The position numbers and the translations under genes were made by a program. A stretch of 64,000 nt of DNA from a virus. Below, in pieces: positions 1 through 64,000 of this stretch. Within the stretch, counting starts at the first letter, position 1; every line of letters starts with the position of its first letter. The notes beneath the pieces were generated by a model. That model was not told the DNA's origin. It saw only the letters and a list, made by a program, of their open reading frames with translations, and made no database searches. The stretch is taken from positions 1 through 64,000 of IMG/VR virus record IMGVR_UViG_3300025411_000011. One strand, written 5' to 3'.

Positions 1-2
1 TC

Positions 3-209
3 AAATGGAACCGTAGCCGTCTGACAGAGCGTACTAAGGCTCAACTCCGTGTGGGCGACAATGTAGAGTTCACGTCCAGCAAGACTGGTAGACTCACCCG
101 CGGTTTTGTAACCAAAGTGGCCATCAAATACGTCACAGTCAACACGGGCATGGGCTTGTGGCGTGTGCCAGCCAATATGCTAGCACTGGTTGACAAAGAG
201 CTGGCTTAA
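3..209 (+). CDS. C-terminal part of a hypothetical protein (5' truncated by window edge)
   Basis: An open frame enters from the left edge and ends at the TAA at 207-209, giving 68 residues. The text VGDNVEF ... GFVTKVAIKYVTVNT ... WRVPANML looks like a small SH3/KOW-like beta barrel, as found at the C-terminus of several phage proteins, including some annotated SprT-like. That resemblance is by eye only and the N-terminal catalytic part, if any, lies outside the window. It is followed 40 nt later by the next rightward gene. Coding is supported by the clean frame and its match in strand and composition to the following genes. Confidence 0.6.
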   Translation, partial: KWNRSRLTERTKAQLRVGDNVEFTSSKTGRLTRGFVTKVAIKYVTVNTGMGLWRVPANMLALVDKELA

Positions 210-212
210 CTG

Positions 213-248
213 TATAATAACTACTTCAACAACACAATAGGAGCGAAC
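213..248 (+). promoter_or_regulatory. Promoter -10 and leader with SD for the 250 gene
   Basis: TATAAT at 213-218 is followed by a short leader ending in AGGAGCGAAC (239-248) just before the ATG at 250. The same arrangement (TATAAT, TTCAACA, GGAGCGA, ATGGTA) recurs at 609-639 before the next gene, so this is a repeated early-type promoter/leader unit. No convincing -35 is visible. Confidence 0.55.
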
Positions 249-249
249 T

Positions 250-570
250 ATGGTAAAAGCAGAACAGATTCAAGCAGGTCTTGTCCTAGCCCACTTGGCA
301 GGTGTAGAGATGTACCAAAAGATTGGCGAGCGTGATGCATGCGGTTTTGGCTGGGTTGAGGTCTATGTGGATCGTACTAACTCCGCACAGGCCAAGGAGC
401 TGATCAAGGCAGGCTTCCGCAAGGACTACAAACCCAAGTGCTTGAGTTTTTGGGATCCAGCAAAGATTCCTACACAGAGCATTTCAGTCAAAGAAGCAGG
501 TGCAGAGGCATTAGCAACCTATCTGCAGAGCTTGGGTCTAAAGGCCTACGCAGGCAGTAGATTAGATTAA
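250..570 (+). CDS. Hypothetical small phage protein
   Basis: A 106-aa protein starting at an ATG placed 7 nt after the AGGAG core of its ribosome site. I do not recognise the family. It has a compact mixed composition, with the motif ACGFGWVEVYVDR near residues 30-43 and a basic patch (AGFRKDYKPK), and no membrane segment or signal peptide. It is the first of two rightward genes that each have their own near-identical promoter and leader, which suggests early expression. Codon use is GC-richer than the leftward genes further right. Confidence 0.65.
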   Translation: MVKAEQIQAGLVLAHLAGVEMYQKIGERDACGFGWVEVYVDRTNSAQAKELIKAGFRKDYKPKCLSFWDPAKIPTQSISVKEAGAEALATYLQSLGLKAYAGSRLD

Positions 571-608
571 GTACATCAAAGGGCCTTGCACAACAGGGCC
601 CTTGAGTG

Positions 609-639
609 TATAATTAATTTTTCAACACCAAAGGAGCGA
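609..639 (+). promoter_or_regulatory. Promoter -10 and leader with SD for the ATPase gene
   Basis: TATAAT at 609-614 with leader TTCAACACCA and AAGGAGCGA at 631-639, directly before the ATG at 642. It duplicates the unit at 213-248, including the GGAGCGA ribosome site. Confidence 0.55.
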
Positions 640-641
640 CA

Positions 642-1535
642 ATGGTACATGTAGTTAAAACAAGCAAGATGATGATGGCCCTACAGAAACAACCCAAAGG
701 CACTATTGCCAGCCTAGAACAAGAGGCAGTTAAGAAAGATATTTCGAATGAAACAGACGAAGAGATCCTAGATCGCCTGCGTACTCGTTTTGGCATCTTA
801 GATGACATGACTCGTGCAGTCAAGCGGGGCGACGTTCGTGCTATGATTGTGACAGGCCCTCCAGGTGTAGGCAAGAGCTTTGGAGTTGAAAAGGTCCTCA
901 GCAAGCATGATGTCATGGCTGATATTGCACAAGACAGCAAGCTGAAGAAGTATGAGATTGTCAAAGGTGCCATGAGTGCTATTGGACTCTACAGCAAGCT
1001 CTACAACTACTCAGACAAGAAGTGTATTCTAGTGTTTGATGACTGTGACTCAGTCTTGTTAGATGACTTGAGCTTGAACATTCTAAAGGCCGCGTTGGAT
1101 ACCAGCAAGCGTCGTATGATCCACTGGAATACTGACAGCAGGCTCCTGCGTAGTGAAGGTGTGCCCAACAGCTTTGAATTCAAAGGCGGTGCTATTTTTA
1201 TTACCAACATCAAGTTCGATCACGTGAAGAGCAAGAAGCTACAGGATCACTTGGAAGCATTGGAGTCACGTTGCCACTACTTGGACTTGACTATTGATAC
1301 AGAGCGTGAGAAGGTACTCAGAATCAAGCAGGTGGTCACTGAGCATGGCATGTTAGACAGCTATGACTTATCGGATGAAGCCAAGCTGGATGTAGTCAAC
1401 TTCGTAGACGAGTACAAGGCTCGTATGCGTGAGCTGAGCCTGCGTACAGTACTTAAGGTAGCAGACTTGCGTGTTAGCTTTCCAGACACATGGCGGGCAG
1501 TAGCAGAGGTTACATGTATGCGTGGTAGCCGCTAA
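642..1535 (+). CDS. AAA-type P-loop ATPase
   Basis: A 297-aa protein with a clear Walker A, GPPGVGKS at about residues 72-79, and a Walker B, ILVFDD at about 129-134. These are followed by a segment (FKGGAIFITNI) like the sensor-1 strand of AAA proteins. The C-terminal third is charged and helical. The fold fits ATPases found in many T4-like phages near early genes; the substrate is unknown. The start is supported by the GGAGCGA site 3 nt before the ATG. It is not obviously the gp44 clamp loader, since the clamp-loader SRC motif was not found. It is the last gene before a structured RNA and terminator. Confidence 0.7.
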   Translation: MVHVVKTSKMMMALQKQPKGTIASLEQEAVKKDISNETDEEILDRLRTRFGILDDMTRAVKRGDVRAMIVTGPPGVGKSFGVEKVLSKHDVMADIAQDSKLKKYEIVKGAMSAIGLYSKLYNYSDKKCILVFDDCDSVLLDDLSLNILKAALDTSKRRMIHWNTDSRLLRSEGVPNSFEFKGGAIFITNIKFDHVKSKKLQDHLEALESRCHYLDLTIDTEREKVLRIKQVVTEHGMLDSYDLSDEAKLDVVNFVDEYKARMRELSLRTVLKVADLRVSFPDTWRAVAEVTCMRGSR

Positions 1536-1550
1536 GGGCTAGCATACAGT

Positions 1551-1681
1551 AAGGCTGGGGCACTACTATACTAGAACAGCCCCAGCAGACAGACGCCTGC
1601 GTGATTCGCTCCCACTAGGCAGTCAGTTGGTCCCCAACATGATAAATCCGATTCGCTCCCGGTCATGTTGGGGATTTTTTT
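1551..1681 (+). ncRNA. Candidate structured 3' RNA with two anti-Shine-Dalgarno loops
   Basis: Downstream of the ATPase gene the + strand can form three consecutive hairpins: 1554-1561 with 1579-1586 (8 bp), 1595-1598 with 1617-1620 (weak, 4 bp), and 1631-1642 with 1663-1674 (12 bp perfect, then a T run). The second and third loops each display the identical 11-mer GATTCGCTCCC (1603-1613 and 1650-1660). Its complement contains GGAGCGAA, which is the ribosome site of the 250 gene (8 nt match) and nearly that of the 642 gene (7 nt). This is the layout of sRNAs that expose anti-SD motifs in loops. Function is inferred; the RNA may be processed from the ATPase transcript. Confidence 0.45.
1631..1681 (+). 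terminator. Rho-independent terminator
   Basis: A perfect 12-bp stem (1631-1642 / 1663-1674) with a 20-nt loop, followed by seven T on the + strand. It ends the rightward early unit; no T run follows on the other strand. Confidence 0.85.
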
Positions 1682-1938
1682 GGCTCAAGGTCGGCGGTGT
1701 GATGAAGAAGAATTTGACCAGGGCGGGGCATATATATACAAAATGATTTATTAACTAGCTAAACTGCATGGGTACCGAAGTATTTTCACCCCTCTAAAAC
1801 TATAAGTACTTCTTTTTAATTTTTCGCGAGCCAAGTTTTTGCCCTGTAAAATACCCCTCGGTCCAGCTCAAGTACTTCACCAAAATTTTTCGCACACAAT
1901 TTTTTTGATCCTGTAAGACCCATTCGGCTATATACACT
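1682..1938. other. Non-coding interval with imperfect direct repeat
   Basis: About 257 nt with no supportable gene. It holds the two-copy repeat listed separately, T-rich tracts and a possible promoter (TTGATC at about 1905-1910, TATATA at 1929-1934) that would place the transcription start at the ATG of the 1939 gene. Confidence 0.5.
1804..1927. repeat. Two-copy imperfect direct repeat, period about 66 bp
   Basis: Copy 1 (1804-1861) and copy 2 (1870-1927) share the same blocks in the same order and near-identical spacing: AAGTACTTC, then ATTTTTCGC 15 nt later in both, then CCTGTAA, then CCC..CGG. The sequence between blocks has diverged. This conservation of blocks suggests protein binding sites or a tandem promoter rather than a recent duplication. 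Confidence 0.6.
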
Positions 1939-2142
1939 ATGGATACACATGTTGTCATTTCCCGAATCATAACCGCTATAATGAGTCTCTTAGACAGTGC
2001 CAATCTGCGTAATCGTGTCTACACGCAACAACAGCGTATAGAACAGTTAGAATTGGCCTTGGAAGATATAGATCGTATTAACACTAATAACGCACATGCT
2101 CAGCACTTGATTGCTGGCATTGTTGCTAGAACTCGCCAATAG
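1939..2142 (+). CDS. Small coiled-coil-like hypothetical protein
   Basis: A 67-aa frame, or 53 aa if the ATG at 1981 is used. Residues 28-50 (QQQRIEQLELALEDIDRI) have a heptad-like pattern typical of a short coiled coil. Neither ATG has a Shine-Dalgarno site. The first ATG lies 4 nt after a TATATA box, so a leaderless message is possible; a second -10-like TATAAT overlaps the second ATG. It ends exactly where the leftward gene at 2143 ends. Function unknown. Confidence 0.45.
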   Translation: MDTHVVISRIITAIMSLLDSANLRNRVYTQQQRIEQLELALEDIDRINTNNAHAQHLIAGIVARTRQ

Positions 2143-3318
2143 TTACATCTGCTTATTACGGCTACCAGTATCTGCCCAATTACCAGCGCCTGAATCAAAT
2201 CCTATAGTTTGTCCAATGTGTTCTTTCTTTGGCTGATTTTGGCTTCTAATTCTAGCCAACTCTGCATCTTCACCTTGGTTTAATCCTGAAGTATATGTGG
2301 CCATAAAGAATGCCAGTCCCGCTGGACTTGTTGCTATCGTCCACAACTGTTCTAAATCACTGGCTATACTGGCTCCCCATTTGACCATGGGTAAATTGGC
2401 ATATTCACCAGCTTTTTGCAATACTGTAATAGCGGCAGAGGGCAGTTGTCCCTTGGCAGCTTCTACAGCCAAACGACTTATTGTAGGACCAAACTGACTC
2501 CAGTCGAATCCCAAACCTTCCACAATTGACTGCATGTCTGCATGTTCGTCCAGCTCATGAGCATCAAACACTATGACATCATCGCCATTGACATCTTCAT
2601 GGTGTACTAGCTGTATTTGATCCGATCCATCTTCCACTTCACTAATACCCCATCCCATGCGATCCAGTGTGTGTTCTATGGCCTGTTGCACATGATCACT
2701 GCCTTGATACCACATGCGAGCCAGCTTTTTAAACTGATCGTAATCGTCATCTCCGGGTGTTACAGCAAATTCTTGTAGACTTTCACAGTGCCATTTACGT
2801 AGACTCTTGTTTATACGACTGTTGGGATCATGAGCTGTTTTACCACTGGTATTGTGCTTTTTCATACCCGTCATACGAGCACAGAAACTGGCACGTCGTT
2901 TGGCATCTTTTGAACCTTTCTTTAATTTACTGGGCTTGGTAGTTACAGCAGTTTGTAACTTTGATCCAGGATGCTCCGCACGATAGCTGGCAACACCTTT
3001 CTTGTTAAGGCCGCCATTTTTGTTCTTGCCTGAGCTCTTTTGCCATGCGGCTGTTTCCATTATACGTTGATCCTGTGCTCGTTCTGCACCCATGCCCATG
3101 TCTTGATTGTCAACATAGTTTTCTTCTGTGGGCACACAGTTGGGCACAGTGGCACCACCTTTCTTTTTGGTACCCACAGGATGATAGCCCTTCCAGCAGG
3201 GGTTGTTGCTACGTAGGCTCTTCCGCTTTTCAGCTAGGGTGCGGGCTTGTTCTTCTATGGTCCATATACGGTACAAGAAGTCTTCCATTATGATTGAATC
3301 TAGGCTTTTTTTCGTCAT
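2143..3318 (-). CDS. Hypothetical phage protein with basic RASFCARMTGM region
   Basis: 391 aa. The N-terminal half has the motif CWKGYHPVGTKKKGG...VPNCVP (from about residue 41) and a strongly basic stretch (NKKGVASYRAEHPGSK ... KRRASFCARMTGM) that recurs in T4-like phages of aquatic bacteria as a conserved domain of unknown function. The C-terminal half is acidic and helical, with an AFFMATYTSG segment near the end. A virion or DNA-associated role is possible but unproven. Start: the ATG at 3318 lies 4 nt after a late-type box AATAAATA and lacks a ribosome site; ATG at 3288 is an alternative. The gene is convergent with the small gene at 1939. Confidence 0.65.
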   Translation of the reverse strand: MTKKSLDSIIMEDFLYRIWTIEEQARTLAEKRKSLRSNNPCWKGYHPVGTKKKGGATVPNCVPTEENYVDNQDMGMGAERAQDQRIMETAAWQKSSGKNKNGGLNKKGVASYRAEHPGSKLQTAVTTKPSKLKKGSKDAKRRASFCARMTGMKKHNTSGKTAHDPNSRINKSLRKWHCESLQEFAVTPGDDDYDQFKKLARMWYQGSDHVQQAIEHTLDRMGWGISEVEDGSDQIQLVHHEDVNGDDVIVFDAHELDEHADMQSIVEGLGFDWSQFGPTISRLAVEAAKGQLPSAAITVLQKAGEYANLPMVKWGASIASDLEQLWTIATSPAGLAFFMATYTSGLNQGEDAELARIRSQNQPKKEHIGQTIGFDSGAGNWADTGSRNKQM

Positions 3319-3322
3319 ACTG

Positions 3323-3330
3323 TATTTATT
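3323..3330 (-). promoter_or_regulatory. T4-type late promoter box, leaderless position
   Basis: AATAAATA on the minus strand, four bases (CAGT) before the ATG at 3318. No Shine-Dalgarno site lies between them. Confidence 0.5.
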
Positions 3331-3458
3331 CGTCCAGGGCTACAGCTAGCAGAACTTGCGTTGTCCGCTACGCTTCGCGTAGGCTACTGGAAATTTTTCC
3401 GCTTTCAGCTTCGCCGATAAAATTTTCTGCCGGGCCTGATGGCCTGCTAAATATCTGC
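3331..3458. other. Divergent intergenic interval with small hairpin
   Basis: About 128 nt between divergent genes. It contains the short inverted repeat CTACGC/GCGTAG (3368-3373 / 3377-3382) with a 3-nt loop and the palindrome GGCC-TGAT-GGCC. The rightward frame is open through this interval, but it carries no family similarity and the protein family motif starts later, so I treat it as non-coding. Confidence 0.4.
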
Positions 3459-4058
3459 ATGATACACAACTTATTCCCCATTCCCCTATACATGAGCCGT
3501 GCCAGCGATCCTGCCAGTTTGGCCCAGGAACTTGAGCAAGCACAGAATCGAATCACATGGGCTGATTCCGGTGAGCTGGATGATCAACATCCTATCACTA
3601 CTGTTACCTACTTTGATGACGTTATAGCATCAGCTCAACTGGACTTGTTTGCGGCTGAACTTGAATATCATCTAGCTGAATACTGTCGTGAGCTAGATTT
3701 CACTGTGATTGCTCATGATCGTGCCAGTTGGCTAGCTGAGTACAATAGGAATGATTTCAGTGCCAGTCATGATCATGGAACTGCTGACATTGCCGGAGTC
3801 TACTACTATCAAACCACCGGGGATGATGGCAATATCTACTTTGAACGCCCTGGACAAGAACATACCAGTTTGGCTTTTACAGATCTGGGTGATCGTTTTG
3901 AAATGCGTCCTGTTGAAGGTATGATTTTACTGTTTCCTGGATGGCTACGTCATGGCGTTACCAAAAACACAACAGACGACACACGCAAGGTCATCAGCTT
4001 TAACATTTGGTTTGACCGTACTGCGTGGATCAAACAGCAACTAGGTCCAGGTAAGTAA
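3459..4058 (+). CDS. Putative 2OG-Fe(II) oxygenase (HxH type)
   Basis: 199 aa. The family opening (IHNLFPIPLY) begins right at this ATG, which is why I chose it over the upstream open frame. Candidate metal ligands are H104-D-H106 followed by the strand AGVYYYQ, then H165 in FPGWLRHGV, with R176 as a candidate 2-oxoglutarate contact. This layout matches the phage-rich putative 2OG-Fe(II) oxygenase family related to PKHD-type hydroxylases. Such enzymes hydroxylate proteins, nucleic acids or small molecules; the substrate here is unknown. No strong ribosome site is seen. Its 3' end overlaps the leftward small gene by 18 nt. Confidence 0.75.
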   Translation: MIHNLFPIPLYMSRASDPASLAQELEQAQNRITWADSGELDDQHPITTVTYFDDVIASAQLDLFAAELEYHLAEYCRELDFTVIAHDRASWLAEYNRNDFSASHDHGTADIAGVYYYQTTGDDGNIYFERPGQEHTSLAFTDLGDRFEMRPVEGMILLFPGWLRHGVTKNTTDDTRKVISFNIWFDRTAWIKQQLGPGK

Positions 4059-4295
4059 AAACAGTGTACGATGTTTGTCGTACTTGAAGGCCACTCCCAC
4101 GTGGTAACACTCCTGTGCCCAGTGCCATGCCCAACGCTGATACTTGGGACCTGTGTAGTTTAACAGCCAGTGTTCTATACTGGTTACACCCGTAATCCAA
4201 TCTAATTGCTGGCCATGAGTACCTGGCCATTGAATATCAGCTATGAATTCAAAGTTGTGCTGGTCTGGGAAGTAATCCCTGGGGTTAGCATACAT
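4041..4295 (-). CDS. Small hypothetical protein rich in aromatic residues
   Basis: 84 aa from the ATG at 4295; an in-frame ATG at 4316 would add 7 residues but overlaps the terminator arm. The chosen start is 5 nt downstream of a TAAATA late-type core (4301-4306). The protein is aromatic-rich with a Trp/Tyr/His cluster (YQRWAWHWAQECYH), which looks like a folded small domain rather than chance. No recognised family. The gene sits directly behind the terminator of the 1802-aa fibre gene, and its end overlaps the 2OG oxygenase gene. Confidence 0.5.
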   Translation of the reverse strand: MYANPRDYFPDQHNFEFIADIQWPGTHGQQLDWITGVTSIEHWLLNYTGPKYQRWAWHWAQECYHVGVAFKYDKHRTLFLLTWT

Positions 4296-4300
4296 ACAAA

Positions 4301-4306
4301 TATTTA
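4301..4306 (-). promoter_or_regulatory. Late promoter core before the 4295 gene
   Basis: TAAATA on the minus strand, five bases before the ATG at 4295 and 12 nt after a terminator stem. Confidence 0.4.
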
Positions 4307-4317
4307 CACCAGCCATA

Positions 4318-4345
4318 AAAAAAGCACCACGAATGGTGCTTTTTT
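4318..4345. terminator. Bidirectional terminator
   Basis: AAAAAAGCACCA / TGGTGCTTTTTT, 12-bp stem with a CGAA loop. It ends the leftward fibre operon (last gene 4352-9760) and could also stop rightward transcription from the oxygenase gene. Confidence 0.85.
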
Positions 4346-4351
4346 ATCATA

Positions 4352-7300
4352 TTAGGCTTGAGCTTCGCCCCAACGTAGAACCAAGTTGGTTGAAATTGGA
4401 GCACCCTGTGTAATATAAGCATTAATAAACAAAGTATCACACCCGTTGGGATATGTACCACGTCCACCAATTGGAGTATTGGTAAGTTCTTTCAAGTTAC
4501 TCAAATCCAATGCGTCCTTGTTGGCTGGTGAGTTAATGTAGGAAAACACAGTTTCGCCAGGCAGTGCGTATGTACCGCGACTGCACTGAACTGTTGTACC
4601 AGTACCACCGTATAAAATAACCGGAGCCAACAATGCTTGGTTAATAGTAATACCATAGTAAATTGCTGTGGTTGCTGTGGTTGTATTTTGGCTTACGTTG
4701 ACATAGTATGTACCTGCACCGCCTGTACCTGATCCGTTGGCAATAATATATGTGTTAGCACTGACACTACCACCTGCCAACAAACTACCCACTGTAACCA
4801 CACCGCTTGGAGTACCTGTTACTGTCATGATAACTGCGGTACCTGTCACAGTCACGTTACCAATGGTCTGTGTAACTGATACACCCCAAGTTCCAACTCC
4901 AGAACCTGTACCAGTAATGTTGTTGGTAATGTAAGTACCTGAACCCAAGCTAGTACCAGTCAACAACATACCTATTGTAACAGTACCTGAACCCACTGCG
5001 GTAATAGTCATAACGTTACCGGCAAAGTTGGCAGTAAAACTACAGGTTGTTGTGTTAGATATAGTGGCAGTAATACCAGCAGAAGTTGTTACTAGACTGG
5101 AAACTTTGGTCAAACCATACAGTGATGCAGTACTGGTTGGGAAATAAACGTCGTCACCCACTTGTACTGTTGTACTGGTTGGATTACCAATCAAAGGTAT
5201 AGCACTAGTGCCAGCCGGAACATATATTGGACATACTAGATAGTTGTTGACAGCATTACTGAAAATAATACTGGTACCAGATGCCACTTGACTGAAACTT
5301 GGCTGTCCAGTTGGGTTAACTGCTGAATTTAAACTGTTAAAGCTGACGTTGGTCAAAGCAGGGAAGTTGCTAGGATTAATAACACCCTCAACCACAATGG
5401 CCGCGTTAGTACCACCTGAACCAGATGATGATTCCAGCTGTTGTAGCAAGAAACTAGCACGGTTAATGAGTTCACGTGCTCCAAGATCGCCTGACAAGGC
5501 ATTACTTACACTGGGTGCTAGACGAATAGCAAACGCTGTAGTCTTCTTAGTTGTAAGCGGAACGTTGGTAACCTGATAGTTGAAAATGTATGAACGGTCT
5601 GCATCAAATCCGCCGTCTTCAATAAATGCCGCGCCCCAGTGACTGACAATAGGACTGGCACAACCATTAACCAATACTACACCAGTTTGTACTGCATGAC
5701 TTGCGGCTGCACCTGCTGTAAATGTTCTATAACCACCACTTGCCCATGGCACTATAGTAACTGCTCGAGTTAATCCTGTCAACGCATTAATGGTCAACGA
5801 TGTAACAGTGCCAGTGGCCGCGGCGTTAACTTGAGTCATCACAGTTACGCCCACATTGGCTAGGCTAGTGGCCAGGGTGATAGTAGCACCATCTATAACT
5901 GTGTTTACATAGTAAGTAGTGTTGACTTGTATGTTACCTAAGTTGTTGGTGTTGCTGTTGTAACTCATAAACACAATAGGTTGTCCTACAGCCATATTAG
6001 TAGTTGAACCAACTGTTACAGTATTACCCGTTGCACTGGTAGCTGTGGCTTGTGTATTAATTTTACCTTTATAAGTTATCAATTCATTGTCAATATAAAT
6101 TGTACAGGCTGTTAGTGTTGGCAGTGGGAAATATGTAGAATCAAATACAGTTACAGTTGTATCGCTAACACCCAGTGGACTTGATCCAACAATAAAACTA
6201 CGGGCGCCTTCATTTTGCACTTCATAACGTACCGGCATGTTACCTGCTCGCATCCAAGCTTCGTTGTTTAAGTTGTTGTTACGCAAACGATGTACAGTTA
6301 CATATTTGCCCTCGGGACCACGCATCATCCAGTCAATAAATCCAGCACCATACCATGTCCATTGCATGGCCACCATTTGCATTTTAGTTGGAATAATTTG
6401 ATAACCACTTGGGTTGTATATGCTGTTGGATCCGTCCATACGGTCCACGTTCCACTGATTTTGTGGAATAATACGATCTACAGTTTTTGTACCTTTAATA
6501 CCCTGTGCATTACTGTATCCACGCCATTGAGGGTTAATATACATTAAAGTATCGCTAACAACTTGAATAACGGTATGACTCATACCACGTATAACAATTT
6601 TGTCGCCTACAAACAACTGACTTGTAAAACGTGTGTTAACTCCAATAACTTGTCCTGAACCAATCACAACAGAAAAAGTACCTGCTAACTGGAATGTGCT
6701 AGAACGTTTGACCACGCTGACCACTTGGCCATCATACTGGAAAAATACTCCATTTTGTTCGTCGTATGTGCCTGAACGCACTACTGCACCATACCAGTTG
6801 TTTAAACTTAATAAACAAGGATCGCCAATTGCGGCACCAATTAATCCAGTAGGTGCACCTAACGTTTGATTAGCTAACACTTGTAATGTACGTTCGTCGA
6901 TAATGTTGACTACAGTATATGTACCATTGTATCCTGTTGTTATAATACCACTAAGTGTTACACTAGTACCTTGCTGACAACCGTGATCTACGTCGTCGGT
7001 TGTGATAGTTAATACTGGAGTTAATATAGCCGTGGCAGTCAGAGACCCCGATTGGGTAACAGATGTAATTGCTGTTCCTGCCATGGCGTTTGCATAAGAA
7101 CTGGCTAGTGTAATACTAGTTCCAGTACCGCCAACTGCAATATAGTATGTACCGGCTGTTAATCCCACTGCACCATTTAATGATACGTTTGATATTATTA
7201 ATGCCTGTCCTTGTACATAGGTACCGCTAGTAATTACAACAGATCCGTTAGTATTAGCCACAGTGATTGACAACCCTGTAGCATAATTTTGACCTGTAGC

Positions 7301-9760
7301 AACTGCACTACGTACAAAGTAATTTGGTGCCATTAGTAAACCAGTATTAAAGTTAATTGCTTTACCTGATTGATAACGTATGTATTTCTTGCTCATACGG
7401 ATGGCCTGTGTTGCATAAGCTGGGCCACCTGTACCTAATTGTACTCCGCCGTCGAACGGTCTATGTGAATAAAAACTATCAGGACGAGCATAAATTTGAG
7501 CAGAAACTGTACCGGTTATAACTCCTGCACCGCGAGCAGTATATGTAAATGTTGTAGGGCTTGTTACTGCCTCAACGAAGAAAGGACCATTTGCTAATGT
7601 ATTGTTGTTAGTTCCGTTTTCGCTATTTACTACAACGTTGATTGTTTCACCTGGAGTAAATCCATGCGGACTTGTTGTGTTAACTGTAATGGTAGGATTG
7701 ACGTTAACAGCTGAAAATGTACTGCTAGATCCTACTGTGGCCGATTGACTTATACTATAAGTACCTTGCTGGTATGCTGTATAAAAATTATAAGTACCTG
7801 AACCAGCACTACTGAACACATTGGATAAAGTAATAACACTACCAACAATGCCTGTAACAAATGTTGAGTTAGGAATACCAGTTCCTGACACAATTTGTCC
7901 AACTACAATATTTGTAGGACTGTTTACTGTAAAACTATATGTACCTGCTGTTCCGCCAGCAGTTAAAGTTGGACTTACTACAGGACTTGCGCCGGTAGGA
8001 GTCAATTGAATAATGATAGAAGTTGCACTAGGAACTGTAGCAGTACCAGAAGACAATCCTTGTCCAGGAGCAAGAACTCCGCTTGTCACAGAACTAACTG
8101 TTAAAACTTTTCCTGAAATTGTTCCAGCAAAACTGGCAACAGAACTAGGTGTAGTATATGTTATTGTTGGAGGAGAAATAGCTACCGCCCACAAATATCC
8201 TGTACTGTTAGTTAAGACTACGTTTGTACCAACAGTTACGTTCATTGGGCTACCAGAATACACAGCAGTAGTTTGAGTTGCTAGTACTAGTCCGTTTAAA
8301 CTGGTTGGACTAGTAAGACTTAATTGTGCATAGTTACTGTCTAAGATTGCATAAATGTAATATGTTCCAGCTAATAAGTTACCAATAGTAGTACCACTGA
8401 TACTGACTGTTTCACCTACTACCATGTTAGTAGTGCCGCCAACAGATACACCATTTAAAATATAGTTACTAAAATAAACTCCGTTGGATAACGCATTGGT
8501 ACCAGTAATTGTTGTAGTATATTGTTGTTGTAAACTAACTGTAATTTGATTACCGCTAATACCTGAAATATAATATTGTGTACCAGAAGTTAGATTGCCA
8601 AAGTTGCCGCCTCCAACAACTGCCATGTTACCACCATTAACCGTAGCAGAAGGTGTAAAATTAGACCCACCGCTGGCAAGACTTATAGTAATCGTACTGG
8701 TGTTGATAATACCAGTTATGTAATATGTGACACCATTTAATAATCCTCCGAATGGTGCTCCAGAGAATGTCACAGGCATACCGGTTACCATACCAACAGT
8801 AGTTCCAACAGAAATATAACCAGTTGATGCGTTGGTTGCAAATGCATTGGTATTGATAGTATTAAACGTGATAGGACTACCTTGAGTCATACCAGTAGTT
8901 GAGCCAAGTGTAATTTGATAAGTTACACCACTAGTTGCTGTTGCTGTTGTATTAAGGACTGCATTTATATTCGATCCACTATAAAACCCGCCCTGACGAA
9001 GTTGAATAAAGGCAGTCCAAATATTATCACCGTTAGTAAAACCTACTTTACCTTTTGCTATGTATGTAAACGATGTTGAGTTTATTATTTGATAAACAAC
9101 AAAAGATCCTTCAGCACGATCATAGCCAGTGTAAGCACTATTAAATCCTCTAATAGTGATTGGCTGCCCTACACTATATCCGTGAACACTAGCAGTGGTA
9201 ATTGTAATAACTGATTCTGATGTAGTTAGTCCACCGCCACCAGAACTTGCGTCTGTTGTTGCGGCAGTCACTGTTAAATCTGTTCCTGGAATTTCATAGA
9301 TTGCAGGAACACTACGTTGCTGACTAATGGTCAACCACTTAGTCGGTTGCATACCATACTCAAAGTCAGCATCTAATAATGATTGCGGAGAAGCAACACG
9401 TTGACGTTCAAACGCATCGGTTCCTACTTCTGGACTACGTACATATTGAAATGGCTGTTCATACAATATCTGTAATGTATCAGTTGATGCCATGCCAGTA
9501 GTTGTACCTGCTGCCAAGGTGATAATAGTAACACCGTCTGAGTTATCTAATGCGTCTGGGAAACTAATATCGTTAATACCACGTAAAAAAGAAACAGTTG
9601 TACCAGTATAAGTTGTATCTGCAAAATTATAAAGTATTGTGTTTCGTGTGGTATTTGTAATTACTAGAAACTGTTGTAGATCATATTTTCCAGGTATTTC
9701 TATTGTACCGGCGCCAGCCACTGGTGTAAAAATATATTGTCTAAGCTGTGCTTTTGCCAT
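4352..9760 (-). CDS. Large repetitive tail fibre / virion surface protein
   Basis: 1802 aa, Thr/Ser/Gly-rich with almost no Cys. Residues 1-95 form a module (FTPVAGAGTIEIPG ... TNTTRNTILY) shared with the 147-aa protein at 10588. The body has repeated beta modules of the type TxGMxxGxPIxFxG ... GxxYYIxxI ... TITIS, the same class found many times in the giant protein at 54300. A non-repetitive central block (about residues 930-1170) includes WNVDRMDG and MQWTWYGAGFIDWMMRGPEG, and is likely a folded head domain conserved in phage structural proteins. Start: ATG with GGAG 10 nt upstream and a GATAAATA late box at 9783-9790. It is the last gene of the left fibre operon. Confidence 0.75.
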   Translation of the reverse strand: MAKAQLRQYIFTPVAGAGTIEIPGKYDLQQFLVITNTTRNTILYNFADTTYTGTTVSFLRGINDISFPDALDNSDGVTIITLAAGTTTGMASTDTLQILYEQPFQYVRSPEVGTDAFERQRVASPQSLLDADFEYGMQPTKWLTISQQRSVPAIYEIPGTDLTVTAATTDASSGGGGLTTSESVITITTASVHGYSVGQPITIRGFNSAYTGYDRAEGSFVVYQIINSTSFTYIAKGKVGFTNGDNIWTAFIQLRQGGFYSGSNINAVLNTTATATSGVTYQITLGSTTGMTQGSPITFNTINTNAFATNASTGYISVGTTVGMVTGMPVTFSGAPFGGLLNGVTYYITGIINTSTITISLASGGSNFTPSATVNGGNMAVVGGGNFGNLTSGTQYYISGISGNQITVSLQQQYTTTITGTNALSNGVYFSNYILNGVSVGGTTNMVVGETVSISGTTIGNLLAGTYYIYAILDSNYAQLSLTSPTSLNGLVLATQTTAVYSGSPMNVTVGTNVVLTNSTGYLWAVAISPPTITYTTPSSVASFAGTISGKVLTVSSVTSGVLAPGQGLSSGTATVPSATSIIIQLTPTGASPVVSPTLTAGGTAGTYSFTVNSPTNIVVGQIVSGTGIPNSTFVTGIVGSVITLSNVFSSAGSGTYNFYTAYQQGTYSISQSATVGSSSTFSAVNVNPTITVNTTSPHGFTPGETINVVVNSENGTNNNTLANGPFFVEAVTSPTTFTYTARGAGVITGTVSAQIYARPDSFYSHRPFDGGVQLGTGGPAYATQAIRMSKKYIRYQSGKAINFNTGLLMAPNYFVRSAVATGQNYATGLSITVANTNGSVVITSGTYVQGQALIISNVSLNGAVGLTAGTYYIAVGGTGTSITLASSYANAMAGTAITSVTQSGSLTATAILTPVLTITTDDVDHGCQQGTSVTLSGIITTGYNGTYTVVNIIDERTLQVLANQTLGAPTGLIGAAIGDPCLLSLNNWYGAVVRSGTYDEQNGVFFQYDGQVVSVVKRSSTFQLAGTFSVVIGSGQVIGVNTRFTSQLFVGDKIVIRGMSHTVIQVVSDTLMYINPQWRGYSNAQGIKGTKTVDRIIPQNQWNVDRMDGSNSIYNPSGYQIIPTKMQMVAMQWTWYGAGFIDWMMRGPEGKYVTVHRLRNNNLNNEAWMRAGNMPVRYEVQNEGARSFIVGSSPLGVSDTTVTVFDSTYFPLPTLTACTIYIDNELITYKGKINTQATATSATGNTVTVGSTTNMAVGQPIVFMSYNSNTNNLGNIQVNTTYYVNTVIDGATITLATSLANVGVTVMTQVNAAATGTVTSLTINALTGLTRAVTIVPWASGGYRTFTAGAAASHAVQTGVVLVNGCASPIVSHWGAAFIEDGGFDADRSYIFNYQVTNVPLTTKKTTAFAIRLAPSVSNALSGDLGARELINRASFLLQQLESSSGSGGTNAAIVVEGVINPSNFPALTNVSFNSLNSAVNPTGQPSFSQVASGTSIIFSNAVNNYLVCPIYVPAGTSAIPLIGNPTSTTVQVGDDVYFPTSTASLYGLTKVSSLVTTSAGITATISNTTTCSFTANFAGNVMTITAVGSGTVTIGMLLTGTSLGSGTYITNNITGTGSGVGTWGVSVTQTIGNVTVTGTAVIMTVTGTPSGVVTVGSLLAGGSVSANTYIIANGSGTGGAGTYYVNVSQNTTTATTAIYYGITINQALLAPVILYGGTGTTVQCSRGTYALPGETVFSYINSPANKDALDLSNLKELTNTPIGGRGTYPNGCDTLFINAYITQGAPISTNLVLRWGEAQA

Positions 9761-9782
9761 TCAAATCTCCGTATCTTGTTTA

Positions 9783-9790
9783 TATTTATC
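9783..9790 (-). promoter_or_regulatory. T4-type late promoter for the 1802-aa fibre
   Basis: GATAAATA on the minus strand, followed by a leader containing GGAG before the ATG at 9760. This is the leadered class of late promoter. Confidence 0.6.
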
Positions 9791-9831
9791 AAACCCATAC
9801 TAGCACATAATATTGTTAAGGTCACAAAAAA

Positions 9832-9850
9832 ACCCGTAACTAGTACGGGT
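9832..9850 (-). terminator. Terminator after the 234-aa structural gene
   Basis: ACCCGTA / TACGGGT stem with a 5-nt loop, followed on the minus strand by seven T. It lies between the 9871 gene and the late promoter of the next gene. Confidence 0.8.
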
Positions 9851-9870
9851 ATTTTGTTTAGTCTAATTAA

Positions 9871-10575
9871 TTAAACTGGAACTTCTTCCCACAATAAACG
9901 ACCAGCAAAGCTGAATGATGTTGTAGCCGCTGTGTTGTATAAAGCTAGTACGCCACCTGGTGGAATAATTAATTGTCCATCAAAGTTTTGTACGCTTGTT
10001 AATCCTGGAGCAACTGATGTGTTGGCAATAGTACCAAGCTGTATTGCTCCGCCACTTTGGAAGTCAGCAACTTCTAAAGCTGTCAATGGGTTAGTTAAAC
10101 CAGTAAGAGCAGTAGCGCCGGCAAAACCTTTAGTTTGTGAACCAGCTTGTGTCAATGTCTTGCTGTTGAATGGTGCTAGACCAGTTGAAATTGCACTGTT
10201 ACCTGTACCTACATACCAAACTAATGCACCAAATGGTGTTGGTGTTGTTACAGTATTATAAAATGCTGAAAATTGAGCTTGTGTCAAAACAGCGTTAACA
10301 CCTGAAGTTACCGGGTTCCAAATACCTAGCATTGGAGTACCTGTTGCGGCTGTTGCTAGTGTAGCTGAACCACCTGTTGCAGTACCGTGTGTCGATGAAC
10401 CTGCAATAATAGCAGTTGTACCAGTTCTAAATGTGTTACCACGGTATGTCTGCTCATAAAAACGATCATGTAATTCTGTTACGATTACATCGCCTAATTG
10501 TCCTTGACGGATTGCTGGGGTAGCGCCTGGTTGGTTTGAACCAGCTGGTGCGCCTACTTGTCCTTGAATTAACAT
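9871..10575 (-). CDS. Virion structural protein, fibre-locus
   Basis: 234 aa, Ala/Thr/Gly-rich. The N-terminus (MLIQGQVGAP ... RQGQLGDVIVTELHDRFYEQTYRG) resembles the start of short fibre-associated virion proteins of T4-like phages. The C-terminus (IIPPGGVLALYNTAATTSFSFAGRLLWEEV) is a beta-sandwich-like ending also common there. The exact role is not recognised. The ribosome site TAAGGAG is 11 nt before the ATG. It follows the 147-aa gene by 12 nt in the same operon and is followed by a terminator. Confidence 0.65.
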   Translation of the reverse strand: MLIQGQVGAPAGSNQPGATPAIRQGQLGDVIVTELHDRFYEQTYRGNTFRTGTTAIIAGSSTHGTATGGSATLATAATGTPMLGIWNPVTSGVNAVLTQAQFSAFYNTVTTPTPFGALVWYVGTGNSAISTGLAPFNSKTLTQAGSQTKGFAGATALTGLTNPLTALEVADFQSGGAIQLGTIANTSVAPGLTSVQNFDGQLIIPPGGVLALYNTAATTSFSFAGRLLWEEVPV

Positions 10576-10587
10576 TCTTAAATCTCC

Positions 10588-11031
10588 TTAATTGATCGGG
10601 TTATTATTGACAGAGTTTACGTCATTACGTAACCCGTCTATATCGTCATTAATATTTAGCCCCTGTGCTAAAATTACGTTCATTACTCTTAGTTCTTGTA
10701 GAATCTGATCCAGCGATTCCTGCATTTTTTGGGCTTGTCCGCCGTATTCTGCTAAGAAATTACTTTCAAAACCAGGAGCAGTATCATAATAAACGTTTAG
10801 TTTATCAGTTGAGCTAAATGTACTAGTATTAAGTGTCAGCGTAACTATTGATCCACTTGCTGTAGCACCTAAGCCAGGAGCACCGGCAACATATAAAGGA
10901 GTGTTTTGTGTAGTATCGATTACACCATACAATTTACTGAAACTGAATCCAGGGTAGTTTGTAAAGTTTAATGTACCAACTCCGCCAGCACCTGGTGTAA
11001 AAATTGGTTGAAAATTTAATAGTTGTTTCAT
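10588..11031 (-). CDS. Short fibre-associated protein with shared N-terminal module
   Basis: 147 aa. Residues 1-100 form a beta module (FTPGAGGVGTLNF ... DTTQNTPLY ... STDKLNVYYD) that matches the N-terminal module of the 1802-aa fibre. Residues 105-147 are helical with heptads (MQESLDQILQELRVM ... IDGLRNDVNSV), suggesting a trimerising or docking coiled coil. This could be an adaptor that competes for, or shares, an attachment site with the large fibre. Ribosome site TAAGGAC precedes the ATG. Confidence 0.65.
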   Translation of the reverse strand: MKQLLNFQPIFTPGAGGVGTLNFTNYPGFSFSKLYGVIDTTQNTPLYVAGAPGLGATASGSIVTLTLNTSTFSSTDKLNVYYDTAPGFESNFLAEYGGQAQKMQESLDQILQELRVMNVILAQGLNINDDIDGLRNDVNSVNNNPIN

Positions 11032-11039
11032 ATTTGTCC

Positions 11040-12593
11040 TTAGAACGCCAGCTGATAAGTTAATACAGTAGTTATGGTAGGAATGGCAACACCGTTAGAA
11101 GTTAACGATCCACCGAATGCAACACTACCACCACTTGCACCAATATTTATCGCTTGTGCTCCGGCGAATAAATTAACTGTACCAGAAGTAACGTTTGTAG
11201 TTATAGTTGCAGTACCGGTTGTTCCGTTTCCTAATAAACTCAATGTTGTGTTTCCAGTATTTGCTCCAATATAAGTTGTGGTGCCTGCACCACCGATATT
11301 CATAGTAGTTGCCGCACCAAATGCATTTACAGTGGTAGCGTTGGTATTGAATAATGTCACAGTGCCAGTACTTGCAGTTGTTATAGTTGGGTTAGTGAAG
11401 TTCAACGCACCATTAACTGCCAACTGCATTTGTTGTACACCATTGTTGTAAAAACTCAACGGCAAATATGTTCCACTTCCATTTATTCCAGACACTAACT
11501 GCACATCGGTTGTACCATTGGTAGCAATTAAAATTTTGCTAGCATTAGTCGGACTACTGTTGTTTAATGCTTGCCAGCTAGCGGCTCCACTAGTACCGTT
11601 TGGTACAGCATAGATACCAGTTGATGCGTTAGTAGTTTTAGTAGTAAATAGTGTTCGGTTAGCAAATGTGGCATTATCAAAATCGCCGGTAATAACTGCA
11701 CTAGTGCCTAATGTTAAACTTGTCAGTGTTCCTACGCTAGTTAAACTAGATGACACAATCGTGTTAGGTAACGAAGTTCCGGTGATGTTTGCACTCGATA
11801 TAGTTCCATTGATTGGATTAGTTACTGATAATGAAGTAGCAGTTAAACTAGTTATGTTGCCAAGTGTAGTGATACCAGCCGCACTAGTGATTGTAGTAGG
11901 TAAAGCTGATCCAGTGATACCACTAGCCGCAACACCTGCCGCAGTAGTAACTGTTCCATTAATTGTCCCGCCTACAGTTAAATTTCCGCTCACTGTTAAA
12001 CTTGTTAGTGTACCAAGACTAGTAATATTTGGCTGAGAAGCATTAGTAACAGTTGCGGCTGTACCGGCAGATCCTACAGTTCCCCATACAAATGCACTTC
12101 CACTCCAACTTAAATATGTACTGCTGACAGCTGGTGCAGTTACATAAGCAATCGTTCCTGAACCTGTTTGATAAACTAATTGATTCGATGCACCACCTGC
12201 TAGCGTAGTTGCTGTACCGGCATTCACTGAATTGACAGCATTGGTAGCATTAGAAACCGTGCCACTGACATTCGATGCACTAATTGTTCCACTAATTGTA
12301 CCAGTGACAGCTAAATTTCCAGTAACAGATAATCCATGCAATGTGCCAACACTGGTTAAACTTGAGTTAACTACGTTAGGTGGTAATGTTGTTCCTGTTA
12401 ATGCACTTGATGGTGTTGGGGTAGATAATAGGGTAGGATAAGAAAGAGTATTCCACGGAGTAATGCCGTCACCGAATTTCCATTTAAGTGTATCTTGTTC
12501 GATTCCTGTTTCACCTGCACCTAATATTGGATTGACTGCGGTCCAATTGGCCGCTGTATCTCTTCTTAATAAAATTTGTGTTAATGTTGTCAT
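11040..12593 (-). CDS. Tail fibre with Mtd-type N-terminal domain
   Basis: 517 aa. The N-terminus (LLRRDTAANWTAVNPILGAGE ... WKFGDGITPWNTL) is the well-known N-terminal domain of phage receptor-binding and tropism-determinant-like fibres. The rest is built from repeats of the type TSLGTLTSLTVSGNLTVGGTINGT, which form extended trimeric beta fibres. The C-terminal end (GGSLTSNGVAIPTITTVLTYQLAF) is short and may be the tip. Ribosome site GTAAGGAT precedes the ATG. It lies between two shorter fibre genes in one operon. Confidence 0.75.
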   Translation of the reverse strand: MTTLTQILLRRDTAANWTAVNPILGAGETGIEQDTLKWKFGDGITPWNTLSYPTLLSTPTPSSALTGTTLPPNVVNSSLTSVGTLHGLSVTGNLAVTGTISGTISASNVSGTVSNATNAVNSVNAGTATTLAGGASNQLVYQTGSGTIAYVTAPAVSSTYLSWSGSAFVWGTVGSAGTAATVTNASQPNITSLGTLTSLTVSGNLTVGGTINGTVTTAAGVAASGITGSALPTTITSAAGITTLGNITSLTATSLSVTNPINGTISSANITGTSLPNTIVSSSLTSVGTLTSLTLGTSAVITGDFDNATFANRTLFTTKTTNASTGIYAVPNGTSGAASWQALNNSSPTNASKILIATNGTTDVQLVSGINGSGTYLPLSFYNNGVQQMQLAVNGALNFTNPTITTASTGTVTLFNTNATTVNAFGAATTMNIGGAGTTTYIGANTGNTTLSLLGNGTTGTATITTNVTSGTVNLFAGAQAINIGASGGSVAFGGSLTSNGVAIPTITTVLTYQLAF

Positions 12594-12602
12594 TCCAAAT
12601 CC

Positions 12603-13310
12603 TTACGCCATTGCCGCGGCCAATGCCAGCGCCAAAGATCGAATAGTTGTATTACCAATTTTAAGATTGGCAAAAGTAGGTGTTGCTGTAGTTCTTAAAT
12701 CTTGAGAACTATTAATAGTTACTGTTGTGCCACTCACACCGACTGAGATTCCGCTAGTACTAGCAAATGTCAAACTACCACCAGCTGTATTAAAAGAAAC
12801 AGGAGAACCTGATGTTCCTGTAATGGATAGTGTTGCATTAGCTGTTGGAAGATATGTAGTTAATGCAGATGTAATAGCACTATTTCTATTAGTGACTTCT
12901 GTACTTACAGCACTAGAAATAGCAGTATTTCTATTAGTAACTTCTGTACTTACAGCACTAGAGATAGCAGTATTCATACCAGTTGTGGTAGTATAACTGC
13001 TTAAACTAGTACTTAAACTAGTATTAGTTACATACGACTGTAATGTAGTTGTTAACGCTGTTGTAAGAACATAATTAGATAAAATCGTATTTAAATTAGT
13101 TGTAGTGGTATAATTCTGTAAGGCTGTTGTAACGGCATTATTTGCATAAGTTTGAGTAGCCATAGGATAGCCACCAACAGTTGATCCATCCATCAAACGG
13201 ATTGTTTGATTAGTTACATCGTAAACTATGTCCCCGCGGTCATAGGCTAGTTTTGCTAAATTAACAGCGTCATACCCGTATAGTTTAACCGAGTGTTGGG
13301 TTTTGCTCAT
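12603..13310 (-). CDS. Short tail fibre with coiled coil and tandem repeat
   Basis: 235 aa. The N-terminus (GDIVYDVTNQTIRLMDGSTVGG) is of the same general fibre-docking type as the neighbouring gene. Residues 55-150 have regular L/Y/T spacing typical of a trimeric helical stalk, including two near-perfect 15-residue repeats (AISSAVSTEVTNRN plus S/T). The C-terminus (TPTFANLKIGNTTIRSLALALAAAMA) is a common fibre ending. It is the first gene of the left fibre operon, with a late box 23 nt upstream of the ATG and an AAGGAC ribosome site between. Confidence 0.7.
   Translation of the reverse strand: MSKTQHSVKLYGYDAVNLAKLAYDRGDIVYDVTNQTIRLMDGSTVGGYPMATQTYANNAVTTALQNYTTTTNLNTILSNYVLTTALTTTLQSYVTNTSLSTSLSSYTTTTGMNTAISSAVSTEVTNRNTAISSAVSTEVTNRNSAITSALTTYLPTANATLSITGTSGSPVSFNTAGGSLTFASTSGISVGVSGTTVTINSSQDLRTTATPTFANLKIGNTTIRSLALALAAAMA
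12880..12975. repeat. In-frame tandem 45-bp repeat in fibre gene
   Basis: Two near-identical 45-bp units encode the repeated 15-residue stalk segment of the 12603 fibre; a third unit has diverged. The unit length is a multiple of 3, so gain or loss would change stalk length without a frameshift. Confidence 0.6.
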
Positions 13311-13332
13311 AAATACCAGTCCTTATAACTAG

Positions 13333-13340
13333 TATTTACC
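13333..13340 (-). promoter_or_regulatory. Late promoter of the left fibre operon
   Basis: GGTAAATA on the minus strand followed by CTAG and a leader with AAGGAC before the ATG at 13310. Confidence 0.5.
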
Positions 13341-13344
13341 GTTT

Positions 13345-13788
13345 TTACTCTTTGTGGTAATATTGATAATTAACGGTGGTTTCGTTTTCTTTATGCACAG
13401 TTGCACCATTTTTTAAGTGAAAACGACGAGCCATAGGTGTTTGCGGACTTAAGGTAACAATATTTTTAACATCTTTGTATTCGCCTAAAATCCATTCAGC
13501 GGCTCTTTTTAACAGTTCTGCACCGGCACCGGGTGCATAACTCCATATGGTATAAAATACTGCTGTATCTTTAGTCTTGTCCATATTGATTAAATCTTCT
13601 TCAGTTGTAGGAATATCTTTAAGCCATTGCAAACAAGTAGCGGCTAGGATTTCTTCCCCTGCTTTTAAGATTAAAATTTCAGCGGCATCATTAATGCGTT
13701 GCTCTAATGGAATATGAGGACGTACTGGATCATCTTTAACTACACGAGTTAAAGGGTCTGCGGTTGAGCGTAGATGATATAGTTCCAT
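13345..13788 (-). CDS. GNAT-like N-acetyltransferase
   Basis: 147 aa. The central strand-turn-helix (FYTIWSYAPGAGAELLKRAAEWI) and the following NIVTLSPQTPMARRFHLKNGATV match the acetyl-CoA-binding core and C-terminal half of GNAT folds seen in T4-like phages. The classical Q/RxxGxG/A loop is present only loosely as APGAGAE. Substrate unknown. The gene lies between the helicase gene and the left fibre operon, with a short gap to each. No clear ribosome site is visible. Confidence 0.6.
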   Translation of the reverse strand: MELYHLRSTADPLTRVVKDDPVRPHIPLEQRINDAAEILILKAGEEILAATCLQWLKDIPTTEEDLINMDKTKDTAVFYTIWSYAPGAGAELLKRAAEWILGEYKDVKNIVTLSPQTPMARRFHLKNGATVHKENETTVNYQYYHKE

Positions 13789-13822
13789 TATATACGTACT
13801 TATCTATTCTGTCTAAAAACCA

Positions 13823-15241
13823 TCAAATATCATCAGACGGAAGATTATTCAATAGGTCTCTTAATTTACTACTTGCAACTTCTGCACGAACTTTTGGTAC
13901 AGCAAGTCCATCTGTTGGGTTTTCTTGAGCTACCGTTTGACGATTCTTAATAGTGTTAAGTAATGCACTGCCAGCACTTTGACTGTTGTTATTTCCATAA
14001 CTATCTTCCTCGGATAGGTCGCTGATACGCAAACTGTCAATATTGAACTCCAAGTCAATCTTTTGACCAACACCGCTTGAACTACGTGTCTTCATCAGCT
14101 GAATTTGATAGCGACCACGCTCACGCATAGCACGACTTGTAAAGATACCAAACACATTATCTGCTGTCTGAATCTTACTCAATCCACCTGAAATATGACT
14201 GTGATCAAACTCAACTTCTTCCACAGCACCGCGATTTAACTGTGCCGCAGTAACAAACACACAGTTCTTTTCCATAGCTAAATTGCGTAATTCTTCTGAC
14301 ACATATTTGTCTTTGACAAACAAGTTTTCAGCACTAATTTTCTTACCCATAGGCATTAACAAGTCCAAATAGTCAACTAACAACACATCGACTCTACGTC
14401 CTAATTTAATTTCATATTCTTTCAAATACGCCCGAATATCGTTTGTAGTTTTACCGCTTGGCATATATTTGATCTGATATGTACCAGACTTCTTACCTAC
14501 CATTTTGACCTTCATTTCAACATCATCTAAGTTCTTAAACACATCCTTAGTAGCCATACCTGTTACCATTGCATCCATACGCATAGCAACGAGTTCTTCT
14601 GAAAGTTCTAGGGTTAAGTAAACTACATTCATGCCTTTTTCTGCAAAGTTGATACCTAAGTTTGCTAAGAATAACGACTTGCCTGCTCCTGATCCGCCTG
14701 CAAAAATATTCAACTCACCACGATTAAATCCGCCGAATAATTTGTCATCGACTGCTTTCCAGCCAGTCGATACTTGACCATTTTTGTCTTTAATCTTCAT
14801 CAAACGTGTGCGAGGATCCAGCCAGTAATCTGTACCTAAATCTCTCTGCAGACCAATTTGTACCGCTAACTTGATCTTTTCTTCAACACTACCGTATTCA
14901 CCTTTTTCTAACAAATCGGCGCTTTCTAAGATTGCTTTTTCCAAACCTTTATGTCGAATGAATGTTTCAAAATCATTAAGTAGCCAGTCATAGTGTTCAT
15001 CACGCAAATCATGTGGCACTTTAAAATTGCTACCAGTGGCGGCATTGATAATCTCTTCTGTGGGCACTACAGAATGTTCTTCAATGTACTGATGCATAAA
15101 TTCAGCCGCCGGCTGCAATCTACGATCAAACAATGTATGATCAAAAATGCCCTGACATCTACTAAACGTGGCGGCATCTGCCAACATCATTTCTAGATAT
15201 ACTTTTTGTATATCATATCCGTAATCTGTATTTTGTTTCAT
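13823..15241 (-). CDS. 41: Replicative DNA helicase, gp41/DnaB-like
   Basis: 472 aa, close to T4 gp41 in length. It has Walker A GGSGAGKS at about residues 182-189, the RecA-fold strand VLLVDYLDLL (Walker B) and a downstream AAQLNRGAVEE motif (sensor-like Gln/Asn), typical of the hexameric DnaB family. It would unwind the fork ahead of the phage polymerase together with the primase encoded two genes upstream. Start: ATG at 15241 lies only 5 nt after a TATAAT box and has no ribosome site, so the message may be leaderless. It follows the carbamoyltransferase gene closely. Confidence 0.9.
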   Translation of the reverse strand: MKQNTDYGYDIQKVYLEMMLADAATFSRCQGIFDHTLFDRRLQPAAEFMHQYIEEHSVVPTEEIINAATGSNFKVPHDLRDEHYDWLLNDFETFIRHKGLEKAILESADLLEKGEYGSVEEKIKLAVQIGLQRDLGTDYWLDPRTRLMKIKDKNGQVSTGWKAVDDKLFGGFNRGELNIFAGGSGAGKSLFLANLGINFAEKGMNVVYLTLELSEELVAMRMDAMVTGMATKDVFKNLDDVEMKVKMVGKKSGTYQIKYMPSGKTTNDIRAYLKEYEIKLGRRVDVLLVDYLDLLMPMGKKISAENLFVKDKYVSEELRNLAMEKNCVFVTAAQLNRGAVEEVEFDHSHISGGLSKIQTADNVFGIFTSRAMRERGRYQIQLMKTRSSSGVGQKIDLEFNIDSLRISDLSEEDSYGNNNSQSAGSALLNTIKNRQTVAQENPTDGLAVPKVRAEVASSKLRDLLNNLPSDDI

Positions 15242-15246
15242 ATTGT

Positions 15247-15252
15247 ATTATA
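15247..15252 (-). promoter_or_regulatory. -10 element close to helicase start
   Basis: TATAAT on the minus strand, then ACAAT, then the ATG at 15241. No convincing -35. This spacing would start the RNA at or next to the start codon. Confidence 0.4.
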
Positions 15253-15256
15253 CACT

Positions 15257-16726
15257 TTAATTAAACACTTTAACACCGTAATGGCGTTCAAAGCTCTTTG
15301 CATCTGCATGATCATTCACCATAGGTTTACCCTTAATGTTTAAACTGGTATTAAGTAACATCGGGCATCCAGTTCGAGCATACCATAGCTCTAAGAGTTT
15401 TCTGAACGGCGATCCATCGTTTGGAACAGTTTGTACACGTGAACTTCCATCACGATGCACGACAGCAGGATAAAGCTCAGGATTCCGTAAACGGGCGATG
15501 ACTTGCATATACCTACTATTATGCCAATTACGAGGCATAGTAAAATACTCATCAACAAACTCCTCGAGTATTGCTGGAGCAAACGGTCTGAATTGTTGTC
15601 GTTGTTTGATTTCATTTACTTTATCCTTTATATCTGTATCGCGGGGATCCGCTAATAAACTTCTATTACCTAATGCCCTTGGACCAAATTCTGCACGTCC
15701 TCGAGCAACACCGCATATTTTATTAATTTCTAAATAATCGACAATTTGTTCATTAGTTGCACGATAGCCCATGTTGTAACCTAGGAATGGGTTAAACTCA
15801 TTTTGCGTCATTTGCCATTCTGGATGTTTGGCTAATACTGCACCTATGGCACTACCAGCATCTCCTGGATTCGGCATTATCCAAGTATTGTCAAAATAGT
15901 TGCCCGTTAGTCTATTGGCGAGGCAATTTAACGCACATCCGCCCATCAGCACTAGATTTTTACTACTAACTAGCCTTGTTGCTTTTATCAACAAATGCTC
16001 AAAATAATCTTCATAAATTTCTTGTGTAGTGGCCGCAATCTCAAAACTATCTTTAACGGTTAAGTCAGGACGCCAATCCATTACACCTCTATGACAACTA
16101 CGTAAAAATTTTAAGTTGCCATAATTGTCTATAAAATCATGACTCATGTCAAAATTTAACTTGCTAGGATCACCATATGCGGCCATGCCCATTAAGATAT
16201 ATTCATCTTCCTTAGGCTTTAATCCCACACGTTGAGTCATGGCACTATAGAATAATCCGATACTATGTGGATAACGTAAACTCCATCGCTTTTTAAGTTT
16301 GCTACCTTTTGCTTCCCATATTGTAGCAGTATCCCACTCACCAATAGCGTCTATAACTACTACACATGCTTCATCGAATCCGCTGGTAAAATATCCACCA
16401 GCCGCATGACTAAGATGATGGTCGACATAAGTTATAGGTGCATTGATCTCGTAACGAGCCATGTAAATTTCAATATCATTGTCTCGACCTTTCCAACCTT
16501 GACCGGCATAAAATTGTCTTAAAGTCTTAAGAAATGGACGTTCATACCAATAAACTTGGTCAGGAGCTCCGTATTGTTTTGCGGCCATAACCAAATCACG
16601 ACATAGATTTTTATCGTTTTTTATACCGCTAAATCGTTCGCTGTGACTAGCAAACACTAATTTTTCATCACAGAATACCGCTATTGCGGCATCGTGACTA
16701 TTTGCAGAAATTCCCCAACTAATCAT
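15257..16726 (-). CDS. Carbamoyltransferase (NodU/CmcH/TobZ family)
   Basis: 489 aa from the ATG at 16726, which begins exactly at the family N-terminus MISWGISANSHDAA; a longer frame overlaps the primase and is not needed. Motifs: H11; HHLSHA at 103-108 and DAIGE at 126-130 (Kae1-like ASKHA carbamoyl-transfer core with the metal-binding histidines); GGCALN at 262-267; and the C-terminal YrdC-like signature GRAEFGPRALGNRS at 343-356 followed by FRPFAP. The family moves the carbamoyl group of carbamoyl phosphate, via carbamoyl-AMP, to a hydroxyl group. Some phage members act on 5-hydroxymethylcytosine in DNA. Its place between primase and helicase fits a role on nucleotides or DNA. Start overlaps the primase stop by 8 nt. 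Confidence 0.88.
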   Translation of the reverse strand: MISWGISANSHDAAIAVFCDEKLVFASHSERFSGIKNDKNLCRDLVMAAKQYGAPDQVYWYERPFLKTLRQFYAGQGWKGRDNDIEIYMARYEINAPITYVDHHLSHAAGGYFTSGFDEACVVVIDAIGEWDTATIWEAKGSKLKKRWSLRYPHSIGLFYSAMTQRVGLKPKEDEYILMGMAAYGDPSKLNFDMSHDFIDNYGNLKFLRSCHRGVMDWRPDLTVKDSFEIAATTQEIYEDYFEHLLIKATRLVSSKNLVLMGGCALNCLANRLTGNYFDNTWIMPNPGDAGSAIGAVLAKHPEWQMTQNEFNPFLGYNMGYRATNEQIVDYLEINKICGVARGRAEFGPRALGNRSLLADPRDTDIKDKVNEIKQRQQFRPFAPAILEEFVDEYFTMPRNWHNSRYMQVIARLRNPELYPAVVHRDGSSRVQTVPNDGSPFRKLLELWYARTGCPMLLNTSLNIKGKPMVNDHADAKSFERHYGVKVFN

Positions 16727-17687
16727 GTTTAAACCACTTTTTTGCTTTGAGTTGTATTTTAAGATTGTTAGACTCTTTAGAACTAACAATCAACCACATC
16801 GTAGCTAGTTTACCTAGTTTAATCACAGCATCATTGATATCTTTAATGCCTTCGGGCCAATCAGGCATGCTTACTGACCAATTATATTCAAGTGCGTGTT
16901 CTAGTGTTGCTTTACCAGCTTCGTCCCTATCTGGTACTAAAATTATTTCTTTACCTAGCTGTCTTAGTAGCCAATTTTGGCTGTCTTTGATCTCTGCTCC
17001 GAGCAATGCACAACCATCAATACTTAGTGCATCAAACGGGCCTTCGCTAACAATTATGAATTCTCGATCATTGTGTTGGTTGTCTAAATTAAACACATAC
17101 CCAGGTTGTTGCTCTGACAAATATTTAGGTTGTGCATCGTTGACTGCACGGGCAGTCCAGCCTACAATTTCTCCTTTGTATAAAAAAGGAATAATTAACC
17201 TGTTACTAAAACCAACTTTTGGAGTCCAATAGAAAAGAAAATCTTCAGGAAAAAGTCGTCTACTTACCATGTATTCTAATACAGGTATAAGTTTTTCTGG
17301 AGGGTTAGATAATAAGTCTGTAATCGCAATACTATCCATGGGCAATGCACGGATATCAAATTTAGGAATTATATTACGAACTTCTGCGGTATTATTTTGA
17401 TCTAAGCGTAATGCTTCCAATCTCATCTGCGAAATGATATCATCGGGGATATTTAGATCCCGCATGAACTCATTCATTTTTTTGCTTATGTGTCTACCAG
17501 GTTGCCAACTGCATTTAAATCCGCAATTAAAACAATGATAACTTACAGCATCGCCTTGATTAACAATAAATCCGCCACGCTGTCGTTTATCATCACAACA
17601 TACCGCGTTGAACCCAATCCAACCACTTGGAGTATGTTTACGCTTTGCAGGCAGGTATGTAAGTAATGTATCCGCTATTAGGCTCAT
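16719..17687 (-). CDS. 61: DNA primase, gp61-like
   Basis: 322 aa. An N-terminal zinc-binding region has C30/C31 and C52-x2-C55 (YHCFNCGFKCSW), and the Toprim core shows SEGPFDA at about 214-220 and PDRDEAGK at about 252-259. This is the domain order of phage primases that work with a DnaB-like helicase, which is encoded two genes away. The start ATG at 17687 follows a TATAAT box by 5 nt (with an AAGG between), so initiation may be nearly leaderless. Its 3' end overlaps the carbamoyltransferase start, suggesting translational coupling. Confidence 0.87.
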   Translation of the reverse strand: MSLIADTLLTYLPAKRKHTPSGWIGFNAVCCDDKRQRGGFIVNQGDAVSYHCFNCGFKCSWQPGRHISKKMNEFMRDLNIPDDIISQMRLEALRLDQNNTAEVRNIIPKFDIRALPMDSIAITDLLSNPPEKLIPVLEYMVSRRLFPEDFLFYWTPKVGFSNRLIIPFLYKGEIVGWTARAVNDAQPKYLSEQQPGYVFNLDNQHNDREFIIVSEGPFDALSIDGCALLGAEIKDSQNWLLRQLGKEIILVPDRDEAGKATLEHALEYNWSVSMPDWPEGIKDINDAVIKLGKLATMWLIVSSKESNNLKIQLKAKKWFKHD

Positions 17688-17692
17688 GCCTT

Positions 17693-17698
17693 ATTATA
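17693..17698 (-). promoter_or_regulatory. Extended -10 element close to primase start
   Basis: TGTTATAAT on the minus strand (a TGn extended -10), followed by AAGGC and the ATG at 17687. No -35 recognised. Confidence 0.45.
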
Positions 17699-17704
17699 AC
17701 AGAT

Positions 17705-18808
17705 TTATGAAGAATATGCTACTACTTCGGTTATCGAACCATAAGTCAAAGTTGGGTTTTGTTGACTACCATATTGCCAAACATCTGGATACTGCCAACT
17801 GATACGCATGTAGTTGTATTGCCCACCAGTGCTTGCTACTGGAACATTATTAAAGGTCACAGTGGTAGTTGTAGCGGTATTGAATGTGTAACTTTGAAGT
17901 TGCGGACTATTTAAAAACGAACTAACTGCAATAGTCATGTCTTCAGTGGCTTCGACATAAACTGTTCCAATAAAGTTTACTAGAGTTACTTCAAAATTCA
18001 TATACTCAATCGGAACTGCTTCGTAAAATTTACAAGGAATCGCAGGAGTATGATTAATAACATTACCCATGAAGTTGATTTCGCCAACAAAACTGTCGTA
18101 AACCATTTCATTTCTGAAAGTTGGAGTAGCATTACCAATCAATTGTATTCTACCAGGTGCACCAAACTGACTGTCATTATACAACATAATTTCATTGCCA
18201 GCTGGGTCAATACCTGTAACGCTATAAGTCAAATACTGATCTGCTAAGTCTGAAAGATCTTCTTGAGGAATTACAATATTTCCTAAACCTTTAACAATGT
18301 TATTAATTGACAAGCCATTAGCACCAGCAACTGTTTGACTTTGAAACGTTACAGTTAATGTTGTAGTTGCACTATCGATATCGCTAGCAACTCCGCTGAC
18401 AAATACTGGGCCTATGATATTTGTTCCAGTTACTTGATAGTTTACTGAAAATGTTCCAGTGATATTTGCGGTTGGAATAGTAATAGTTGTACTAGAACTT
18501 TTTCCGTTAGTAGCAACAACTGTGGCATTAGTTGCACTAGCTACACTTTGCAAATTCATGTTATATGGGCTGTTGGGCAATGCTTTGCCGCCTTGATCCA
18601 TAATATTAACTACAATATTATTCAAAGCTGTTGTTAGGTCGAGACGCTTTTGATCAACATTCTGAATGTCAAATTCAAGGACGTTGTCGACTCCATTGTA
18701 AATTTTTATTGTTCTTGCGTACACGACACGGTTCTCCACAGTGAATCCTGCCAAATCGGCTAATAGAATGATCCTATTAGGATATAAATAACTTTGGATT
18801 TTTTGCAT
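17705..18808 (-). CDS. Virion structural protein with BppU-like N-terminus
   Basis: 367 aa, Thr/Val/Ser/Asn-rich and beta-predicted. The N-terminal third (YLYPNRIILLADLAGF ... VEN...YARTIKIYNGVDNVLEFDIQN) resembles BppU-like domains of baseplate/fibre connector proteins, placed here by eye. The C-terminal third ends in aromatic strands (YMRISWQYPDVWQYG). It is driven by its own late box (18828-18835) with AAAGG before the ATG, unlike its replication neighbours, consistent with a structural product. Exact position in the particle is unknown. Confidence 0.6.
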   Translation of the reverse strand: MQKIQSYLYPNRIILLADLAGFTVENRVVYARTIKIYNGVDNVLEFDIQNVDQKRLDLTTALNNIVVNIMDQGGKALPNSPYNMNLQSVASATNATVVATNGKSSSTTITIPTANITGTFSVNYQVTGTNIIGPVFVSGVASDIDSATTTLTVTFQSQTVAGANGLSINNIVKGLGNIVIPQEDLSDLADQYLTYSVTGIDPAGNEIMLYNDSQFGAPGRIQLIGNATPTFRNEMVYDSFVGEINFMGNVINHTPAIPCKFYEAVPIEYMNFEVTLVNFIGTVYVEATEDMTIAVSSFLNSPQLQSYTFNTATTTTVTFNNVPVASTGGQYNYMRISWQYPDVWQYGSQQNPTLTYGSITEVVAYSS

Positions 18809-18827
18809 TTGGCAGAACCTTTAATAG

Positions 18828-18835
18828 TATTTATG
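18828..18835 (-). promoter_or_regulatory. Late promoter overlapping the divergent gene's start codon
   Basis: CATAAATA on the minus strand; its first bases are the complement of the ATG at 18833 of the rightward gene. A leader with AAAGG leads to the ATG at 18808. Confidence 0.55.
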
Positions 18836-19207
18836 GCAAAATTAAGAGACAACATCGAACAAAATTTACCCTTTATCAGCGTCATTAACTACGGCGAAAA
18901 TGAATACGTGGGCATCATAATCAACCAGGACCAGTACGTCACTAGTTTCTATGATCTCAATGCTATTAAAACTCCCGAAGAAAAGACACAATTCCTAGAA
19001 ATAGGTGAAACTTGGTGGTGGGAAAGTAACCGTCAATTTCCTATAAACATATTCTGTAGGGAGCAAATTCATCCCTTTAATTATTGTGTTAAAACATTTA
19101 ACAGTAAAGATGTAAGAGTATTACTAGGTCCTGTGGTTAATTTAATGAATCTTACTTTAAAAAGAGTCAAGCGTAAAAGTGTTCAATTAGTTAGAAAAGT
19201 TCGCTAA
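18833..19207 (+). CDS. Conserved hypothetical phage protein
   Basis: 124 aa from the ATG at 18833, where the recognisable N-terminus MAKLRDNIEQNLPFISV begins. Similar small proteins with EYVGIIINQDQYVTSFYD are conserved in T4-like phages of aquatic bacteria; their function is unknown. The C-terminus is basic (LKRVKRKSVQLVRKVR). It is the only rightward gene in this replication block. The divergent late promoter overlaps its start, and its end overlaps the leftward 19187 gene by 21 nt. No ribosome site is visible. Confidence 0.65.
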   Translation: MAKLRDNIEQNLPFISVINYGENEYVGIIINQDQYVTSFYDLNAIKTPEEKTQFLEIGETWWWESNRQFPINIFCREQIHPFNYCVKTFNSKDVRVLLGPVVNLMNLTLKRVKRKSVQLVRKVR

Positions 19208-19756
19208 TTGTTCACAAATTAAATTCATCTGCACAACAATTACATGTGCATAGGCTACAGCATGTGCCTTCTTAAAAAAATATTCATCTCCTTCGGGTTT
19301 CTGCCAAACTTCTAAGTTCACGGTATTCCAATCTTTTCCAACTAAGTGACGCTTTGCAGGACGAATCATTGCCAAAACAGCCGCCAGTTGTTCGATCGTT
19401 GTTGGTTTCATCTCTCTGAGTATTGCCCCATGACCATTCACGTGAAACAGTTTGTTGACGAAATCGTCTTCTAATAATAGATCCCATATAGGCTCCGTAT
19501 TCAATAAAGTTTTTAGATGCTGTATACTATTAACGCCTTCGTACACTGAAACGTTTAAAAAATCGAGTTTAAAATATCCTCTTTCTTCTGCCGTTTTATA
19601 ATCTAATGTAGAAATTCCATCGATAGGATTATGCGGAATACTAGTGCAATACACACCAGTATTATGTTTCTTATTAGTATCAATCCGTGCGTCTACATGC
19701 TTTAATAATGCTAAAGCCTTTGTTCTATCTGCAAAGTCGATATCGATATCTGGCAT
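19187..19756 (-). CDS. Mini C-family DNA polymerase (DnaE/PolC)-like protein
   Basis: 189 aa. It opens with MPDIDIDFADR, matching the catalytic palm motif PD(F/I)D(V/I)DF of bacterial DNA polymerase III alpha with its two metal-binding aspartates. Further matches in DnaE order are FKLDFLNVSVYEGV, LAAVLAMIRPAKRHL (compare the DnaE segment ending in RPGPM) and YFFKKAHAVAYAHVIV (compare F-N-K-S-H-AAAYA). A full DnaE is more than 1100 aa, so this is a heavily reduced relative. It may be a regulatory or inactive derivative, or a small nucleotidyl transferase. Start overlaps the preceding stop (TAATG). Confidence 0.65.
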   Translation of the reverse strand: MPDIDIDFADRTKALALLKHVDARIDTNKKHNTGVYCTSIPHNPIDGISTLDYKTAEERGYFKLDFLNVSVYEGVNSIQHLKTLLNTEPIWDLLLEDDFVNKLFHVNGHGAILREMKPTTIEQLAAVLAMIRPAKRHLVGKDWNTVNLEVWQKPEGDEYFFKKAHAVAYAHVIVVQMNLICEQLANFSN

Positions 19757-20448
19757 TAAATTCCACTCTCTTTGACTACTTGTTTTACTAATTCTACATC
19801 TGCTGGTAATTTTTTAAATTTACTTACCCAGAACGGTGGGTCGATAATATTTTGTATATGTGCTAGTTGTTCGTCGCTAAATTTTTGTAGCATGGCTTTG
19901 CCGCTGGCACTATTCAAGACCAGCCAAGGACTAATTTTTCCGTCTTTGATATCATAACAAGCACGACTTAGGCTAACATATAAGAAATAATGATTCCATG
20001 GCGCATTATTTGCATCACTCCATTCCTGCATATGAATGATACTGCGTTCAAGTGCCGTCTCCACTGATTCACGTTTAATTAAATCAAAAACATATTGTTC
20101 ATATAATTCTTCACGACACCAATGATCTAGTTTTACCCCAGATGTAACCACATAATCAATAAATTTATGAGGATATAAAGGGTTAACATTACTGACGAAA
20201 GACCCAAACTTAACAAAAGCATTATAATAAGGACTTTTTGCAAATTCGTCATAGGTCTTATTACCTTTGTTGTTTTGTGTTGTTTGATAAAATCTATTAA
20301 AGGTATCATAAGCTAATACTACGTGTCTTTCTGTACGTGCAAGTGCTCTTCGTTTTTGTTCGCACACATGTACAAACAGGGTTTTTTCTTGCATAAACCC
20401 TTTATTACAATATTGACAGATATATGGTTGCGGTGCTAGTGCCATCAT
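19756..20448 (-). CDS. Hypothetical protein with N-terminal C2H2 zinc finger
   Basis: 230 aa. Residues 9-29 contain YICQYCNKGFMQEKTLFVHVC, a C2H2-like finger (C-x2-C ... H-x-C variant) close to the N-terminus. The rest is helical and rich in aromatics, with no recognised domain. Proteins of this shape are common in replication blocks of T4-like cyanophage relatives, but no function is established to my knowledge. Its start (ATGATGG) overlaps the TGA of the preceding gene by 4 nt, so it is translationally coupled. Confidence 0.6.
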   Translation of the reverse strand: MMALAPQPYICQYCNKGFMQEKTLFVHVCEQKRRALARTERHVVLAYDTFNRFYQTTQNNKGNKTYDEFAKSPYYNAFVKFGSFVSNVNPLYPHKFIDYVVTSGVKLDHWCREELYEQYVFDLIKRESVETALERSIIHMQEWSDANNAPWNHYFLYVSLSRACYDIKDGKISPWLVLNSASGKAMLQKFSDEQLAHIQNIIDPPFWVSKFKKLPADVELVKQVVKESGI

Positions 20449-20921
20449 TTTAATTTTTTAGCAATGGTGGCTTCGTCCATGCCATGCAGGCGTGCAAGAT
20501 CTTTTATTTCTTTATCTGTTGACATTTCTGCCAACATTTCAATTTCATCACGTTTGGCATTAGGCATCAATTCTTCTAAGAATTTTGTCTTTTTATTACT
20601 ACCAGTTTTCTTCTTAAAACCAATCCATTCATGATAAAATTGTGTAGATCCATCATAGCTACACATGCACAATAATTGCCAAAGTAGCTTAGGATGTTTT
20701 TGTAAAGTATTCCAATGCTTGTTAAAATACTCGTTAACTGTTAATACAAAATGTTCTTGTATTTCACGTTTGTTACTTTTTACGTTACTGATATAACGAT
20801 TAAGAATGTACAATTCGCTTTTAAGACTTTTTTGTTGTTCAGGAGTCATTTCATCCCAAACAGATTTTGCGTTCAAATCAACAAACGCTATTTTTTCTTT
20901 AAGTTCAATTTTATCACTCAT
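20445..20921 (-). CDS. Possible clamp-loader small subunit, gp62-like
   Basis: 158 aa, mostly alpha-helical. The layout (a VNEYFNKHW stretch, then KLLWQLLCMCS, then a charged FLEELMPNAKRDEIEMLAEM and a C-terminal helical KEIKDLARLHGMDEATIAKKLK) is like the small clamp-loader subunit of T4-like phages, which is poorly conserved in sequence. That match is by pattern only. The matching gp44 ATPase and gp45 clamp are not in the window. The ATG overlaps the preceding gene's end by 8 nt. Confidence 0.45.
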   Translation of the reverse strand: MSDKIELKEKIAFVDLNAKSVWDEMTPEQQKSLKSELYILNRYISNVKSNKREIQEHFVLTVNEYFNKHWNTLQKHPKLLWQLLCMCSYDGSTQFYHEWIGFKKKTGSNKKTKFLEELMPNAKRDEIEMLAEMSTDKEIKDLARLHGMDEATIAKKLK

Positions 20922-21162
20922 AACGTTCTTTACTTAGTTTATATAACATTATAACACGATCCAAGGCCTTTTGTAAAGCAGGATTGGTTTGTGCCTCTTC
21001 AATTACACCCCGCCAAAAGTCGTTTATGCGGTGACCATTCACTGGATCATAATCCCACCCTATTGGTGTTCTTGTATCGGGATCGGCTCCTACTTCTCGA
21101 GCATAGGTCACTCCATCTGCTCGTTCATAGATATAAGTAGCTCCAGGTTTAAGGTTACCCAT
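20914..21162 (-). CDS. Small conserved hypothetical phage protein
   Basis: 82 aa, starting at the ATG at 21162 where the conserved opening MGNLKPGATYIYERADGV begins; the longer upstream frame lies inside the preceding gene. Similar small proteins (xGADPxTRxPIGWDYD motif) occur in replication blocks of T4-like aquatic phages, function unknown. Start and stop overlap both neighbours by 8 nt, as in a tightly coupled operon. Confidence 0.65.
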   Translation of the reverse strand: MGNLKPGATYIYERADGVTYAREVGADPDTRTPIGWDYDPVNGHRINDFWRGVIEEAQTNPALQKALDRVIMLYKLSKERYE

Positions 21163-21742
21163 CGACTTCGATATCCTTAATTTTGACAAAATTACCTGAA
21201 ATAGATACTCTCTTTGATTCCCTATCTCTAAACGGATAAACATAATGCTGAATCTCTGCCGGAAAAATTAATATCATTTTTTCCTCAGGATGAATGAGAG
21301 CCTGTGGTGGAAATAAACTATTTTTGTATCCAAAATTAAATTGAATAGCACCCTCAACATAACCGATATCTTGTTTCTTTTTATAAAAATAATTGGCTCT
21401 AAATTTAGGAACTTTTAGATAAATCACATAAGACAATATACCATAATGATCATGCATAGGCAAGAACCCATCGTGTGCTTGTACATTGATCCACTGATTT
21501 GATAATTTTAAATCATTGTTACCAACATACTGATTAACATGACGACCAATCTGTTTATTATAGTAATCTCTATGCTCTTCTTTTAAAAATTTAAAATCTG
21601 CACCGCCATTCCAGAAATTTTCGTTTTGTTCTAGTGGCTGGTAATCTCCCAGATGGTTTTCATATTCGTCTAATAAAAATTTATAAAAATCATCGGAGAT
21701 TGAACTTTGATATATTTGTATTCCAACTGGGATTAAATTCAT
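21155..21742 (-). CDS. Putative 2OG-Fe(II) oxygenase (HxH type)
   Basis: 195 aa. Putative metal ligands H97-D-H99 lie in FLPMHDHYGILSYVIYL, with H166 in IFPAEIQHYVYPF and R178 in KRVSISGN as a candidate 2-oxoglutarate contact. This is the double-stranded beta-helix layout of phage 2OG oxygenases. Substrate unknown. It is adjacent to, and probably an ancient relative of, the next oxygenase gene, with a 4-nt overlap. A GAGGAAG ribosome site precedes the ATG. Confidence 0.72.
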   Translation of the reverse strand: MNLIPVGIQIYQSSISDDFYKFLLDEYENHLGDYQPLEQNENFWNGGADFKFLKEEHRDYYNKQIGRHVNQYVGNNDLKLSNQWINVQAHDGFLPMHDHYGILSYVIYLKVPKFRANYFYKKKQDIGYVEGAIQFNFGYKNSLFPPQALIHPEEKMILIFPAEIQHYVYPFRDRESKRVSISGNFVKIKDIEVDG

Positions 21743-22377
21743 TTTACTTCCTCGTCGATGGGGTATAATTTAGCATCAAACGCCATAACTGTTCTATGCC
21801 CGGCTCCTTTCCAAGGATAAACCGTATGCGGAAGATAGCTTGGGAAAACAATTACACTACCAGGGTTTGGCGTATATTTCCAAGTGTCTTGCATAACAAA
21901 TTTAGATATGTCTCGGTTCATAGGCAACTGAAAAATCAACTGACTATCGCTGGGCTTTTTAGTTAACTCGTCTAATTCAGGAGCACTGATATAGATATTT
22001 CCACTAATGTGTGCGTTAGGGTGTACATGAATTTCCTGGTAATCACCTGACTCTTGTCTAATGGTCCAAATGCTTCCAACTACAGGTTTACAAAGTTTTA
22101 GATCCTGATGTCCGGATTGTGCTGTGACTAAATCCATGTATCCTTGACAAATTTTTTCAATCCATGTAATTAACCAACTAACGTCTAACCCTAGTTCATT
22201 GGGATATACATGTACCTGTTGTCCACCTCTGATACTAAGAATATCTTCCCCAGAATCGTTTAGTTCTGGATGGGCATGTAGTGTTTCTGCCAGGCTATAA
22301 ATTCTGCTAAACTCCACAGGAGGAACTGTGTCGATAGCCATAATAATTGGTTGAAAATATGCTACTTGTAATGTCAT
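21739..22377 (-). CDS. Putative 2OG-Fe(II) oxygenase (HxH type)
   Basis: 212 aa. Putative ligands H117-V-H119 lie in QEIHVHPNAHISGNIYI, with H184 in VFPSYLPHTVYPW and R195 in GHRTVMAFDAKL. This closely follows the phage putative 2OG-Fe(II) oxygenase family. Phage members have been linked to protein or nucleic-acid hydroxylation, but nothing here shows the substrate. The ATG overlaps the TGA of the preceding gene by 4 nt. Confidence 0.75.
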   Translation of the reverse strand: MTLQVAYFQPIIMAIDTVPPVEFSRIYSLAETLHAHPELNDSGEDILSIRGGQQVHVYPNELGLDVSWLITWIEKICQGYMDLVTAQSGHQDLKLCKPVVGSIWTIRQESGDYQEIHVHPNAHISGNIYISAPELDELTKKPSDSQLIFQLPMNRDISKFVMQDTWKYTPNPGSVIVFPSYLPHTVYPWKGAGHRTVMAFDAKLYPIDEEVK

Positions 22378-22880
22378 AATAATTTATCCAACTGAATAAT
22401 TTCATTTTGTCTCGATATCTCCTTGACAAAATATACGCAATCAGGTTTAGCACCTTGTGAAATTGGTGTTGCTAATAACTGACTGTTTTTCATTTTAGGA
22501 AAGTACCATTTTACATCATTGTAAAAATTTACTATTTCTATTTTTTTAAACTCTACCCTAAACGAGCTTAATGGGTTAAAACATAAGGCTTCAAACCCTC
22601 TGTCATTTAAACTTGTTAACGGTAAAATTTCAATGTCGCATCCGCTTTGACTATCTCCTACTGCTATTGACCAATCCAACGGCATTGCAATTTCGCTGTC
22701 ACCGATCCTTAATACCATTGCTGGTGCGTTGAAACTTTCCAAGAAGATTAATGGCATAAAGAAAAAATCTGGTTCAGCTGGATTACTATTGTCTAGGACC
22801 GCAAACCGTGTATTCTCATCCACTTCTTCTGGTAAGTTGTTCAATAAGAACGTTGTATTATCTAATGTCAGTATCTGCAT
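22374..22880 (-). CDS. Conserved hypothetical phage protein next to UvsW
   Basis: 168 aa. The block IEILPLTSLNDRGFEALCFNPLSSFRVEFKKIEIVNFYNDVKW (shown as the span of residues 83-125) is strongly conserved in T4-like aquatic phages beside uvsW, as far as I recall, with no known function. No catalytic motif, signal peptide or membrane segment is seen. Ribosome site AAGGAAT lies 6 nt before the ATG. Confidence 0.65.
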   Translation of the reverse strand: MQILTLDNTTFLLNNLPEEVDENTRFAVLDNSNPAEPDFFFMPLIFLESFNAPAMVLRIGDSEIAMPLDWSIAVGDSQSGCDIEILPLTSLNDRGFEALCFNPLSSFRVEFKKIEIVNFYNDVKWYFPKMKNSQLLATPISQGAKPDCVYFVKEISRQNEIIQLDKLL

Positions 22881-22886
22881 AATTCC

Positions 22887-24356
22887 TTATTTTTGCCAGT
22901 CCACTTTTTCTAAAGTAAATGGATATTTGGCGTCCTTGTAAAATTTTTTCCTCGTTGTGAGGTGACGCTTGGCAAATTTGCAGGTTGAAGTTACATCCCA
23001 GATCTGTACAAAGTCTTTGTCTTCTGCTTTCCTAATACCACGTCCAATAGATTGGATAACGCGAGTAAAGCTCTTTCCGGATTCCAACAAAACCAAATTA
23101 AAGATACGAGGAATATTAATACCCACAGCGGCCACACCATAAGTCGCCACAGTAATCTTATTGTCATTTGTTGCATGTCCTTTGTACTCCTCTTTACGAT
23201 CTTTTCCCTTAACTTCGCCTGAAATAAACACAGCGCCTTCTATCATTTCTGTTAATAATTTGCCTGTATCAATCCTATTGACTAAGATTAATGTATTGCC
23301 TGAATCTGCGATGCCTTGAACAAGTTTACTAAAATATTGCATCCTATCTTTGTTAGTGACAAGATACTTTAATTCTTCTTGATATGATTTAAACTCTGGT
23401 AAGTCTATTAGTTGTAACACATTTACATGTAAATTGCTAAGAATTCCCATCTCTTGTAATTCGTGTGCTTTGATGCCTCCGACCACTGGGCCAATGCTGG
23501 CAAAAATGGGTTCTCTTTCAAACGCATCTTTAGGTACTGTACCAGTTAGTCCCCAACGTATAGGTGCATTACATAGATTCTGTGTGAGTAAATTCTTCAA
23601 CACTTCTGCCTTGGCCATGTGTACTTCGTCAACTATGACAGTCTGGACACCATCGAGAAATTCTGCCAATGTTAGTGCAAGATCAGCATCCCAGTTTTTA
23701 CTTTTCTTATCTAAAATATTAAGACTTTGCCAGGTACATATAGTGTGAGTTTTACCTATATCTTTACGATCACCATAGTAAACTCCAACATCTAACCCAA
23801 CGTTTACAAAGTCTTCTTCTGTTTGTGTGACTAGATCTTTATTAGGAACTATGACTATTGAACGTCCATATTTTTCAGCACAATGCGCCAACGTTGCTGT
23901 CATAATAGTTTTGCCAGCACCTGTTGCAACTTCTTGTAGTGCTTGTGTATTGGTGAAAAAACGGTTAACAACTTCAACCTGATCTTCACGCAGTACAATA
24001 GGTTCTCCAGCAAATCTATGACCTTCTGGCCACACTTTTCCCTGGTCTGCCCAATAGTTTGTAGTCACCGGTTCGAACTGAATTTTACTAGTTTTTCTGA
24101 GATCGTCTATTTCCTCTACTTCAATATTTTGATTGTAAAGTATTTCAAGTATCTTTTCTAACTGGCTCAAATAACCGTTACCACCAAGACCAAATAGACT
24201 GACTTTTCCATCCCACCGACCTAGTTTATAAGCTGGTCTATAACGTGCCGTAGGATCCTCATACTTGAATGTTGCGACTAATTTCTTGCGAATTTCTAAA
24301 GGCAAATTTTCAAGTTTTATGTTGACTTCGTCACGAATTACTAATTTTACACTCAT
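22887..24356 (-). CDS. uvsW: Recombination helicase UvsW
   Basis: 489 aa, near the length of T4 UvsW. It is an SF2 helicase: Walker A ATGAGKT at about 144-150, DEVH box at 243-246, GLTGT after it, and C-terminal motif VI in IQSIGRGIRKAEDKD. UvsW remodels branched recombination and stalled-fork intermediates and moves the phage to recombination-dependent replication. The N-terminal domain (about residues 1-100) matches the UvsW-specific DNA-binding region in position. The ATG overlaps the preceding stop by 4 nt. Confidence 0.92.
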   Translation of the reverse strand: MSVKLVIRDEVNIKLENLPLEIRKKLVATFKYEDPTARYRPAYKLGRWDGKVSLFGLGGNGYLSQLEKILEILYNQNIEVEEIDDLRKTSKIQFEPVTTNYWADQGKVWPEGHRFAGEPIVLREDQVEVVNRFFTNTQALQEVATGAGKTIMTATLAHCAEKYGRSIVIVPNKDLVTQTEEDFVNVGLDVGVYYGDRKDIGKTHTICTWQSLNILDKKSKNWDADLALTLAEFLDGVQTVIVDEVHMAKAEVLKNLLTQNLCNAPIRWGLTGTVPKDAFEREPIFASIGPVVGGIKAHELQEMGILSNLHVNVLQLIDLPEFKSYQEELKYLVTNKDRMQYFSKLVQGIADSGNTLILVNRIDTGKLLTEMIEGAVFISGEVKGKDRKEEYKGHATNDNKITVATYGVAAVGINIPRIFNLVLLESGKSFTRVIQSIGRGIRKAEDKDFVQIWDVTSTCKFAKRHLTTRKKFYKDAKYPFTLEKVDWQK

Positions 24357-25546
24357 CGTCCAATCACCTTGCCTTCGAACATTGTAGGCTCATCTGCCCA
24401 CTCAATTATGCAATCACAGCAGTTGGCATACACTGAAGTTTTACCGTGACGTAGCCCCATTTTTGTATCTAAGGTTATTACACTCATTGGCCGCCACGCA
24501 TTTTTTAGGAAAAATTTCGGTAATTTTCCACTCATTACACCGGCCACGATTGTGTCATTTGTTAAGTTATAATTATACTGTTTTTCTGAAATAAATTCAT
24601 TAAATTTCTTACCCAATTCATCATTAGCCAATCTAAAATAAATTCCAGTGTGGTCAAAAATTCCATTTTTTTCCAGGGCATCTGACAAAATTTCGAGATT
24701 TTCTAGGTACTTGTTATTGACCATTGTATCGAATACAACCAGCAACGGTAGTCTTCTTAATTTTATCAAACTTTCAATAATTTCGGATAAACTGTGTTCA
24801 TGTTTGTTGACCCATACTCTTGATTTTTCTCGATGAGCAATACTTTCGGTCAAATTTTCACCGATTTTTCTGGCAATTTCTGGTCGATATTGGTACCGCA
24901 TACTTCGGTCAATAATTATGTTTTGATCAATGGCGGTCTCGACCCCTAAGTCGTTAGTAATGTGTTTTTGGAAGTTGGTATTACTAATATTACCGATTAA
25001 AAATTGGTCACGAATTTCGTCTTCGGACCAAGATTTTATGGTTTCATAATGATTTTGTATCAGTTGGTCAACATCAAATTTGAATGGTTTTAGAAGTTCA
25101 AGTAAAAATACAATATTACGTTCTGTTAGGTCTGCGACATATTTTTTACCATCATCCTTGGTCAAAAAGTTTTCAATATTTTTAGCGTTGTCTACTAAAA
25201 TTTTACGAATTTGTGAAGAAAATGTAAAATCTATGGCCAATAGCATTTTTTCTTCATGGTCCGTGGTCACATACATTTTTCTTACCTGTTCAACCACTCT
25301 GAACGTCTTCGACCACTGAGGATCGCGATTGGCTTCAAAAATTGCCTCGGAAAATTTCGATATTTTTTTGGAATTTTCTTGGAGAATTTTAAGAATTAGC
25401 CGACCTTGATTCTCAGTGATGTAGTTATGCGAAGAAATTGACGAAAATAAACTCAGCAGAGTATTATACTCTTTTTTAGGCAAATTTGCCTGAGAATAAT
25501 TGTCTGGTTCGTCAAGAATATTTTTTAATAATGTATCTACGTTCAT
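24353..25546 (-). CDS. Conserved hypothetical protein in the uvsW operon
   Basis: 397 aa from the ATG at 25546. The longer frame would start upstream of the -10 element and is excluded by the promoter position. It is mainly helical and charged. A C-terminal block (VAGVMSGKLPKFFLKNAWRPMSVITLDTKMGLRHGKTSVYANCC, about residues 343-386) has two or three cysteines and looks like a folded domain. I do not recognise the family, although a gene of this size often sits between uvsW and uvsY in related phages. It is the first gene of the operon and likely leaderless. Confidence 0.65.
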   Translation of the reverse strand: MNVDTLLKNILDEPDNYSQANLPKKEYNTLLSLFSSISSHNYITENQGRLILKILQENSKKISKFSEAIFEANRDPQWSKTFRVVEQVRKMYVTTDHEEKMLLAIDFTFSSQIRKILVDNAKNIENFLTKDDGKKYVADLTERNIVFLLELLKPFKFDVDQLIQNHYETIKSWSEDEIRDQFLIGNISNTNFQKHITNDLGVETAIDQNIIIDRSMRYQYRPEIARKIGENLTESIAHREKSRVWVNKHEHSLSEIIESLIKLRRLPLLVVFDTMVNNKYLENLEILSDALEKNGIFDHTGIYFRLANDELGKKFNEFISEKQYNYNLTNDTIVAGVMSGKLPKFFLKNAWRPMSVITLDTKMGLRHGKTSVYANCCDCIIEWADEPTMFEGKVIGR

Positions 25547-25553
25547 ATGTGTT

Positions 25554-25582
25554 AGTATACACTTACTTTTTTCAAAGGTCAA
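25554..25582 (-). promoter_or_regulatory. Sigma70-like promoter of the uvsW operon
   Basis: TTGACC (25577-25582), 17-nt spacer, TATACT (25554-25559). The predicted start falls within 1-2 nt of the ATG at 25546. The same hexamers and spacing precede the dNMP kinase gene. Confidence 0.75.
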
Positions 25583-25596
25583 CCGGTTAGAAAAAA

Positions 25597-25623
25597 ATAG
25601 GCCTCATATTATTTAAGGCCTAT
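25597..25623 (-). terminator. Terminator after uvsY
   Basis: ATAGGCCT / AGGCCTAT, 8-bp stem with an 11-nt loop, followed on the minus strand by seven T. It separates the uvsX-uvsY unit from the uvsW operon promoter immediately downstream. Confidence 0.85.
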
Positions 25624-25646
25624 GGTCATAATTTTGGACAAATTAG

Positions 25647-26102
25647 TTATATGCTTGCATCTTCCATACCAGCAACACGTAATTTTACAATATTTGTAAT
25701 TTGCCACTGTTTTTGATCAAGTGCTTTAGTAATACCTAACCACTTATTTCTTAACAGGGCAAATTCATTGATAATTTTTTCAAAGTCGACTACGTCTGCT
25801 TCACCTTCGACGAATTTTTCACAATCTCTGCTACTAAGAGCACGTTGATAATTCTCTAAGTATTTACGAAAGTGTTGGCTCTTTAGACGACGTAGTTCAA
25901 TGTTAAGATACTCTAGTATTGCTTCGATTTCCTGTAATTGCATGAATCGTTGTTCAACGATGCCGGGCATTGCAGCCGCGGCACGTTCAACATTTCCACT
26001 AATCTTACATTCTTTCTTAGCTTCAACTAATTCGCTTTCAAAGAATTCAGCCGCATCTGGTATGTTACTAATATCTTTTGAAACCTTAGAATACCATCCC
26101 AT
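25647..26102 (-). CDS. uvsY: Recombination mediator UvsY
   Basis: 151 aa, close to T4 UvsY (137 aa). Predicted all-helical; the region ALLRNKWLGITKALDQKQWQITNIVKLRVAGMEDASI at the C-terminus (residues 115-151) follows the UvsY pattern in layout. UvsY loads UvsX onto gp32-covered single-stranded DNA. The assignment rests on size, helical layout and position two genes after uvsX, with uvsW next. Start overlaps the preceding stop (TAATG). It is followed by a terminator. Confidence 0.75.
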   Translation of the reverse strand: MGWYSKVSKDISNIPDAAEFFESELVEAKKECKISGNVERAAAAMPGIVEQRFMQLQEIEAILEYLNIELRRLKSQHFRKYLENYQRALSSRDCEKFVEGEADVVDFEKIINEFALLRNKWLGITKALDQKQWQITNIVKLRVAGMEDASI

Positions 26103-26341
26103 TAAAACTCCAATTCGTCGTAATCGTCATTGTCTTTTTCTTCGTCAACCTCATCAAGATAATATTCTATTGCATTATCTAATATGGTGTCGACGCCAGT
26201 AACCGCCTGCATGACTCTGTCAGGAACACCAAAATCTGCTAGTAGATCGACATATCGTTCTGCCGCCGCTTCTAGTTGTTTTTTATCAATGTACTCAGTA
26301 AAGAATACCCAGATATCGCTAATTTGTGTTTCAGTCAACAT
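26102..26341 (-). CDS. Small acidic hypothetical protein between uvsX and uvsY
   Basis: 79 aa. An N-terminal helical part (TQISDIWVFFTEYIDKKQLE) and a middle helix (VDLLADFGVPDRVMQAVTG) are followed by a very acidic tail (VDEEKDNDDYDELEF). Small acidic genes in this position are common in T4-like aquatic phages; function unknown. The ATG overlaps the end of uvsX by 11 nt. Confidence 0.65.
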   Translation of the reverse strand: MLTETQISDIWVFFTEYIDKKQLEAAAERYVDLLADFGVPDRVMQAVTGVDTILDNAIEYYLDEVDEEKDNDDYDELEF

Positions 26342-27386
26342 TATCTTCTATCTCCTCAGGAATGGTTGTTGGTTTAACTTTTAAATGATAATTTTGCATT
26401 ATCATATCTAATTTATCATCTTTCCATTCTTTTCGGTAAAATAAGAATTCTTCACCGGAGGTTGGGTCAACATATTTTAATCTGTTGCCTTGTTGTACAA
26501 GTATACCTTGTTTTTCTAACATATCAACCATACCGCTGTAAGGATTCATACCTGTTTCATATGGAATCTTAATTTGTACAGTTTCAAAAGGTTTGGCATA
26601 ACGTGTCTTCATAATCTTACATGCCGCACGAATACCATTTACTTCTGATGTCTTGTTGCCGTCTTCGTCTTCTTTCAATTTCAACTTCTTCATAGCAACT
26701 ACGATAGAACTTGCGTATACGAAGCCTTGTCCGCCTGAAATTTTGTCATCTGGATCAAACATGTCTTGGCTTGCGTATGTGTGGTTAGTAGCAACTAGAC
26801 CAACATTTAAATTACCAAACATATTAACACAATTACGAACAAGTGCTGTCAATGCTTTAGGTTTACGACCCATGTCACCTTTCAAATCACCTGCTTCAAA
26901 CTGATTAACGTCAGTTGGAGTTAGTAACATACCAAGGCTGTCTATGACAAAGAGGACCTTCGGACGGTCAGTCATTTCCTTGTATTCTTTACAAAACTCA
27001 TTGATAGTTTTGGCAACATCGTCGATCATTGCCATGTTGAGTTTAAGAAGTTTTTCTTCTGATGTATCAACACCTAAATCGTGTAACCACTTTTCATCAA
27101 GTGCGTTTTCGCTATCAATCAAAATAACGTAGATACCATCTTTTTGTGCATTACGGATAAGATTACCTGAACAGATAAAACTCTTACCAGCACCGGACTC
27201 GCCAGCAAATACAGTAACTTTACCCAGTGGAACTCCTCGATGGAAATCGCCACTAATTAGATAGTTAAGCGTATAATTGCCTGTACTAATCCAGTCTGTC
27301 GGGTCGTTAAACCCAACGCCAAGACCATCGATACTCTTGGTCAAGGTCTTTCTAAATTTCGATAGATCGAAGGCTTTTGTAGCCAT
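26331..27386 (-). CDS. uvsX: RecA-like recombinase UvsX
   Basis: 351 aa (T4 UvsX is about 390). Walker A GESGAGKS at 62-69 and Walker B LFVIDS at 145-150, followed by the L1/L2 region with NHTYASQDMFDPDDKISGGQGFVYASS, typical of UvsX. It forms the presynaptic filament for strand exchange and recombination-primed replication, working with UvsY and gp32 encoded on each side. Ribosome site AGGAGAATTAACTT precedes the ATG. Confidence 0.93.
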   Translation of the reverse strand: MATKAFDLSKFRKTLTKSIDGLGVGFNDPTDWISTGNYTLNYLISGDFHRGVPLGKVTVFAGESGAGKSFICSGNLIRNAQKDGIYVILIDSENALDEKWLHDLGVDTSEEKLLKLNMAMIDDVAKTINEFCKEYKEMTDRPKVLFVIDSLGMLLTPTDVNQFEAGDLKGDMGRKPKALTALVRNCVNMFGNLNVGLVATNHTYASQDMFDPDDKISGGQGFVYASSIVVAMKKLKLKEDEDGNKTSEVNGIRAACKIMKTRYAKPFETVQIKIPYETGMNPYSGMVDMLEKQGILVQQGNRLKYVDPTSGEEFLFYRKEWKDDKLDMIMQNYHLKVKPTTIPEEIEDNVD

Positions 27387-27452
27387 AAGTTAATTCTCCT
27401 AAAAAAGATAACTAGGGCGTACAACTAGGTTGCAGAGGCCCAAGCCAAGTGT

Positions 27453-28439
27453 TTATTGCTTTTGACGATTGCGAATCATTGCCAAGATGTCTTGGGCACG
27501 TGAATCGCCGCCGGCATCTGAGCTAGCTTCAGCTTTAGGAGCAGGTGCTGCCTTAGCCACTGGAGCTGGTGTTTCTTCATCATCGATGTCATCTGCTACT
27601 GGAGCCGATGCTTTAGGAGTTGCCTTGTTAGGATCACCAGTATTTTGGCTCATACCGGCTGGTTTGAAATATTGACCCCAACGATCCATATCATATGGCT
27701 CGCCGTCAACTGATGCTTCAAACATTTCCTTCATAACTTTCAATTCAACTTCGCCTGGTTTCTTAGGCAAGAAGTCTGTCAAGTTAAATAATCCAAATTT
27801 ATCTTTGGCCGCAGTTTCAGCATCGCTTAGTGGACGCTCACGACGTGCCCAACTAGAAGTTGAGTAGTCAGCGTATCCGCCCTTGCTTGTTTTCTTCATG
27901 CGATAGTCTAAGCCATGCACGTAGTCAGTTGGCAAATCTTCCAACTCTGGATCGACAAGTGCCGCACGAATTGATTGGAAAATCTGTGGACCGATAATGA
28001 AACGGCGAATTGGATTTTCTGGTTGATCTTCAGCTTTTTCACCTAGTCCGTCTTCAACAACAAAACCTTGGAAAATATAACTGCGTTTCTTCCAGTATTT
28101 ACGACCCATGTCTTCTAATGCTGGGTCTTTGAACCAACCACGTACTTCTGTAAGGATTGGGCAAGTGTCGCCATACATTTCAACGCATGGTACTTGTACT
28201 GTGATGTTTTTGCTTTCAGATTCGCCTTTGATACCTGCAAAGGGAAGTTTGATCATTGCACGTTCAACCCAGAAAAATGTGTTATCTGTGTTGCCGTCTG
28301 GTAGGAATCTAAGTGTAGATTCGCCGCCTTCTTTGAGATTCCAAAACGGATAAATTGATTTATCTCCGCCTGTACGTTCTCCTGAACCTTTTTGTTCAGA
28401 TGATTTTAATTTTGCTCTAATTTCAGCTAAAGTTGCCAT
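27453..28439 (-). CDS. 32: Single-stranded DNA-binding protein gp32
   Basis: 328 aa (T4 gp32 is 301). The N-terminus has basic residues and the family's FWNLKEGGESTLRFLPDG region at about 31-48. A core follows with EMYGDTCPILTEVRGW and WKKRSYIFQGFVV, aromatic-rich as in the OB-fold. Near the C-terminus is a linker rich in Ala, Pro, Asp and Glu (DDIDDEETPAPVAKAAPAPKA), and the protein ends with a short basic tail RNRQKQ rather than the fully acidic T4 end. The ribosome site ATAGGAG is clear. It lies upstream of uvsX. Confidence 0.88.
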   Translation of the reverse strand: MATLAEIRAKLKSSEQKGSGERTGGDKSIYPFWNLKEGGESTLRFLPDGNTDNTFFWVERAMIKLPFAGIKGESESKNITVQVPCVEMYGDTCPILTEVRGWFKDPALEDMGRKYWKKRSYIFQGFVVEDGLGEKAEDQPENPIRRFIIGPQIFQSIRAALVDPELEDLPTDYVHGLDYRMKKTSKGGYADYSTSSWARRERPLSDAETAAKDKFGLFNLTDFLPKKPGEVELKVMKEMFEASVDGEPYDMDRWGQYFKPAGMSQNTGDPNKATPKASAPVADDIDDEETPAPVAKAAPAPKAEASSDAGGDSRAQDILAMIRNRQKQ

Positions 28440-28510
28440 AATATTCTCCTATTGTTAGCCTGTTTGCTTTTTTATGTGCCTATTATTGTTTTACCAACCC
28501 TGATAAAACA

Positions 28511-28542
28511 AAAAGTGCATATACATAAGTATACGCACTTTT
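28511..28542. terminator. Bidirectional terminator between structural operon and gp32
   Basis: AAAAGTGCATATAC / GTATACGCACTTTT, 14-bp stem with one A-C mismatch and an ATAA loop, T-rich on both sides. It ends the leftward 32547-28594 operon before gp32. Confidence 0.8.
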
Positions 28543-28593
28543 ATTTATGTTTGCAAGTGAAATCTTGCTGGAAATATGAGTATTTTACTCGAA

Positions 28594-29652
28594 TTATCTG
28601 TGATGTACTAAACTTACCAAACGTTGTAATTCGTCAAATCCAACTGACTCTTGTACATCTTTTGTGAGTGGATTGAGTTGCGGTTTAGGTGGAACTAGAC
28701 TATACGGATTAGGCTGAGTTGCGTTTGAATTATCAGCGGCCGATGGAGTTTGCTGTCCAAGACTCATTGTATTAGTATTTGGCATCTTCAATCCAGTACC
28801 ATTACTAGCATTAGGACTTAATGCATCTAACGCACGGATATCAACTTTTGTCCCATTATTGACGTTCCACCATAAAAATTTAGTTGTCTGTGGTGTTCCT
28901 GCTTTTAAATCTTTCAAAGCCTTATCTAATTCTGGGGCATACTGTGGAATCCAATCGCTTGGCATAATTTTAGGTTGTTTACTAGATGAATCCATATACT
29001 TGATCATACCATCTTTGCTGTCAATATATGCCGGAGCTGTAGTGTTATCAACGAATTTTTTAGCAGTTTCTTTTGCACCAGCATCCTGATCAACTACAGG
29101 TTCAGGTGTTGCGTTTGCCGCTTGGGCTGATGAATTAGATTGTCCTGTAGTTGCCGCCTGGGCTGATGAATTAGGAAATTGCTTGTTTAATTGGTCACTA
29201 CTATCCTGTGTTCGTTTTCCGATATCCTGTGCAACACCCTTGGCATCCATAATACTTTTAACTTGAGGAATTGTATCAGCATATTTTTTAGCAATTTCTA
29301 TATATTTCGGATCGCTGAATACTACACCAGCAGTTTCATTTCCCCATATACCGTCTGCACCATACTTTGGAAAAATCTTGTTATCGCCGCTAGCTTTGAC
29401 GATTTCATCTTGTAGAGCCTTAACATTAGGATTTTTTGGACCAGTTTTTTTCTTTGGAGCAGTATTTGTTGATGATTGATTGCCTCCAGAAGGTGCATCA
29501 TCAGCTGGTACTCTATTACTAGACGATTGAGTGCCGCTATCTGGTAAATCATCAGCTGGTACTCTCTTACTAGACGATTGAGTGCCGCTATCTGGTAAAT
29601 CATCAGCTGGTACTTTTGTACCTTCTATCAGTAAATCAATCCATTGTCTCAT
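28594..29652 (-). CDS. Repetitive virion-associated protein with peptidoglycan-binding-like segment
   Basis: 352 aa from the ATG at 29652, which has GGGAG 9 nt upstream and overlaps the previous stop (TAATG); a frame 5 codons longer lacks a ribosome site. Residues about 12-60 are 17-residue repeats (VPADDLPDSGTQSSS plus 2). Residues about 70-115 (NPNVKALQDEIVKASG ... GADGIWGNETAGVV) look like a peptidoglycan-binding repeat of the PG_binding_1 type. The rest is Gln/Ser/Asn-rich linker and a C-terminal SVGFDELQRLVSLVHHR resembling the ends of neighbouring structural proteins. A virion protein that contacts the cell wall is plausible. Confidence 0.6.
   Translation of the reverse strand: MRQWIDLLIEGTKVPADDLPDSGTQSSSKRVPADDLPDSGTQSSSNRVPADDAPSGGNQSSTNTAPKKKTGPKNPNVKALQDEIVKASGDNKIFPKYGADGIWGNETAGVVFSDPKYIEIAKKYADTIPQVKSIMDAKGVAQDIGKRTQDSSDQLNKQFPNSSAQAATTGQSNSSAQAANATPEPVVDQDAGAKETAKKFVDNTTAPAYIDSKDGMIKYMDSSSKQPKIMPSDWIPQYAPELDKALKDLKAGTPQTTKFLWWNVNNGTKVDIRALDALSPNASNGTGLKMPNTNTMSLGQQTPSAADNSNATQPNPYSLVPPKPQLNPLTKDVQESVGFDELQRLVSLVHHR
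29499..29651. repeat. Tandem 51-bp repeat, about three copies
   Basis: Units start at 29499, 29550 and 29601 with the common text CATCAGCTGGTACT. Copies 2 and 3 are almost identical, copy 1 is more diverged. They encode the 17-residue repeats near the N-terminus of the 28594 gene and keep its frame. Confidence 0.75.
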
Positions 29653-30311
29653 TATAAGTACTCCCAAGCACCATTTCTAAAAATTATGTCCTTACCACTT
29701 TTTGATTGTTTTCGATCACCTTCTTTTGGGCCATTTGATTGGTTCTGTGTTTGTCCGCTTGACTGATTTTGAGTTTGCTGTGTCTGTGGTTTACTATTAG
29801 TAGCATCGACATATTGGCCACTGCTGTTAGTCTGATTAGATCCACTAGTTACTACTCCGGTATCGGGATCATAAGTACCAGCTTGGGTGGTCGGAGAACC
29901 TGCATTGTAATTATTTGGATCAATAGTTGTTTTAGGATCTCTGCCTTGTGATTTTACTCCTAATCTTTCTAAGTTTAATACAAGATTAGTGTTTTCACTA
30001 GGAACTAGCTTGTTATCAGGCGTAGTATACCATTCTCCTGCATTTTTAATAGCTCCAGTTTGTCCGTTACCACCGAGCCATCCTAGTTTTCCCCACATTT
30101 TGGCATCCCCGACTGTAACCTTTTGACCTTCATTACCATTAGGATCGTTGCGGTCTTCATTTCTATAATCGTTCGCGCCAAACCAAGATCCTACAGTCTT
30201 TACAGGATGCGCCAAATATTTTGAAACGATTCCTGGACCATCGCCTTCTTTCAATCTAGCTTGTAGATTACGGGCTGATTCGATTAATTGTTGTTCTGTG
30301 ATTTTTTTCAT
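29652..30311 (-). CDS. Hypothetical low-complexity virion-type protein
   Basis: 219 aa. The N-terminal 100 residues look folded (ESARNLQARLKEG ... KTVGSWFGANDYRNEDR ... WGKLGWLGGNG). Residues about 130-200 are Gln/Asn/Ser/Thr-rich linker (NQSSGQTQNQSNG), followed by a short basic end SGKDIIFRNGAWEYL. No family recognised. It lies in an operon of structural genes between the 744-aa protein and the peptidoglycan-binding-like protein. Ribosome site AGGAATG precedes the ATG. Confidence 0.6.
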   Translation of the reverse strand: MKKITEQQLIESARNLQARLKEGDGPGIVSKYLAHPVKTVGSWFGANDYRNEDRNDPNGNEGQKVTVGDAKMWGKLGWLGGNGQTGAIKNAGEWYTTPDNKLVPSENTNLVLNLERLGVKSQGRDPKTTIDPNNYNAGSPTTQAGTYDPDTGVVTSGSNQTNSSGQYVDATNSKPQTQQTQNQSSGQTQNQSNGPKEGDRKQSKSGKDIIFRNGAWEYL

Positions 30312-30312
30312 G

Positions 30313-32547
30313 TTACATTCCTATCAATTTTTTAATTCTTGCCAGTTCGTCCGATTCTGCTACTGAATATGGCATGTTAGTTGGGTGTGCATTAGGTTTA
30401 TGTTCTATACCTTTAACACTACTTGGTGGATCCATTTGTTTAACTCTAGCAATAACTTTTTTTACATCATGCGGTTTAGCATGACGATATTCGCCGTTGT
30501 TATAACTTTTAAGAATTTTTGTAATTACTCTTGTAGGCCCGATGGTAAAATTTCCTTCGTGCATTGGAGCGTCTTTATTCCAGAATCCACTAATACTGCT
30601 TTCTATTTCCATCTCGCCTGGTGATTTACTACCATCTGATACTGAACTACTCATAGTAGGAGACTTGAATCCGCACTCCATTGGATTAATCTTAAACTGT
30701 TTCATACAGTCATGCAATGTCATTTCTTTATGACCAAAATCTACTTTGTCATGTAACTCTGCACCACTTTCTCTTGCCTTGATTAATTTGGCTTTTAGTT
30801 TGGCAATTTTGTCTGAACCAACATGATCACGCCCAGCCTGACGTAATTGATCCATACCGTCTTTGCCATATTTTTTATTACCAAGATATGCTTGCAATCC
30901 ACTTTCTGCTACGGGTGCGGGTGGAGTTTCACCGCCTGGAGCCGGAGGAGGAGTTTCACCGCCTGGAGCCGGAGGAGTTTCTGCACCCATGTCAGGTGCG
31001 GGTGGAGTTTCGCCACCTGGAGCTGGAGCCGCTGGTTCTGCACCCATGTCTGGAGGAGTGCTTGCGTCTGAACTCATATTATCTAATTCTTTACTTGCCA
31101 ATAGTTCTCTTGCGGCGTCCTGTGCTCCTGGATTTTTTCCAGATGTAACAGCTTTAGGATCATTGTTGGCAACATCTTTTACATATTGTTTTAACACAGT
31201 AACGATATTGTCGTTATCTGATAAACCTTTTAAATAATTTTCAGTAAATTTGTCACTGTCGATAATACCTTTTAAAGTAAGTGCCGCGTTAACACCATCG
31301 GTTCCTGGCTTTAGTCCTTGACTGATTTTATCTTTTAAATTTTTAACTGCTTGTGATCTTATTTCTGGAATTGTACTGAATAATGTATTAACACCTTGTT
31401 GTGTTGTTTCATCTTCAGCAACAAGTTGATTCATGAATGATTCGAATTGATCTTCTGGGGATTCTTTGATTCGTTTACCTTCTTTATTGTATTTGCCTGA
31501 TTCCTTTTTAGAAATTGCAATTGCCGCTTGTACAGGATTTCCTGCTTCGTCTAATAAATCGTCTGGTGTTAATTCTTTAACAGGAATATCATTTTCACTT
31601 ACTAGTTTAAAGATGTATGGAAATGCTGTACGTAGTTCTTCGTTGAATGTGCGGATAGTTAATCTATCGATCCAATCATCCATTACTGCCTCTGGAATCA
31701 TTTGTTCTTCATGATCTTCAAATGATTCTACAAATGCTTCGTAGTATGATGTACGGCTTAATTGTTGAATTTCTTTTTTGACAGAATCAATGCGTTCCAT
31801 AACTTTACTAGTGATGTCGCCCATTGCCTCACTTAATGCTTCGTTACGACCAACATAACCTTTAAACTTGCGTAATTGTGCTAGCTCTTCTGATAAACTT
31901 GTAATATGTTTACCAATACTATCATAAGGGATACCGCCATGTTTTAAATGTTCTGCAAGAGCACGGGCACCTGCAAGATGTTTAAACGGATATTTAAAAC
32001 GTTCACCATCTGCATTCTCAACATAGATAGATTCAATATGCATTGTACGTCCTGCGGCTAGGTCGGTATTAACTGGCTGACTGTGTTTAACTACCAGTCT
32101 TGCCTCTCCGAGGTCTTGGTAACTGATCTTAGCAGTACCGTACATTTTACTTTCCATCATGGTAAATTCTTCCTTGGGTTTCGCTTGGAACTCATAATCT
32201 CTTTTGTCTAATTGATCTTTGTTTATGTTTTGAATATCAAAATTTAATAGTCTGTCCTTGGCAAATGATCTTAATCCGCGAATAAATTTAAAAACTCCTG
32301 GATGTTTTTTTTCAGCTAGGCTTCCACTAATTTGTACAACTACTCCGTCTTCTCTGTCCAATGTAATTGTTACGTTACCAAGTTTAACACCACGGTCTTC
32401 GTATTCAAATTCAAAAAAACGTGCTCTGGGAATATCGCCTTTTCTACTTAAAACTTCAGCATTTTCATCGCCAATTTTAATGTCTGGAAAGCGTGTTTCA
32501 ATCTTTCCATACAAGTCCTTGGCTATTTTATTCAGATTTGTGTCCAT
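30313..32547 (-). CDS. Large virion-type protein with Pro-rich linker
   Basis: 744 aa. An N-terminal folded region of about 500 residues is followed by a Pro/Gly/Ala linker of GGETPPAP-type repeats (about 525-580). A C-terminal domain begins GLQAYLGNKKYGKDGMDQLRQAGRD, a motif that recurs in structural proteins of T4-like aquatic phages, and the end is ESDELARIKKLIGM. The function is not known; the location after terminase and the domain style indicate a head or virion protein. The ATG at 32547 is 4 nt from a GATAAATA late box and has no ribosome site. Confidence 0.65.
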   Translation of the reverse strand: MDTNLNKIAKDLYGKIETRFPDIKIGDENAEVLSRKGDIPRARFFEFEYEDRGVKLGNVTITLDREDGVVVQISGSLAEKKHPGVFKFIRGLRSFAKDRLLNFDIQNINKDQLDKRDYEFQAKPKEEFTMMESKMYGTAKISYQDLGEARLVVKHSQPVNTDLAAGRTMHIESIYVENADGERFKYPFKHLAGARALAEHLKHGGIPYDSIGKHITSLSEELAQLRKFKGYVGRNEALSEAMGDITSKVMERIDSVKKEIQQLSRTSYYEAFVESFEDHEEQMIPEAVMDDWIDRLTIRTFNEELRTAFPYIFKLVSENDIPVKELTPDDLLDEAGNPVQAAIAISKKESGKYNKEGKRIKESPEDQFESFMNQLVAEDETTQQGVNTLFSTIPEIRSQAVKNLKDKISQGLKPGTDGVNAALTLKGIIDSDKFTENYLKGLSDNDNIVTVLKQYVKDVANNDPKAVTSGKNPGAQDAARELLASKELDNMSSDASTPPDMGAEPAAPAPGGETPPAPDMGAETPPAPGGETPPPAPGGETPPAPVAESGLQAYLGNKKYGKDGMDQLRQAGRDHVGSDKIAKLKAKLIKARESGAELHDKVDFGHKEMTLHDCMKQFKINPMECGFKSPTMSSSVSDGSKSPGEMEIESSISGFWNKDAPMHEGNFTIGPTRVITKILKSYNNGEYRHAKPHDVKKVIARVKQMDPPSSVKGIEHKPNAHPTNMPYSVAESDELARIKKLIGM

Positions 32548-32551
32548 ATAA

Positions 32552-32559
32552 TATTTATC
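32552..32559 (-). promoter_or_regulatory. T4-type late promoter box, leaderless position
   Basis: GATAAATA then TTAT then the ATG at 32547; the box overlaps the end of the terminase gene. Confidence 0.55.
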
Positions 32560-34159
32560 ACATCCCCGTAGATATGAATATAGGCAAGGGTAGTTCGTAA
32601 TTTTCTTCTTCGGCCCAATCGCTATGTACTTTTAGTCTATCAAATACATTAGGATCCCATTCTGCCAGTACAATAGCCATACGTACTATTAATAGTAAAG
32701 CCGCTACTAGGTCGTCGTGTTGCCCTTCTTTGGCCGCAAAAGTAGTACCTTTTGCAATATAAGTTTTAAGTTCGCTTAGTAAAGTACGGCTGTTTATAGT
32801 ACATTTTCCTTCTTCGATTAGGTATTTAATTTTAGCACAAGTGGCAATTTTAGTACCAAATGTAGTATTAAACCCTTTGCGGAATTTCTTAACATGCCCT
32901 TTTCGTAAGGGTTCACTTAAAAATAACCCTGGGAAAGTTTCTTCTCCTAGATTGTCTATGACAACTAGGGCACTTTCACCCACAGTATTATTTTCCACAC
33001 TCCAGTAGATTTGATTAAAACTATCTTCTCCTATCTCATCTGCTATGTATTTGATAACATCTCTAAGTATTTTAACCTGCTGTTGTATAGGTGTAATGTT
33101 ATGTTGCCACTCGGCTATTTGAGTCATACTGGGCATTTCAAACACTTCGATGGCACCGTAGTCGCCGCCAGTACCTAAACTAGGATCCAGGGCTATAAGA
33201 TAAACATGTCCAGGTTCGGGTTTTTTATACCAACGCACTTGACCCATTTTAAAAGCAGGCTCTCGTCCTACTAATTCTGCAAGTTTTAAACTGCTGATTA
33301 AGGTTTCATCATAAACTAAAAATTCGCAACCGTACTCGCGACGGAAACGTTCTTCACCGATACGTCCCATCTCAGTTTTCTTCCATTCGTCATCGCGATC
33401 TGGATGTTCCCACCAATCGGCTTTAAATCCATGAAACCCGTTACGTCCAGTCTTGTCATCCTTTTCATTACCGTACTCGTCAAAGAAATCTTGACTTTCT
33501 TTCCAGATAATAGCAAACGTATCTTCGTCACTGTTAGGTGTTGAAGTAATAATTGCTCGTCCACCAGTTGCTAGTGTGGGGCTGATTGATGTCCAAAATT
33601 CATCAGCAATGTTAGGTTGAAGGAACGCAAACTCGTCACAATATAATAAGGATATGGACATACCACGACCGGTGTTACCAGTAGTAGTAGCTGATACAAT
33701 TCTTGATCCGTTGTCAAAATCAATGCTCCCTTTGTTATAACTTACAACACCTGATCTAATATAATCAGGACATAATTCGTATCCGTAACGAATACGTTGC
33801 ATAATTTCCTGTGCGCCTGTGTATTTGTGTGCGGCAATTAGAATAGTCTGATCTGGATGAAACATAGCATACCATAACAAGTACGCTGATGCACAAGTAG
33901 TCTTTCCACTTTGACGTGGCAACATATTAATGTTAAAACGATAGTTGTGGTAAGCACTTAATAATCCTGTTTGGTATTTGTAAGGTTCAAATTTAACCTT
34001 TCCTTTTACAGGGTGCTGTATATGAAAGAAATGTTTTGCAAAATGCAAATAGCCAGTCTCGGGGTTGGCACACTCCAACAAATCTTGAACTTGTTGTTCT
34101 GTAAATTTTTCTTTTGTATGCGCCTTCTTTGTTAAGACGCCGTCTAGTGATTTTGCCAT
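32558..34159 (-). CDS. 17: Terminase large subunit gp17
   Basis: 533 aa. The packaging ATPase shows Walker A PRQSGKTT at 81-88 and Walker B LLYCDE at 171-176, then the coupling-type motif ITSTPNS at about 204-210. The nuclease domain starts with LIALDPSLGTGGDYG (catalytic Asp at about 325), followed by acidic residues late in the protein (EGQHDDLVAALLL). This is the two-domain gp17 motor that cuts and pumps DNA into the head. The ATG lies 5 nt after a TGTAAATA box and directly behind a terminator, with no ribosome site. Confidence 0.93.
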   Translation of the reverse strand: MAKSLDGVLTKKAHTKEKFTEQQVQDLLECANPETGYLHFAKHFFHIQHPVKGKVKFEPYKYQTGLLSAYHNYRFNINMLPRQSGKTTCASAYLLWYAMFHPDQTILIAAHKYTGAQEIMQRIRYGYELCPDYIRSGVVSYNKGSIDFDNGSRIVSATTTGNTGRGMSISLLYCDEFAFLQPNIADEFWTSISPTLATGGRAIITSTPNSDEDTFAIIWKESQDFFDEYGNEKDDKTGRNGFHGFKADWWEHPDRDDEWKKTEMGRIGEERFRREYGCEFLVYDETLISSLKLAELVGREPAFKMGQVRWYKKPEPGHVYLIALDPSLGTGGDYGAIEVFEMPSMTQIAEWQHNITPIQQQVKILRDVIKYIADEIGEDSFNQIYWSVENNTVGESALVVIDNLGEETFPGLFLSEPLRKGHVKKFRKGFNTTFGTKIATCAKIKYLIEEGKCTINSRTLLSELKTYIAKGTTFAAKEGQHDDLVAALLLIVRMAIVLAEWDPNVFDRLKVHSDWAEEENYELPLPIFISTGM

Positions 34160-34164
34160 AACTT

Positions 34165-34172
34165 TATTTACA
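34165..34172 (-). promoter_or_regulatory. Late promoter box for terminase, leaderless position
   Basis: TGTAAATA then AAGTT then the ATG at 34159. It lies immediately downstream of the terminator stem at 34178-34201. Confidence 0.5.
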
Positions 34173-34177
34173 CAAAA

Positions 34178-34201
34178 AAATAGACCCCGGAGGGTCTATT
34201 T
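34178..34201 (-). terminator. Terminator upstream of terminase large subunit
   Basis: AAATAGACCC / GGGTCTATTT, 10-bp stem with a 4-nt loop; the minus strand continues with a T run. It closes the leftward operon that ends with the 34236 gene. Confidence 0.85.
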
Positions 34202-34235
34202 GGCACCTTGGACAGGGTGCTAACTGCGACGAAAC

Positions 34236-35519
34236 TTAACCGTTTAATCTTTTGTTTAATGCTAGCATAGCATTTAATTCTTTACTTTCATTCATCTGTT
34301 CTGGTAAGGTTGGAGTATGGTGTTGTCCTAAACTTCCTCGAATATCATTTTTCATACGCTTTCTTCTATCGGCCGTAAGTTTTCCTTTTGAGTCGCCTTT
34401 ACTAGAAATACTACCATGCCCCCAGTTCTCAGGATCGTTGTGATGCTTAGGTAAATTACTTCTAGTATCTAATGGATCTGTCCATACAGTATCCCTGTCA
34501 AATGTAGATCGTTTTTGACCTGGATCTTTTTTAGGTCTTTCTTTTATACCGTATCCGTAATCTATGCTATCGTAATCATCACTGTCGCCTTTCTTTTGAG
34601 TAAACAATTGGCCTTTGTATTTAGGATCACGCCATTTAGCAGATTCTTCCATGTCTTCATAATCTTTAGGATCATGTTCTTCATAGTGATAATGCTCTAG
34701 TGCTTCTTGATGACTCCAACCGTATTTTCGCATTAGGTGACGAATCTTTTTCTCTTCATCATCATCGTGATGAGCGTTTTCTTTTACATCTTTTTTAGAC
34801 ATTTTTTCACTTTTGCGGCTCATTGATTTTTGTTTAACTTCTTCGTACATTGCTGAAAGTTTATTAACTAGACTTTCATCAAAATTACTTGGTTCACGTA
34901 ATGGGTTAGTTCCAACTGCACGTTGAATAGGACTAATCTTACCCTTACTATTCATATCATCTCCGCTGAATGTTACAGCATCTACACCGTGAACATGATG
35001 ACCTGCTGATCCTTGAGCACTATTACCGTAAGTTTCTTCATCGTCGTCAAATTCTTCTTCCATACCACGTTCATCTGTTGTAAGAGGACTCATATCGCTT
35101 TGTCCTTCTTCGGCAGACATACTTGCAACCATATCACCCATCATAGGCTCTTCATGATCGTGTTCGCTGGAATCTTTACCAATGATCATAGCTGGTTCTT
35201 TTTCGCTTGAACCATTTTCAATATTACGTAGAATACTCATCAGATCTTTAATACCGCCAGATCCTTGACCAGACATAGTAACATTCATCGAAACATTGTC
35301 CTGTTGACTTTGTTGGGCATGTGCAATCATTGGAAGTGGGCCTTCACCACATTCTTCAACACTTTCCTCTTTTGGTTTCTGAGCCGCTAACTGATTTTTA
35401 CGTTGTTGCATATAAAGGTCAAATTTAGCACCTTCTGGTCCTTGACCACCGTAATGATTTGGTGGCTCAACACCTTCTTCAATCTTTTTTAATTTTGCCA
35501 TTAAATCGTATAGTTGCAT
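34236..35519 (-). CDS. Acidic hypothetical protein, probably head-associated
   Basis: 427 aa. Strongly acidic and His/Met-rich in the middle (SSEHDHEEPMMGDMVA, EEEFDDDEETYG), then a charged helical C-terminal half (MRKYGWSHQEALEHYHYEEHDPKDYED). No catalytic motif is recognised. The acidic, low-complexity style and the position between the terminase genes fit prohead-core or internal virion proteins of T4-like phages, but this is an inference. The ATG overlaps the preceding stop codon. Confidence 0.55.
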   Translation of the reverse strand: MQLYDLMAKLKKIEEGVEPPNHYGGQGPEGAKFDLYMQQRKNQLAAQKPKEESVEECGEGPLPMIAHAQQSQQDNVSMNVTMSGQGSGGIKDLMSILRNIENGSSEKEPAMIIGKDSSEHDHEEPMMGDMVASMSAEEGQSDMSPLTTDERGMEEEFDDDEETYGNSAQGSAGHHVHGVDAVTFSGDDMNSKGKISPIQRAVGTNPLREPSNFDESLVNKLSAMYEEVKQKSMSRKSEKMSKKDVKENAHHDDDEEKKIRHLMRKYGWSHQEALEHYHYEEHDPKDYEDMEESAKWRDPKYKGQLFTQKKGDSDDYDSIDYGYGIKERPKKDPGQKRSTFDRDTVWTDPLDTRSNLPKHHNDPENWGHGSISSKGDSKGKLTADRRKRMKNDIRGSLGQHHTPTLPEQMNESKELNAMLALNKRLNG

Positions 35520-36154
35520 TATTTTGTCCCCTTAGGCAATTTAGGGAGTTTATTTTGTTTAGTACCAATGGTACTAGTTGTCCCTGGTTTGTTTGTGTTA
35601 AATTCTTTAACTTTTCTATATTCTTCTGCGACACCTGGCATTTTTTCAGCAAGAATTTGATCATTAAATCCTTTAACTTGTGTCATGTTGTGTTTTTCTT
35701 TACCTAGTTCTTTTAACAAGTCATACTTGTATTTGTCGTTAACTAGGTCGCTGTGATCACTAGGATCTTGAGTAGTTCCGCCAACTGCTTTACCAGTTTT
35801 TTCATCGTGTTCGTGATTAATTTCGTGTTCACGTTCTTCCCACATGTTGCGTACAATTACGTGGCTGTGGGTAACGCCTAGGCCAGTTGCAACCATATCG
35901 CGAATTTGTAAACTAGTTGCAGGATAATCTGTAGTAACATCGTAGATAGTCATACCAACATTTTTGTGCTCTGGAAATTCGCTGTGACGTTCTTGAATTG
36001 GTGTTGTAATTCCTTTATTAACTTTAGTAACGTGGAATTGGCTCAAAGAGCCTTTGATTTGCTCAACAGCATTATCTGGGTGATCTCCAGCAATTTTTAC
36101 TTTAAATTCGTAAACTTTTTTGCTTTCGGTCAAATATTCTTTGTATGATTTCAT
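35519..36154 (-). CDS. Hypothetical head/virion protein
   Basis: 211 aa. The N-terminus MKSYKEYLTESKKVYEFKVKIAG has the KSYKEYLTES style shared by many T4-like internal or prohead-associated proteins. The middle has a strand-helix pattern (GMTIYDVTTDYPATSLQIRDMVATGLG) and the C-terminus is basic and Pro/Lys-rich (QNKLPKLPKGTK). Function unknown. A late box AATAAATA lies at 36173-36180 with AGGA between it and the ATG, giving a leadered message. Confidence 0.6.
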   Translation of the reverse strand: MKSYKEYLTESKKVYEFKVKIAGDHPDNAVEQIKGSLSQFHVTKVNKGITTPIQERHSEFPEHKNVGMTIYDVTTDYPATSLQIRDMVATGLGVTHSHVIVRNMWEEREHEINHEHDEKTGKAVGGTTQDPSDHSDLVNDKYKYDLLKELGKEKHNMTQVKGFNDQILAEKMPGVAEEYRKVKEFNTNKPGTTSTIGTKQNKLPKLPKGTK

Positions 36155-36172
36155 AGTCTGATCCTAGTACTA

Positions 36173-36180
36173 TATTTATT
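36173..36180 (-). promoter_or_regulatory. T4-type late promoter box
   Basis: AATAAATA on the minus strand, about 18 nt upstream of the ATG at 36154 with AGGA in the leader; it overlaps the stop codon of the small terminase gene. Confidence 0.5.
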
Positions 36181-36658
36181 TTAAATTCTTTAATTTCTCT
36201 AACAAGCTATTACGATCCGAAATAATGACTCCATCGCCTGGAATCGTAACACCTTCATCATGACCGTTAGTATCTTGGTCTAACTTTTGTTTCTTGAGCT
36301 GTAGATCAATCATCTTTAGCTTTTTATCTAATTTGGCACTTTTAGCACTGATAGCGTGTCCTAACATACCTGCGGCTACTTCAAACAATCTGGCACTGTA
36401 TCTAGCTTCAACGTTCATGCCTAAATCCATGATATCTTCGTAGGCATCTTTTGCTTTTTGTGCTAGTTCGTCCAGTTCATTATCGGCAATATCGCCTAGA
36501 CCTTTTACCGCTGGTAACGCGGCTGAGATTTTATCAAACTCACTCATGTCGCGAAGGAATGGCTGAGCAAGTTCAGCTTTGGCTTGTGCTTTTTCTTCCT
36601 GTTTAACGATTTTTTTACTATCGGGAAGATTTAGGATTTCTTCAAGTTTTTTAGTCAT
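36176..36658 (-). CDS. 16: Terminase small subunit gp16
   Basis: 160 aa, near T4 gp16 (164). Central helices ARYSARLFEVAAGMLGHAISAKSAKLDKKLKMIDLQLKKQKLD (about residues 85-127) are the hallmark of the T4-type small terminase, forming the antiparallel coiled coil that assembles into a ring and regulates gp17. N- and C-terminal parts are flexible and charged. It lies two genes upstream of the gene next to gp17, as expected for a packaging cluster. Confidence 0.82.
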   Translation of the reverse strand: MTKKLEEILNLPDSKKIVKQEEKAQAKAELAQPFLRDMSEFDKISAALPAVKGLGDIADNELDELAQKAKDAYEDIMDLGMNVEARYSARLFEVAAGMLGHAISAKSAKLDKKLKMIDLQLKKQKLDQDTNGHDEGVTIPGDGVIISDRNSLLEKLKNLK

Positions 36659-36672
36659 ACTATTACTTATGC

Positions 36673-37101
36673 TTAAACTTGACTGAAGATATCATTTTCA
36701 TTAAGGATACGAAATTTAATACCTTGTTGTTTACACCATAGTCCAGCGGCAGCCCATTTGGCTTGATTTTTAACAAACTGTGCTTGGTTGTACTTGTTCT
36801 TGCCCACACGTTCTAGTATAGTTTGGCTAGCTGGTTTAATTTCAATTAGTTCTGTAAGGACATGATTATGTCGGTCTACATACTGTATAAAAAAATCAGG
36901 AACATAAACTGTTTGTCTATCAGTTAGCGGATCTCTATAAGGAATCTGCACAGCTTCACTTGCCCATTTTTGCACATTTTCGTTGTTGTCGCAGAAATTC
37001 ATAAAACTCCATTCCCAACTCGATCTGTAAGTAGGCGTTTTAGTACCTACATACTTTTCTGGATGTTTCATGGTGAATTTTCCACGTGCAAATTTAGCCA
37101 T
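36673..37101 (-). CDS. 4: Head completion nuclease gp4
   Basis: 142 aa (T4 gp4 is about 150). The opening KFTMKHPEKYVGTKTPTYRSSWEWSFMNFCD and the later VYVPDFFIQYVD ... TELIEIKPASQ show the PD-(D/E)xK-like pattern of the TnsA-N-type nuclease fold: E29, D68 and E87-I-K are candidate catalytic residues. gp4 acts on the packaged DNA end and seals the head before the tail joins. Neighbours are gp16 and tail genes. Confidence 0.8.
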   Translation of the reverse strand: MAKFARGKFTMKHPEKYVGTKTPTYRSSWEWSFMNFCDNNENVQKWASEAVQIPYRDPLTDRQTVYVPDFFIQYVDRHNHVLTELIEIKPASQTILERVGKNKYNQAQFVKNQAKWAAAGLWCKQQGIKFRILNENDIFSQV

Positions 37102-37102
37102 A

Positions 37103-37468
37103 TTATACTAATATGTTACGTGATTCAAACGTGTCAGTAACTTGAGCAGTTCTAAAACCTAATAGACTGGTTTTTTCTCTGTAAGCATTTAATACCTGTG
37201 CAACCACTTGGCTAAGTTGCACATCAGTTAAACTTTTTAGTTTATCTAACAAACTAAACACACTGACGTTTTCTACTCTAGATTGATTTAATAATATAAT
37301 TGCCGTACTACTTGCACCTGCATAATCAAAACCACGCTTGACAAAAAATGCGATTGTTGCGTCGATCTCTGCCGCTGGAAAACTTACAGGAGTATTATAA
37401 TACGTATCAAAAAATGTTTTAACATTTGTTGGTCCGCTTTGTGTTGCCGAAGGTAAATTTCCTATCAT
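37103..37468 (-). CDS. Conserved hypothetical structural-cluster protein
   Basis: 121 aa. The pattern NVKTFFDTYYNTPVSF ... IDATIAFFVKRGF ... VENVSVFSLLDKLKSL is conserved in T4-like aquatic phages within the tail/head cluster, from memory; no function is established. Predicted mostly helical. The strong ribosome site AGGAGGATAATAT overlaps the stop codon of the preceding gene. Confidence 0.65.
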   Translation of the reverse strand: MIGNLPSATQSGPTNVKTFFDTYYNTPVSFPAAEIDATIAFFVKRGFDYAGASSTAIILLNQSRVENVSVFSLLDKLKSLTDVQLSQVVAQVLNAYREKTSLLGFRTAQVTDTFESRNILV

Positions 37469-37471
37469 ATA

Positions 37472-38467
37472 TTATCCTCCTGGTTTTTGTTGGGTAGCTT
37501 GGGTTGTGTTATCGTTATCGTTACTTTGTGGAAAGTTGTAACCACTCAACCCACCTGCATTATTATTGGAAGTTGAATCAATAATTCCCATAGTACCATT
37601 CGAATTAATTGGTTGTTGTGTGTTTTGATAGGAATTAATCTGTGTAATCACACTGTCAAGGAAACTTGCCGCATTGCCCTTAACATTTAAAGATTCTACA
37701 AAACTGGGATTTGGCACACTAGGATCTGGATTGATACCTTTTAAAGAACTCGGACTGTGATCATAATGCCCTTCTCCGAATCCTTCGGGGCTATCTTCGG
37801 ATACTGCTCCTACACTATAACTTACAGCTTCATATTTGATTTTCATATCAAAATCATGCGTACCTGGCTGACTGTAATCTAATTTATTATGATTCCAACT
37901 AGTGATAATAGGATTAGCTAGGGTATATTGTACATATTCGTGTCTAGCCATTTGATAAATCTTAATGTACTTAAAAAAAGGAACTGTACTACCGTTGTCT
38001 AATCCGTATGCTGTCGGAATATAATTTGCGTTTTTAGTGGCAGTTCTATTGTATGCTCCGGGTATAGTTGCACTAGTTGGATCAGCATAATAATAGTTGT
38101 AATAATTTTGCCACAGGGCATTAATCAGTCCCATATTATCATCATGAAATTTTATTCCAAGTTCCATGGGTTCATGTATGAACTGAATATTTTTCTTTCT
38201 GTTGTATTGATTTGCCATGTCAGTCTTGACTGTGAAATGGGGTAAATCAACACTTTTAACCATCAAGTTAATTTCTTTTCCGTAACGCTGTACTAAATTT
38301 AAATTATAAACTGTAGAATTATCGATGCCAAATGCAACATGGAATAAAAATTTACTTTTAGGCGCTAATCTGAATTGATCAGTTACAAAGGTGTTATAGG
38401 CGTGGCGCCAATCTTTAAAAAAAAGATGGTTACTTGCTTGTAAATTACGGTTAGATGTAAAGCTCAT
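37472..38467 (-). CDS. Tail-tube-like baseplate/cap protein (gp54/gp48-like)
   Basis: 331 aa. The first 230 residues follow the gp19 tail-tube fold: KFLFHVAFG, MVKSVDLPHFTVKTDMANQYNRKK, then FHDDNMGLINALWQNYYNYYY and late strands DFDMKIKYEAVSYSVGAV. The remaining 100 residues are Pro/Asn/Gln-rich tail. A tube-fold protein adjacent to gp19 but longer is likely the tube initiator or cap (gp54 or gp48 type); which of the two cannot be decided by eye. The ATG is 5 nt after an AATAAATA late box, without a ribosome site. Confidence 0.65.
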   Translation of the reverse strand: MSFTSNRNLQASNHLFFKDWRHAYNTFVTDQFRLAPKSKFLFHVAFGIDNSTVYNLNLVQRYGKEINLMVKSVDLPHFTVKTDMANQYNRKKNIQFIHEPMELGIKFHDDNMGLINALWQNYYNYYYADPTSATIPGAYNRTATKNANYIPTAYGLDNGSTVPFFKYIKIYQMARHEYVQYTLANPIITSWNHNKLDYSQPGTHDFDMKIKYEAVSYSVGAVSEDSPEGFGEGHYDHSPSSLKGINPDPSVPNPSFVESLNVKGNAASFLDSVITQINSYQNTQQPINSNGTMGIIDSTSNNNAGGLSGYNFPQSNDNDNTTQATQQKPGG

Positions 38468-38472
38468 AGTAT

Positions 38473-38480
38473 TATTTATT
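38473..38480 (-). promoter_or_regulatory. T4-type late promoter box, leaderless position
   Basis: AATAAATA then ATACT then the ATG at 38467. It lies about 35 nt downstream of the tube-gene terminator. Confidence 0.55.
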
Positions 38481-38515
38481 TAAATAATTAACTACGTACA
38501 TAATGAATAGTCAAT

Positions 38516-38542
38516 AAAAAGCCTACGTGTGTAGGCATTTTT
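38516..38542 (-). terminator. Terminator after tail tube gene
   Basis: GCCTAC / GTAGGC stem with GTGT loop flanked by A and T runs; on the minus strand it is followed by TTTTTATT. Confidence 0.8.
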
Positions 38543-38543
38543 A

Positions 38544-39179
38544 TTATGAACCTAATGCGTTATGACCGCTACTTGCACCTGATTTTTGTACAGATTTAGG
38601 AGCACCAATTGCAGGAACTGGATCAGTTTGTACTGCATTATCAAACTGGATTGTTAGATCAATCATTACAGGACCTTGCTCGCTGTATTTTAAATCTTGC
38701 CAGTTAGTTTGTTGTACATAACATCCATACAATTCCCAAGTTTCTAAAACGTTAGGAACATTAGAACCGTTACCGCCGTCTAACATTTCAATACGCATTG
38801 TAAACTTGTAATCACCAGCCGCTGCCGCTGAACTTTGTTCAAAAAAGTCAAACTGTTTCTGGTTCTGCTCACCGACCAATTTGCTAACTGCACCAGTAAC
38901 ATCATCACGCAATTTAACTGTAAGTGCTTTCCACTTAGGTTTGCCAGCATAATGAATAATACTGTTGTAGATATCGATCTTTTGATCTTCAAATTCAACT
39001 TGTGGACGAGCCGCTTCAGCAACTTGTTTTGTTAGTTCTGTTGTTGGAGTACTTACACCAAAGTTTTCAAAGTTAATTCTAAAACGATACTTCAACTTAG
39101 GCATTAGCATGCCCTGTGAAGCCGCACTTTGATCACTTGCTAGTGGTACTGTAAAATTTGATAGTGCCGCGATTGCCAT
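38544..39179 (-). CDS. 19: Tail tube protein gp19
   Basis: 211 aa (T4 gp19 is 163). Recognised by the strand order KLKYRFRINFENFG ... VEFEDQKIDIYNSIIHYAGKPKWKALTVKLRDDVTGAV ... ETWELYGCYVQQTNWQDLKYSEQG ... MIDLTIQFDNAVQ, typical of T4-type tube proteins. It polymerises inside the sheath to form the DNA channel. Ribosome site GGAGAAAT lies before the ATG. It is directly downstream of the sheath gene and followed by a terminator, which fits high expression. Confidence 0.9.
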   Translation of the reverse strand: MAIAALSNFTVPLASDQSAASQGMLMPKLKYRFRINFENFGVSTPTTELTKQVAEAARPQVEFEDQKIDIYNSIIHYAGKPKWKALTVKLRDDVTGAVSKLVGEQNQKQFDFFEQSSAAAAGDYKFTMRIEMLDGGNGSNVPNVLETWELYGCYVQQTNWQDLKYSEQGPVMIDLTIQFDNAVQTDPVPAIGAPKSVQKSGASSGHNALGS

Positions 39180-39190
39180 TTAATTTCTCC

Positions 39191-42100
39191 TTATTTGCCA
39201 CTTAAACCGGCAATTGCGCCAGTATTTTCAAGACGTAATGGAATGTAGATGAATTCCACAGACTTAACTGGTTCGATTGCAATGTCAACATACAACTCAT
39301 TAGCATCAATTCTGCTTGGAGTATTGTTTGAAGTGTCGCATACAACAATATAATCGTACAGGGCACGTTCAGCTGTTAGGTTAAGCAACAATTTTTCAAT
39401 TTCTTGTTTAATTTCGTTACGTGTAATTGTATCATTTGGTTCAAATACATATGGTTTAGAAATGGCGTTCAACTGGTAACGTAAGTAAATTACTAAACGT
39501 GCTACATTGATACGATTTAAACTGCTTGCGACTAAACTACGAGTATATTGTCCGTATGCTACAAGTCCAACACCGCCAATGTATGTTATTGGGTTAACTT
39601 GTATTGTGGCTAATGTGTTACGTTGCCCAGTATTCAATGCGATAGGATTAAACACACCAGTTTGTGCAGTTACATAACCTACACTACTTGCATTTGTTAC
39701 ACCACCACGACGTACACCTGCTGGTGCAAACCAAGGATAAGCAACATTATCGCTTAATGCGATTGTACGCAACATGATATGACTTGGAGGAACAACGATG
39801 TCATTACCGTATAAGTCTGTTGTATAGCCCCATGGATAATATACACCAGTATTTGCATCTGTTGTAACTAGACCAACTTCGCCATCGCCTGTTGCATTAT
39901 TTGTATTATTACCCCAGTTACTTAAACTTGTTGCATCGTTTGGTAAACGTGCAGGAGCATCTGCTACAATAAATGATAGTAATCCACGACCAGTATTTAA
40001 ATTAACCAATGCGGATGTTGTTTCTAAATATCCTGGGCAACTTAATAAGTTAAATGTAACACTATCTTCGTTACGAATTTGTTGATTAGCGTTAATTGTA
40101 GCATTTAAAGCCGCTACAACAACAGCACGTTGAGCTTTACGACCAAACACGCCCACACCTAAATAATCATTAGCGGCATCTGTTACCCAACGATCTGGAT
40201 AATAGTAAGTCATTACTGGGTTACCGGTAACGCTTGTATTATAGGCTTGTGTGTTTACATAACCTGAAACGTACTTTTTAACGTTAAAACTGCTACGGCG
40301 TAGATTATACAACAAAGTTCCCTTTGGATATAATTGTGCGTTTGGAGCGTCAAAGTCAACAAAGTCGCTTGATAATAATAATGCAATCGAATCCAGTGTA
40401 TCAGCACCAGTTTTTACAGTATTTGCATTTAATGTTTCATCGCTCCAACGTGCATCGGCAAATATGATACCATTACTAGTTGTGTGATCTGTGTTGTTAA
40501 TCAATACCCATGCTTTTGTTAAGAAATTCCAACGATAAATTGTTGGCCATGCTTCTAAATTACTTGAATTAATCCACAAATCACCATGTTGTAGTACACC
40601 GCCTGTACTGTTAGTAGTTGGTTGTGTTGAACTAATGATTGGACCGTTAGCATCAGTTTGTGTATAATTATTTGTATATCCAACACCCTGGTTAACAACA
40701 ACTTTACCAGCAGTTGAAGTATAACCTCTCCAATGTGTACCATCATTGATTAAAATATCTACATCAGTGATTGAACTATTATACCATAATTGTCCGTTAA
40801 CTGGTAATGTTGAAGGTGCTGTTGCACTAGGTGTAACCAATGCAGTACCGCTACTATTGGCTGCCGCCCATGCAGTAATGATATAGTAGTTTGCTGTTCC
40901 GGATGGATCAGCATAAAATTCATTATTAGTTCCTACAGTAAATATTTTACCAATAGGTAAATTAGTACCGTCTTGGATTCTAATGTCACCGCCTTGCGTA
41001 TGGGTAATTGTAACTTGATTTGTACTTGTTACAGTTGCCACAACGTTTGCCAATGGAACTACTGCTGTGTTAATTGCGGCTGCCAATGCGTTTGCATCAG
41101 AGCTAGCACTGCCAGTTGTTGTAAAACTAACTGTTACATAACTTGGTAATGTTGCTGAACCAACTTGGCTAGATGAAAGAGCAAATGTAAATGAGCTTGA
41201 ACCAAATGTACTATTTGTTATAATAGCACTAGTTGAACTTGTTATACCTGTTGATAAACGTTGATAAATTTTGTAATTTACATAAGTTGGATTTGTGATT
41301 TCATCATCGTTATATTTTACATATACTTGTCCAACTGGAATATTAATACCGCCGCCTGTTGGATCTAATGTTGCCATTGCCGCTTGATTGCTTGCAAATA
41401 ACTGACCTACAGCTTGACGAATCCAACTTGCTGTTGTTGAATTATATAGTTCGATGTCAAAATTAGCACCTTGGTTTACTGGAGTTGTTTTAATCCAGAT
41501 AGAACCAGTTGGGTAACCGTTAACACTACCTGAATTTGTATAAGAACCATAGTTAGGAACTTGATAGTGTGGAGCAATAGTCACTGTAGGAGCATAGTAT
41601 GTCCCAGCGGCAATAATTTTGTTTGTACTGGTTAGTGTACCACTTAATACAATGTTAGCACCTGTTGAATATAAATTCAAATAACCGTTGATTACACTTG
41701 CTGTTACACCAGATACATGTGAACCTAATGCTGTTACTAATCCAGCGTATGTTGTTGCACCAGTTACTGTGTATCCATTAACAATTAATGTATCGCTACT
41801 ACTAACTGTTGCGGCTGTGGATGCTACTGTACTTGTAGCAGTTGGCATACTTGCGGCCCAAGCTGTTGAACCAACTTGTACCCATGTGCCAGCTGTGCTT
41901 GCGGCGGCGGATGCTCCACCTGTGCCGTCGTTGGCAGTATTATATTGTTTGTACCATAACTGAGCTAGTGTTGTAGCTGTTACAACTGCATAACTACCGA
42001 CAGCACCAAAACTTGGATTTGGAGCAAAAGTTCCAGTATTGTATAGACCAGATCCTGCGTTAATTACTGCTGGATTTTGTACTACAAAACTTTGACCGTT

Positions 42101-42574
42101 AGTTGCTGTAACTGCACTTGCGTTCCATTGGAAAACACCAAAACTTGTTGTTGCAGTATCCCACCAGTATGTACCATTTGATGGAAGTCCTACTGGAACT
42201 GATGCTGAACCAATTAATTGACTTGTATCAACATTGGCACGAACAACGTATGCTTGACTGCTAACACCTAAGAAACTGTAAGCGGCTTGTAGACCGTATT
42301 CATTAATTTCGCTTGCATTGATAGGATTGTTGCTAGCATCTGTTTGAAAGTATGGTACACCAAATGTTGCGCCTAAGTCTGCTTGACTTGTCAACAGGTA
42401 TACGTTTCCAGCATTTGCCGCTAGTGTGCCTGGAGCAATACCTGTTCCAGCTGAATTCATTTTGTTTGCTTGAGTAGCAACTACGATAAGGGGTACGGTA
42501 CCTGGTGCAGAAGGCGTGTAGAACGATTCGTTAACTACGGTTACGCTAATTCCAGGTGAACTTAATTGAGCCAT
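39191..42574 (-). CDS. 18: Contractile tail sheath protein gp18 (extended)
   Basis: 1127 aa from the ATG at 42574, which has GGAGAT upstream; the frame extends 19 codons further but that part lies in the leader. The N-terminus MAQLSSPGISVTVVNESFYTP and the C-terminal core (from RRGGVTNASSVGYVT through LNRINVARLVIYLRYQL to PVKSVEFIYIPLRLENTGAI) are classic T4-type sheath. T4 gp18 is 659 aa, so about 470 residues are extra. They fall in the middle as Ser/Thr/Asn-rich beta modules (about residues 150-720), probably surface domains on the sheath. A CATAAATA late box lies at 42607-42614. Confidence 0.93.
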   Translation of the reverse strand: MAQLSSPGISVTVVNESFYTPSAPGTVPLIVVATQANKMNSAGTGIAPGTLAANAGNVYLLTSQADLGATFGVPYFQTDASNNPINASEINEYGLQAAYSFLGVSSQAYVVRANVDTSQLIGSASVPVGLPSNGTYWWDTATTSFGVFQWNASAVTATNGQSFVVQNPAVINAGSGLYNTGTFAPNPSFGAVGSYAVVTATTLAQLWYKQYNTANDGTGGASAAASTAGTWVQVGSTAWAASMPTATSTVASTAATVSSSDTLIVNGYTVTGATTYAGLVTALGSHVSGVTASVINGYLNLYSTGANIVLSGTLTSTNKIIAAGTYYAPTVTIAPHYQVPNYGSYTNSGSVNGYPTGSIWIKTTPVNQGANFDIELYNSTTASWIRQAVGQLFASNQAAMATLDPTGGGINIPVGQVYVKYNDDEITNPTYVNYKIYQRLSTGITSSTSAIITNSTFGSSSFTFALSSSQVGSATLPSYVTVSFTTTGSASSDANALAAAINTAVVPLANVVATVTSTNQVTITHTQGGDIRIQDGTNLPIGKIFTVGTNNEFYADPSGTANYYIITAWAAANSSGTALVTPSATAPSTLPVNGQLWYNSSITDVDILINDGTHWRGYTSTAGKVVVNQGVGYTNNYTQTDANGPIISSTQPTTNSTGGVLQHGDLWINSSNLEAWPTIYRWNFLTKAWVLINNTDHTTSNGIIFADARWSDETLNANTVKTGADTLDSIALLLSSDFVDFDAPNAQLYPKGTLLYNLRRSSFNVKKYVSGYVNTQAYNTSVTGNPVMTYYYPDRWVTDAANDYLGVGVFGRKAQRAVVVAALNATINANQQIRNEDSVTFNLLSCPGYLETTSALVNLNTGRGLLSFIVADAPARLPNDATSLSNWGNNTNNATGDGEVGLVTTDANTGVYYPWGYTTDLYGNDIVVPPSHIMLRTIALSDNVAYPWFAPAGVRRGGVTNASSVGYVTAQTGVFNPIALNTGQRNTLATIQVNPITYIGGVGLVAYGQYTRSLVASSLNRINVARLVIYLRYQLNAISKPYVFEPNDTITRNEIKQEIEKLLLNLTAERALYDYIVVCDTSNNTPSRIDANELYVDIAIEPVKSVEFIYIPLRLENTGAIAGLSGK

Positions 42575-42606
42575 TGTGTTATCTCCATGAGTACATGTTC
42601 TTAATG

Positions 42607-42614
42607 TATTTATG
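42607..42614 (-). promoter_or_regulatory. Late promoter of the sheath-tube operon
   Basis: CATAAATA on the minus strand followed by a 32-nt leader with GGAGAT before the ATG at 42574. Confidence 0.6.
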
Positions 42615-42668
42615 GCATTTTGGTAAATCAATGCTTATATAAGCCTACAAAAAGGCTCTAAAAAGGCT

Positions 42669-42674
42669 TAAATA
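42669..42674 (+). promoter_or_regulatory. Late-type core before the HNH gene, leaderless position
   Basis: TAAATA then AAAT then the ATG at 42679; no ribosome site. Confidence 0.4.
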
Positions 42675-42678
42675 AAAT

Positions 42679-43005
42679 ATGAGACCATTATGTTCATGCG
42701 GAAGGGCACCGGTAGCCATCAATTATTATAAAAACGGACAGACTTATTACAGAAGCCTGTGCGGTAACTGCCTACGAGGTGTCAAACTGCCTAGATGGCA
42801 GCAGGCTGGATACAAACTAAAACATACTTGCGACAAATGCGGGTTTAAAAGCCCGCACAAAGAAGTATTTAATGTGTTCCACATTGATGGAAATTTAGAT
42901 AATTGTAAACAAACTAACTTAAAGACTGTGTGCGCCAATTGTCAACGGGTTCTTCATCGAGAAGGTGTTCAATGGCGGCAAGGGGATCTTGTTCCGGATT
43001 TATGA
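42679..43005 (+). CDS. HNH / endonuclease VII-like zinc protein
   Basis: 108 aa. Cysteine pairs C28-x2-C31, C51-x2-C54 and C85-x2-C88, plus C5-x-C7, bracket the candidate active site FHIDGNLDN (H68, N72, N75). This is the pattern of small beta-beta-alpha-metal nucleases, including endonuclease VII-like and free-standing HNH proteins of T4-like phages. It could cut branched DNA or act as a homing nuclease. Its last 92 nt overlap the leftward dNMP kinase gene in antisense. Confidence 0.65.
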   Translation: MRPLCSCGRAPVAINYYKNGQTYYRSLCGNCLRGVKLPRWQQAGYKLKHTCDKCGFKSPHKEVFNVFHIDGNLDNCKQTNLKTVCANCQRVLHREGVQWRQGDLVPDL

Positions 43006-43624
43006 GAGTTTTTACTTGAGCGTATAAATCATCAATGCTACTATCATTAGAAAACACATAATCAAACTTAGTTCCAACCCAAGCAGTTTCACTAGCATGA
43101 ATTCCTAGTTTTTCCATTCTAGTTTTAGCTAGCATCCAATTTATACATTTGTCGCCAGCGTTCATATCAGCGGCATCTCGATACCAGTCGGGTTCTGGAC
43201 CACGCTTTACACGAATAACAATTCCGCCGGCATCTTTAATTGATTTAATTTCATTAGGAAAACGGCAGTCACTAATAACTATGTCATCTTTTGAGTTGCG
43301 TAGTTTATTCTCTAATGAAGCAATCCAAATATCATCATGGAAAGCCTTGCGACAAACTTCGGTACCCCAGTATTGTAATACCCAGCGTGGAGTTAATTCT
43401 GGCATACTTAAACGTTCTGCCCACCACGGATCTACTTGTTCGCGCCATTCACGAGCTTGTTTAGTGCGGCCTTCCAGCATAGTACGGTCCCAACCAAACA
43501 CTTGTGCCACTGCATCTTTTAATGAATTTGCAAACGATTCTCGTCTAAATCCGTGAAAGTTAGTAAGATAATCAGCAATAGTATCCTTGCCTGATCCAAT
43601 AAAACCACACACACCTATAATCAT
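42914..43624 (-). CDS. 1: Deoxynucleoside monophosphate kinase, gp1-like
   Basis: 236 aa (T4 gp1 is 241). P-loop GFIGSGKDT at 7-15, then the substrate region WDRTMLEGRTKQAREWREQVDPWW and RWVLQYWGTEVCRKAFHDDIW, and the strand DDIVISDCRFPNE. It phosphorylates dNMPs for phage DNA synthesis and, in T4, accepts hydroxymethyl-dCMP. A strong promoter (TTGACC-17-TATACT) and AGGGGG ribosome site precede it, so it is expressed early although surrounded by late genes. Its C-terminal coding region overlaps the HNH gene by 92 nt. Confidence 0.88.
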   Translation of the reverse strand: MIIGVCGFIGSGKDTIADYLTNFHGFRRESFANSLKDAVAQVFGWDRTMLEGRTKQAREWREQVDPWWAERLSMPELTPRWVLQYWGTEVCRKAFHDDIWIASLENKLRNSKDDIVISDCRFPNEIKSIKDAGGIVIRVKRGPEPDWYRDAADMNAGDKCINWMLAKTRMEKLGIHASETAWVGTKFDYVFSNDSSIDDLYAQVKTLINPEQDPLAAIEHLLDEEPVDNWRTQSLS

Positions 43625-43646
43625 AGAGCCCCCTAATATTAGCTCT

Positions 43647-43675
43647 AGTATATAACAGTTTTATTACAAGGTCAA
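43647..43675 (-). promoter_or_regulatory. Sigma70-like promoter of the dNMP kinase gene
   Basis: TTGACC (43670-43675), 17-nt spacer, TATACT (43647-43652), followed by a leader that can form an AGAGC/GCTCT hairpin around AGGGGG. Hexamers and spacing are identical to the uvsW-operon promoter. Confidence 0.78.
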
Positions 43676-43683
43676 GAAATTTC

Positions 43684-44469
43684 TTAACCAGTTATAAAGT
43701 AATAGCCCGTTCCGCCAGAAATTAGATTCTCAATCTCTTTGTCTAATTTTTCTAATTCAGCTTTTGAATCAGTTAGCAAAGCGGTTCCATTTAAAGTAAT
43801 AGGACTTCCAGGACCTGCAATGCTACCAAATTTGCTACGAGCTTCCCCTAGCATACCTTTGGCGGTGGCAAGTGCATAATCTTTTAACCATTGTTTAGCA
43901 TAGACATCCTGTAGTAAAACCCAATCAGGACGATAGTTATAACTTTGAACAAGAATCTGTTCACCCTGGGCAAAAGGACGTTGTAAAATATTTAAAATAT
44001 GCGTAGTTGGTTTCCATAAAAATTCAATATAGCTACCGAACATACGACCTACTAACTTTTGATATCCAGCAAACGCATCATAAGTTGCTAGACCGCCCAT
44101 CATACTACCTGACATTAAATAGGTATTTGTATAGGCCAAATTAAATGGTTCAAATAATGTGCCGCCAGCACCAATACCGGTACGGGAACCGATAGCACGA
44201 CGAAATACCTGACGTACCGTAATAACTTCGTCAGGTAATCTGTATTCATTTTGATCCTGTATTAGTTCTAAAAACAAATAGCTTTCTTCTACAGCATTTG
44301 GACTACGTTGACGATAGCGGTTTAATGCACGATCTAACGCAATTTCTAGATGTTTATTATCTAGCTCTACATCAATCATGCCGTCACCCAGCATAGTTTT
44401 GATATAATCAAACACTTTATTTCGCTCTTGAGTAGAATTGCTTTGCGTACTTGATGGCAAATCGTCCAT
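43684..44469 (-). CDS. 13: Neck protein gp13-like
   Basis: 261 aa. Helical N-terminus (KVFDYIKTMLGDG ... LEIALDRALNRYRQRS), then VLLQDVYAKQWLKDYALATAKGMLGEARSKFGSIAGPGSPITLNG, a signature of T4-type head-to-tail connector (neck) proteins. It closes the head after packaging and receives the tail. It is divergent from the gp14-like gene with 43 nt between them. A GCTAAATA late box and AGAGGAC site precede the ATG. Confidence 0.75.
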   Translation of the reverse strand: MDDLPSSTQSNSTQERNKVFDYIKTMLGDGMIDVELDNKHLEIALDRALNRYRQRSPNAVEESYLFLELIQDQNEYRLPDEVITVRQVFRRAIGSRTGIGAGGTLFEPFNLAYTNTYLMSGSMMGGLATYDAFAGYQKLVGRMFGSYIEFLWKPTTHILNILQRPFAQGEQILVQSYNYRPDWVLLQDVYAKQWLKDYALATAKGMLGEARSKFGSIAGPGSPITLNGTALLTDSKAELEKLDKEIENLISGGTGYYFITG

Positions 44470-44487
44470 ATTTTTGTCCTCTTACTA

Positions 44488-44495
44488 TATTTAGC
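44488..44495 (-). promoter_or_regulatory. Late promoter of the gp13-like gene
   Basis: GCTAAATA on the minus strand with AGAGGAC in the leader before the ATG at 44469. Confidence 0.45.
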
Positions 44496-44499
44496 TAAC

Positions 44500-44507
44500 G
44501 ATAAATA
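44500..44507 (+). promoter_or_regulatory. Late promoter of the gp14-gp15 operon, leaderless position
   Basis: GATAAATA then TCAAT then the ATG at 44513, without a ribosome site. It is back to back with the late box of the leftward gp13-like gene. Confidence 0.6.
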
Positions 44508-44512
44508 TCAAT

Positions 44513-45973
44513 ATGCCACGATTATCCTTATACAAACCAGAAAAAGGCAACGACTATCAATTTATAGATCGTCAAGCTAGCGAAATGTTCACAGTAGGTG
44601 GAACCGATGTTTATTGGCACAAATTGTTGGGTGCAAATACCCAGGAAGCCAATGCCACTGCCGAACAGCCATTTTATCCAAATGATAATGTTACTAACAT
44701 TCAAGATTTGCTTTTTTTAGAAAATCGCGATAGTAAGTATGAAACTGAAGTGTATAGAATTAGAGGCATGTATAACGTACAGAATATTGATTTTAATTTA
44801 AGTCAATTTGGATTGTTTATTGATAACGATACGTTGTATATGACTGTTCATATTAATGACATTATTAAAACTATTGGACGTAAACCTATTAGCGGAGATG
44901 TTTTAGAATTGCCGCATCTACGTGACGATTTTGCTCTAAACGATTTTGATGTAAGTTTACCTAGATATTATCAAGTTACCGATGTAGGCCGTGCAAGTGA
45001 AGGATTTAGTGTTACGTGGTTTCCGCATCTATATAGATTAAAACTTAAACGTATCAACGATCAACAACAATTTCAATCAATTTTTAATCAAGCCGCTACA
45101 GATGCCAATGGCGATCCAATTGTTGGAGCTAACGTTACTCTTAAAGACTTGTTGAGTACATTCAACAAAGAGATGGAAATTAATCAACAAATAGTTGCAC
45201 AGGCAGAAGCAGATTCTCCTATGAGCGGATATGAAACTAGACAATTCTACACCTTGGCTGTAGATCCAACCACTGGAAAACCCTTACTAGAGACTGCTGA
45301 CGAAACTACATTAGATGCAAGCCAAATCAATTATCTTGCTAATGAAAACAATGCTAAACCAGTTCGTCCTGGATACACAGGATATTTAATTGGTAATGGG
45401 TATCCTGCCAATGGTAATGCATTTGGGTTTGGTATACAATTTCCCGAAAACCCAGGCACAGATGATTTTTTCTTGAGAACAGATTTCTTACCTAACAGAT
45501 TATTTCGTTTTGACGGACCAAGCAGTGCATGGATTAAAGTAGAAGATGCGGTTAGAATGAATATGACTAATAATGATACAAGATCAACATTAAAAACTGG
45601 CTTTATCAACAATACAAATTATACCTATAATGATCAAGTATCAAGTGATGTGATTTCATTAGCACTGGGCGACACACAAATCAATACTAGAATATTGTAT
45701 GCAACAAACAATGCTATTCCTTATGTAGTATTTAAATTTGGTGTAACGCAATTAGAATATGCATTAAGTGATTATCCGACAATGTATAGTTCATATTTGT
45801 ATACAAGTCCAGCAGGAATACAAACAACTTGTTTAAGAATCACATTGCCAACTATAAACAACACGCAACAAACCATACCTACTGCTGGTCAATGGACAGT
45901 TACACTATATAATACACGAGATGCACAACGATCAAGTTTATCAACTGCTCTCAAACCTAGGGCGGATCTATAA
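44513..45973 (+). CDS. 14: Neck protein gp14-like
   Basis: 486 aa. The opening MPRLSLYKPEKGNDYQFIDRQ, followed by the FTVGGTDVYWHKLLG segment, is characteristic of gp14 neck proteins of T4-like aquatic phages. T4 gp14 itself is 256 aa, so this version carries extra beta-rich domains, likely around residues 185-350 (ANGDPIVGANVTLKDLL ... GYTGYLIGNGYPANG). It forms part of the connector between head and tail sheath with gp13 and gp15. Its stop is followed at once by the gp15-like start. Confidence 0.78.
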   Translation: MPRLSLYKPEKGNDYQFIDRQASEMFTVGGTDVYWHKLLGANTQEANATAEQPFYPNDNVTNIQDLLFLENRDSKYETEVYRIRGMYNVQNIDFNLSQFGLFIDNDTLYMTVHINDIIKTIGRKPISGDVLELPHLRDDFALNDFDVSLPRYYQVTDVGRASEGFSVTWFPHLYRLKLKRINDQQQFQSIFNQAATDANGDPIVGANVTLKDLLSTFNKEMEINQQIVAQAEADSPMSGYETRQFYTLAVDPTTGKPLLETADETTLDASQINYLANENNAKPVRPGYTGYLIGNGYPANGNAFGFGIQFPENPGTDDFFLRTDFLPNRLFRFDGPSSAWIKVEDAVRMNMTNNDTRSTLKTGFINNTNYTYNDQVSSDVISLALGDTQINTRILYATNNAIPYVVFKFGVTQLEYALSDYPTMYSSYLYTSPAGIQTTCLRITLPTINNTQQTIPTAGQWTVTLYNTRDAQRSSLSTALKPRADL

Positions 45974-47436
45974 TGCAGTGGTTTTATGACGGACAAGTAA
46001 GAAGATATTTGACACAAACTATACGAGTGCTCAGTAATTTTGTGGTCAAATATGGAGATGGAACACTACATCAAGTACCCGTAATGTACGGCGATGCAGA
46101 TCGTCAAGTGGCCAGCATCATACGTCAAAACAGTGAAAATGCTGTTAATAGTATTCCACGTATAAGTGTGTATGTAACTGGTTTAGAACTAGATAGAAAT
46201 AGGTTAGCTGATCAAACTTATGTAGGCAAGTTGCATTTTCGCGAAAGAGATATTAACGGAAATAATTATACCGGAAATCAAGGACGTAATTATACAGTTG
46301 AACGCTTGATGCCTACTCCTTTTCAATTAAAGATGAAATGCGATATTTGGACTAGCAGTACTGATCAAAAATTACAAATATTAGAACAAATACTAGTGTT
46401 ATTCAACCCTAGTTTAGAATTGCAAACCACAGACAACTATATTGACTGGACTAGTTTATCAGTTCTTAATTTAGGAGATATCGTTTGGGATAGTAGACAA
46501 GTTCCTGTCGGCAATGATACTCCTATTGATATAGCAACATTAAGTTTAGATTCTCCTATCTGGATTAGTCCTCCAGTTAAGGTCAAACATCTTGGTGTTA
46601 TTACAAAAATTATTACAAGTGTCTATGGGTCCGAAGGAACTTATCCGTCTGGGTATGTTGAAGGATTAGGAATAGATCCTGCACTACAATCTGATGGCAC
46701 TAGTCCGTCATTTAGCAATTTGCTTGCTACTGAAAATGTTACAGTTACAGGATTTCCTATAGCAGTATACGACGGCCAGGCAACTTTGTTAGAATCAGGA
46801 GGAGGTGTTAATCCTCCAGAACCGACGTTGACTATTCCTACTCCGATCAGTAATCCTCAAAGTTGGGAAAGTGTATTCAATTTATTCCCCGGAAAATATG
46901 TTGCAGGTTCTAGTATGTTGTATTTGTTGCAACCAAATGGGACTTACGTTATAGGTACTATTGCTATTAATCCTACAAATCCTGCAATTTTACAAATTAA
47001 TTATAATACAGATACATTGACTAGCAATACTGGAATTGATAGTAACGGATTTTTAAGTACAGATGTAAAAGATTACAATGCCGCTACTAGTTATCGACCA
47101 AACAGCCCTGGTACTTTTGATGCCATTATTAATCCTCAAACTTATACACCTAACAACCCAATAGCAGGTACACGTTATCTAATTATTGAAGATATAGGCA
47201 ACACGACTAATACAAATCCTGCTGTCGTATGGGGCAGTTTAGTAGCTAATGCTAATGACATTATAGAATATACTGGTTCAGTATGGCAAGTTATTTTTCA
47301 TGCCGCTCTAGAATCAGACACTATGGTATGGCAAACGAATATATACACTGGAGTTCAGTACTTGTGGAACGGGGTTGCATGGGTCAAGAGCTTTGAAGGT
47401 GAATATGGTGTGGGCCAATGGAAAATAATATTGTAA
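45973..47436 (+). CDS. 15: Tail sheath stabiliser gp15-like (extended)
   Basis: 487 aa. Residues 1-220 (MQWFYDGQVRRYLTQTIRVLSNFVVKYGDG ... VPVMYGDADRQVASIIRQNSENAVNSIPRISVYVTGL) are clear gp15. T4 gp15 is 272 aa; the C-terminal about 215 residues are an added Pro/Thr/Asn-rich beta domain ending in TGVQYLWNGVAWVKSFEG. It caps the sheath and tube and joins tail to head. The ATG overlaps the gp14 stop (TAATG). Confidence 0.85.
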   Translation: MQWFYDGQVRRYLTQTIRVLSNFVVKYGDGTLHQVPVMYGDADRQVASIIRQNSENAVNSIPRISVYVTGLELDRNRLADQTYVGKLHFRERDINGNNYTGNQGRNYTVERLMPTPFQLKMKCDIWTSSTDQKLQILEQILVLFNPSLELQTTDNYIDWTSLSVLNLGDIVWDSRQVPVGNDTPIDIATLSLDSPIWISPPVKVKHLGVITKIITSVYGSEGTYPSGYVEGLGIDPALQSDGTSPSFSNLLATENVTVTGFPIAVYDGQATLLESGGGVNPPEPTLTIPTPISNPQSWESVFNLFPGKYVAGSSMLYLLQPNGTYVIGTIAINPTNPAILQINYNTDTLTSNTGIDSNGFLSTDVKDYNAATSYRPNSPGTFDAIINPQTYTPNNPIAGTRYLIIEDIGNTTNTNPAVVWGSLVANANDIIEYTGSVWQVIFHAALESDTMVWQTNIYTGVQYLWNGVAWVKSFEGEYGVGQWKIIL

Positions 47437-47867
47437 AAGATAGAATAGTTTGTAGTGGTGCATTATTTTATGCTAAATCTACACAACGATTTTTATTACT
47501 TCAAAAAAGTCACGGTAAACACGAAGGCACGTGGGGATTAGTCGGCGGGACAAACATCATAGGTGAAACACCTTGGCAAGGTCTTCAACGCGAAATTAAA
47601 GAAGAAATAGGTGCAGTGCCTAAAATAATTAAAACAATCCCATTAGAAACATTTGTCAGTAACGATAAAGTATTTAATTTTCATACTTATTTGTGTGTAA
47701 TAGATAACGAGTTTGTTCCTGTCTTGAGTGACGAACACATTGGTTGGGCTTGGACTACTGTAGATCGCACACCTAAACCCTTACATCAAGGACTACGTAA
47801 TAGTTTTAACAGTAAAACTATTCGTACCAAATTACAAACTATATTTGACTTAGTTGATCTAGTTTAA
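47418..47867 (+). CDS. Nudix hydrolase
   Basis: 149 aa with a perfect Nudix box: G44-x5-E50-x7-R58-E59-I-K-E62-E63-I-G65. The preceding strands (SGALFYAKSTQRFLLLQKS) fit the fold. Nudix enzymes hydrolyse nucleoside diphosphates linked to another group (dNTPs, NADH, ADP-ribose, RNA caps); the substrate is not decidable here. The start overlaps the gp15 gene by 19 nt, so it is made late with neck proteins. Its end overlaps the halogenase-like gene by 29 nt. Confidence 0.85.
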   Translation: MENNIVKDRIVCSGALFYAKSTQRFLLLQKSHGKHEGTWGLVGGTNIIGETPWQGLQREIKEEIGAVPKIIKTIPLETFVSNDKVFNFHTYLCVIDNEFVPVLSDEHIGWAWTTVDRTPKPLHQGLRNSFNSKTIRTKLQTIFDLVDLV

Positions 47868-49041
47868 TATCAAAGCCTTCGATATATTCTTTCATCAAGG
47901 CTGAATTGTGTGCCCAATACTGCTCGTATTCTCCAGTCTGCTGACACAATCTTACATATTTTTGAAATCTTTCCGATGTTTGTAAACGTTCTTTAGCCAG
48001 TGCTGTGACTGTATTCCAGAAAGGCGTATCTTTTTTGCAAGGACCTACATAGTTTAGTGCAACTAAATTCAACATATCTTCCATACTTTTAAGATAAGAA
48101 GTATTAATTCCTCTATTAAAATGCGGTGTTTGTAAATTAGTACCTTTAATTAATGTTTCAATAAACTCTACAGACAAATTTATATAAAAATGTAACGGCA
48201 ATGCTTGTGCAGGTTCAAGAAAATATAGTCTGTTACCCATGGATAATATGCGTCCATTCATTGCTTCTTTTTTATAATACTGTCTCCAGCTAAATTTTCT
48301 TAATTTACTAGCATCAATATTTTTTAATTTAGAAAATTTTTCAATCGCTTCTTCCTGAGTTGTTATATTTTTATTATATAGATAACCAAAGGCTTTACGA
48401 TGAGTTAATGGTACTCCAAACATCCAGCCGTCGTCATGTGGATATGCACTTGTTAAATCTTCGTTATACTCTTTAAAGTCAGGAAATAGTATTACTGAGT
48501 TAACTGTTTCAAATTTTGGAAATTCGTATAGTCCACTATCCATTTCTTCGGCCGACGGTGATCCTCTACAATCGATGATATAGTCAAATTTATGTTGCAC
48601 TCCGTCGACTAATATCGATACGTGAGTATGATCTTGTGTTATGTCTGAGACATTACCGTGTATTTGAAAAAAATTATCGTATAATTTATCAAGTTTGTTG
48701 ATAACAAATCCGCTAAATTTTTCACTGTTGACATGCAATCCTGTATGTCCATGCCTTACTAGGAAATTTTTATCATTAATATCTTCCCAGTAGTAACGAG
48801 TACCCCAGCGAAGGGTACCATCGAACTCTTTTAATTCTTCAGTAACAGAAAAATCAATAGCATGATAAAGTAAACTAGGCATTATAGGGCTAGTACTTTC
48901 GCCCACAGTAGTTACAGGAATGTCAGGATTGTATATGCAATACACATCTATGTGTTTGCATCTATGGAATTTAAATTTATCAAAAATTGCAAGTAATGAA
49001 ACGGCGCTGGCGGTACCACTACCTATAATGCCTATTTTCAT
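47839..49041 (-). CDS. Divergent flavin-dependent halogenase-like enzyme
   Basis: 400 aa. FAD-binding GSGTAS at residues 7-12, TVGESTSP at 45-52, IIDCRG at 155-160 and MGNRLYFLEPAQA at 267-279 follow the order of tryptophan-halogenase-family enzymes. Two signatures differ: the position expected for the catalytic Lys (in DxTLK-type text) reads DGTLRWG, with R78, and the WxWxIP block reads WMFGVP at 206-211. Cyanophages are known to carry halogenases of this family; this one could be a halogenase with altered chemistry, a monooxygenase or inactive. It is the last gene of the fibre/radical-SAM operon. Confidence 0.75.
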   Translation of the reverse strand: MKIGIIGSGTASAVSLLAIFDKFKFHRCKHIDVYCIYNPDIPVTTVGESTSPIMPSLLYHAIDFSVTEELKEFDGTLRWGTRYYWEDINDKNFLVRHGHTGLHVNSEKFSGFVINKLDKLYDNFFQIHGNVSDITQDHTHVSILVDGVQHKFDYIIDCRGSPSAEEMDSGLYEFPKFETVNSVILFPDFKEYNEDLTSAYPHDDGWMFGVPLTHRKAFGYLYNKNITTQEEAIEKFSKLKNIDASKLRKFSWRQYYKKEAMNGRILSMGNRLYFLEPAQALPLHFYINLSVEFIETLIKGTNLQTPHFNRGINTSYLKSMEDMLNLVALNYVGPCKKDTPFWNTVTALAKERLQTSERFQKYVRLCQQTGEYEQYWAHNSALMKEYIEGFDIKLDQLSQI

Positions 49042-49048
49042 AAAAACC

Positions 49049-50044
49049 TTATTGTACGGTTATAACGCAGTCGTCTGATCCTGACCAATATTGAAAACCA
49101 CAACTTACTGTGATAGTGTCACCTGGAACAAGATGTGTTGCAATTAAACGAACAGTTCCTACACCGTTGACTGTTTGTACTTGTTGTTTATTCAAGTGAC
49201 CTGCCGTAGTTTTTAAATATATAGTTGCATTGTGATCCGTTATAGGCAATCCATGCTCAGAGCTTGTTTTTGCTGGGGGATTTAAATCGGTAGGAGTTCC
49301 TAAGTAAAACGGTAAATCGACATAGCCGTCTGGGCTGACAGTAGCAGTCTTATTTGTAAAATAAACTTTTGGCATAGTATATACGATTCTGCCAAGCTCG
49401 TCGGTGATTACATTTGTGAATTGTTCGCCTGACGATATTCTTACTAGGCCAGGATCGCTATCGCCCAACGCAACCATCATGTTCCAATCTGATGGATTCA
49501 TTTCTGCAAACGGAATAGAAATTAAAATCATAGGACTATTCTTTTGCAAAGACATTGCCCTAACTGGATTTTTCTTATGTAGTTGTGAATTGGCTACTAA
49601 ATTGTATAATGGGATACCTGTTCTTGTATTCAAAGCAGTTTGTTGAACGTATCTTACATTTAAATTTCTTACAGTAACTTGGTCAGCTGGGTGAGTGATT
49701 GCAAAAATAGCATGATCTGAAAATCCCTCATTGTTGGTAATATCTGTCCAATTTATTTCTCCAGAAATTCCTGCTGTTACACCAGGATAGACTCCTGAAG
49801 TTTGACTATAAACTCTATGTGTTTCTGTTTCCCATGCAAATTCGTCAGCAGGGCTTGGATATCTAACTCCGGCTACTTTTCTAGCAGTAACGGTATTATC
49901 TGCTAAACTAGCCCATTCCAACTGCAATTCTGATTTTTTATAGGCATCAAATACTGTCCACTGAAATCCAGTGTCAGTAAATTTTATATCTAGTGCTATC
50001 AACTGCGAATGTTGAAACTGTATTAAATTTTGAGTTAAATTCAT
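49049..50044 (-). CDS. Hypothetical protein with Ig-like C-terminus
   Basis: 331 aa, no family recognised. A central globular part (QKNSPMILISIPFAEMNPSDWNMMVALGDSDPG) is followed by strands VSPDGYVDLPFYLGTP and a C-terminal Ig-like module (HNATIYLKTTAGHLNKQQVQTVNGVGTVRLIATHLVPGDTITVSCGF). No signal peptide or catalytic motif. It sits between the radical SAM and halogenase-like genes and has its own GATAAATA late box and AAGGAAT site, so it is a late, probably virion protein and a possible substrate or partner of the neighbouring enzymes. Confidence 0.6.
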   Translation of the reverse strand: MNLTQNLIQFQHSQLIALDIKFTDTGFQWTVFDAYKKSELQLEWASLADNTVTARKVAGVRYPSPADEFAWETETHRVYSQTSGVYPGVTAGISGEINWTDITNNEGFSDHAIFAITHPADQVTVRNLNVRYVQQTALNTRTGIPLYNLVANSQLHKKNPVRAMSLQKNSPMILISIPFAEMNPSDWNMMVALGDSDPGLVRISSGEQFTNVITDELGRIVYTMPKVYFTNKTATVSPDGYVDLPFYLGTPTDLNPPAKTSSEHGLPITDHNATIYLKTTAGHLNKQQVQTVNGVGTVRLIATHLVPGDTITVSCGFQYWSGSDDCVITVQ

Positions 50045-50057
50045 GATCTGCTATTCC

Positions 50058-51524
50058 TTATTCCTGTTCAGTATTTATCAAGGAACTCTTACCGTAAACT
50101 TCGACATTGTCGATTACAGCAACTTTTTCACTGACAATCTTAATAGGTATTATTTTTTTCTTTTCTTCTTCGTGTTTGAATACACCGCCCCAGATATCTT
50201 GGCGCTCTAATGGTAATCCTTTGCCCTTAATATGGTAAGGAACATAACCACCTGTTATTTTTTCAATACTTGCGGCAAACAATGGTACGTTATCGCTATA
50301 GGCGTTATTGCAACTTGTAGTCCAGAATTCATCTGAAAGGAACATACATGCACCTTTACAAATATGCAACACTGGACAACTTGGACATTCTGCACGATTA
50401 CTCCAGTGTGTACTAGTAGTAATTTTTACGTCCTCGATCTCAGTAATCTTACCACCTAAGTGAGGTTCTCCGTTTTTGTTAATTTCGATAGCACTGACAT
50501 TTTGGCAAGTAATTACATTGCCGTTTAAATCAAATGCAACGGTTCTTTCGTCATCCATGCCGCATTTTTGACCTAAATAGTCTGCTTGCTGATGGGTCAA
50601 TACTGATTCTGTGAAATTATCAACTTTTTGTAATATGTTGCCAAAGCCGATTTCACCGTTAGATCCGTAAATTTCTCCGAACGCGATTTTTCTAAATTCG
50701 AAATGATCTTGTTTAGTTTGTAAACTGTGTTGTAGGCCATCGGCATCATATGCATCTACAAAGGTACCTTCACCTAAACTAACATTGGGATCATTTGTAA
50801 AATTAATAAAATAATCAAATATAGCTTTACGACTAAGATTTTGTCTGTTTAACATTGAGTTAAAACTGATGCGATTTAAAGGACGCAAAATCTGGTATAA
50901 ATCTAAAATAATTTCACGTTTCTTAGGATCTGCAAATGGATCTGGTCCGCGTACATGTTGTCCTGGCCCGTCATGACTGATAGCTACATGGAATTCCATA
51001 CTGTATAGCCAAGCACAGATTTCTTCTGTTAAAATACTACCATTAGTAATAATACTAAAAACTGGTTTCTTTCTCCAATCTTTAAAAAATTCTGCTACTG
51101 CTTCGGCCAGGGGTTTTAATGTCTTCCAGTAAACTAAAGGTTCACCTCCCCAAAATTCAACTCGTAAACCGTCTTCTTCGTTAAACTCTAAAGTCTTAAA
51201 CATTTCCATAAAATTTTCAATGTCTTTAGCATTAGTTTCACGTGGGCGTTCCACAAATTTTTGACTGCAATAATCACAACTATAATTACAACTTAATCCT
51301 AGTTGAATTTTTACGTGATTAGTACTGCGAGATTTAATTAAAGGACGATCTTTATCAAATGGTTTGTATGGTACTCGATTTTCAAAATTATTTGCATAAG
51401 CATCGGGATACTCATAGACGAATCCTGTTTCATCGCTTAAGACATTTTTTTCGTTGTCATAGAAGAACGTTCTTAGATCAGGTGGGTTTGATCCAAACTT
51501 TTCTGTCAGTATTTCAAAAATCAT
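50058..51524 (-). CDS. Radical SAM / SPASM peptide maturase
   Basis: 488 aa. The SAM-cleaving cluster motif is C79-x3-C83-x2-C86, with GGEP at 126-129 binding SAM. The C-terminal SPASM domain is complete: C321-x13-G335-x4-C340, then C380-x2-C383-x5-C389-x3-C393-x11-C405, enough for two auxiliary iron-sulphur clusters. This is the architecture of enzymes that install thioether or carbon cross-links in ribosomal peptides, or oxidise a sulphatase Cys/Ser. The gene directly upstream encodes an Asn/Cys-repeat protein, its likely substrate. No sulphatase is visible. Ribosome site AAGGAAT precedes the ATG, 18 nt after the upstream stop. Confidence 0.9.
   Translation of the reverse strand: MIFEILTEKFGSNPPDLRTFFYDNEKNVLSDETGFVYEYPDAYANNFENRVPYKPFDKDRPLIKSRSTNHVKIQLGLSCNYSCDYCSQKFVERPRETNAKDIENFMEMFKTLEFNEEDGLRVEFWGGEPLVYWKTLKPLAEAVAEFFKDWRKKPVFSIITNGSILTEEICAWLYSMEFHVAISHDGPGQHVRGPDPFADPKKREIILDLYQILRPLNRISFNSMLNRQNLSRKAIFDYFINFTNDPNVSLGEGTFVDAYDADGLQHSLQTKQDHFEFRKIAFGEIYGSNGEIGFGNILQKVDNFTESVLTHQQADYLGQKCGMDDERTVAFDLNGNVITCQNVSAIEINKNGEPHLGGKITEIEDVKITTSTHWSNRAECPSCPVLHICKGACMFLSDEFWTTSCNNAYSDNVPLFAASIEKITGGYVPYHIKGKGLPLERQDIWGGVFKHEEEKKKIIPIKIVSEKVAVIDNVEVYGKSSLINTEQE
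50072..50079 (-). promoter_or_regulatory. Late promoter inside the 3' end of the radical SAM gene
   Basis: GATAAATA on the minus strand, followed by a leader with AAGGAAT before the ATG at 50044. Confidence 0.55.
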
Positions 51525-51542
51525 AAGATTCCTTGTGGTATA

Positions 51543-51944
51543 TTAGCAGTTACAGTTACAGTTACAATTACAGTTACAATTACAGTTATAATATACGTTG
51601 GTATTAATGTTACAGTTGTAAGTGCAGTTGCAATTACAGTTGTTTTGTAACCAGTTTTGACCATCGCAATTTGTGCAATTGATGTTATTACAATTATAAC
51701 AGTTTGTACAGCAAATGTTACCACAATTACAATTATTTGGACAATTTCCGTTGTTGCAATTACCCTTGTTATTTGAACGATAGTATGCTCTGTTACGCAT
51801 TTCGTTCATAGTTGGGTAACTATCACGTTGTCCTGGAATTACATATCCATTAAGATTACTCAAATTGCTGTATGGACTGCTGTTAGGCAGTCCAATTTCG
51901 CCGTCAATTTGACTAATATAAATAGGACTTGAAGGAGTTGTCAT
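51543..51944 (-). CDS. Asn/Cys-repeat protein, candidate modified virion peptide
   Basis: 133 aa. Residues 1-60 have no Cys and include SQIDGEIGLPNSSPYSNL and FRG-like NRAYYRS, resembling fibre/virion N-terminal motifs of T4-like phages. Residues 61-133 hold 21 Cys and 30 Asn, mostly as NC, NCNC, CxNC and a final (NC)7 ending the protein. The nucleotide sequence is a TGT/TGC plus AAT/AAC series, so the composition is a real protein feature, not translation of a non-coding repeat. It lies between the S74 fibre (3 nt gap) and the radical SAM gene (18 nt gap) with an AAGGAAT ribosome site. Alternatives: metal-binding protein or disulphide-rich fibre tip. Confidence 0.8.
   Translation of the reverse strand: MTTPSSPIYISQIDGEIGLPNSSPYSNLSNLNGYVIPGQRDSYPTMNEMRNRAYYRSNNKGNCNNGNCPNNCNCGNICCTNCYNCNNINCTNCDGQNWLQNNCNCNCTYNCNINTNVYYNCNCNCNCNCNCNC
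51546..51587. repeat. Hexanucleotide repeat encoding (NC)7
   Basis: Plus strand shows successive TACAGT/TACAAT-type 6-mers encoding seven Asn-Cys pairs at the C-terminus. Unit length 6 keeps the frame if the tract expands or contracts. Confidence 0.75.
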
Positions 51945-51947
51945 CGT

Positions 51948-53918
51948 TTATTCCTTGTTAATCTGTGCTTTTAATTCTTTAACTTGGCTTGACAATTCCT
52001 TAACTGCTTCAATCACTAATGGTAATAACTTTTCGTACTGAACTGTCATGTACTTAGCGTCGATTGGAGCTGGTTTGATAATTTCTGGCAGGATTGCATT
52101 AACTTCTTGAGCAGAAACTCCAACTTCACGTTGAACAGTATATCCCAAATCCTGAGCAGTTTGGTTAGCTTCAAAGTAAAAACCATTTAATGTTTCTAAC
52201 TTAGCAAGAGCATCTTCAATTTTGCCCAAACGTGTCTTTAATCTGTCATCTGAGTAGTAAGCAACAATGTTGTTTGCCGCATAAATTGTACCACCACCAC
52301 CGTTAGTGTTAGTACCAACGCCTAGCGAACTAAAATAACCATATGTACTACCAGCATTCATTGTACCGCCGCCAGTTAAGTTAAACGCTGTTACGCTATT
52401 CATTGTGAAAGTTGTAATACCGTTAAAAGTAACTGTACCACCAGACTGTCCAACTGTAAAGTTAGTGTTGCTGATTGTAGCAGTACCACCGCTAGCACCA
52501 ATGTTAACTGCTGAACTTGCTCCAGTAAACAAGTTACCTGTACCAGCGTTGGTTGCAATGTTAACAGTACCAGTAGCTTGACCGTTGGTCAATAAGTTAA
52601 AGTTAACGTTGCTACCACTTTGAATACCAAATGTATTAGAAGTATTGATATACAACCCTTCTGAACTAACCCAAGCTGGGTTACCGCCACCGCTTGTTGG
52701 ACCTAATGTACTGCTTGCCCATTGTAATGTGTGATTACTAGTTCCATATAATAATATGCCGCCGCCGTTGGCAAATGTATCAGCACTACCTGGAGTAATA
52801 GCTGTAATTGTACCAGCTACAGGAGTTGTGCCGCCTGTTACTGTTACCTGAATACTAGTTCCACTTACAATGTTGCTTATTACATAACTTGTACCGCCGC
52901 CGCCTAAACTACCTGTACCGTTAGTTGCACTAACAGCTTGACCGTTTACCAAGTTGGTAGTGTTGGGCATACCGGTAATAGTTGCAATCCAAGGACTGTA
53001 GTTAACGTTGCTTACAGTGAATGTTAAGTTGTTAGGACTATTAGTACCACCAAGTAAGTTACCACCAATAGTAATTGTATCATTGATTGCATAGTTACTT
53101 CCTGGATTAACCAATGTAATTGTAGTTACACCAGTATAAGTTGTACCTGACCCAGTTGTAGTGATGTTAAAAGTTGCACCCGATCCGCTACCACTTGTAG
53201 CAAATTGTCCAACACCACTGTATGTACCTGCACCAGTTACTTTTGTACCAGTAATACTTGTAAATGTTGTACTACCGCCTAACGCACCACCGATAGTTGT
53301 AACAGTACCGCCACCATAAGTAACTGGATTAACATATCCAATTTCAATATTTTTATCTTCTGTACGTACTGAACTAGAGTTAAGAACAACTGTTCCGCCT
53401 TTTACTAACAATTGATTGTTAATAGTAGTTGTACCAGTGCTAGAACCAATATTGATACTAGTTGCCGCGCCTGCAAAGTTAACTGTCTGAGTATTTGTAT
53501 TGTAGATATTGGTGGTACCAGTATTGGTACTAATCAAATCAGCTGAAAAAGTTCCGTTAATACCAAATTGATTACCGCCTGGGAATGTAATTATACTATA
53601 GTTAGTACCATCAGATCCAATAATACAACTAGATCCTGCTGGCATGGCCAATAAGTTTGTACTAGAACCACCTGGTCCGTTAAACACCGGAGAACTAGGA
53701 CTACCAGCAATATATCCGCTAGGAGCAGAAAGTGTAACAACACCACTAGTGTTGTTAAAATAACTTTGCGACTGTCCTAAAAATAATGTTGGTCCTGGGA
53801 TAACCACCGTGTACGGTGCAGATCCTTGAAATTCTGTGTAACCACCTTGTGCAGGTGTTAACAGAGTTTGTGCTCCGGAAACAATTTCTGTTGCCAGCGA
53901 TGTATTATAACGTGCCAT
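51948..53918 (-). CDS. Tail fibre with self-cleaving S74 chaperone domain
   Basis: 656 aa. The N-terminus (YNTSLATEIVSGAQTLLTPAQGGYTEFQG) and Thr/Gly/Asn-rich beta repeats make a trimeric fibre. The C-terminal intramolecular chaperone of the Peptidase_S74 type starts at SDDRLK (S556, K561: nucleophile and base), followed by LGYTVQREVGVSAQEVNAILPEI and a C-terminal coiled coil. Known members cut themselves before the Ser once the trimer has folded, which would release the last 101 residues here. A ribosome site of AGAGAG type precedes the ATG. Confidence 0.82.
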   Translation of the reverse strand: MARYNTSLATEIVSGAQTLLTPAQGGYTEFQGSAPYTVVIPGPTLFLGQSQSYFNNTSGVVTLSAPSGYIAGSPSSPVFNGPGGSSTNLLAMPAGSSCIIGSDGTNYSIITFPGGNQFGINGTFSADLISTNTGTTNIYNTNTQTVNFAGAATSINIGSSTGTTTINNQLLVKGGTVVLNSSSVRTEDKNIEIGYVNPVTYGGGTVTTIGGALGGSTTFTSITGTKVTGAGTYSGVGQFATSGSGSGATFNITTTGSGTTYTGVTTITLVNPGSNYAINDTITIGGNLLGGTNSPNNLTFTVSNVNYSPWIATITGMPNTTNLVNGQAVSATNGTGSLGGGGTSYVISNIVSGTSIQVTVTGGTTPVAGTITAITPGSADTFANGGGILLYGTSNHTLQWASSTLGPTSGGGNPAWVSSEGLYINTSNTFGIQSGSNVNFNLLTNGQATGTVNIATNAGTGNLFTGASSAVNIGASGGTATISNTNFTVGQSGGTVTFNGITTFTMNSVTAFNLTGGGTMNAGSTYGYFSSLGVGTNTNGGGGTIYAANNIVAYYSDDRLKTRLGKIEDALAKLETLNGFYFEANQTAQDLGYTVQREVGVSAQEVNAILPEIIKPAPIDAKYMTVQYEKLLPLVIEAVKELSSQVKELKAQINKE

Positions 53919-53940
53919 GTTTTATTCTCTCTTATACTAA

Positions 53941-54279
53941 TTATGATGTCGATGTTTCAATTCCGTAAACGTTAACGTTTACACCAGCAACGCTTGAGCT
54001 AGCAACAATGTTTGCACCAGCTGCCATTACAATTCCTGTACGTTCAAACACACCATAACCAACTACTGTTGTTAAGTATTCATATGCTTCACTGGCAACC
54101 TGAGATGCCGCAGTACTTGCACCTATATATAATCTAATAGTTGCCGCAGAAGCTGTAGTGTTTGTAAATGAAATGTTATAAACACCGTAGTAACCGGTTG
54201 GTACTGTATAGATTAACGAATAAGTAGACTGTGTACCTGCGTTCAATTGTGTCGTTGCTTTATTTCCTGATCCTGCCAT
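53941..54279 (-). CDS. Small virion-type protein (beta-sandwich)
   Basis: 112 aa. The strand pattern YSLIYTVPTGYYGVYNISFTNTTASAATIRLYIG ... FERTGIVMAAGANIVASSS is like small receptor-side or decoration proteins with a jelly-roll/beta-sandwich shape in T4-like phages; function not established. It lies between the giant fibre and the S74 fibre with short gaps. CGGAGAAAT precedes the ATG. Confidence 0.6.
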   Translation of the reverse strand: MAGSGNKATTQLNAGTQSTYSLIYTVPTGYYGVYNISFTNTTASAATIRLYIGASTAASQVASEAYEYLTTVVGYGVFERTGIVMAAGANIVASSSVAGVNVNVYGIETSTS

Positions 54280-54299
54280 GTTATTTCTCCGTTTTTATT

Positions 54300-57200
54300 T
54301 TATCTTGATAAGAAGAATACGGTAGCTACAGGAGCACCGTCAATTCCGCCTGTGAACAGCATCTTACTGCTAACATAAATTTGATTACCATTTAGGTTAC
54401 TAATAGTATTACCAGCTATGTATATCTGTCCTGCCGTTAGTGTATTTACGTTCAAACTACTTGATCCGCCACCAATTTGGGCTGTGATGTAAGATTTAAT
54501 AGCTTTTTGTGTTGGTAAAATATTGTCACTATTAGCAGTAAAGTACGGATCTGTACTAAATTGCGTAATCGTTGCACTATTTACACCTAAACTTACTGAA
54601 CCTAGTGTCAAACTCTGTAATCCAGCTAAGTTAAATGCGTTGGCATTCAATGTAGCTGTACCAGTCGCTTGTTGAACTCCAAACAAGTTACCAACGTTAA
54701 AGTTACCGTCTTGGTCAGTTGATGTAAAGAATACGCGACCACCAATATTTGGATATGTTTGGTTAGCCTGAATTGCATTTGCATCAGTAACGTTTGGATA
54801 GTTAGTTTGTGTTTGGTTACCTGAGCCAACATACAAGAAGTCATGTCCAGTTAAACGTGTTTGACTGTATTTCAATCTTGTAGTAATCAATGCACCGTTC
54901 GGTGGAGCAAGATAAGTTGTTAGACTTGGACTTACTTGGAATGTAGCAGTATAGTTACCTGCTTGTCCTAATTGATTACTTGTAGCAACTAGTTTGTACC
55001 ATGCGTTAGAAATACTGCTGAACTGTACGTTAGCACCTGCGGCAGGTAATGCATATAAATTAGCAACGTTAATAAATGCTGTATTCTGGTAGATATCAGC
55101 ATATCCATCGCCAGTAATACTTGCTGTTGCTGTTGCATTTCCAGCACCACGACATGGGAAACTTGGGTTACCTAACACACCATCACCTGTACGTACACGA
55201 GTTGGTGCTTTGTTAACTTGGTTAGGATCGGTAATAGTTAATGTTGGTCCTGTTGTATATTGCATACCAGTTGGAGTACTTGTTGTTAATGTAACACTAG
55301 TACCAATTGTTGCCAATGCAGATGAAGTTGCAACTTGGAATGTAGTAGATTGAATTGTTGATCCAATTACATAGTAAGTTGTTTGTGTGCTTAATCCGCC
55401 AGAGCTTACAGTATTGAATTCAATTGGTTGTAGATTATACATGTTTTCTGTTTGATCTACAGTAATTAAATTCAATGGTCCAACTGTACCAGCTACTGAT
55501 ATGCTACTTGCAGTACCTGCATTAAATGGACTACCATAATAAGTTGAACTGATAGTTAGTGTTGTACCTGAACTTGTTACTTGTACATAATAAGTTGTGT
55601 TTGCAACTACGTTACCAAACCCAGTAGCAAATGTAATTGGTTGGCCAATTGTTAAATTGGTTGCACCGATTGTAATTGAATTTCCAGATACGGCTGTTAC
55701 GGTAACTGTTGTACCAGCAACATACGTAGTTCCAGTAACAACACCTTTAGCAAATCCACTGCCTGGTTCAATCATACGTATTTCAGTTAAAGCACCACTA
55801 GCTACTTTTGTACGTGCCAACGGTGTTGCACCGGTATGAATACTTGCCGCTACTGTACCAGATTGGTTACTTGCGGTTACCCATAGTGGTGTGTAACCAG
55901 TTGTTGTAACTAATGGATTACCAAATGATGGAGTGATCCAACTTGCGTATGTTGGCAATGTTTGCTGTGTCCAGTTGATACCGTCCCAACTTGTTGCCGC
56001 GATGTTTGTACCAATTGTACTTGTCCATGCACCTGTGTCATTAACTAATGTAATTACTGGAGATAAAGTACTACTTGCACTTACAGTAATCTGATTGCCT
56101 GCAATACTAGCAATATAGTATGTATTACCTGAAATCAAGTTACCAAATAATGAACCTGCTTGTGCAGTCCAAGATCCGCCAGCGTTAGTAACTACCGCAT
56201 TGGTTCCACCATAAATTGTACTTACTGATATTAGTGTACTTCCAACAATTTCAGTAATGAAATATGTCGAGCCGGATGTTAATCCACCAAATGTTGCACC
56301 TTCAGTTACTGACCATGATCCATTTCCGTTTGTTACAGTTAAGTTAGAACCGCCATAAGTTGTACTTACAGTGATTGTACCGTTTACACCCGGAGTTGGA
56401 ATGCTTGTAACGTAGTATGTTGTACCGCTTGTAATACTACCAAAAGCGGCACCTGCTACAAATGTCCATACACCTGTACCGTTAGCAATAGTTACCGATG
56501 AACCATTGTATACTGTACTAATTGTAATATTACTGCCTGCTACACTAGTGATATAGAATGTAGTACTAGCTGTTAAATTACCGCCGCCTAATGTCGCACC
56601 AGCTGTTACGCTAACACTTTGACCAGTAGTTGTTACTAAAGTCAAATCACTTGTGGCACCATACACAGTACCTACAGCAAGCTGGTTAGTACTAATAGTT
56701 TTAGTAATATAATATGTGTTACCTGAAATCAAGTTACCTACGTTAGTAGCAACTGTAAATGTTTCACCAATTAACATACCGCTGTTAGAGTTAACAGTGA
56801 TAATGTTTAATGTACCTGTAATACTTGTACTAGTTTGTGTAAATCCTGAACTTGTACTTACGTTCCAAGTACTACCGTTACCACTACCAGATATATTTGA
56901 TATAATATATGTTCCAGCAGGAATACTACCACCTGAAATAACAGCTCCTGGAGTGATTGTACCTGCACTCAAAGTACCAACAGTTAATATACTGTTAGTA
57001 ATACTAGAACTTGATAATGTAAATGATCCGTTAGTTGTAGCAGTTAATGTAGTTGTTTGACTAACTGCTGTGAACACAATAGTTTCACCTTGTACTAAAC
57101 CAGTAGTTGAGTTCAATGTAATTGTGTTACCAGTACTAGATGTAGAAGTAATATTACCAGTTTGGGTCACTGCTGTAAACACGACTGGAGCACCTACCGC

Positions 57201-60200
57201 CATACCAACAGTTGTACCAACTGTTAACAAGTTACCAGTAGCGGCTGTTGTAGTCAATGTTGTGCTAACAATATTACTCGTAAACACTATTGGTTCGCCC
57301 ACTGACATACCGGCTGTGTTTCCAACTGTAATTGTATTTTGTGTACCAGTGATTGCACCAGCTGCCGCTGTTTGACTTGGAGTAATTGTCCAGCTTTGTC
57401 CGCCAATTGTCTGAGCACTTGAAATAGTTAATGCACTAGTATTCAATGTGTATGTACCAGTTCCGCCTGCTGTATAGAAGTTATAAGTACCAGTAGCATT
57501 TGACCCAGCAATAGTTGCCGCCGCGCCTCCTGCGACTCCCACGGCTAATGGAACTGTTGTACTACCAGGAACATATGAACTTGCTACTACTGTTCCTGAT
57601 GGGATGCCTGTACCAATAATTAATTGGCCTGCTACGATACCTGTTCCAGTATTAACAACAAAAGAACTTGCACCAATAGTACCACCAGATGCCCAACTTG
57701 GACTTGCTACTGCACTTGCAGAGCTTGTATTTTGATATGCAATATAAGCAGTCAATCCGCCTGTTATTGTTGTAGATGGAACTAATGAGCCAGTGTTAGC
57801 TACCCATGCATTACCGGTTACAGTAACACTGGTTACTAAACTAGTAGTGCTAATAAAGTATTGTCCAGCAGTACCAGGAATATAACCGTTGTATGTTCCG
57901 CCACCGATTGTTGCATATAATGGCTGACTTAATGTAATTGTTGTGTTGGTTGCAACTGAAACAGCAACTACATAAGTGTTATAGAACAAACTACCGCCAG
58001 TAATTAATTGTCCTACAGCGAATCCAGTCGATGAACCAGATATTACTAGTGTAGTAGTACCAATTGTTCCGCTTACTCCTGTACCTGTACCTACCGCACT
58101 ACTTGTAGTACTGATTTGTCCAGTAATATATGTACCAGCGGTAATTGTACCAGTACCGCCTGTACTAGCCAATACCATACCTGGTATTAATGTATTATTG
58201 TTGATAGTACCAGTTGTTGTAAGTACATATGGTGTGCCTGTCAATGCAGTTGAACTAACTACTGTTGCTACGCTGACAATCCACTGACCGGTTGAGCTAG
58301 TTGGAGTTGTTGATGAACCGTATGGTGCAACAATAGTTGTGCCAGCTGTAACACCTGTACCACTTAGAATATAACCTGGTTGAATACCAACACCGCTTGG
58401 TGTTGAAGACACAGTTAAAATACCTTGTCCGTTAACTATAGAAACACTACCGTTGAATGTAACTACTGTGCTTGGAGATGCTGTTCCAGTAATTGTGCTA
58501 CCTGAAGTAGTTGGATTTGAAACAATATAAGTAGCACCAGTAGTTATATTTGTACCGCTCAACTGACTACCTGTTGTAATTACACCAGTAGTTGTACCTG
58601 CTGGTACAAATACACCAGTTTGTACACCACTTGGATAGTACGTGTTCCAAATGTATGAACTTGTAGTGTTAAATTGTGCGCCAGTTAATGCCATTCCAGG
58701 TTGTACACTATAAGCACTGGTTGTACCAGTACCAGTAACTGTACCGCCAATGGTCAATATAGATCCTGCAATCGTTGACGATGTTGAATTAAATGTATTG
58801 CTACCAGTAATGTAAGTTCCTGATGTCACATTTGAACCAGTCAAATACATACCTAGTGCAAACGGACCTAAACCAACTGGTGCAGTTAATGTTGTACCTG
58901 CGTTGCCTGCAATACCGTTAGAAATAAACGATGTTGACAATCCAATTGCTGTTGCATTAATTGTCTGACTAGCCACTGTAGTTTCAGTCACTGCTGTTGG
59001 AACAATAGTATTTCCTACGTTCAAACCGGCTGTACTGCTTAATGTAATCAAGTTACCACTTGAAGTAGTAGCTGTCATTGTAGGAGTTGGTCCTGTTGCT
59101 GTTGCAAAGAACTGTCCTTCTCCGTATGAGATTCCCCAGTTTTGTGCTAATGGTAAGTATGTACCGTTATTTGCTACACTTGAGTACCAAGTTACACCAC
59201 CGTTGTTGCTGTATGCAACAATATTGCTACCTGCGGCTACTGCAACAAAACGTCCGTTACCATAAGTTACGCTAGACCAGTTAGCAACTGACGGTAATGC
59301 ACCACCAGTAGTCCATGTTAAACCGTTAGTACTGTAAGCTGTTGATGTACTGTTAGTTGCGATAGCTACAAACATACCTGTAGTTGTTGCACTAGATCCT
59401 GGTCCAGTCCAGCCAAATGCCACAGATGTAAACGCTTGTGTTGCACCGCTTGGAGCTGTTCTGCCAGTCCATGTAACACCGTCTGGACTAGATGTAATAA
59501 TAGCACTGGCATTAGATGTTGTTCCAGTGTAACCAACTGCAACATAAATTCCGTTACCATAAGTTAAACTGTTAAATCCAGCGGATGGAAGTGCGTTACC
59601 AGAAGTCCAAGATGATCCTAAATTAGCTACTGTACTATAAGCTGTTGCTGTAGTTGTTGTAGAAATTGCAACAAATTTAGCACTAGTATCTAATATTGTA
59701 ATAGTAGGAGTTGCAGTATAACCGTAACCAATGTTAGTAATTGTGTAACTGCTGACACCGTAATCTGTCAATGTTGGAGTTGCAGTTGCGGCAGTACCTA
59801 CGAATGTCAATGACACACCATATGTTCCTGCAGATCCTGTACCTGTTGTAAACGTTGGAGCAGTTGATGAAAATGTTCCGCTCGATGTTGCTAGGTAATA
59901 GTTTGTAGCTTGAGTTGCACCACTATAATAGTAATAGTATGAGCCACTTGTTGCACTCGAACTTCCACTCCAAACAGTTCCACTAAATGGAGCACTGATT
60001 GTTACGCTAACGTTTCCGCTATTGAAATAATTTTTACCCCAAGTGATAGGAGTAATCGCAGTAATAGCACTAGTTACAACTGTTACAGTCGGTGCTGAAG
60101 TATATCCAGAACCATTAACTGTAATAATAACTGATTGAATTACTCCGTTAAGAACAACTGCTGTTCCTTGGGCACCGGTACCGCCACCACCTGTAAACAA

Positions 60201-63200
60201 TAATGATGGAGCAGTATTATAGTTGTAACCGCCGTTAATTACGTTGACTCCAACTACTTGTCCTAAACTTGTTCCAGTACCAATCACTGCTGTCAACTGA
60301 GCACCAGATCCGCCAAATCCACCTAGTGTTACTGTTGCGGCAGCACTTTGACCTCCACCGTAAACAACGTTTGTAAATGCAGAAGCTGTTAATGCACCAC
60401 CTGGAGTCCATGTTTTACCGTTAGTGCTAATTGCAGTCGATGTACTACCATTGGCAATTGCTACATAATTTCCAGCACCGTATGTAATACTTGACCAGAT
60501 TGCTGTAGCTGGTAATGTTCTTGCTGTTGCGGCATAACCTGGACCTGTGAATGAAACATAAGGTTCAATAATATATGCTGTAGTTAAATCTAATGTGTTA
60601 ACTATAGGAGTACCTGGTACAACATGATCCCAACCAGCGGCATATAAGCTGACTGTTTGTCCACTAGTTGCTGTTAAACCAGTAATTGCAGAACCGCCTG
60701 ATGTTAATGCTAGTGTAAACTGAGTTGTACTTGAAATAGCCTGTACATAATAAACTTGATATGCAGTCAAATTCATATTAGTAGCGGTTGTACTCAAGTA
60801 AATTGGCATACCAACATATAATGTTGCAGTACTTGCCACAGTTAATGCAGTAGTACTTGAACTGGTAACAGTTAAGGTTGCAAATGTTGTACGAATAATT
60901 TGTGCAATTTTACTACCGTTAGTATAAGTTAGTATTGACGCATATTGTCCAACACCTGTACCAGCAGTAATTTGTACTTTCATTCCGTTATATGAACCAG
61001 TCAATGCTACGTCGGCTGCCGCAATAGTAATATAACCTACTGCACCGCCTTGGCCTACGTTAACAGAACTTACATAACTTGAACCGCCAACACCTAAACC
61101 ATTGTTTAAGTCAATTAAACGTGATTCAAATACACCAGCATCACGGAACTCATCTGCAAAAGAAAGAATGTTATAACCTGATCCACTAATTGTTGGTATA
61201 GCATTGGTGTAGTTTGTACCTGCATTTTCGTATTCTAAACGTAAAATTTGTGTTGTACTATCTGTAACCACGTTAGTAACTTGAGGTCCGTAACTTCTGT
61301 TATTTACAGTACCGTAAATTGGAGTTTCAAATGTGTCAACACCTTCGGCAACTACACCGTATGTACCATATGAACTGTTACCGTTAGTAGCACGAATGCG
61401 TCCTCCTAATTCACTCATGTATCCAGCGTAGCTGTAGTAGTTAAACACTGAAACAAGTTCTGATAATGAACCTGTTCCAGTTGTCCACCAACCGATACCA
61501 TCGCCGATAACACAAGTATAGTCGTTTGCAACCATTGATTTGTATCCACCGGCATGCAATGCACCGTCAACTTTGGCGCCAACGCAAGCGTAACCGAACA
61601 TTGTACAATTTTGTACGAATGTTGAACGTGCATAGACCCATGCATTTTGATCGTTTGGTCCAAAGCCTGGATCTAAACTTGCATACGCACCTGCTGTTGG
61701 TCGACGTGTTCCATAAGCATTTGCTGTACTTAAAACACCAGTCAATCCGTTCATAGTTTGATTACGAATACCACATGCATTTCTTACTAGATAGAAGTTT
61801 TGTGTTGTAGATCCTGCCACCGCGTTAACATAAAGTTCTGCGGCACGCATTGATTTCCAGTTACCTGTATAATTAATATCATAAATCAACGCATTGATAA
61901 AGTTTGTTGTATCGCGTACACACTTAGCATAGTTATAGTAGTAGCCTACAGTTAAACTTCCTAACGAACCTGTTGCTAATGTAAATGTTGTTTGTGTACC
62001 TGTGCCATATTGAGTTGCACTGATAGTAAATGTTGTTGAGCTTGGCACAGTTAAAACATAATAAGTAGTACCAGCAACAATATTGCTTGAACCAACAGTA
62101 CCAGTAAACACTACTGGGTCATTTACTAATAAATTATGTGCGCCACTTGTATTAACAACACTACCAGATGTTATACTGGATACTGTACCGCCGTAACTTG
62201 CTACTGTATAAGCAGATGCTTCTGCGGCCAGGAATGGAATGTTAGCACGAAGAATTTCTGTGCCTTGAATTGTTAGAACGTTATCATTGTAAGTTAATGA
62301 ACCATTAATCATTGGATTATTTAAATATGGCCATGTCACTGTTGCTCCAGCAGTGGTTGTAGCTGACATACCAGTTACTGTATTAGTAATTGTGTATGCT
62401 GTACCACTCTTAAAGCTGTTGGTCAATGTTAATGTTGCGGCAGGAACTGTTACAGTAATACCAGTAATTGTTCCACCTGATGTTGTTGATGTTACAGCAC
62501 TTCCGCCTAATGTTGCTGACAATTGGAAAGCTGTTGATGTTGGATTACCAATAATATAATATGTTGCACCACTAGTATAACCAGTGATACTACCAGCTGA
62601 GAACGTACCAGTAATAACAACTGGCTGTCCTACTGTTAATGTTACTGAACTTGTTGCACAACTGAATACACCTGTTGTACTAGTAATTGCCAATGTGCTT
62701 AATGTTGCGGCAGATTGCAATGAATTAATCCAGTATGTAGTATTATTCCATAGTCCGCCTGCGTTATTGAATGCCATTGTCATTGTACCAGTTGCTGATA
62801 TCAATGCCACATTACCGCCACCAAATGTTAAACTAACAGTAATTGTACCGTTAGTTCCAGGTGTTGGGATACTTGCAATATAGTATAACTGGCTTGGAAC
62901 AATATTACCAAATACTGTACCTGTGAAGTACACTTGCTGTCCAACTGATAAGCCTGTTGTAGTTGCAACTGTAATTAAATTGCTGGTTGTTGTAGTAGCT
63001 GTTGCTGTTACAGAACCTAAAGCTGGTAAACCTGAGAATGTAATTGGCATGTTAGTTGGCATACCTGCTGTACTTCCAAGTGTTACAATATTGCTAGATG
63101 TTTGTACACCAGCTACTGTAGTTGAATAACTACTTGATACAAATCCTAATGACAATGTTAAACCTTGTCCTGAACTTGTAGTTGTTGTTGCTTGTGCGGC

Positions 63201-64000
63201 ACTGTATAAACTTGTGTTGTTCCAGTTACCACCAGATGTTACTGTTACAGATGCGATAGTATTATAGTATGTACCAATAGTTACTACGCCAACTGCTCCA
63301 GTAACTGTACCACCTGTAAATGAACCAGGTGTTCCCGCCACTGCATTTGCATAACTGCTAGATAAACTTACAGTAAAACTGTTGTTTACACCAGTTGTTA
63401 CATAATATGTGCCTGCTGACATACCGCCTGCGGCTGCCGCAAGAGTAACAGATGTACCTTTAACTAATGTTTGAGCACTACTAAATGTTGCTAAACCACC
63501 AGCAGTAATGTATGTGATAGTTTGTCCAGTAGTTGCTGGAGTCAACGATACTGAGAATGTAGCTGTACCGCCCGATGTTGTTACAGTAATTACGTCTGCT
63601 GTACCATAGGCAATAGTCTGTGTACCTGCAAGAATTGCTGAACCAACAGTATTAAACGCTACTTGTCCATTGATCTTAGTTACGATATCATCAATCAATG
63701 TTTGTGCTTGAACTGTCGAACCTGCACTTGCAATTTGTTTTGCTTTAAATCCAATAAATGTTATTGCACCGGTTGTTGCATTCAATTCTTGGTTTGTATT
63801 TGCCACTAATGCCAACGCACTTGCGTTTAAACGATTAAATGCACGACCGCATGCAATACTATTAAAGTTAGTACCAAATAAAACATCCCAAGCTAATGCC
63901 AATGCAATATAACCAGCATCGCGTTGAGTTAATGATTGACTGATTGGATATGCTTGATAATATTTTTGAACCCAAACTTGAGCATCGCTTGCAATTTCGG
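54300..64000 (-). CDS. Giant repetitive fibre / virion surface protein (5' end outside window)
   Basis: At least 3232 residues; the frame stays open to the window edge, and no ATG is needed near 63902, where the reading is a TTG codon inside the frame. Visible start text includes VWVQKYYQAYPISQSLTQRD and the YDI/WDVLFGTNFNS type repeat seen in large fibres. The first third has beta modules and a long non-repetitive block (about residues 690-1000, TRRPTAGAYASLDPGFGPN ...) likely to be a beta-helix domain. It then has kelch/BNR-like repeats (STNGLTWTTGGALP ... WSSVTYGNGRFVAVA) and a long run of GMxxGxxIxF ... GxTYYIxxI ... ITVS modules. The last 150 residues (IKSYITAQIGGGSS ...) form the base or tip. 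Confidence 0.8.
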   Translation of the reverse strand, partial: EIASDAQVWVQKYYQAYPISQSLTQRDAGYIALALAWDVLFGTNFNSIACGRAFNRLNASALALVANTNQELNATTGAITFIGFKAKQIASAGSTVQAQTLIDDIVTKINGQVAFNTVGSAILAGTQTIAYGTADVITVTTSGGTATFSVSLTPATTGQTITYITAGGLATFSSAQTLVKGTSVTLAAAAGGMSAGTYYVTTGVNNSFTVSLSSSYANAVAGTPGSFTGGTVTGAVGVVTIGTYYNTIASVTVTSGGNWNNTSLYSAAQATTTTSSGQGLTLSLGFVSSSYSTTVAGVQTSSNIVTLGSTAGMPTNMPITFSGLPALGSVTATATTTTSNLITVATTTGLSVGQQVYFTGTVFGNIVPSQLYYIASIPTPGTNGTITVSLTFGGGNVALISATGTMTMAFNNAGGLWNNTTYWINSLQSAATLSTLAITSTTGVFSCATSSVTLTVGQPVVITGTFSAGSITGYTSGATYYIIGNPTSTAFQLSATLGGSAVTSTTSGGTITGITVTVPAATLTLTNSFKSGTAYTITNTVTGMSATTTAGATVTWPYLNNPMINGSLTYNDNVLTIQGTEILRANIPFLAAEASAYTVASYGGTVSSITSGSVVNTSGAHNLLVNDPVVFTGTVGSSNIVAGTTYYVLTVPSSTTFTISATQYGTGTQTTFTLATGSLGSLTVGYYYNYAKCVRDTTNFINALIYDINYTGNWKSMRAAELYVNAVAGSTTQNFYLVRNACGIRNQTMNGLTGVLSTANAYGTRRPTAGAYASLDPGFGPNDQNAWVYARSTFVQNCTMFGYACVGAKVDGALHAGGYKSMVANDYTCVIGDGIGWWTTGTGSLSELVSVFNYYSYAGYMSELGGRIRATNGNSSYGTYGVVAEGVDTFETPIYGTVNNRSYGPQVTNVVTDSTTQILRLEYENAGTNYTNAIPTISGSGYNILSFADEFRDAGVFESRLIDLNNGLGVGGSSYVSSVNVGQGGAVGYITIAAADVALTGSYNGMKVQITAGTGVGQYASILTYTNGSKIAQIIRTTFATLTVTSSSTTALTVASTATLYVGMPIYLSTTATNMNLTAYQVYYVQAISSTTQFTLALTSGGSAITGLTATSGQTVSLYAAGWDHVVPGTPIVNTLDLTTAYIIEPYVSFTGPGYAATARTLPATAIWSSITYGAGNYVAIANGSTSTAISTNGKTWTPGGALTASAFTNVVYGGGQSAAATVTLGGFGGSGAQLTAVIGTGTSLGQVVGVNVINGGYNYNTAPSLLFTGGGGTGAQGTAVVLNGVIQSVIITVNGSGYTSAPTVTVVTSAITAITPITWGKNYFNSGNVSVTISAPFSGTVWSGSSSATSGSYYYYYSGATQATNYYLATSSGTFSSTAPTFTTGTGSAGTYGVSLTFVGTAATATPTLTDYGVSSYTITNIGYGYTATPTITILDTSAKFVAISTTTTATAYSTVANLGSSWTSGNALPSAGFNSLTYGNGIYVAVGYTGTTSNASAIITSSPDGVTWTGRTAPSGATQAFTSVAFGWTGPGSSATTTGMFVAIATNSTSTAYSTNGLTWTTGGALPSVANWSSVTYGNGRFVAVAAGSNIVAYSNNGGVTWYSSVANNGTYLPLAQNWGISYGEGQFFATATGPTPTMTATTSSGNLITLSSTAGLNVGNTIVPTAVTETTVASQTINATAIGLSTSFISNGIAGNAGTTLTAPVGLGPFALGMYLTGSNVTSGTYITGSNTFNSTSSTIAGSILTIGGTVTGTGTTSAYSVQPGMALTGAQFNTTSSYIWNTYYPSGVQTGVFVPAGTTTGVITTGSQLSGTNITTGATYIVSNPTTSGSTITGTASPSTVVTFNGSVSIVNGQGILTVSSTPSGVGIQPGYILSGTGVTAGTTIVAPYGSSTTPTSSTGQWIVSVATVVSSTALTGTPYVLTTTGTINNNTLIPGMVLASTGGTGTITAGTYITGQISTTSSAVGTGTGVSGTIGTTTLVISGSSTGFAVGQLITGGSLFYNTYVVAVSVATNTTITLSQPLYATIGGGTYNGYIPGTAGQYFISTTSLVTSVTVTGNAWVANTGSLVPSTTITGGLTAYIAYQNTSSASAVASPSWASGGTIGASSFVVNTGTGIVAGQLIIGTGIPSGTVVASSYVPGSTTVPLAVGVAGGAAATIAGSNATGTYNFYTAGGTGTYTLNTSALTISSAQTIGGQSWTITPSQTAAAGAITGTQNTITVGNTAGMSVGEPIVFTSNIVSTTLTTTAATGNLLTVGTTVGMAVGAPVVFTAVTQTGNITSTSSTGNTITLNSTTGLVQGETIVFTAVSQTTTLTATTNGSFTLSSSSITNSILTVGTLSAGTITPGAVISGGSIPAGTYIISNISGSGNGSTWNVSTSSGFTQTSTSITGTLNIITVNSNSGMLIGETFTVATNVGNLISGNTYYITKTISTNQLAVGTVYGATSDLTLVTTTGQSVSVTAGATLGGGNLTASTTFYITSVAGSNITISTVYNGSSVTIANGTGVWTFVAGAAFGSITSGTTYYVTSIPTPGVNGTITVSTTYGGSNLTVTNGNGSWSVTEGATFGGLTSGSTYFITEIVGSTLISVSTIYGGTNAVVTNAGGSWTAQAGSLFGNLISGNTYYIASIAGNQITVSASSTLSPVITLVNDTGAWTSTIGTNIAATSWDGINWTQQTLPTYASWITPSFGNPLVTTTGYTPLWVTASNQSGTVAASIHTGATPLARTKVASGALTEIRMIEPGSGFAKGVVTGTTYVAGTTVTVTAVSGNSITIGATNLTIGQPITFATGFGNVVANTTYYVQVTSSGTTLTISSTYYGSPFNAGTASSISVAGTVGPLNLITVDQTENMYNLQPIEFNTVSSGGLSTQTTYYVIGSTIQSTTFQVATSSALATIGTSVTLTTSTPTGMQYTTGPTLTITDPNQVNKAPTRVRTGDGVLGNPSFPCRGAGNATATASITGDGYADIYQNTAFINVANLYALPAAGANVQFSSISNAWYKLVATSNQLGQAGNYTATFQVSPSLTTYLAPPNGALITTRLKYSQTRLTGHDFLYVGSGNQTQTNYPNVTDANAIQANQTYPNIGGRVFFTSTDQDGNFNVGNLFGVQQATGTATLNANAFNLAGLQSLTLGSVSLGVNSATITQFSTDPYFTANSDNILPTQKAIKSYITAQIGGGSSSLNVNTLTAGQIYIAGNTISNLNGNQIYVSSKMLFTGGIDGAPVATVFFLSR

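Follow-up and report, generated by a model that had tools for sequence, protein, structure and literature searches.

The window (the whole stretch of 64,000 nucleotides that we analyzed) is part of a 101,891-base record of a T4-like myovirus, with genes for a tail sheath, a tail tube, a terminase, and a DnaB-type helicase. Its fiber region lies on the minus strand, where a 3200-aa ORF and a gene for a 112-aa protein are followed by a tail fiber of 656 aa with a C-terminal peptidase S74 chaperone (51948..53918; PF13884, 2.7e-8) and, directly after it, by a 133-aa protein rich in Asn and Cys (51543..51944). The next genes encode a radical SAM/SPASM enzyme of 488 aa (50058..51524), which matches phrog_1802 (7e-62) and is our proposed tail maturase, an Ig-like protein of 331 aa (49049..50044), and a protein of the Trp_halogenase family with degenerate motifs (47839..49041). 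The Asn/Cys and enzyme ORFs are separated by 18 nt, and both are preceded by an AAGGAAT ribosome site (ACAAGGAATAAACG-ATG and ACAAGGAATCTT-ATG). The original prediction for this locus had noted the S74 fiber, the 18-nt gap, and the matching ribosome sites, and had placed the pair in a fiber operon. We recovered each of these features, and the fiber context recurs across lineages, with fiber-type scaffolds in the homologs. In another part of the window lies an unusual phage auxiliary gene, encoding a Nol-like carbamoyltransferase (15257-16789, minus strand; phrog_1601, 5e-98).

The Asn/Cys tail and its scaffolds

The 133-aa protein has 21 Cys and 38 Asn in total. Its first 60 residues (51765-51944, minus strand) have no Cys. 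The last 73 (residues 61-133; 51546-51764, minus strand) hold all 21 Cys and 30 of the Asn, making up a putative Cys-rich substrate domain that ends in an (NC)7 run (51546..51587, minus strand). On recount, these numbers are exactly those given originally, as is the Cys-free N-terminal segment. The DNA encoding three Asn-Cys units, AAYTGYAAYTGYAAYTGY, is present 6 times in the window versus 0 in 100 dinucleotide-preserving shuffles, and we found no copy elsewhere in the 101,891-base record. The repeat uses both AAC and AAT and both TGT and TGC, and therefore is not one simple DNA repeat. The Asn-Cys pairs are kept at the protein level in relatives of the window protein: across 18 homologs of the window-type domain, N89C90, N92C93, N110C111, and N104 with C105 are invariant. 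The spacing of the cysteines is irregular in the longer domains of this type. When the 133-aa protein was used as a query, we obtained no match in phage isolates, because conservation of its N-terminal scaffold is limited. We therefore looked for the tail as a DNA pattern and via the enzyme.

In all sets together, the tail is present on about 34 scaffold groups, several of which match tail-fiber families. The groups were made with a 60% coverage rule, since common repeats merged most fibers without it. The scaffolds differ between groups, and the tail is what these enzyme-associated groups have in common. The description of a small repeat protein, given in the original prediction, holds for the window, but elsewhere the tail often ends a full-length fiber and there is no separate small protein. 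In most scaffolds, the tail forms the C terminus of the protein; the short fiber of L228, for instance, ends in TASNCNCNCNC. In the remaining ones, another domain starts immediately after the tail. This is a peptidase S74 domain in L044 (NCNCNCNCNCAC-FW-SDDTLK) and L080. In the cultured Achromobacter phages JWF (NCNCDCNCNCSCFPAGT) and 2-1 (NCNCDCNCSCFPAGT), the NC repeats lie just before a Hint domain, which also follows the tail in L110, L169, L170, L174, L176, L177, and L297. JWF, in which gp28 carries the tail, is an inducible phage (PMC3899368). Both S74 and Hint domains self-cleave, and therefore the mature fiber would present the tail at its distal end. We also observed an unnamed domain starting with SKI(I/V)C(A/T)K directly after the NC tail, at the position taken by S74 or Hint in other fibers. 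It makes up the C-terminal ~170 aa of L049:7482-8372, is present in some 30 relatives, and has a distant relative in the fiber region of Synechococcus phage SynMITS9220M01. This is possibly another self-cleaving or chaperone domain.

Between the cysteines of terminal runs, Asn (439) predominates, followed by Ala (115) and Asp (58), and in 142 of 167 runs the residue ahead of the first Cys is Asn, both counts being biased toward Asn by the (NC)4 scan described below. The role initially attributed to Asn thus stands in part: Asn is the dominant spacer but is not obligatory, as Ala and Asp are also found. Many tails have Cys or Asn-Cys at the very C terminus; in others, the last residue is Gly, Lys, Trp, or a different one.

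Association of the tail with the enzyme

We scanned viral contigs for DNA encoding (Asn-Cys)4, without consulting the enzyme, and obtained 119 viral loci, in 90 of which the repeat ends a plausible ORF. Wherever such a C-terminal (NC)4 ORF has at least 4.5 kb of downstream sequence, a homologous radical SAM/SPASM enzyme is encoded downstream on the same strand (45/45, counted as loci and not as independent lineages). Repeat proteins regularly lacking the enzyme, which the original prediction had named as evidence against itself, were not found among these 45. The reverse analysis started from 86 enzyme clusters (85% identity) picked without regard to tails. An NCxCxC ORF lies within 5 kb of the enzyme on the same strand in 70 of the 86 clusters; for the opposite strand, the count is 2 of 86. 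Several of the exceptions involve truncated contigs or variant tails (L037, L061, L137), and the clusters with full flanks and no recognized tail are mainly distant, with 31-34% identity (L163, L165, L168, L173). In the close relatives found in viral contigs, a Cys-rich protein adjoins the enzyme, as in the window, wherever the contig extends far enough. A wider profile search yielded more than 500 viral relatives of the enzyme, 80 of which were kept, as well as 80 loci in bacterial genome assemblies, and a search in plasmids found none. In these gene neighborhoods, the pairing of tail and enzyme is nearly obligate.

In some loci (L193, L233, L199, L257, L245), the NC tail is attached to small proteins of a quite different kind (HTHIFYDDYSTACNCNCNCNC and similar). 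The radical SAM genes that accompany them are much more distant, at 24-29% identity, and hence the coupling may extend beyond the phrog_1802-type enzyme family. We also observed two near-identical contigs, L336 and L337, with a difference of ~230 bases at the Cys-rich gene. The repeat has probably collapsed during assembly, and Cys-rich tails may be missing from other metagenome assemblies too.

The enzyme and the possible fate of the tail

The enzyme matches PF04055 and TIGR04085 above their cut-offs. Its CX3CX2C motif (CNYSCDYC, residues 79-86, with C79, C83, and C86; 51267..51290, minus strand) is invariant in 60/60 homologs. The SPASM domain (residues 321-405; 50310..50564, minus strand) has the motif CX13GX4C...CX2CX5CX3C...C (C321, G335, C340, C380, C383, C389, C393, C405), which fits the published seven-cysteine consensus CX9-15GX4C-CX2CX5CX3C-C (PMC6231123). 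The enzyme had been described as a complete radical SAM protein with all seven SPASM cysteines, and this is indeed the case, with the published spacing. These seven and the three of the SAM cluster are the only ten conserved cysteines in the alignment of 60 homologs, where no other column has more than 23% Cys. All cut-offs of the named full-length NCBIfam maturase models were missed, the best matches being PapB (74 versus 340 bits) and QhpD (69 versus 453 bits).

An AlphaFold2 model of the enzyme, built from the 60 homologs with the JWF row left out, reached a pLDDT of 93. Its best matches among solved structures are anSME, CteB, ChlB, SuiB, TigE, and SkfB, with anSME as the top Foldseek match (9.8e-12), and the modeled fold appears to be that of peptide-modifying SPASM enzymes. 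An enzyme family with an assigned non-peptide substrate would also have counted against the original prediction; none fits, given the missed NCBIfam cut-offs and this predicted fold. At its N terminus, ahead of the core, the model shows three strands and a single short helix; an RRE has three strands and three helices.

These features invite comparison with the sactipeptide and ranthipeptide maturases CteB, RumMC, and PapB, which share with the phage enzyme the radical SAM fold with a SPASM domain, a Cys-rich substrate encoded next door, and, plausibly, thioether chemistry. As in maturase systems, the Cys-rich precursor is adjacent to the enzyme and co-conserved with it. The phage system differs in that its substrate would be a fiber protein or the end of a fiber rather than a leader-core peptide, and in that the enzyme, far below the cut-offs of these families, has no evident complete RRE in the model. 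QhpD, the maturase of quinohemoprotein amine dehydrogenase, resembles it in acting on a structural or enzymic protein and not on a secreted peptide. Unlike QhpD, the phage enzyme is viral and below the QhpD cut-off, and its presumed substrate is a short-period Asn-Cys repeat. The phage system is thus akin to sactipeptide/ranthipeptide or QhpD-type maturation and a member of no named family that we tested. Among known fiber tips, that of T4 gp37, with its iron-binding HxH motifs, is comparable in position to the Asn-Cys tail (PMC11705849): both have a short-period motif resembling metal ligands at the distal end, in some cases with S74-type C-terminal chaperones, but here the motif consists of Cys and Asn instead of His, and a dedicated radical enzyme is encoded in the operon.

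We consider it likely that the 133-aa protein is a fiber-tip protein and that the adjacent SPASM enzyme is dedicated to its Asn-Cys tail, turning this substrate into a thioether-stapled tip. The separate parts of this proposal differ in strength. That the enzyme acts on the tail is, from the genomic association, very probable. That the product is a thioether is argued from the fold and the cluster ligands and is rather probable, and the same degree of belief applies to a contact between the tip and the host. Late in infection, the fiber-tip protein would be made together with the enzyme and the fiber genes. The enzyme would recognize the local Asn-Cys motif without a leader. Recognition of this kind is probable, given that the tail occurs on about 34 different scaffold groups, and it is also plausible by comparison with anSME, which is leaderless and recognizes a local motif. 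The enzyme would then abstract hydrogen from tail residues, among which Asn is the commonest neighbor of Cys, and couple them to Cys sulfur, perhaps processively. The resulting staples would give a compact, rigid, redox-stable, and non-reducible distal tip for host recognition. Compared with anSME, Aux I of the enzyme lacks one protein ligand. The same holds for CteB, in which a substrate Cys fills the open site (PMC6231123). In ruminococcin C, Asn35 and Cys22 form a natural thioether pair, showing that Asn is a proven acceptor (PMC8188230). Given the open Aux I site and this precedent for Asn, thioether stapling is the leading chemistry. Since the spacers are not always Asn, Asn cannot be the only acceptor.

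How do other reactions compare with the thioether proposal? With anSME as the top structural match, one might expect the enzyme to oxidize tail cysteines to formylglycine, giving an aldehyde-bearing tip able to react with host amines. The anSME model of NCBIfam aligns along most of the enzyme, and the JWF homolog is annotated as a sulfatase-maturating enzyme in one record. However, the equivalent of anSME Cys261, the eighth cluster ligand, is absent, and the residue after Cys340, corresponding to the Asp that follows Cys276 in anSME and is its catalytic base, is Gln in 57/60 homologs. These two positions led us to reject an identity with anSME and make formylglycine formation unlikely, and the tails are also devoid of a CxPxR-type sulfatase motif; we regard this reaction as quite improbable. 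Because the tail repeats strictly every two residues, one could also think of epimerization, in which every second residue would be inverted to give an alternating L/D tail forming a beta-helix as in polytheonamide. Polytheonamide-type epimerases do work in an alternating pattern (PMC5682303), and the epimerase YydG has a weak sequence match to the enzyme (2.5e-4). In known epimerases, the hydrogen is donated by a Cys of the enzyme (PMC5682303), whereas no Cys is conserved here beyond the ten cluster ligands, and the irregular Cys spacing of the longer window-type domains does not suit such a pattern. Epimerization is therefore disfavored and, in our opinion, very unlikely. In the absence of an eighth cluster Cys, a catalytic Asp, and a spare conserved Cys, Cys-derived thioether cross-linking is the best guess.

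Two further explanations depart more from the known maturases. The tail could be left unmodified and form a metal-binding or disulfide tip, like the iron sites of T4 gp37, with the radical enzyme having another target. CxC arrays are natural metal ligands, and iron-binding HxH motifs at fiber tips are established (PMC11705849). It is hard to reconcile another target with a tail that is the common element of ~34 enzyme-associated scaffold groups and with an enzyme present at 45/45 (NC)4 tails, and we give this explanation very little weight, although metal binding could coexist with modification. Alternatively, the enzyme could perform other radical chemistry on the tail, such as forming a carbon-carbon or carbon-oxygen bond, C-terminal decarboxylation, or something else. 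The SPASM class is functionally diverse, its reactions are hard to predict from sequence, and function does not track sequence clusters (PMC6231123). The Cys or Asn-Cys at the very C terminus of many tails could be a target, but the endings in Gly, Lys, Trp, or other residues argue against an obligatory C-terminal reaction, and the many conserved cysteines point to sulfur chemistry. This possibility is unlikely.

SPASM enzymes that modify proteins have been described for RiPPs, for sulfatases, and for a few other enzymes. In the open-access papers that we searched, phage genome descriptions list radical SAM genes, but we found no SPASM enzyme building a part of the virus particle. The pairing of tail and enzyme recurs in many unrelated phages and thus appears to be a mode of making a viral fiber tip that has not been described before. 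If true, the receptor-binding tips of phages need not be limited to the 20 standard residues, with a bearing on host recognition by fibers and on their stability, and a substrate could be assigned to the so far unassigned phage radical SAM family phrog_1802.

Halogenases and other recurrent partners

Sister clades encode a canonical flavin-dependent tryptophan halogenase, which lies near the enzyme (e.g., L052:9230-10393, L044:8722-9873, and loci L307-L346) and retains the motifs GGGTAGW, WxWKIP, and IKFTNW. These copies track a C-terminal Trp of the tail. Of the 80% clusters for which a tail and sufficient flank are available, 8 have both the canonical halogenase and a Trp-ending tail, 56 have neither, and none is mixed. 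On the enzyme tree, the halogenase is present in 22/22 Trp-tailed rows versus 0/41 others; this pattern reflects only two changes on the tree, and hence the statistics are not independent. A test of independent pairs was concordant and, with two changes, gave no phylogenetically independent significance. Seen from the halogenase side, wherever a locus also contains the enzyme and an intact precursor, the Cys tail terminates in Trp or, in front of an S74 cleavage site, in CFW. The Trp stays at the very end despite the turnover of the remaining tail, both where a stop codon defines the terminus and where proteolysis does. One locus of another lineage, L290, has a Trp tail without a halogenase in the locus. 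The conserved Trp in CDxQxWLQ was rejected as a halogenation site, because it is also present in loci without halogenase. The C-terminal Trp may be the natural substrate of the sister-clade halogenases, which would give some viral tryptophan halogenases a natural protein substrate.

The halogenase-like protein of the window has WMFGVP in place of WxWxIP and TRYYW without the conserved Lys of IKFTNW, and the window tail has no C-terminal Trp. We do not favor an action of this protein on its own tail, and its sequence and that of the tail would fit a joint loss of function and target.

Two other partners recur, each in 50/102 enzyme lineages. One is the Ig-like protein, whose homologs adjoin the enzyme and which has an invasin/intimin-like fold, weakly supported. 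The other is a 2OG-Fe(II) oxygenase-like protein (PF13759), which may hydroxylate the tail. A frequent gene order is tail fiber, Ig-like, oxygenase, enzyme. We lean slightly toward the joint view that many tailed phages finish their fibers with RiPP-like chemistry, in which the Asn-Cys tail would be stapled and optional tailoring enzymes would decorate it, the canonical halogenase acting on a C-terminal Trp in some clades and the 2OG-Fe(II) oxygenase perhaps on other tails, so that the virion tip would be chemically non-standard. The oxygenase-like gene lies between the tail fiber and the enzyme in L139, L228, L243, L250, L282, and others. In the window, the Ig-like gene is beside the enzyme and three PF13759 (2OG-FeII_Oxy_5) proteins are encoded outside the fiber region, at 21191-22071 (minus strand) and 3726-4004 (plus strand), two of the three being adjacent.
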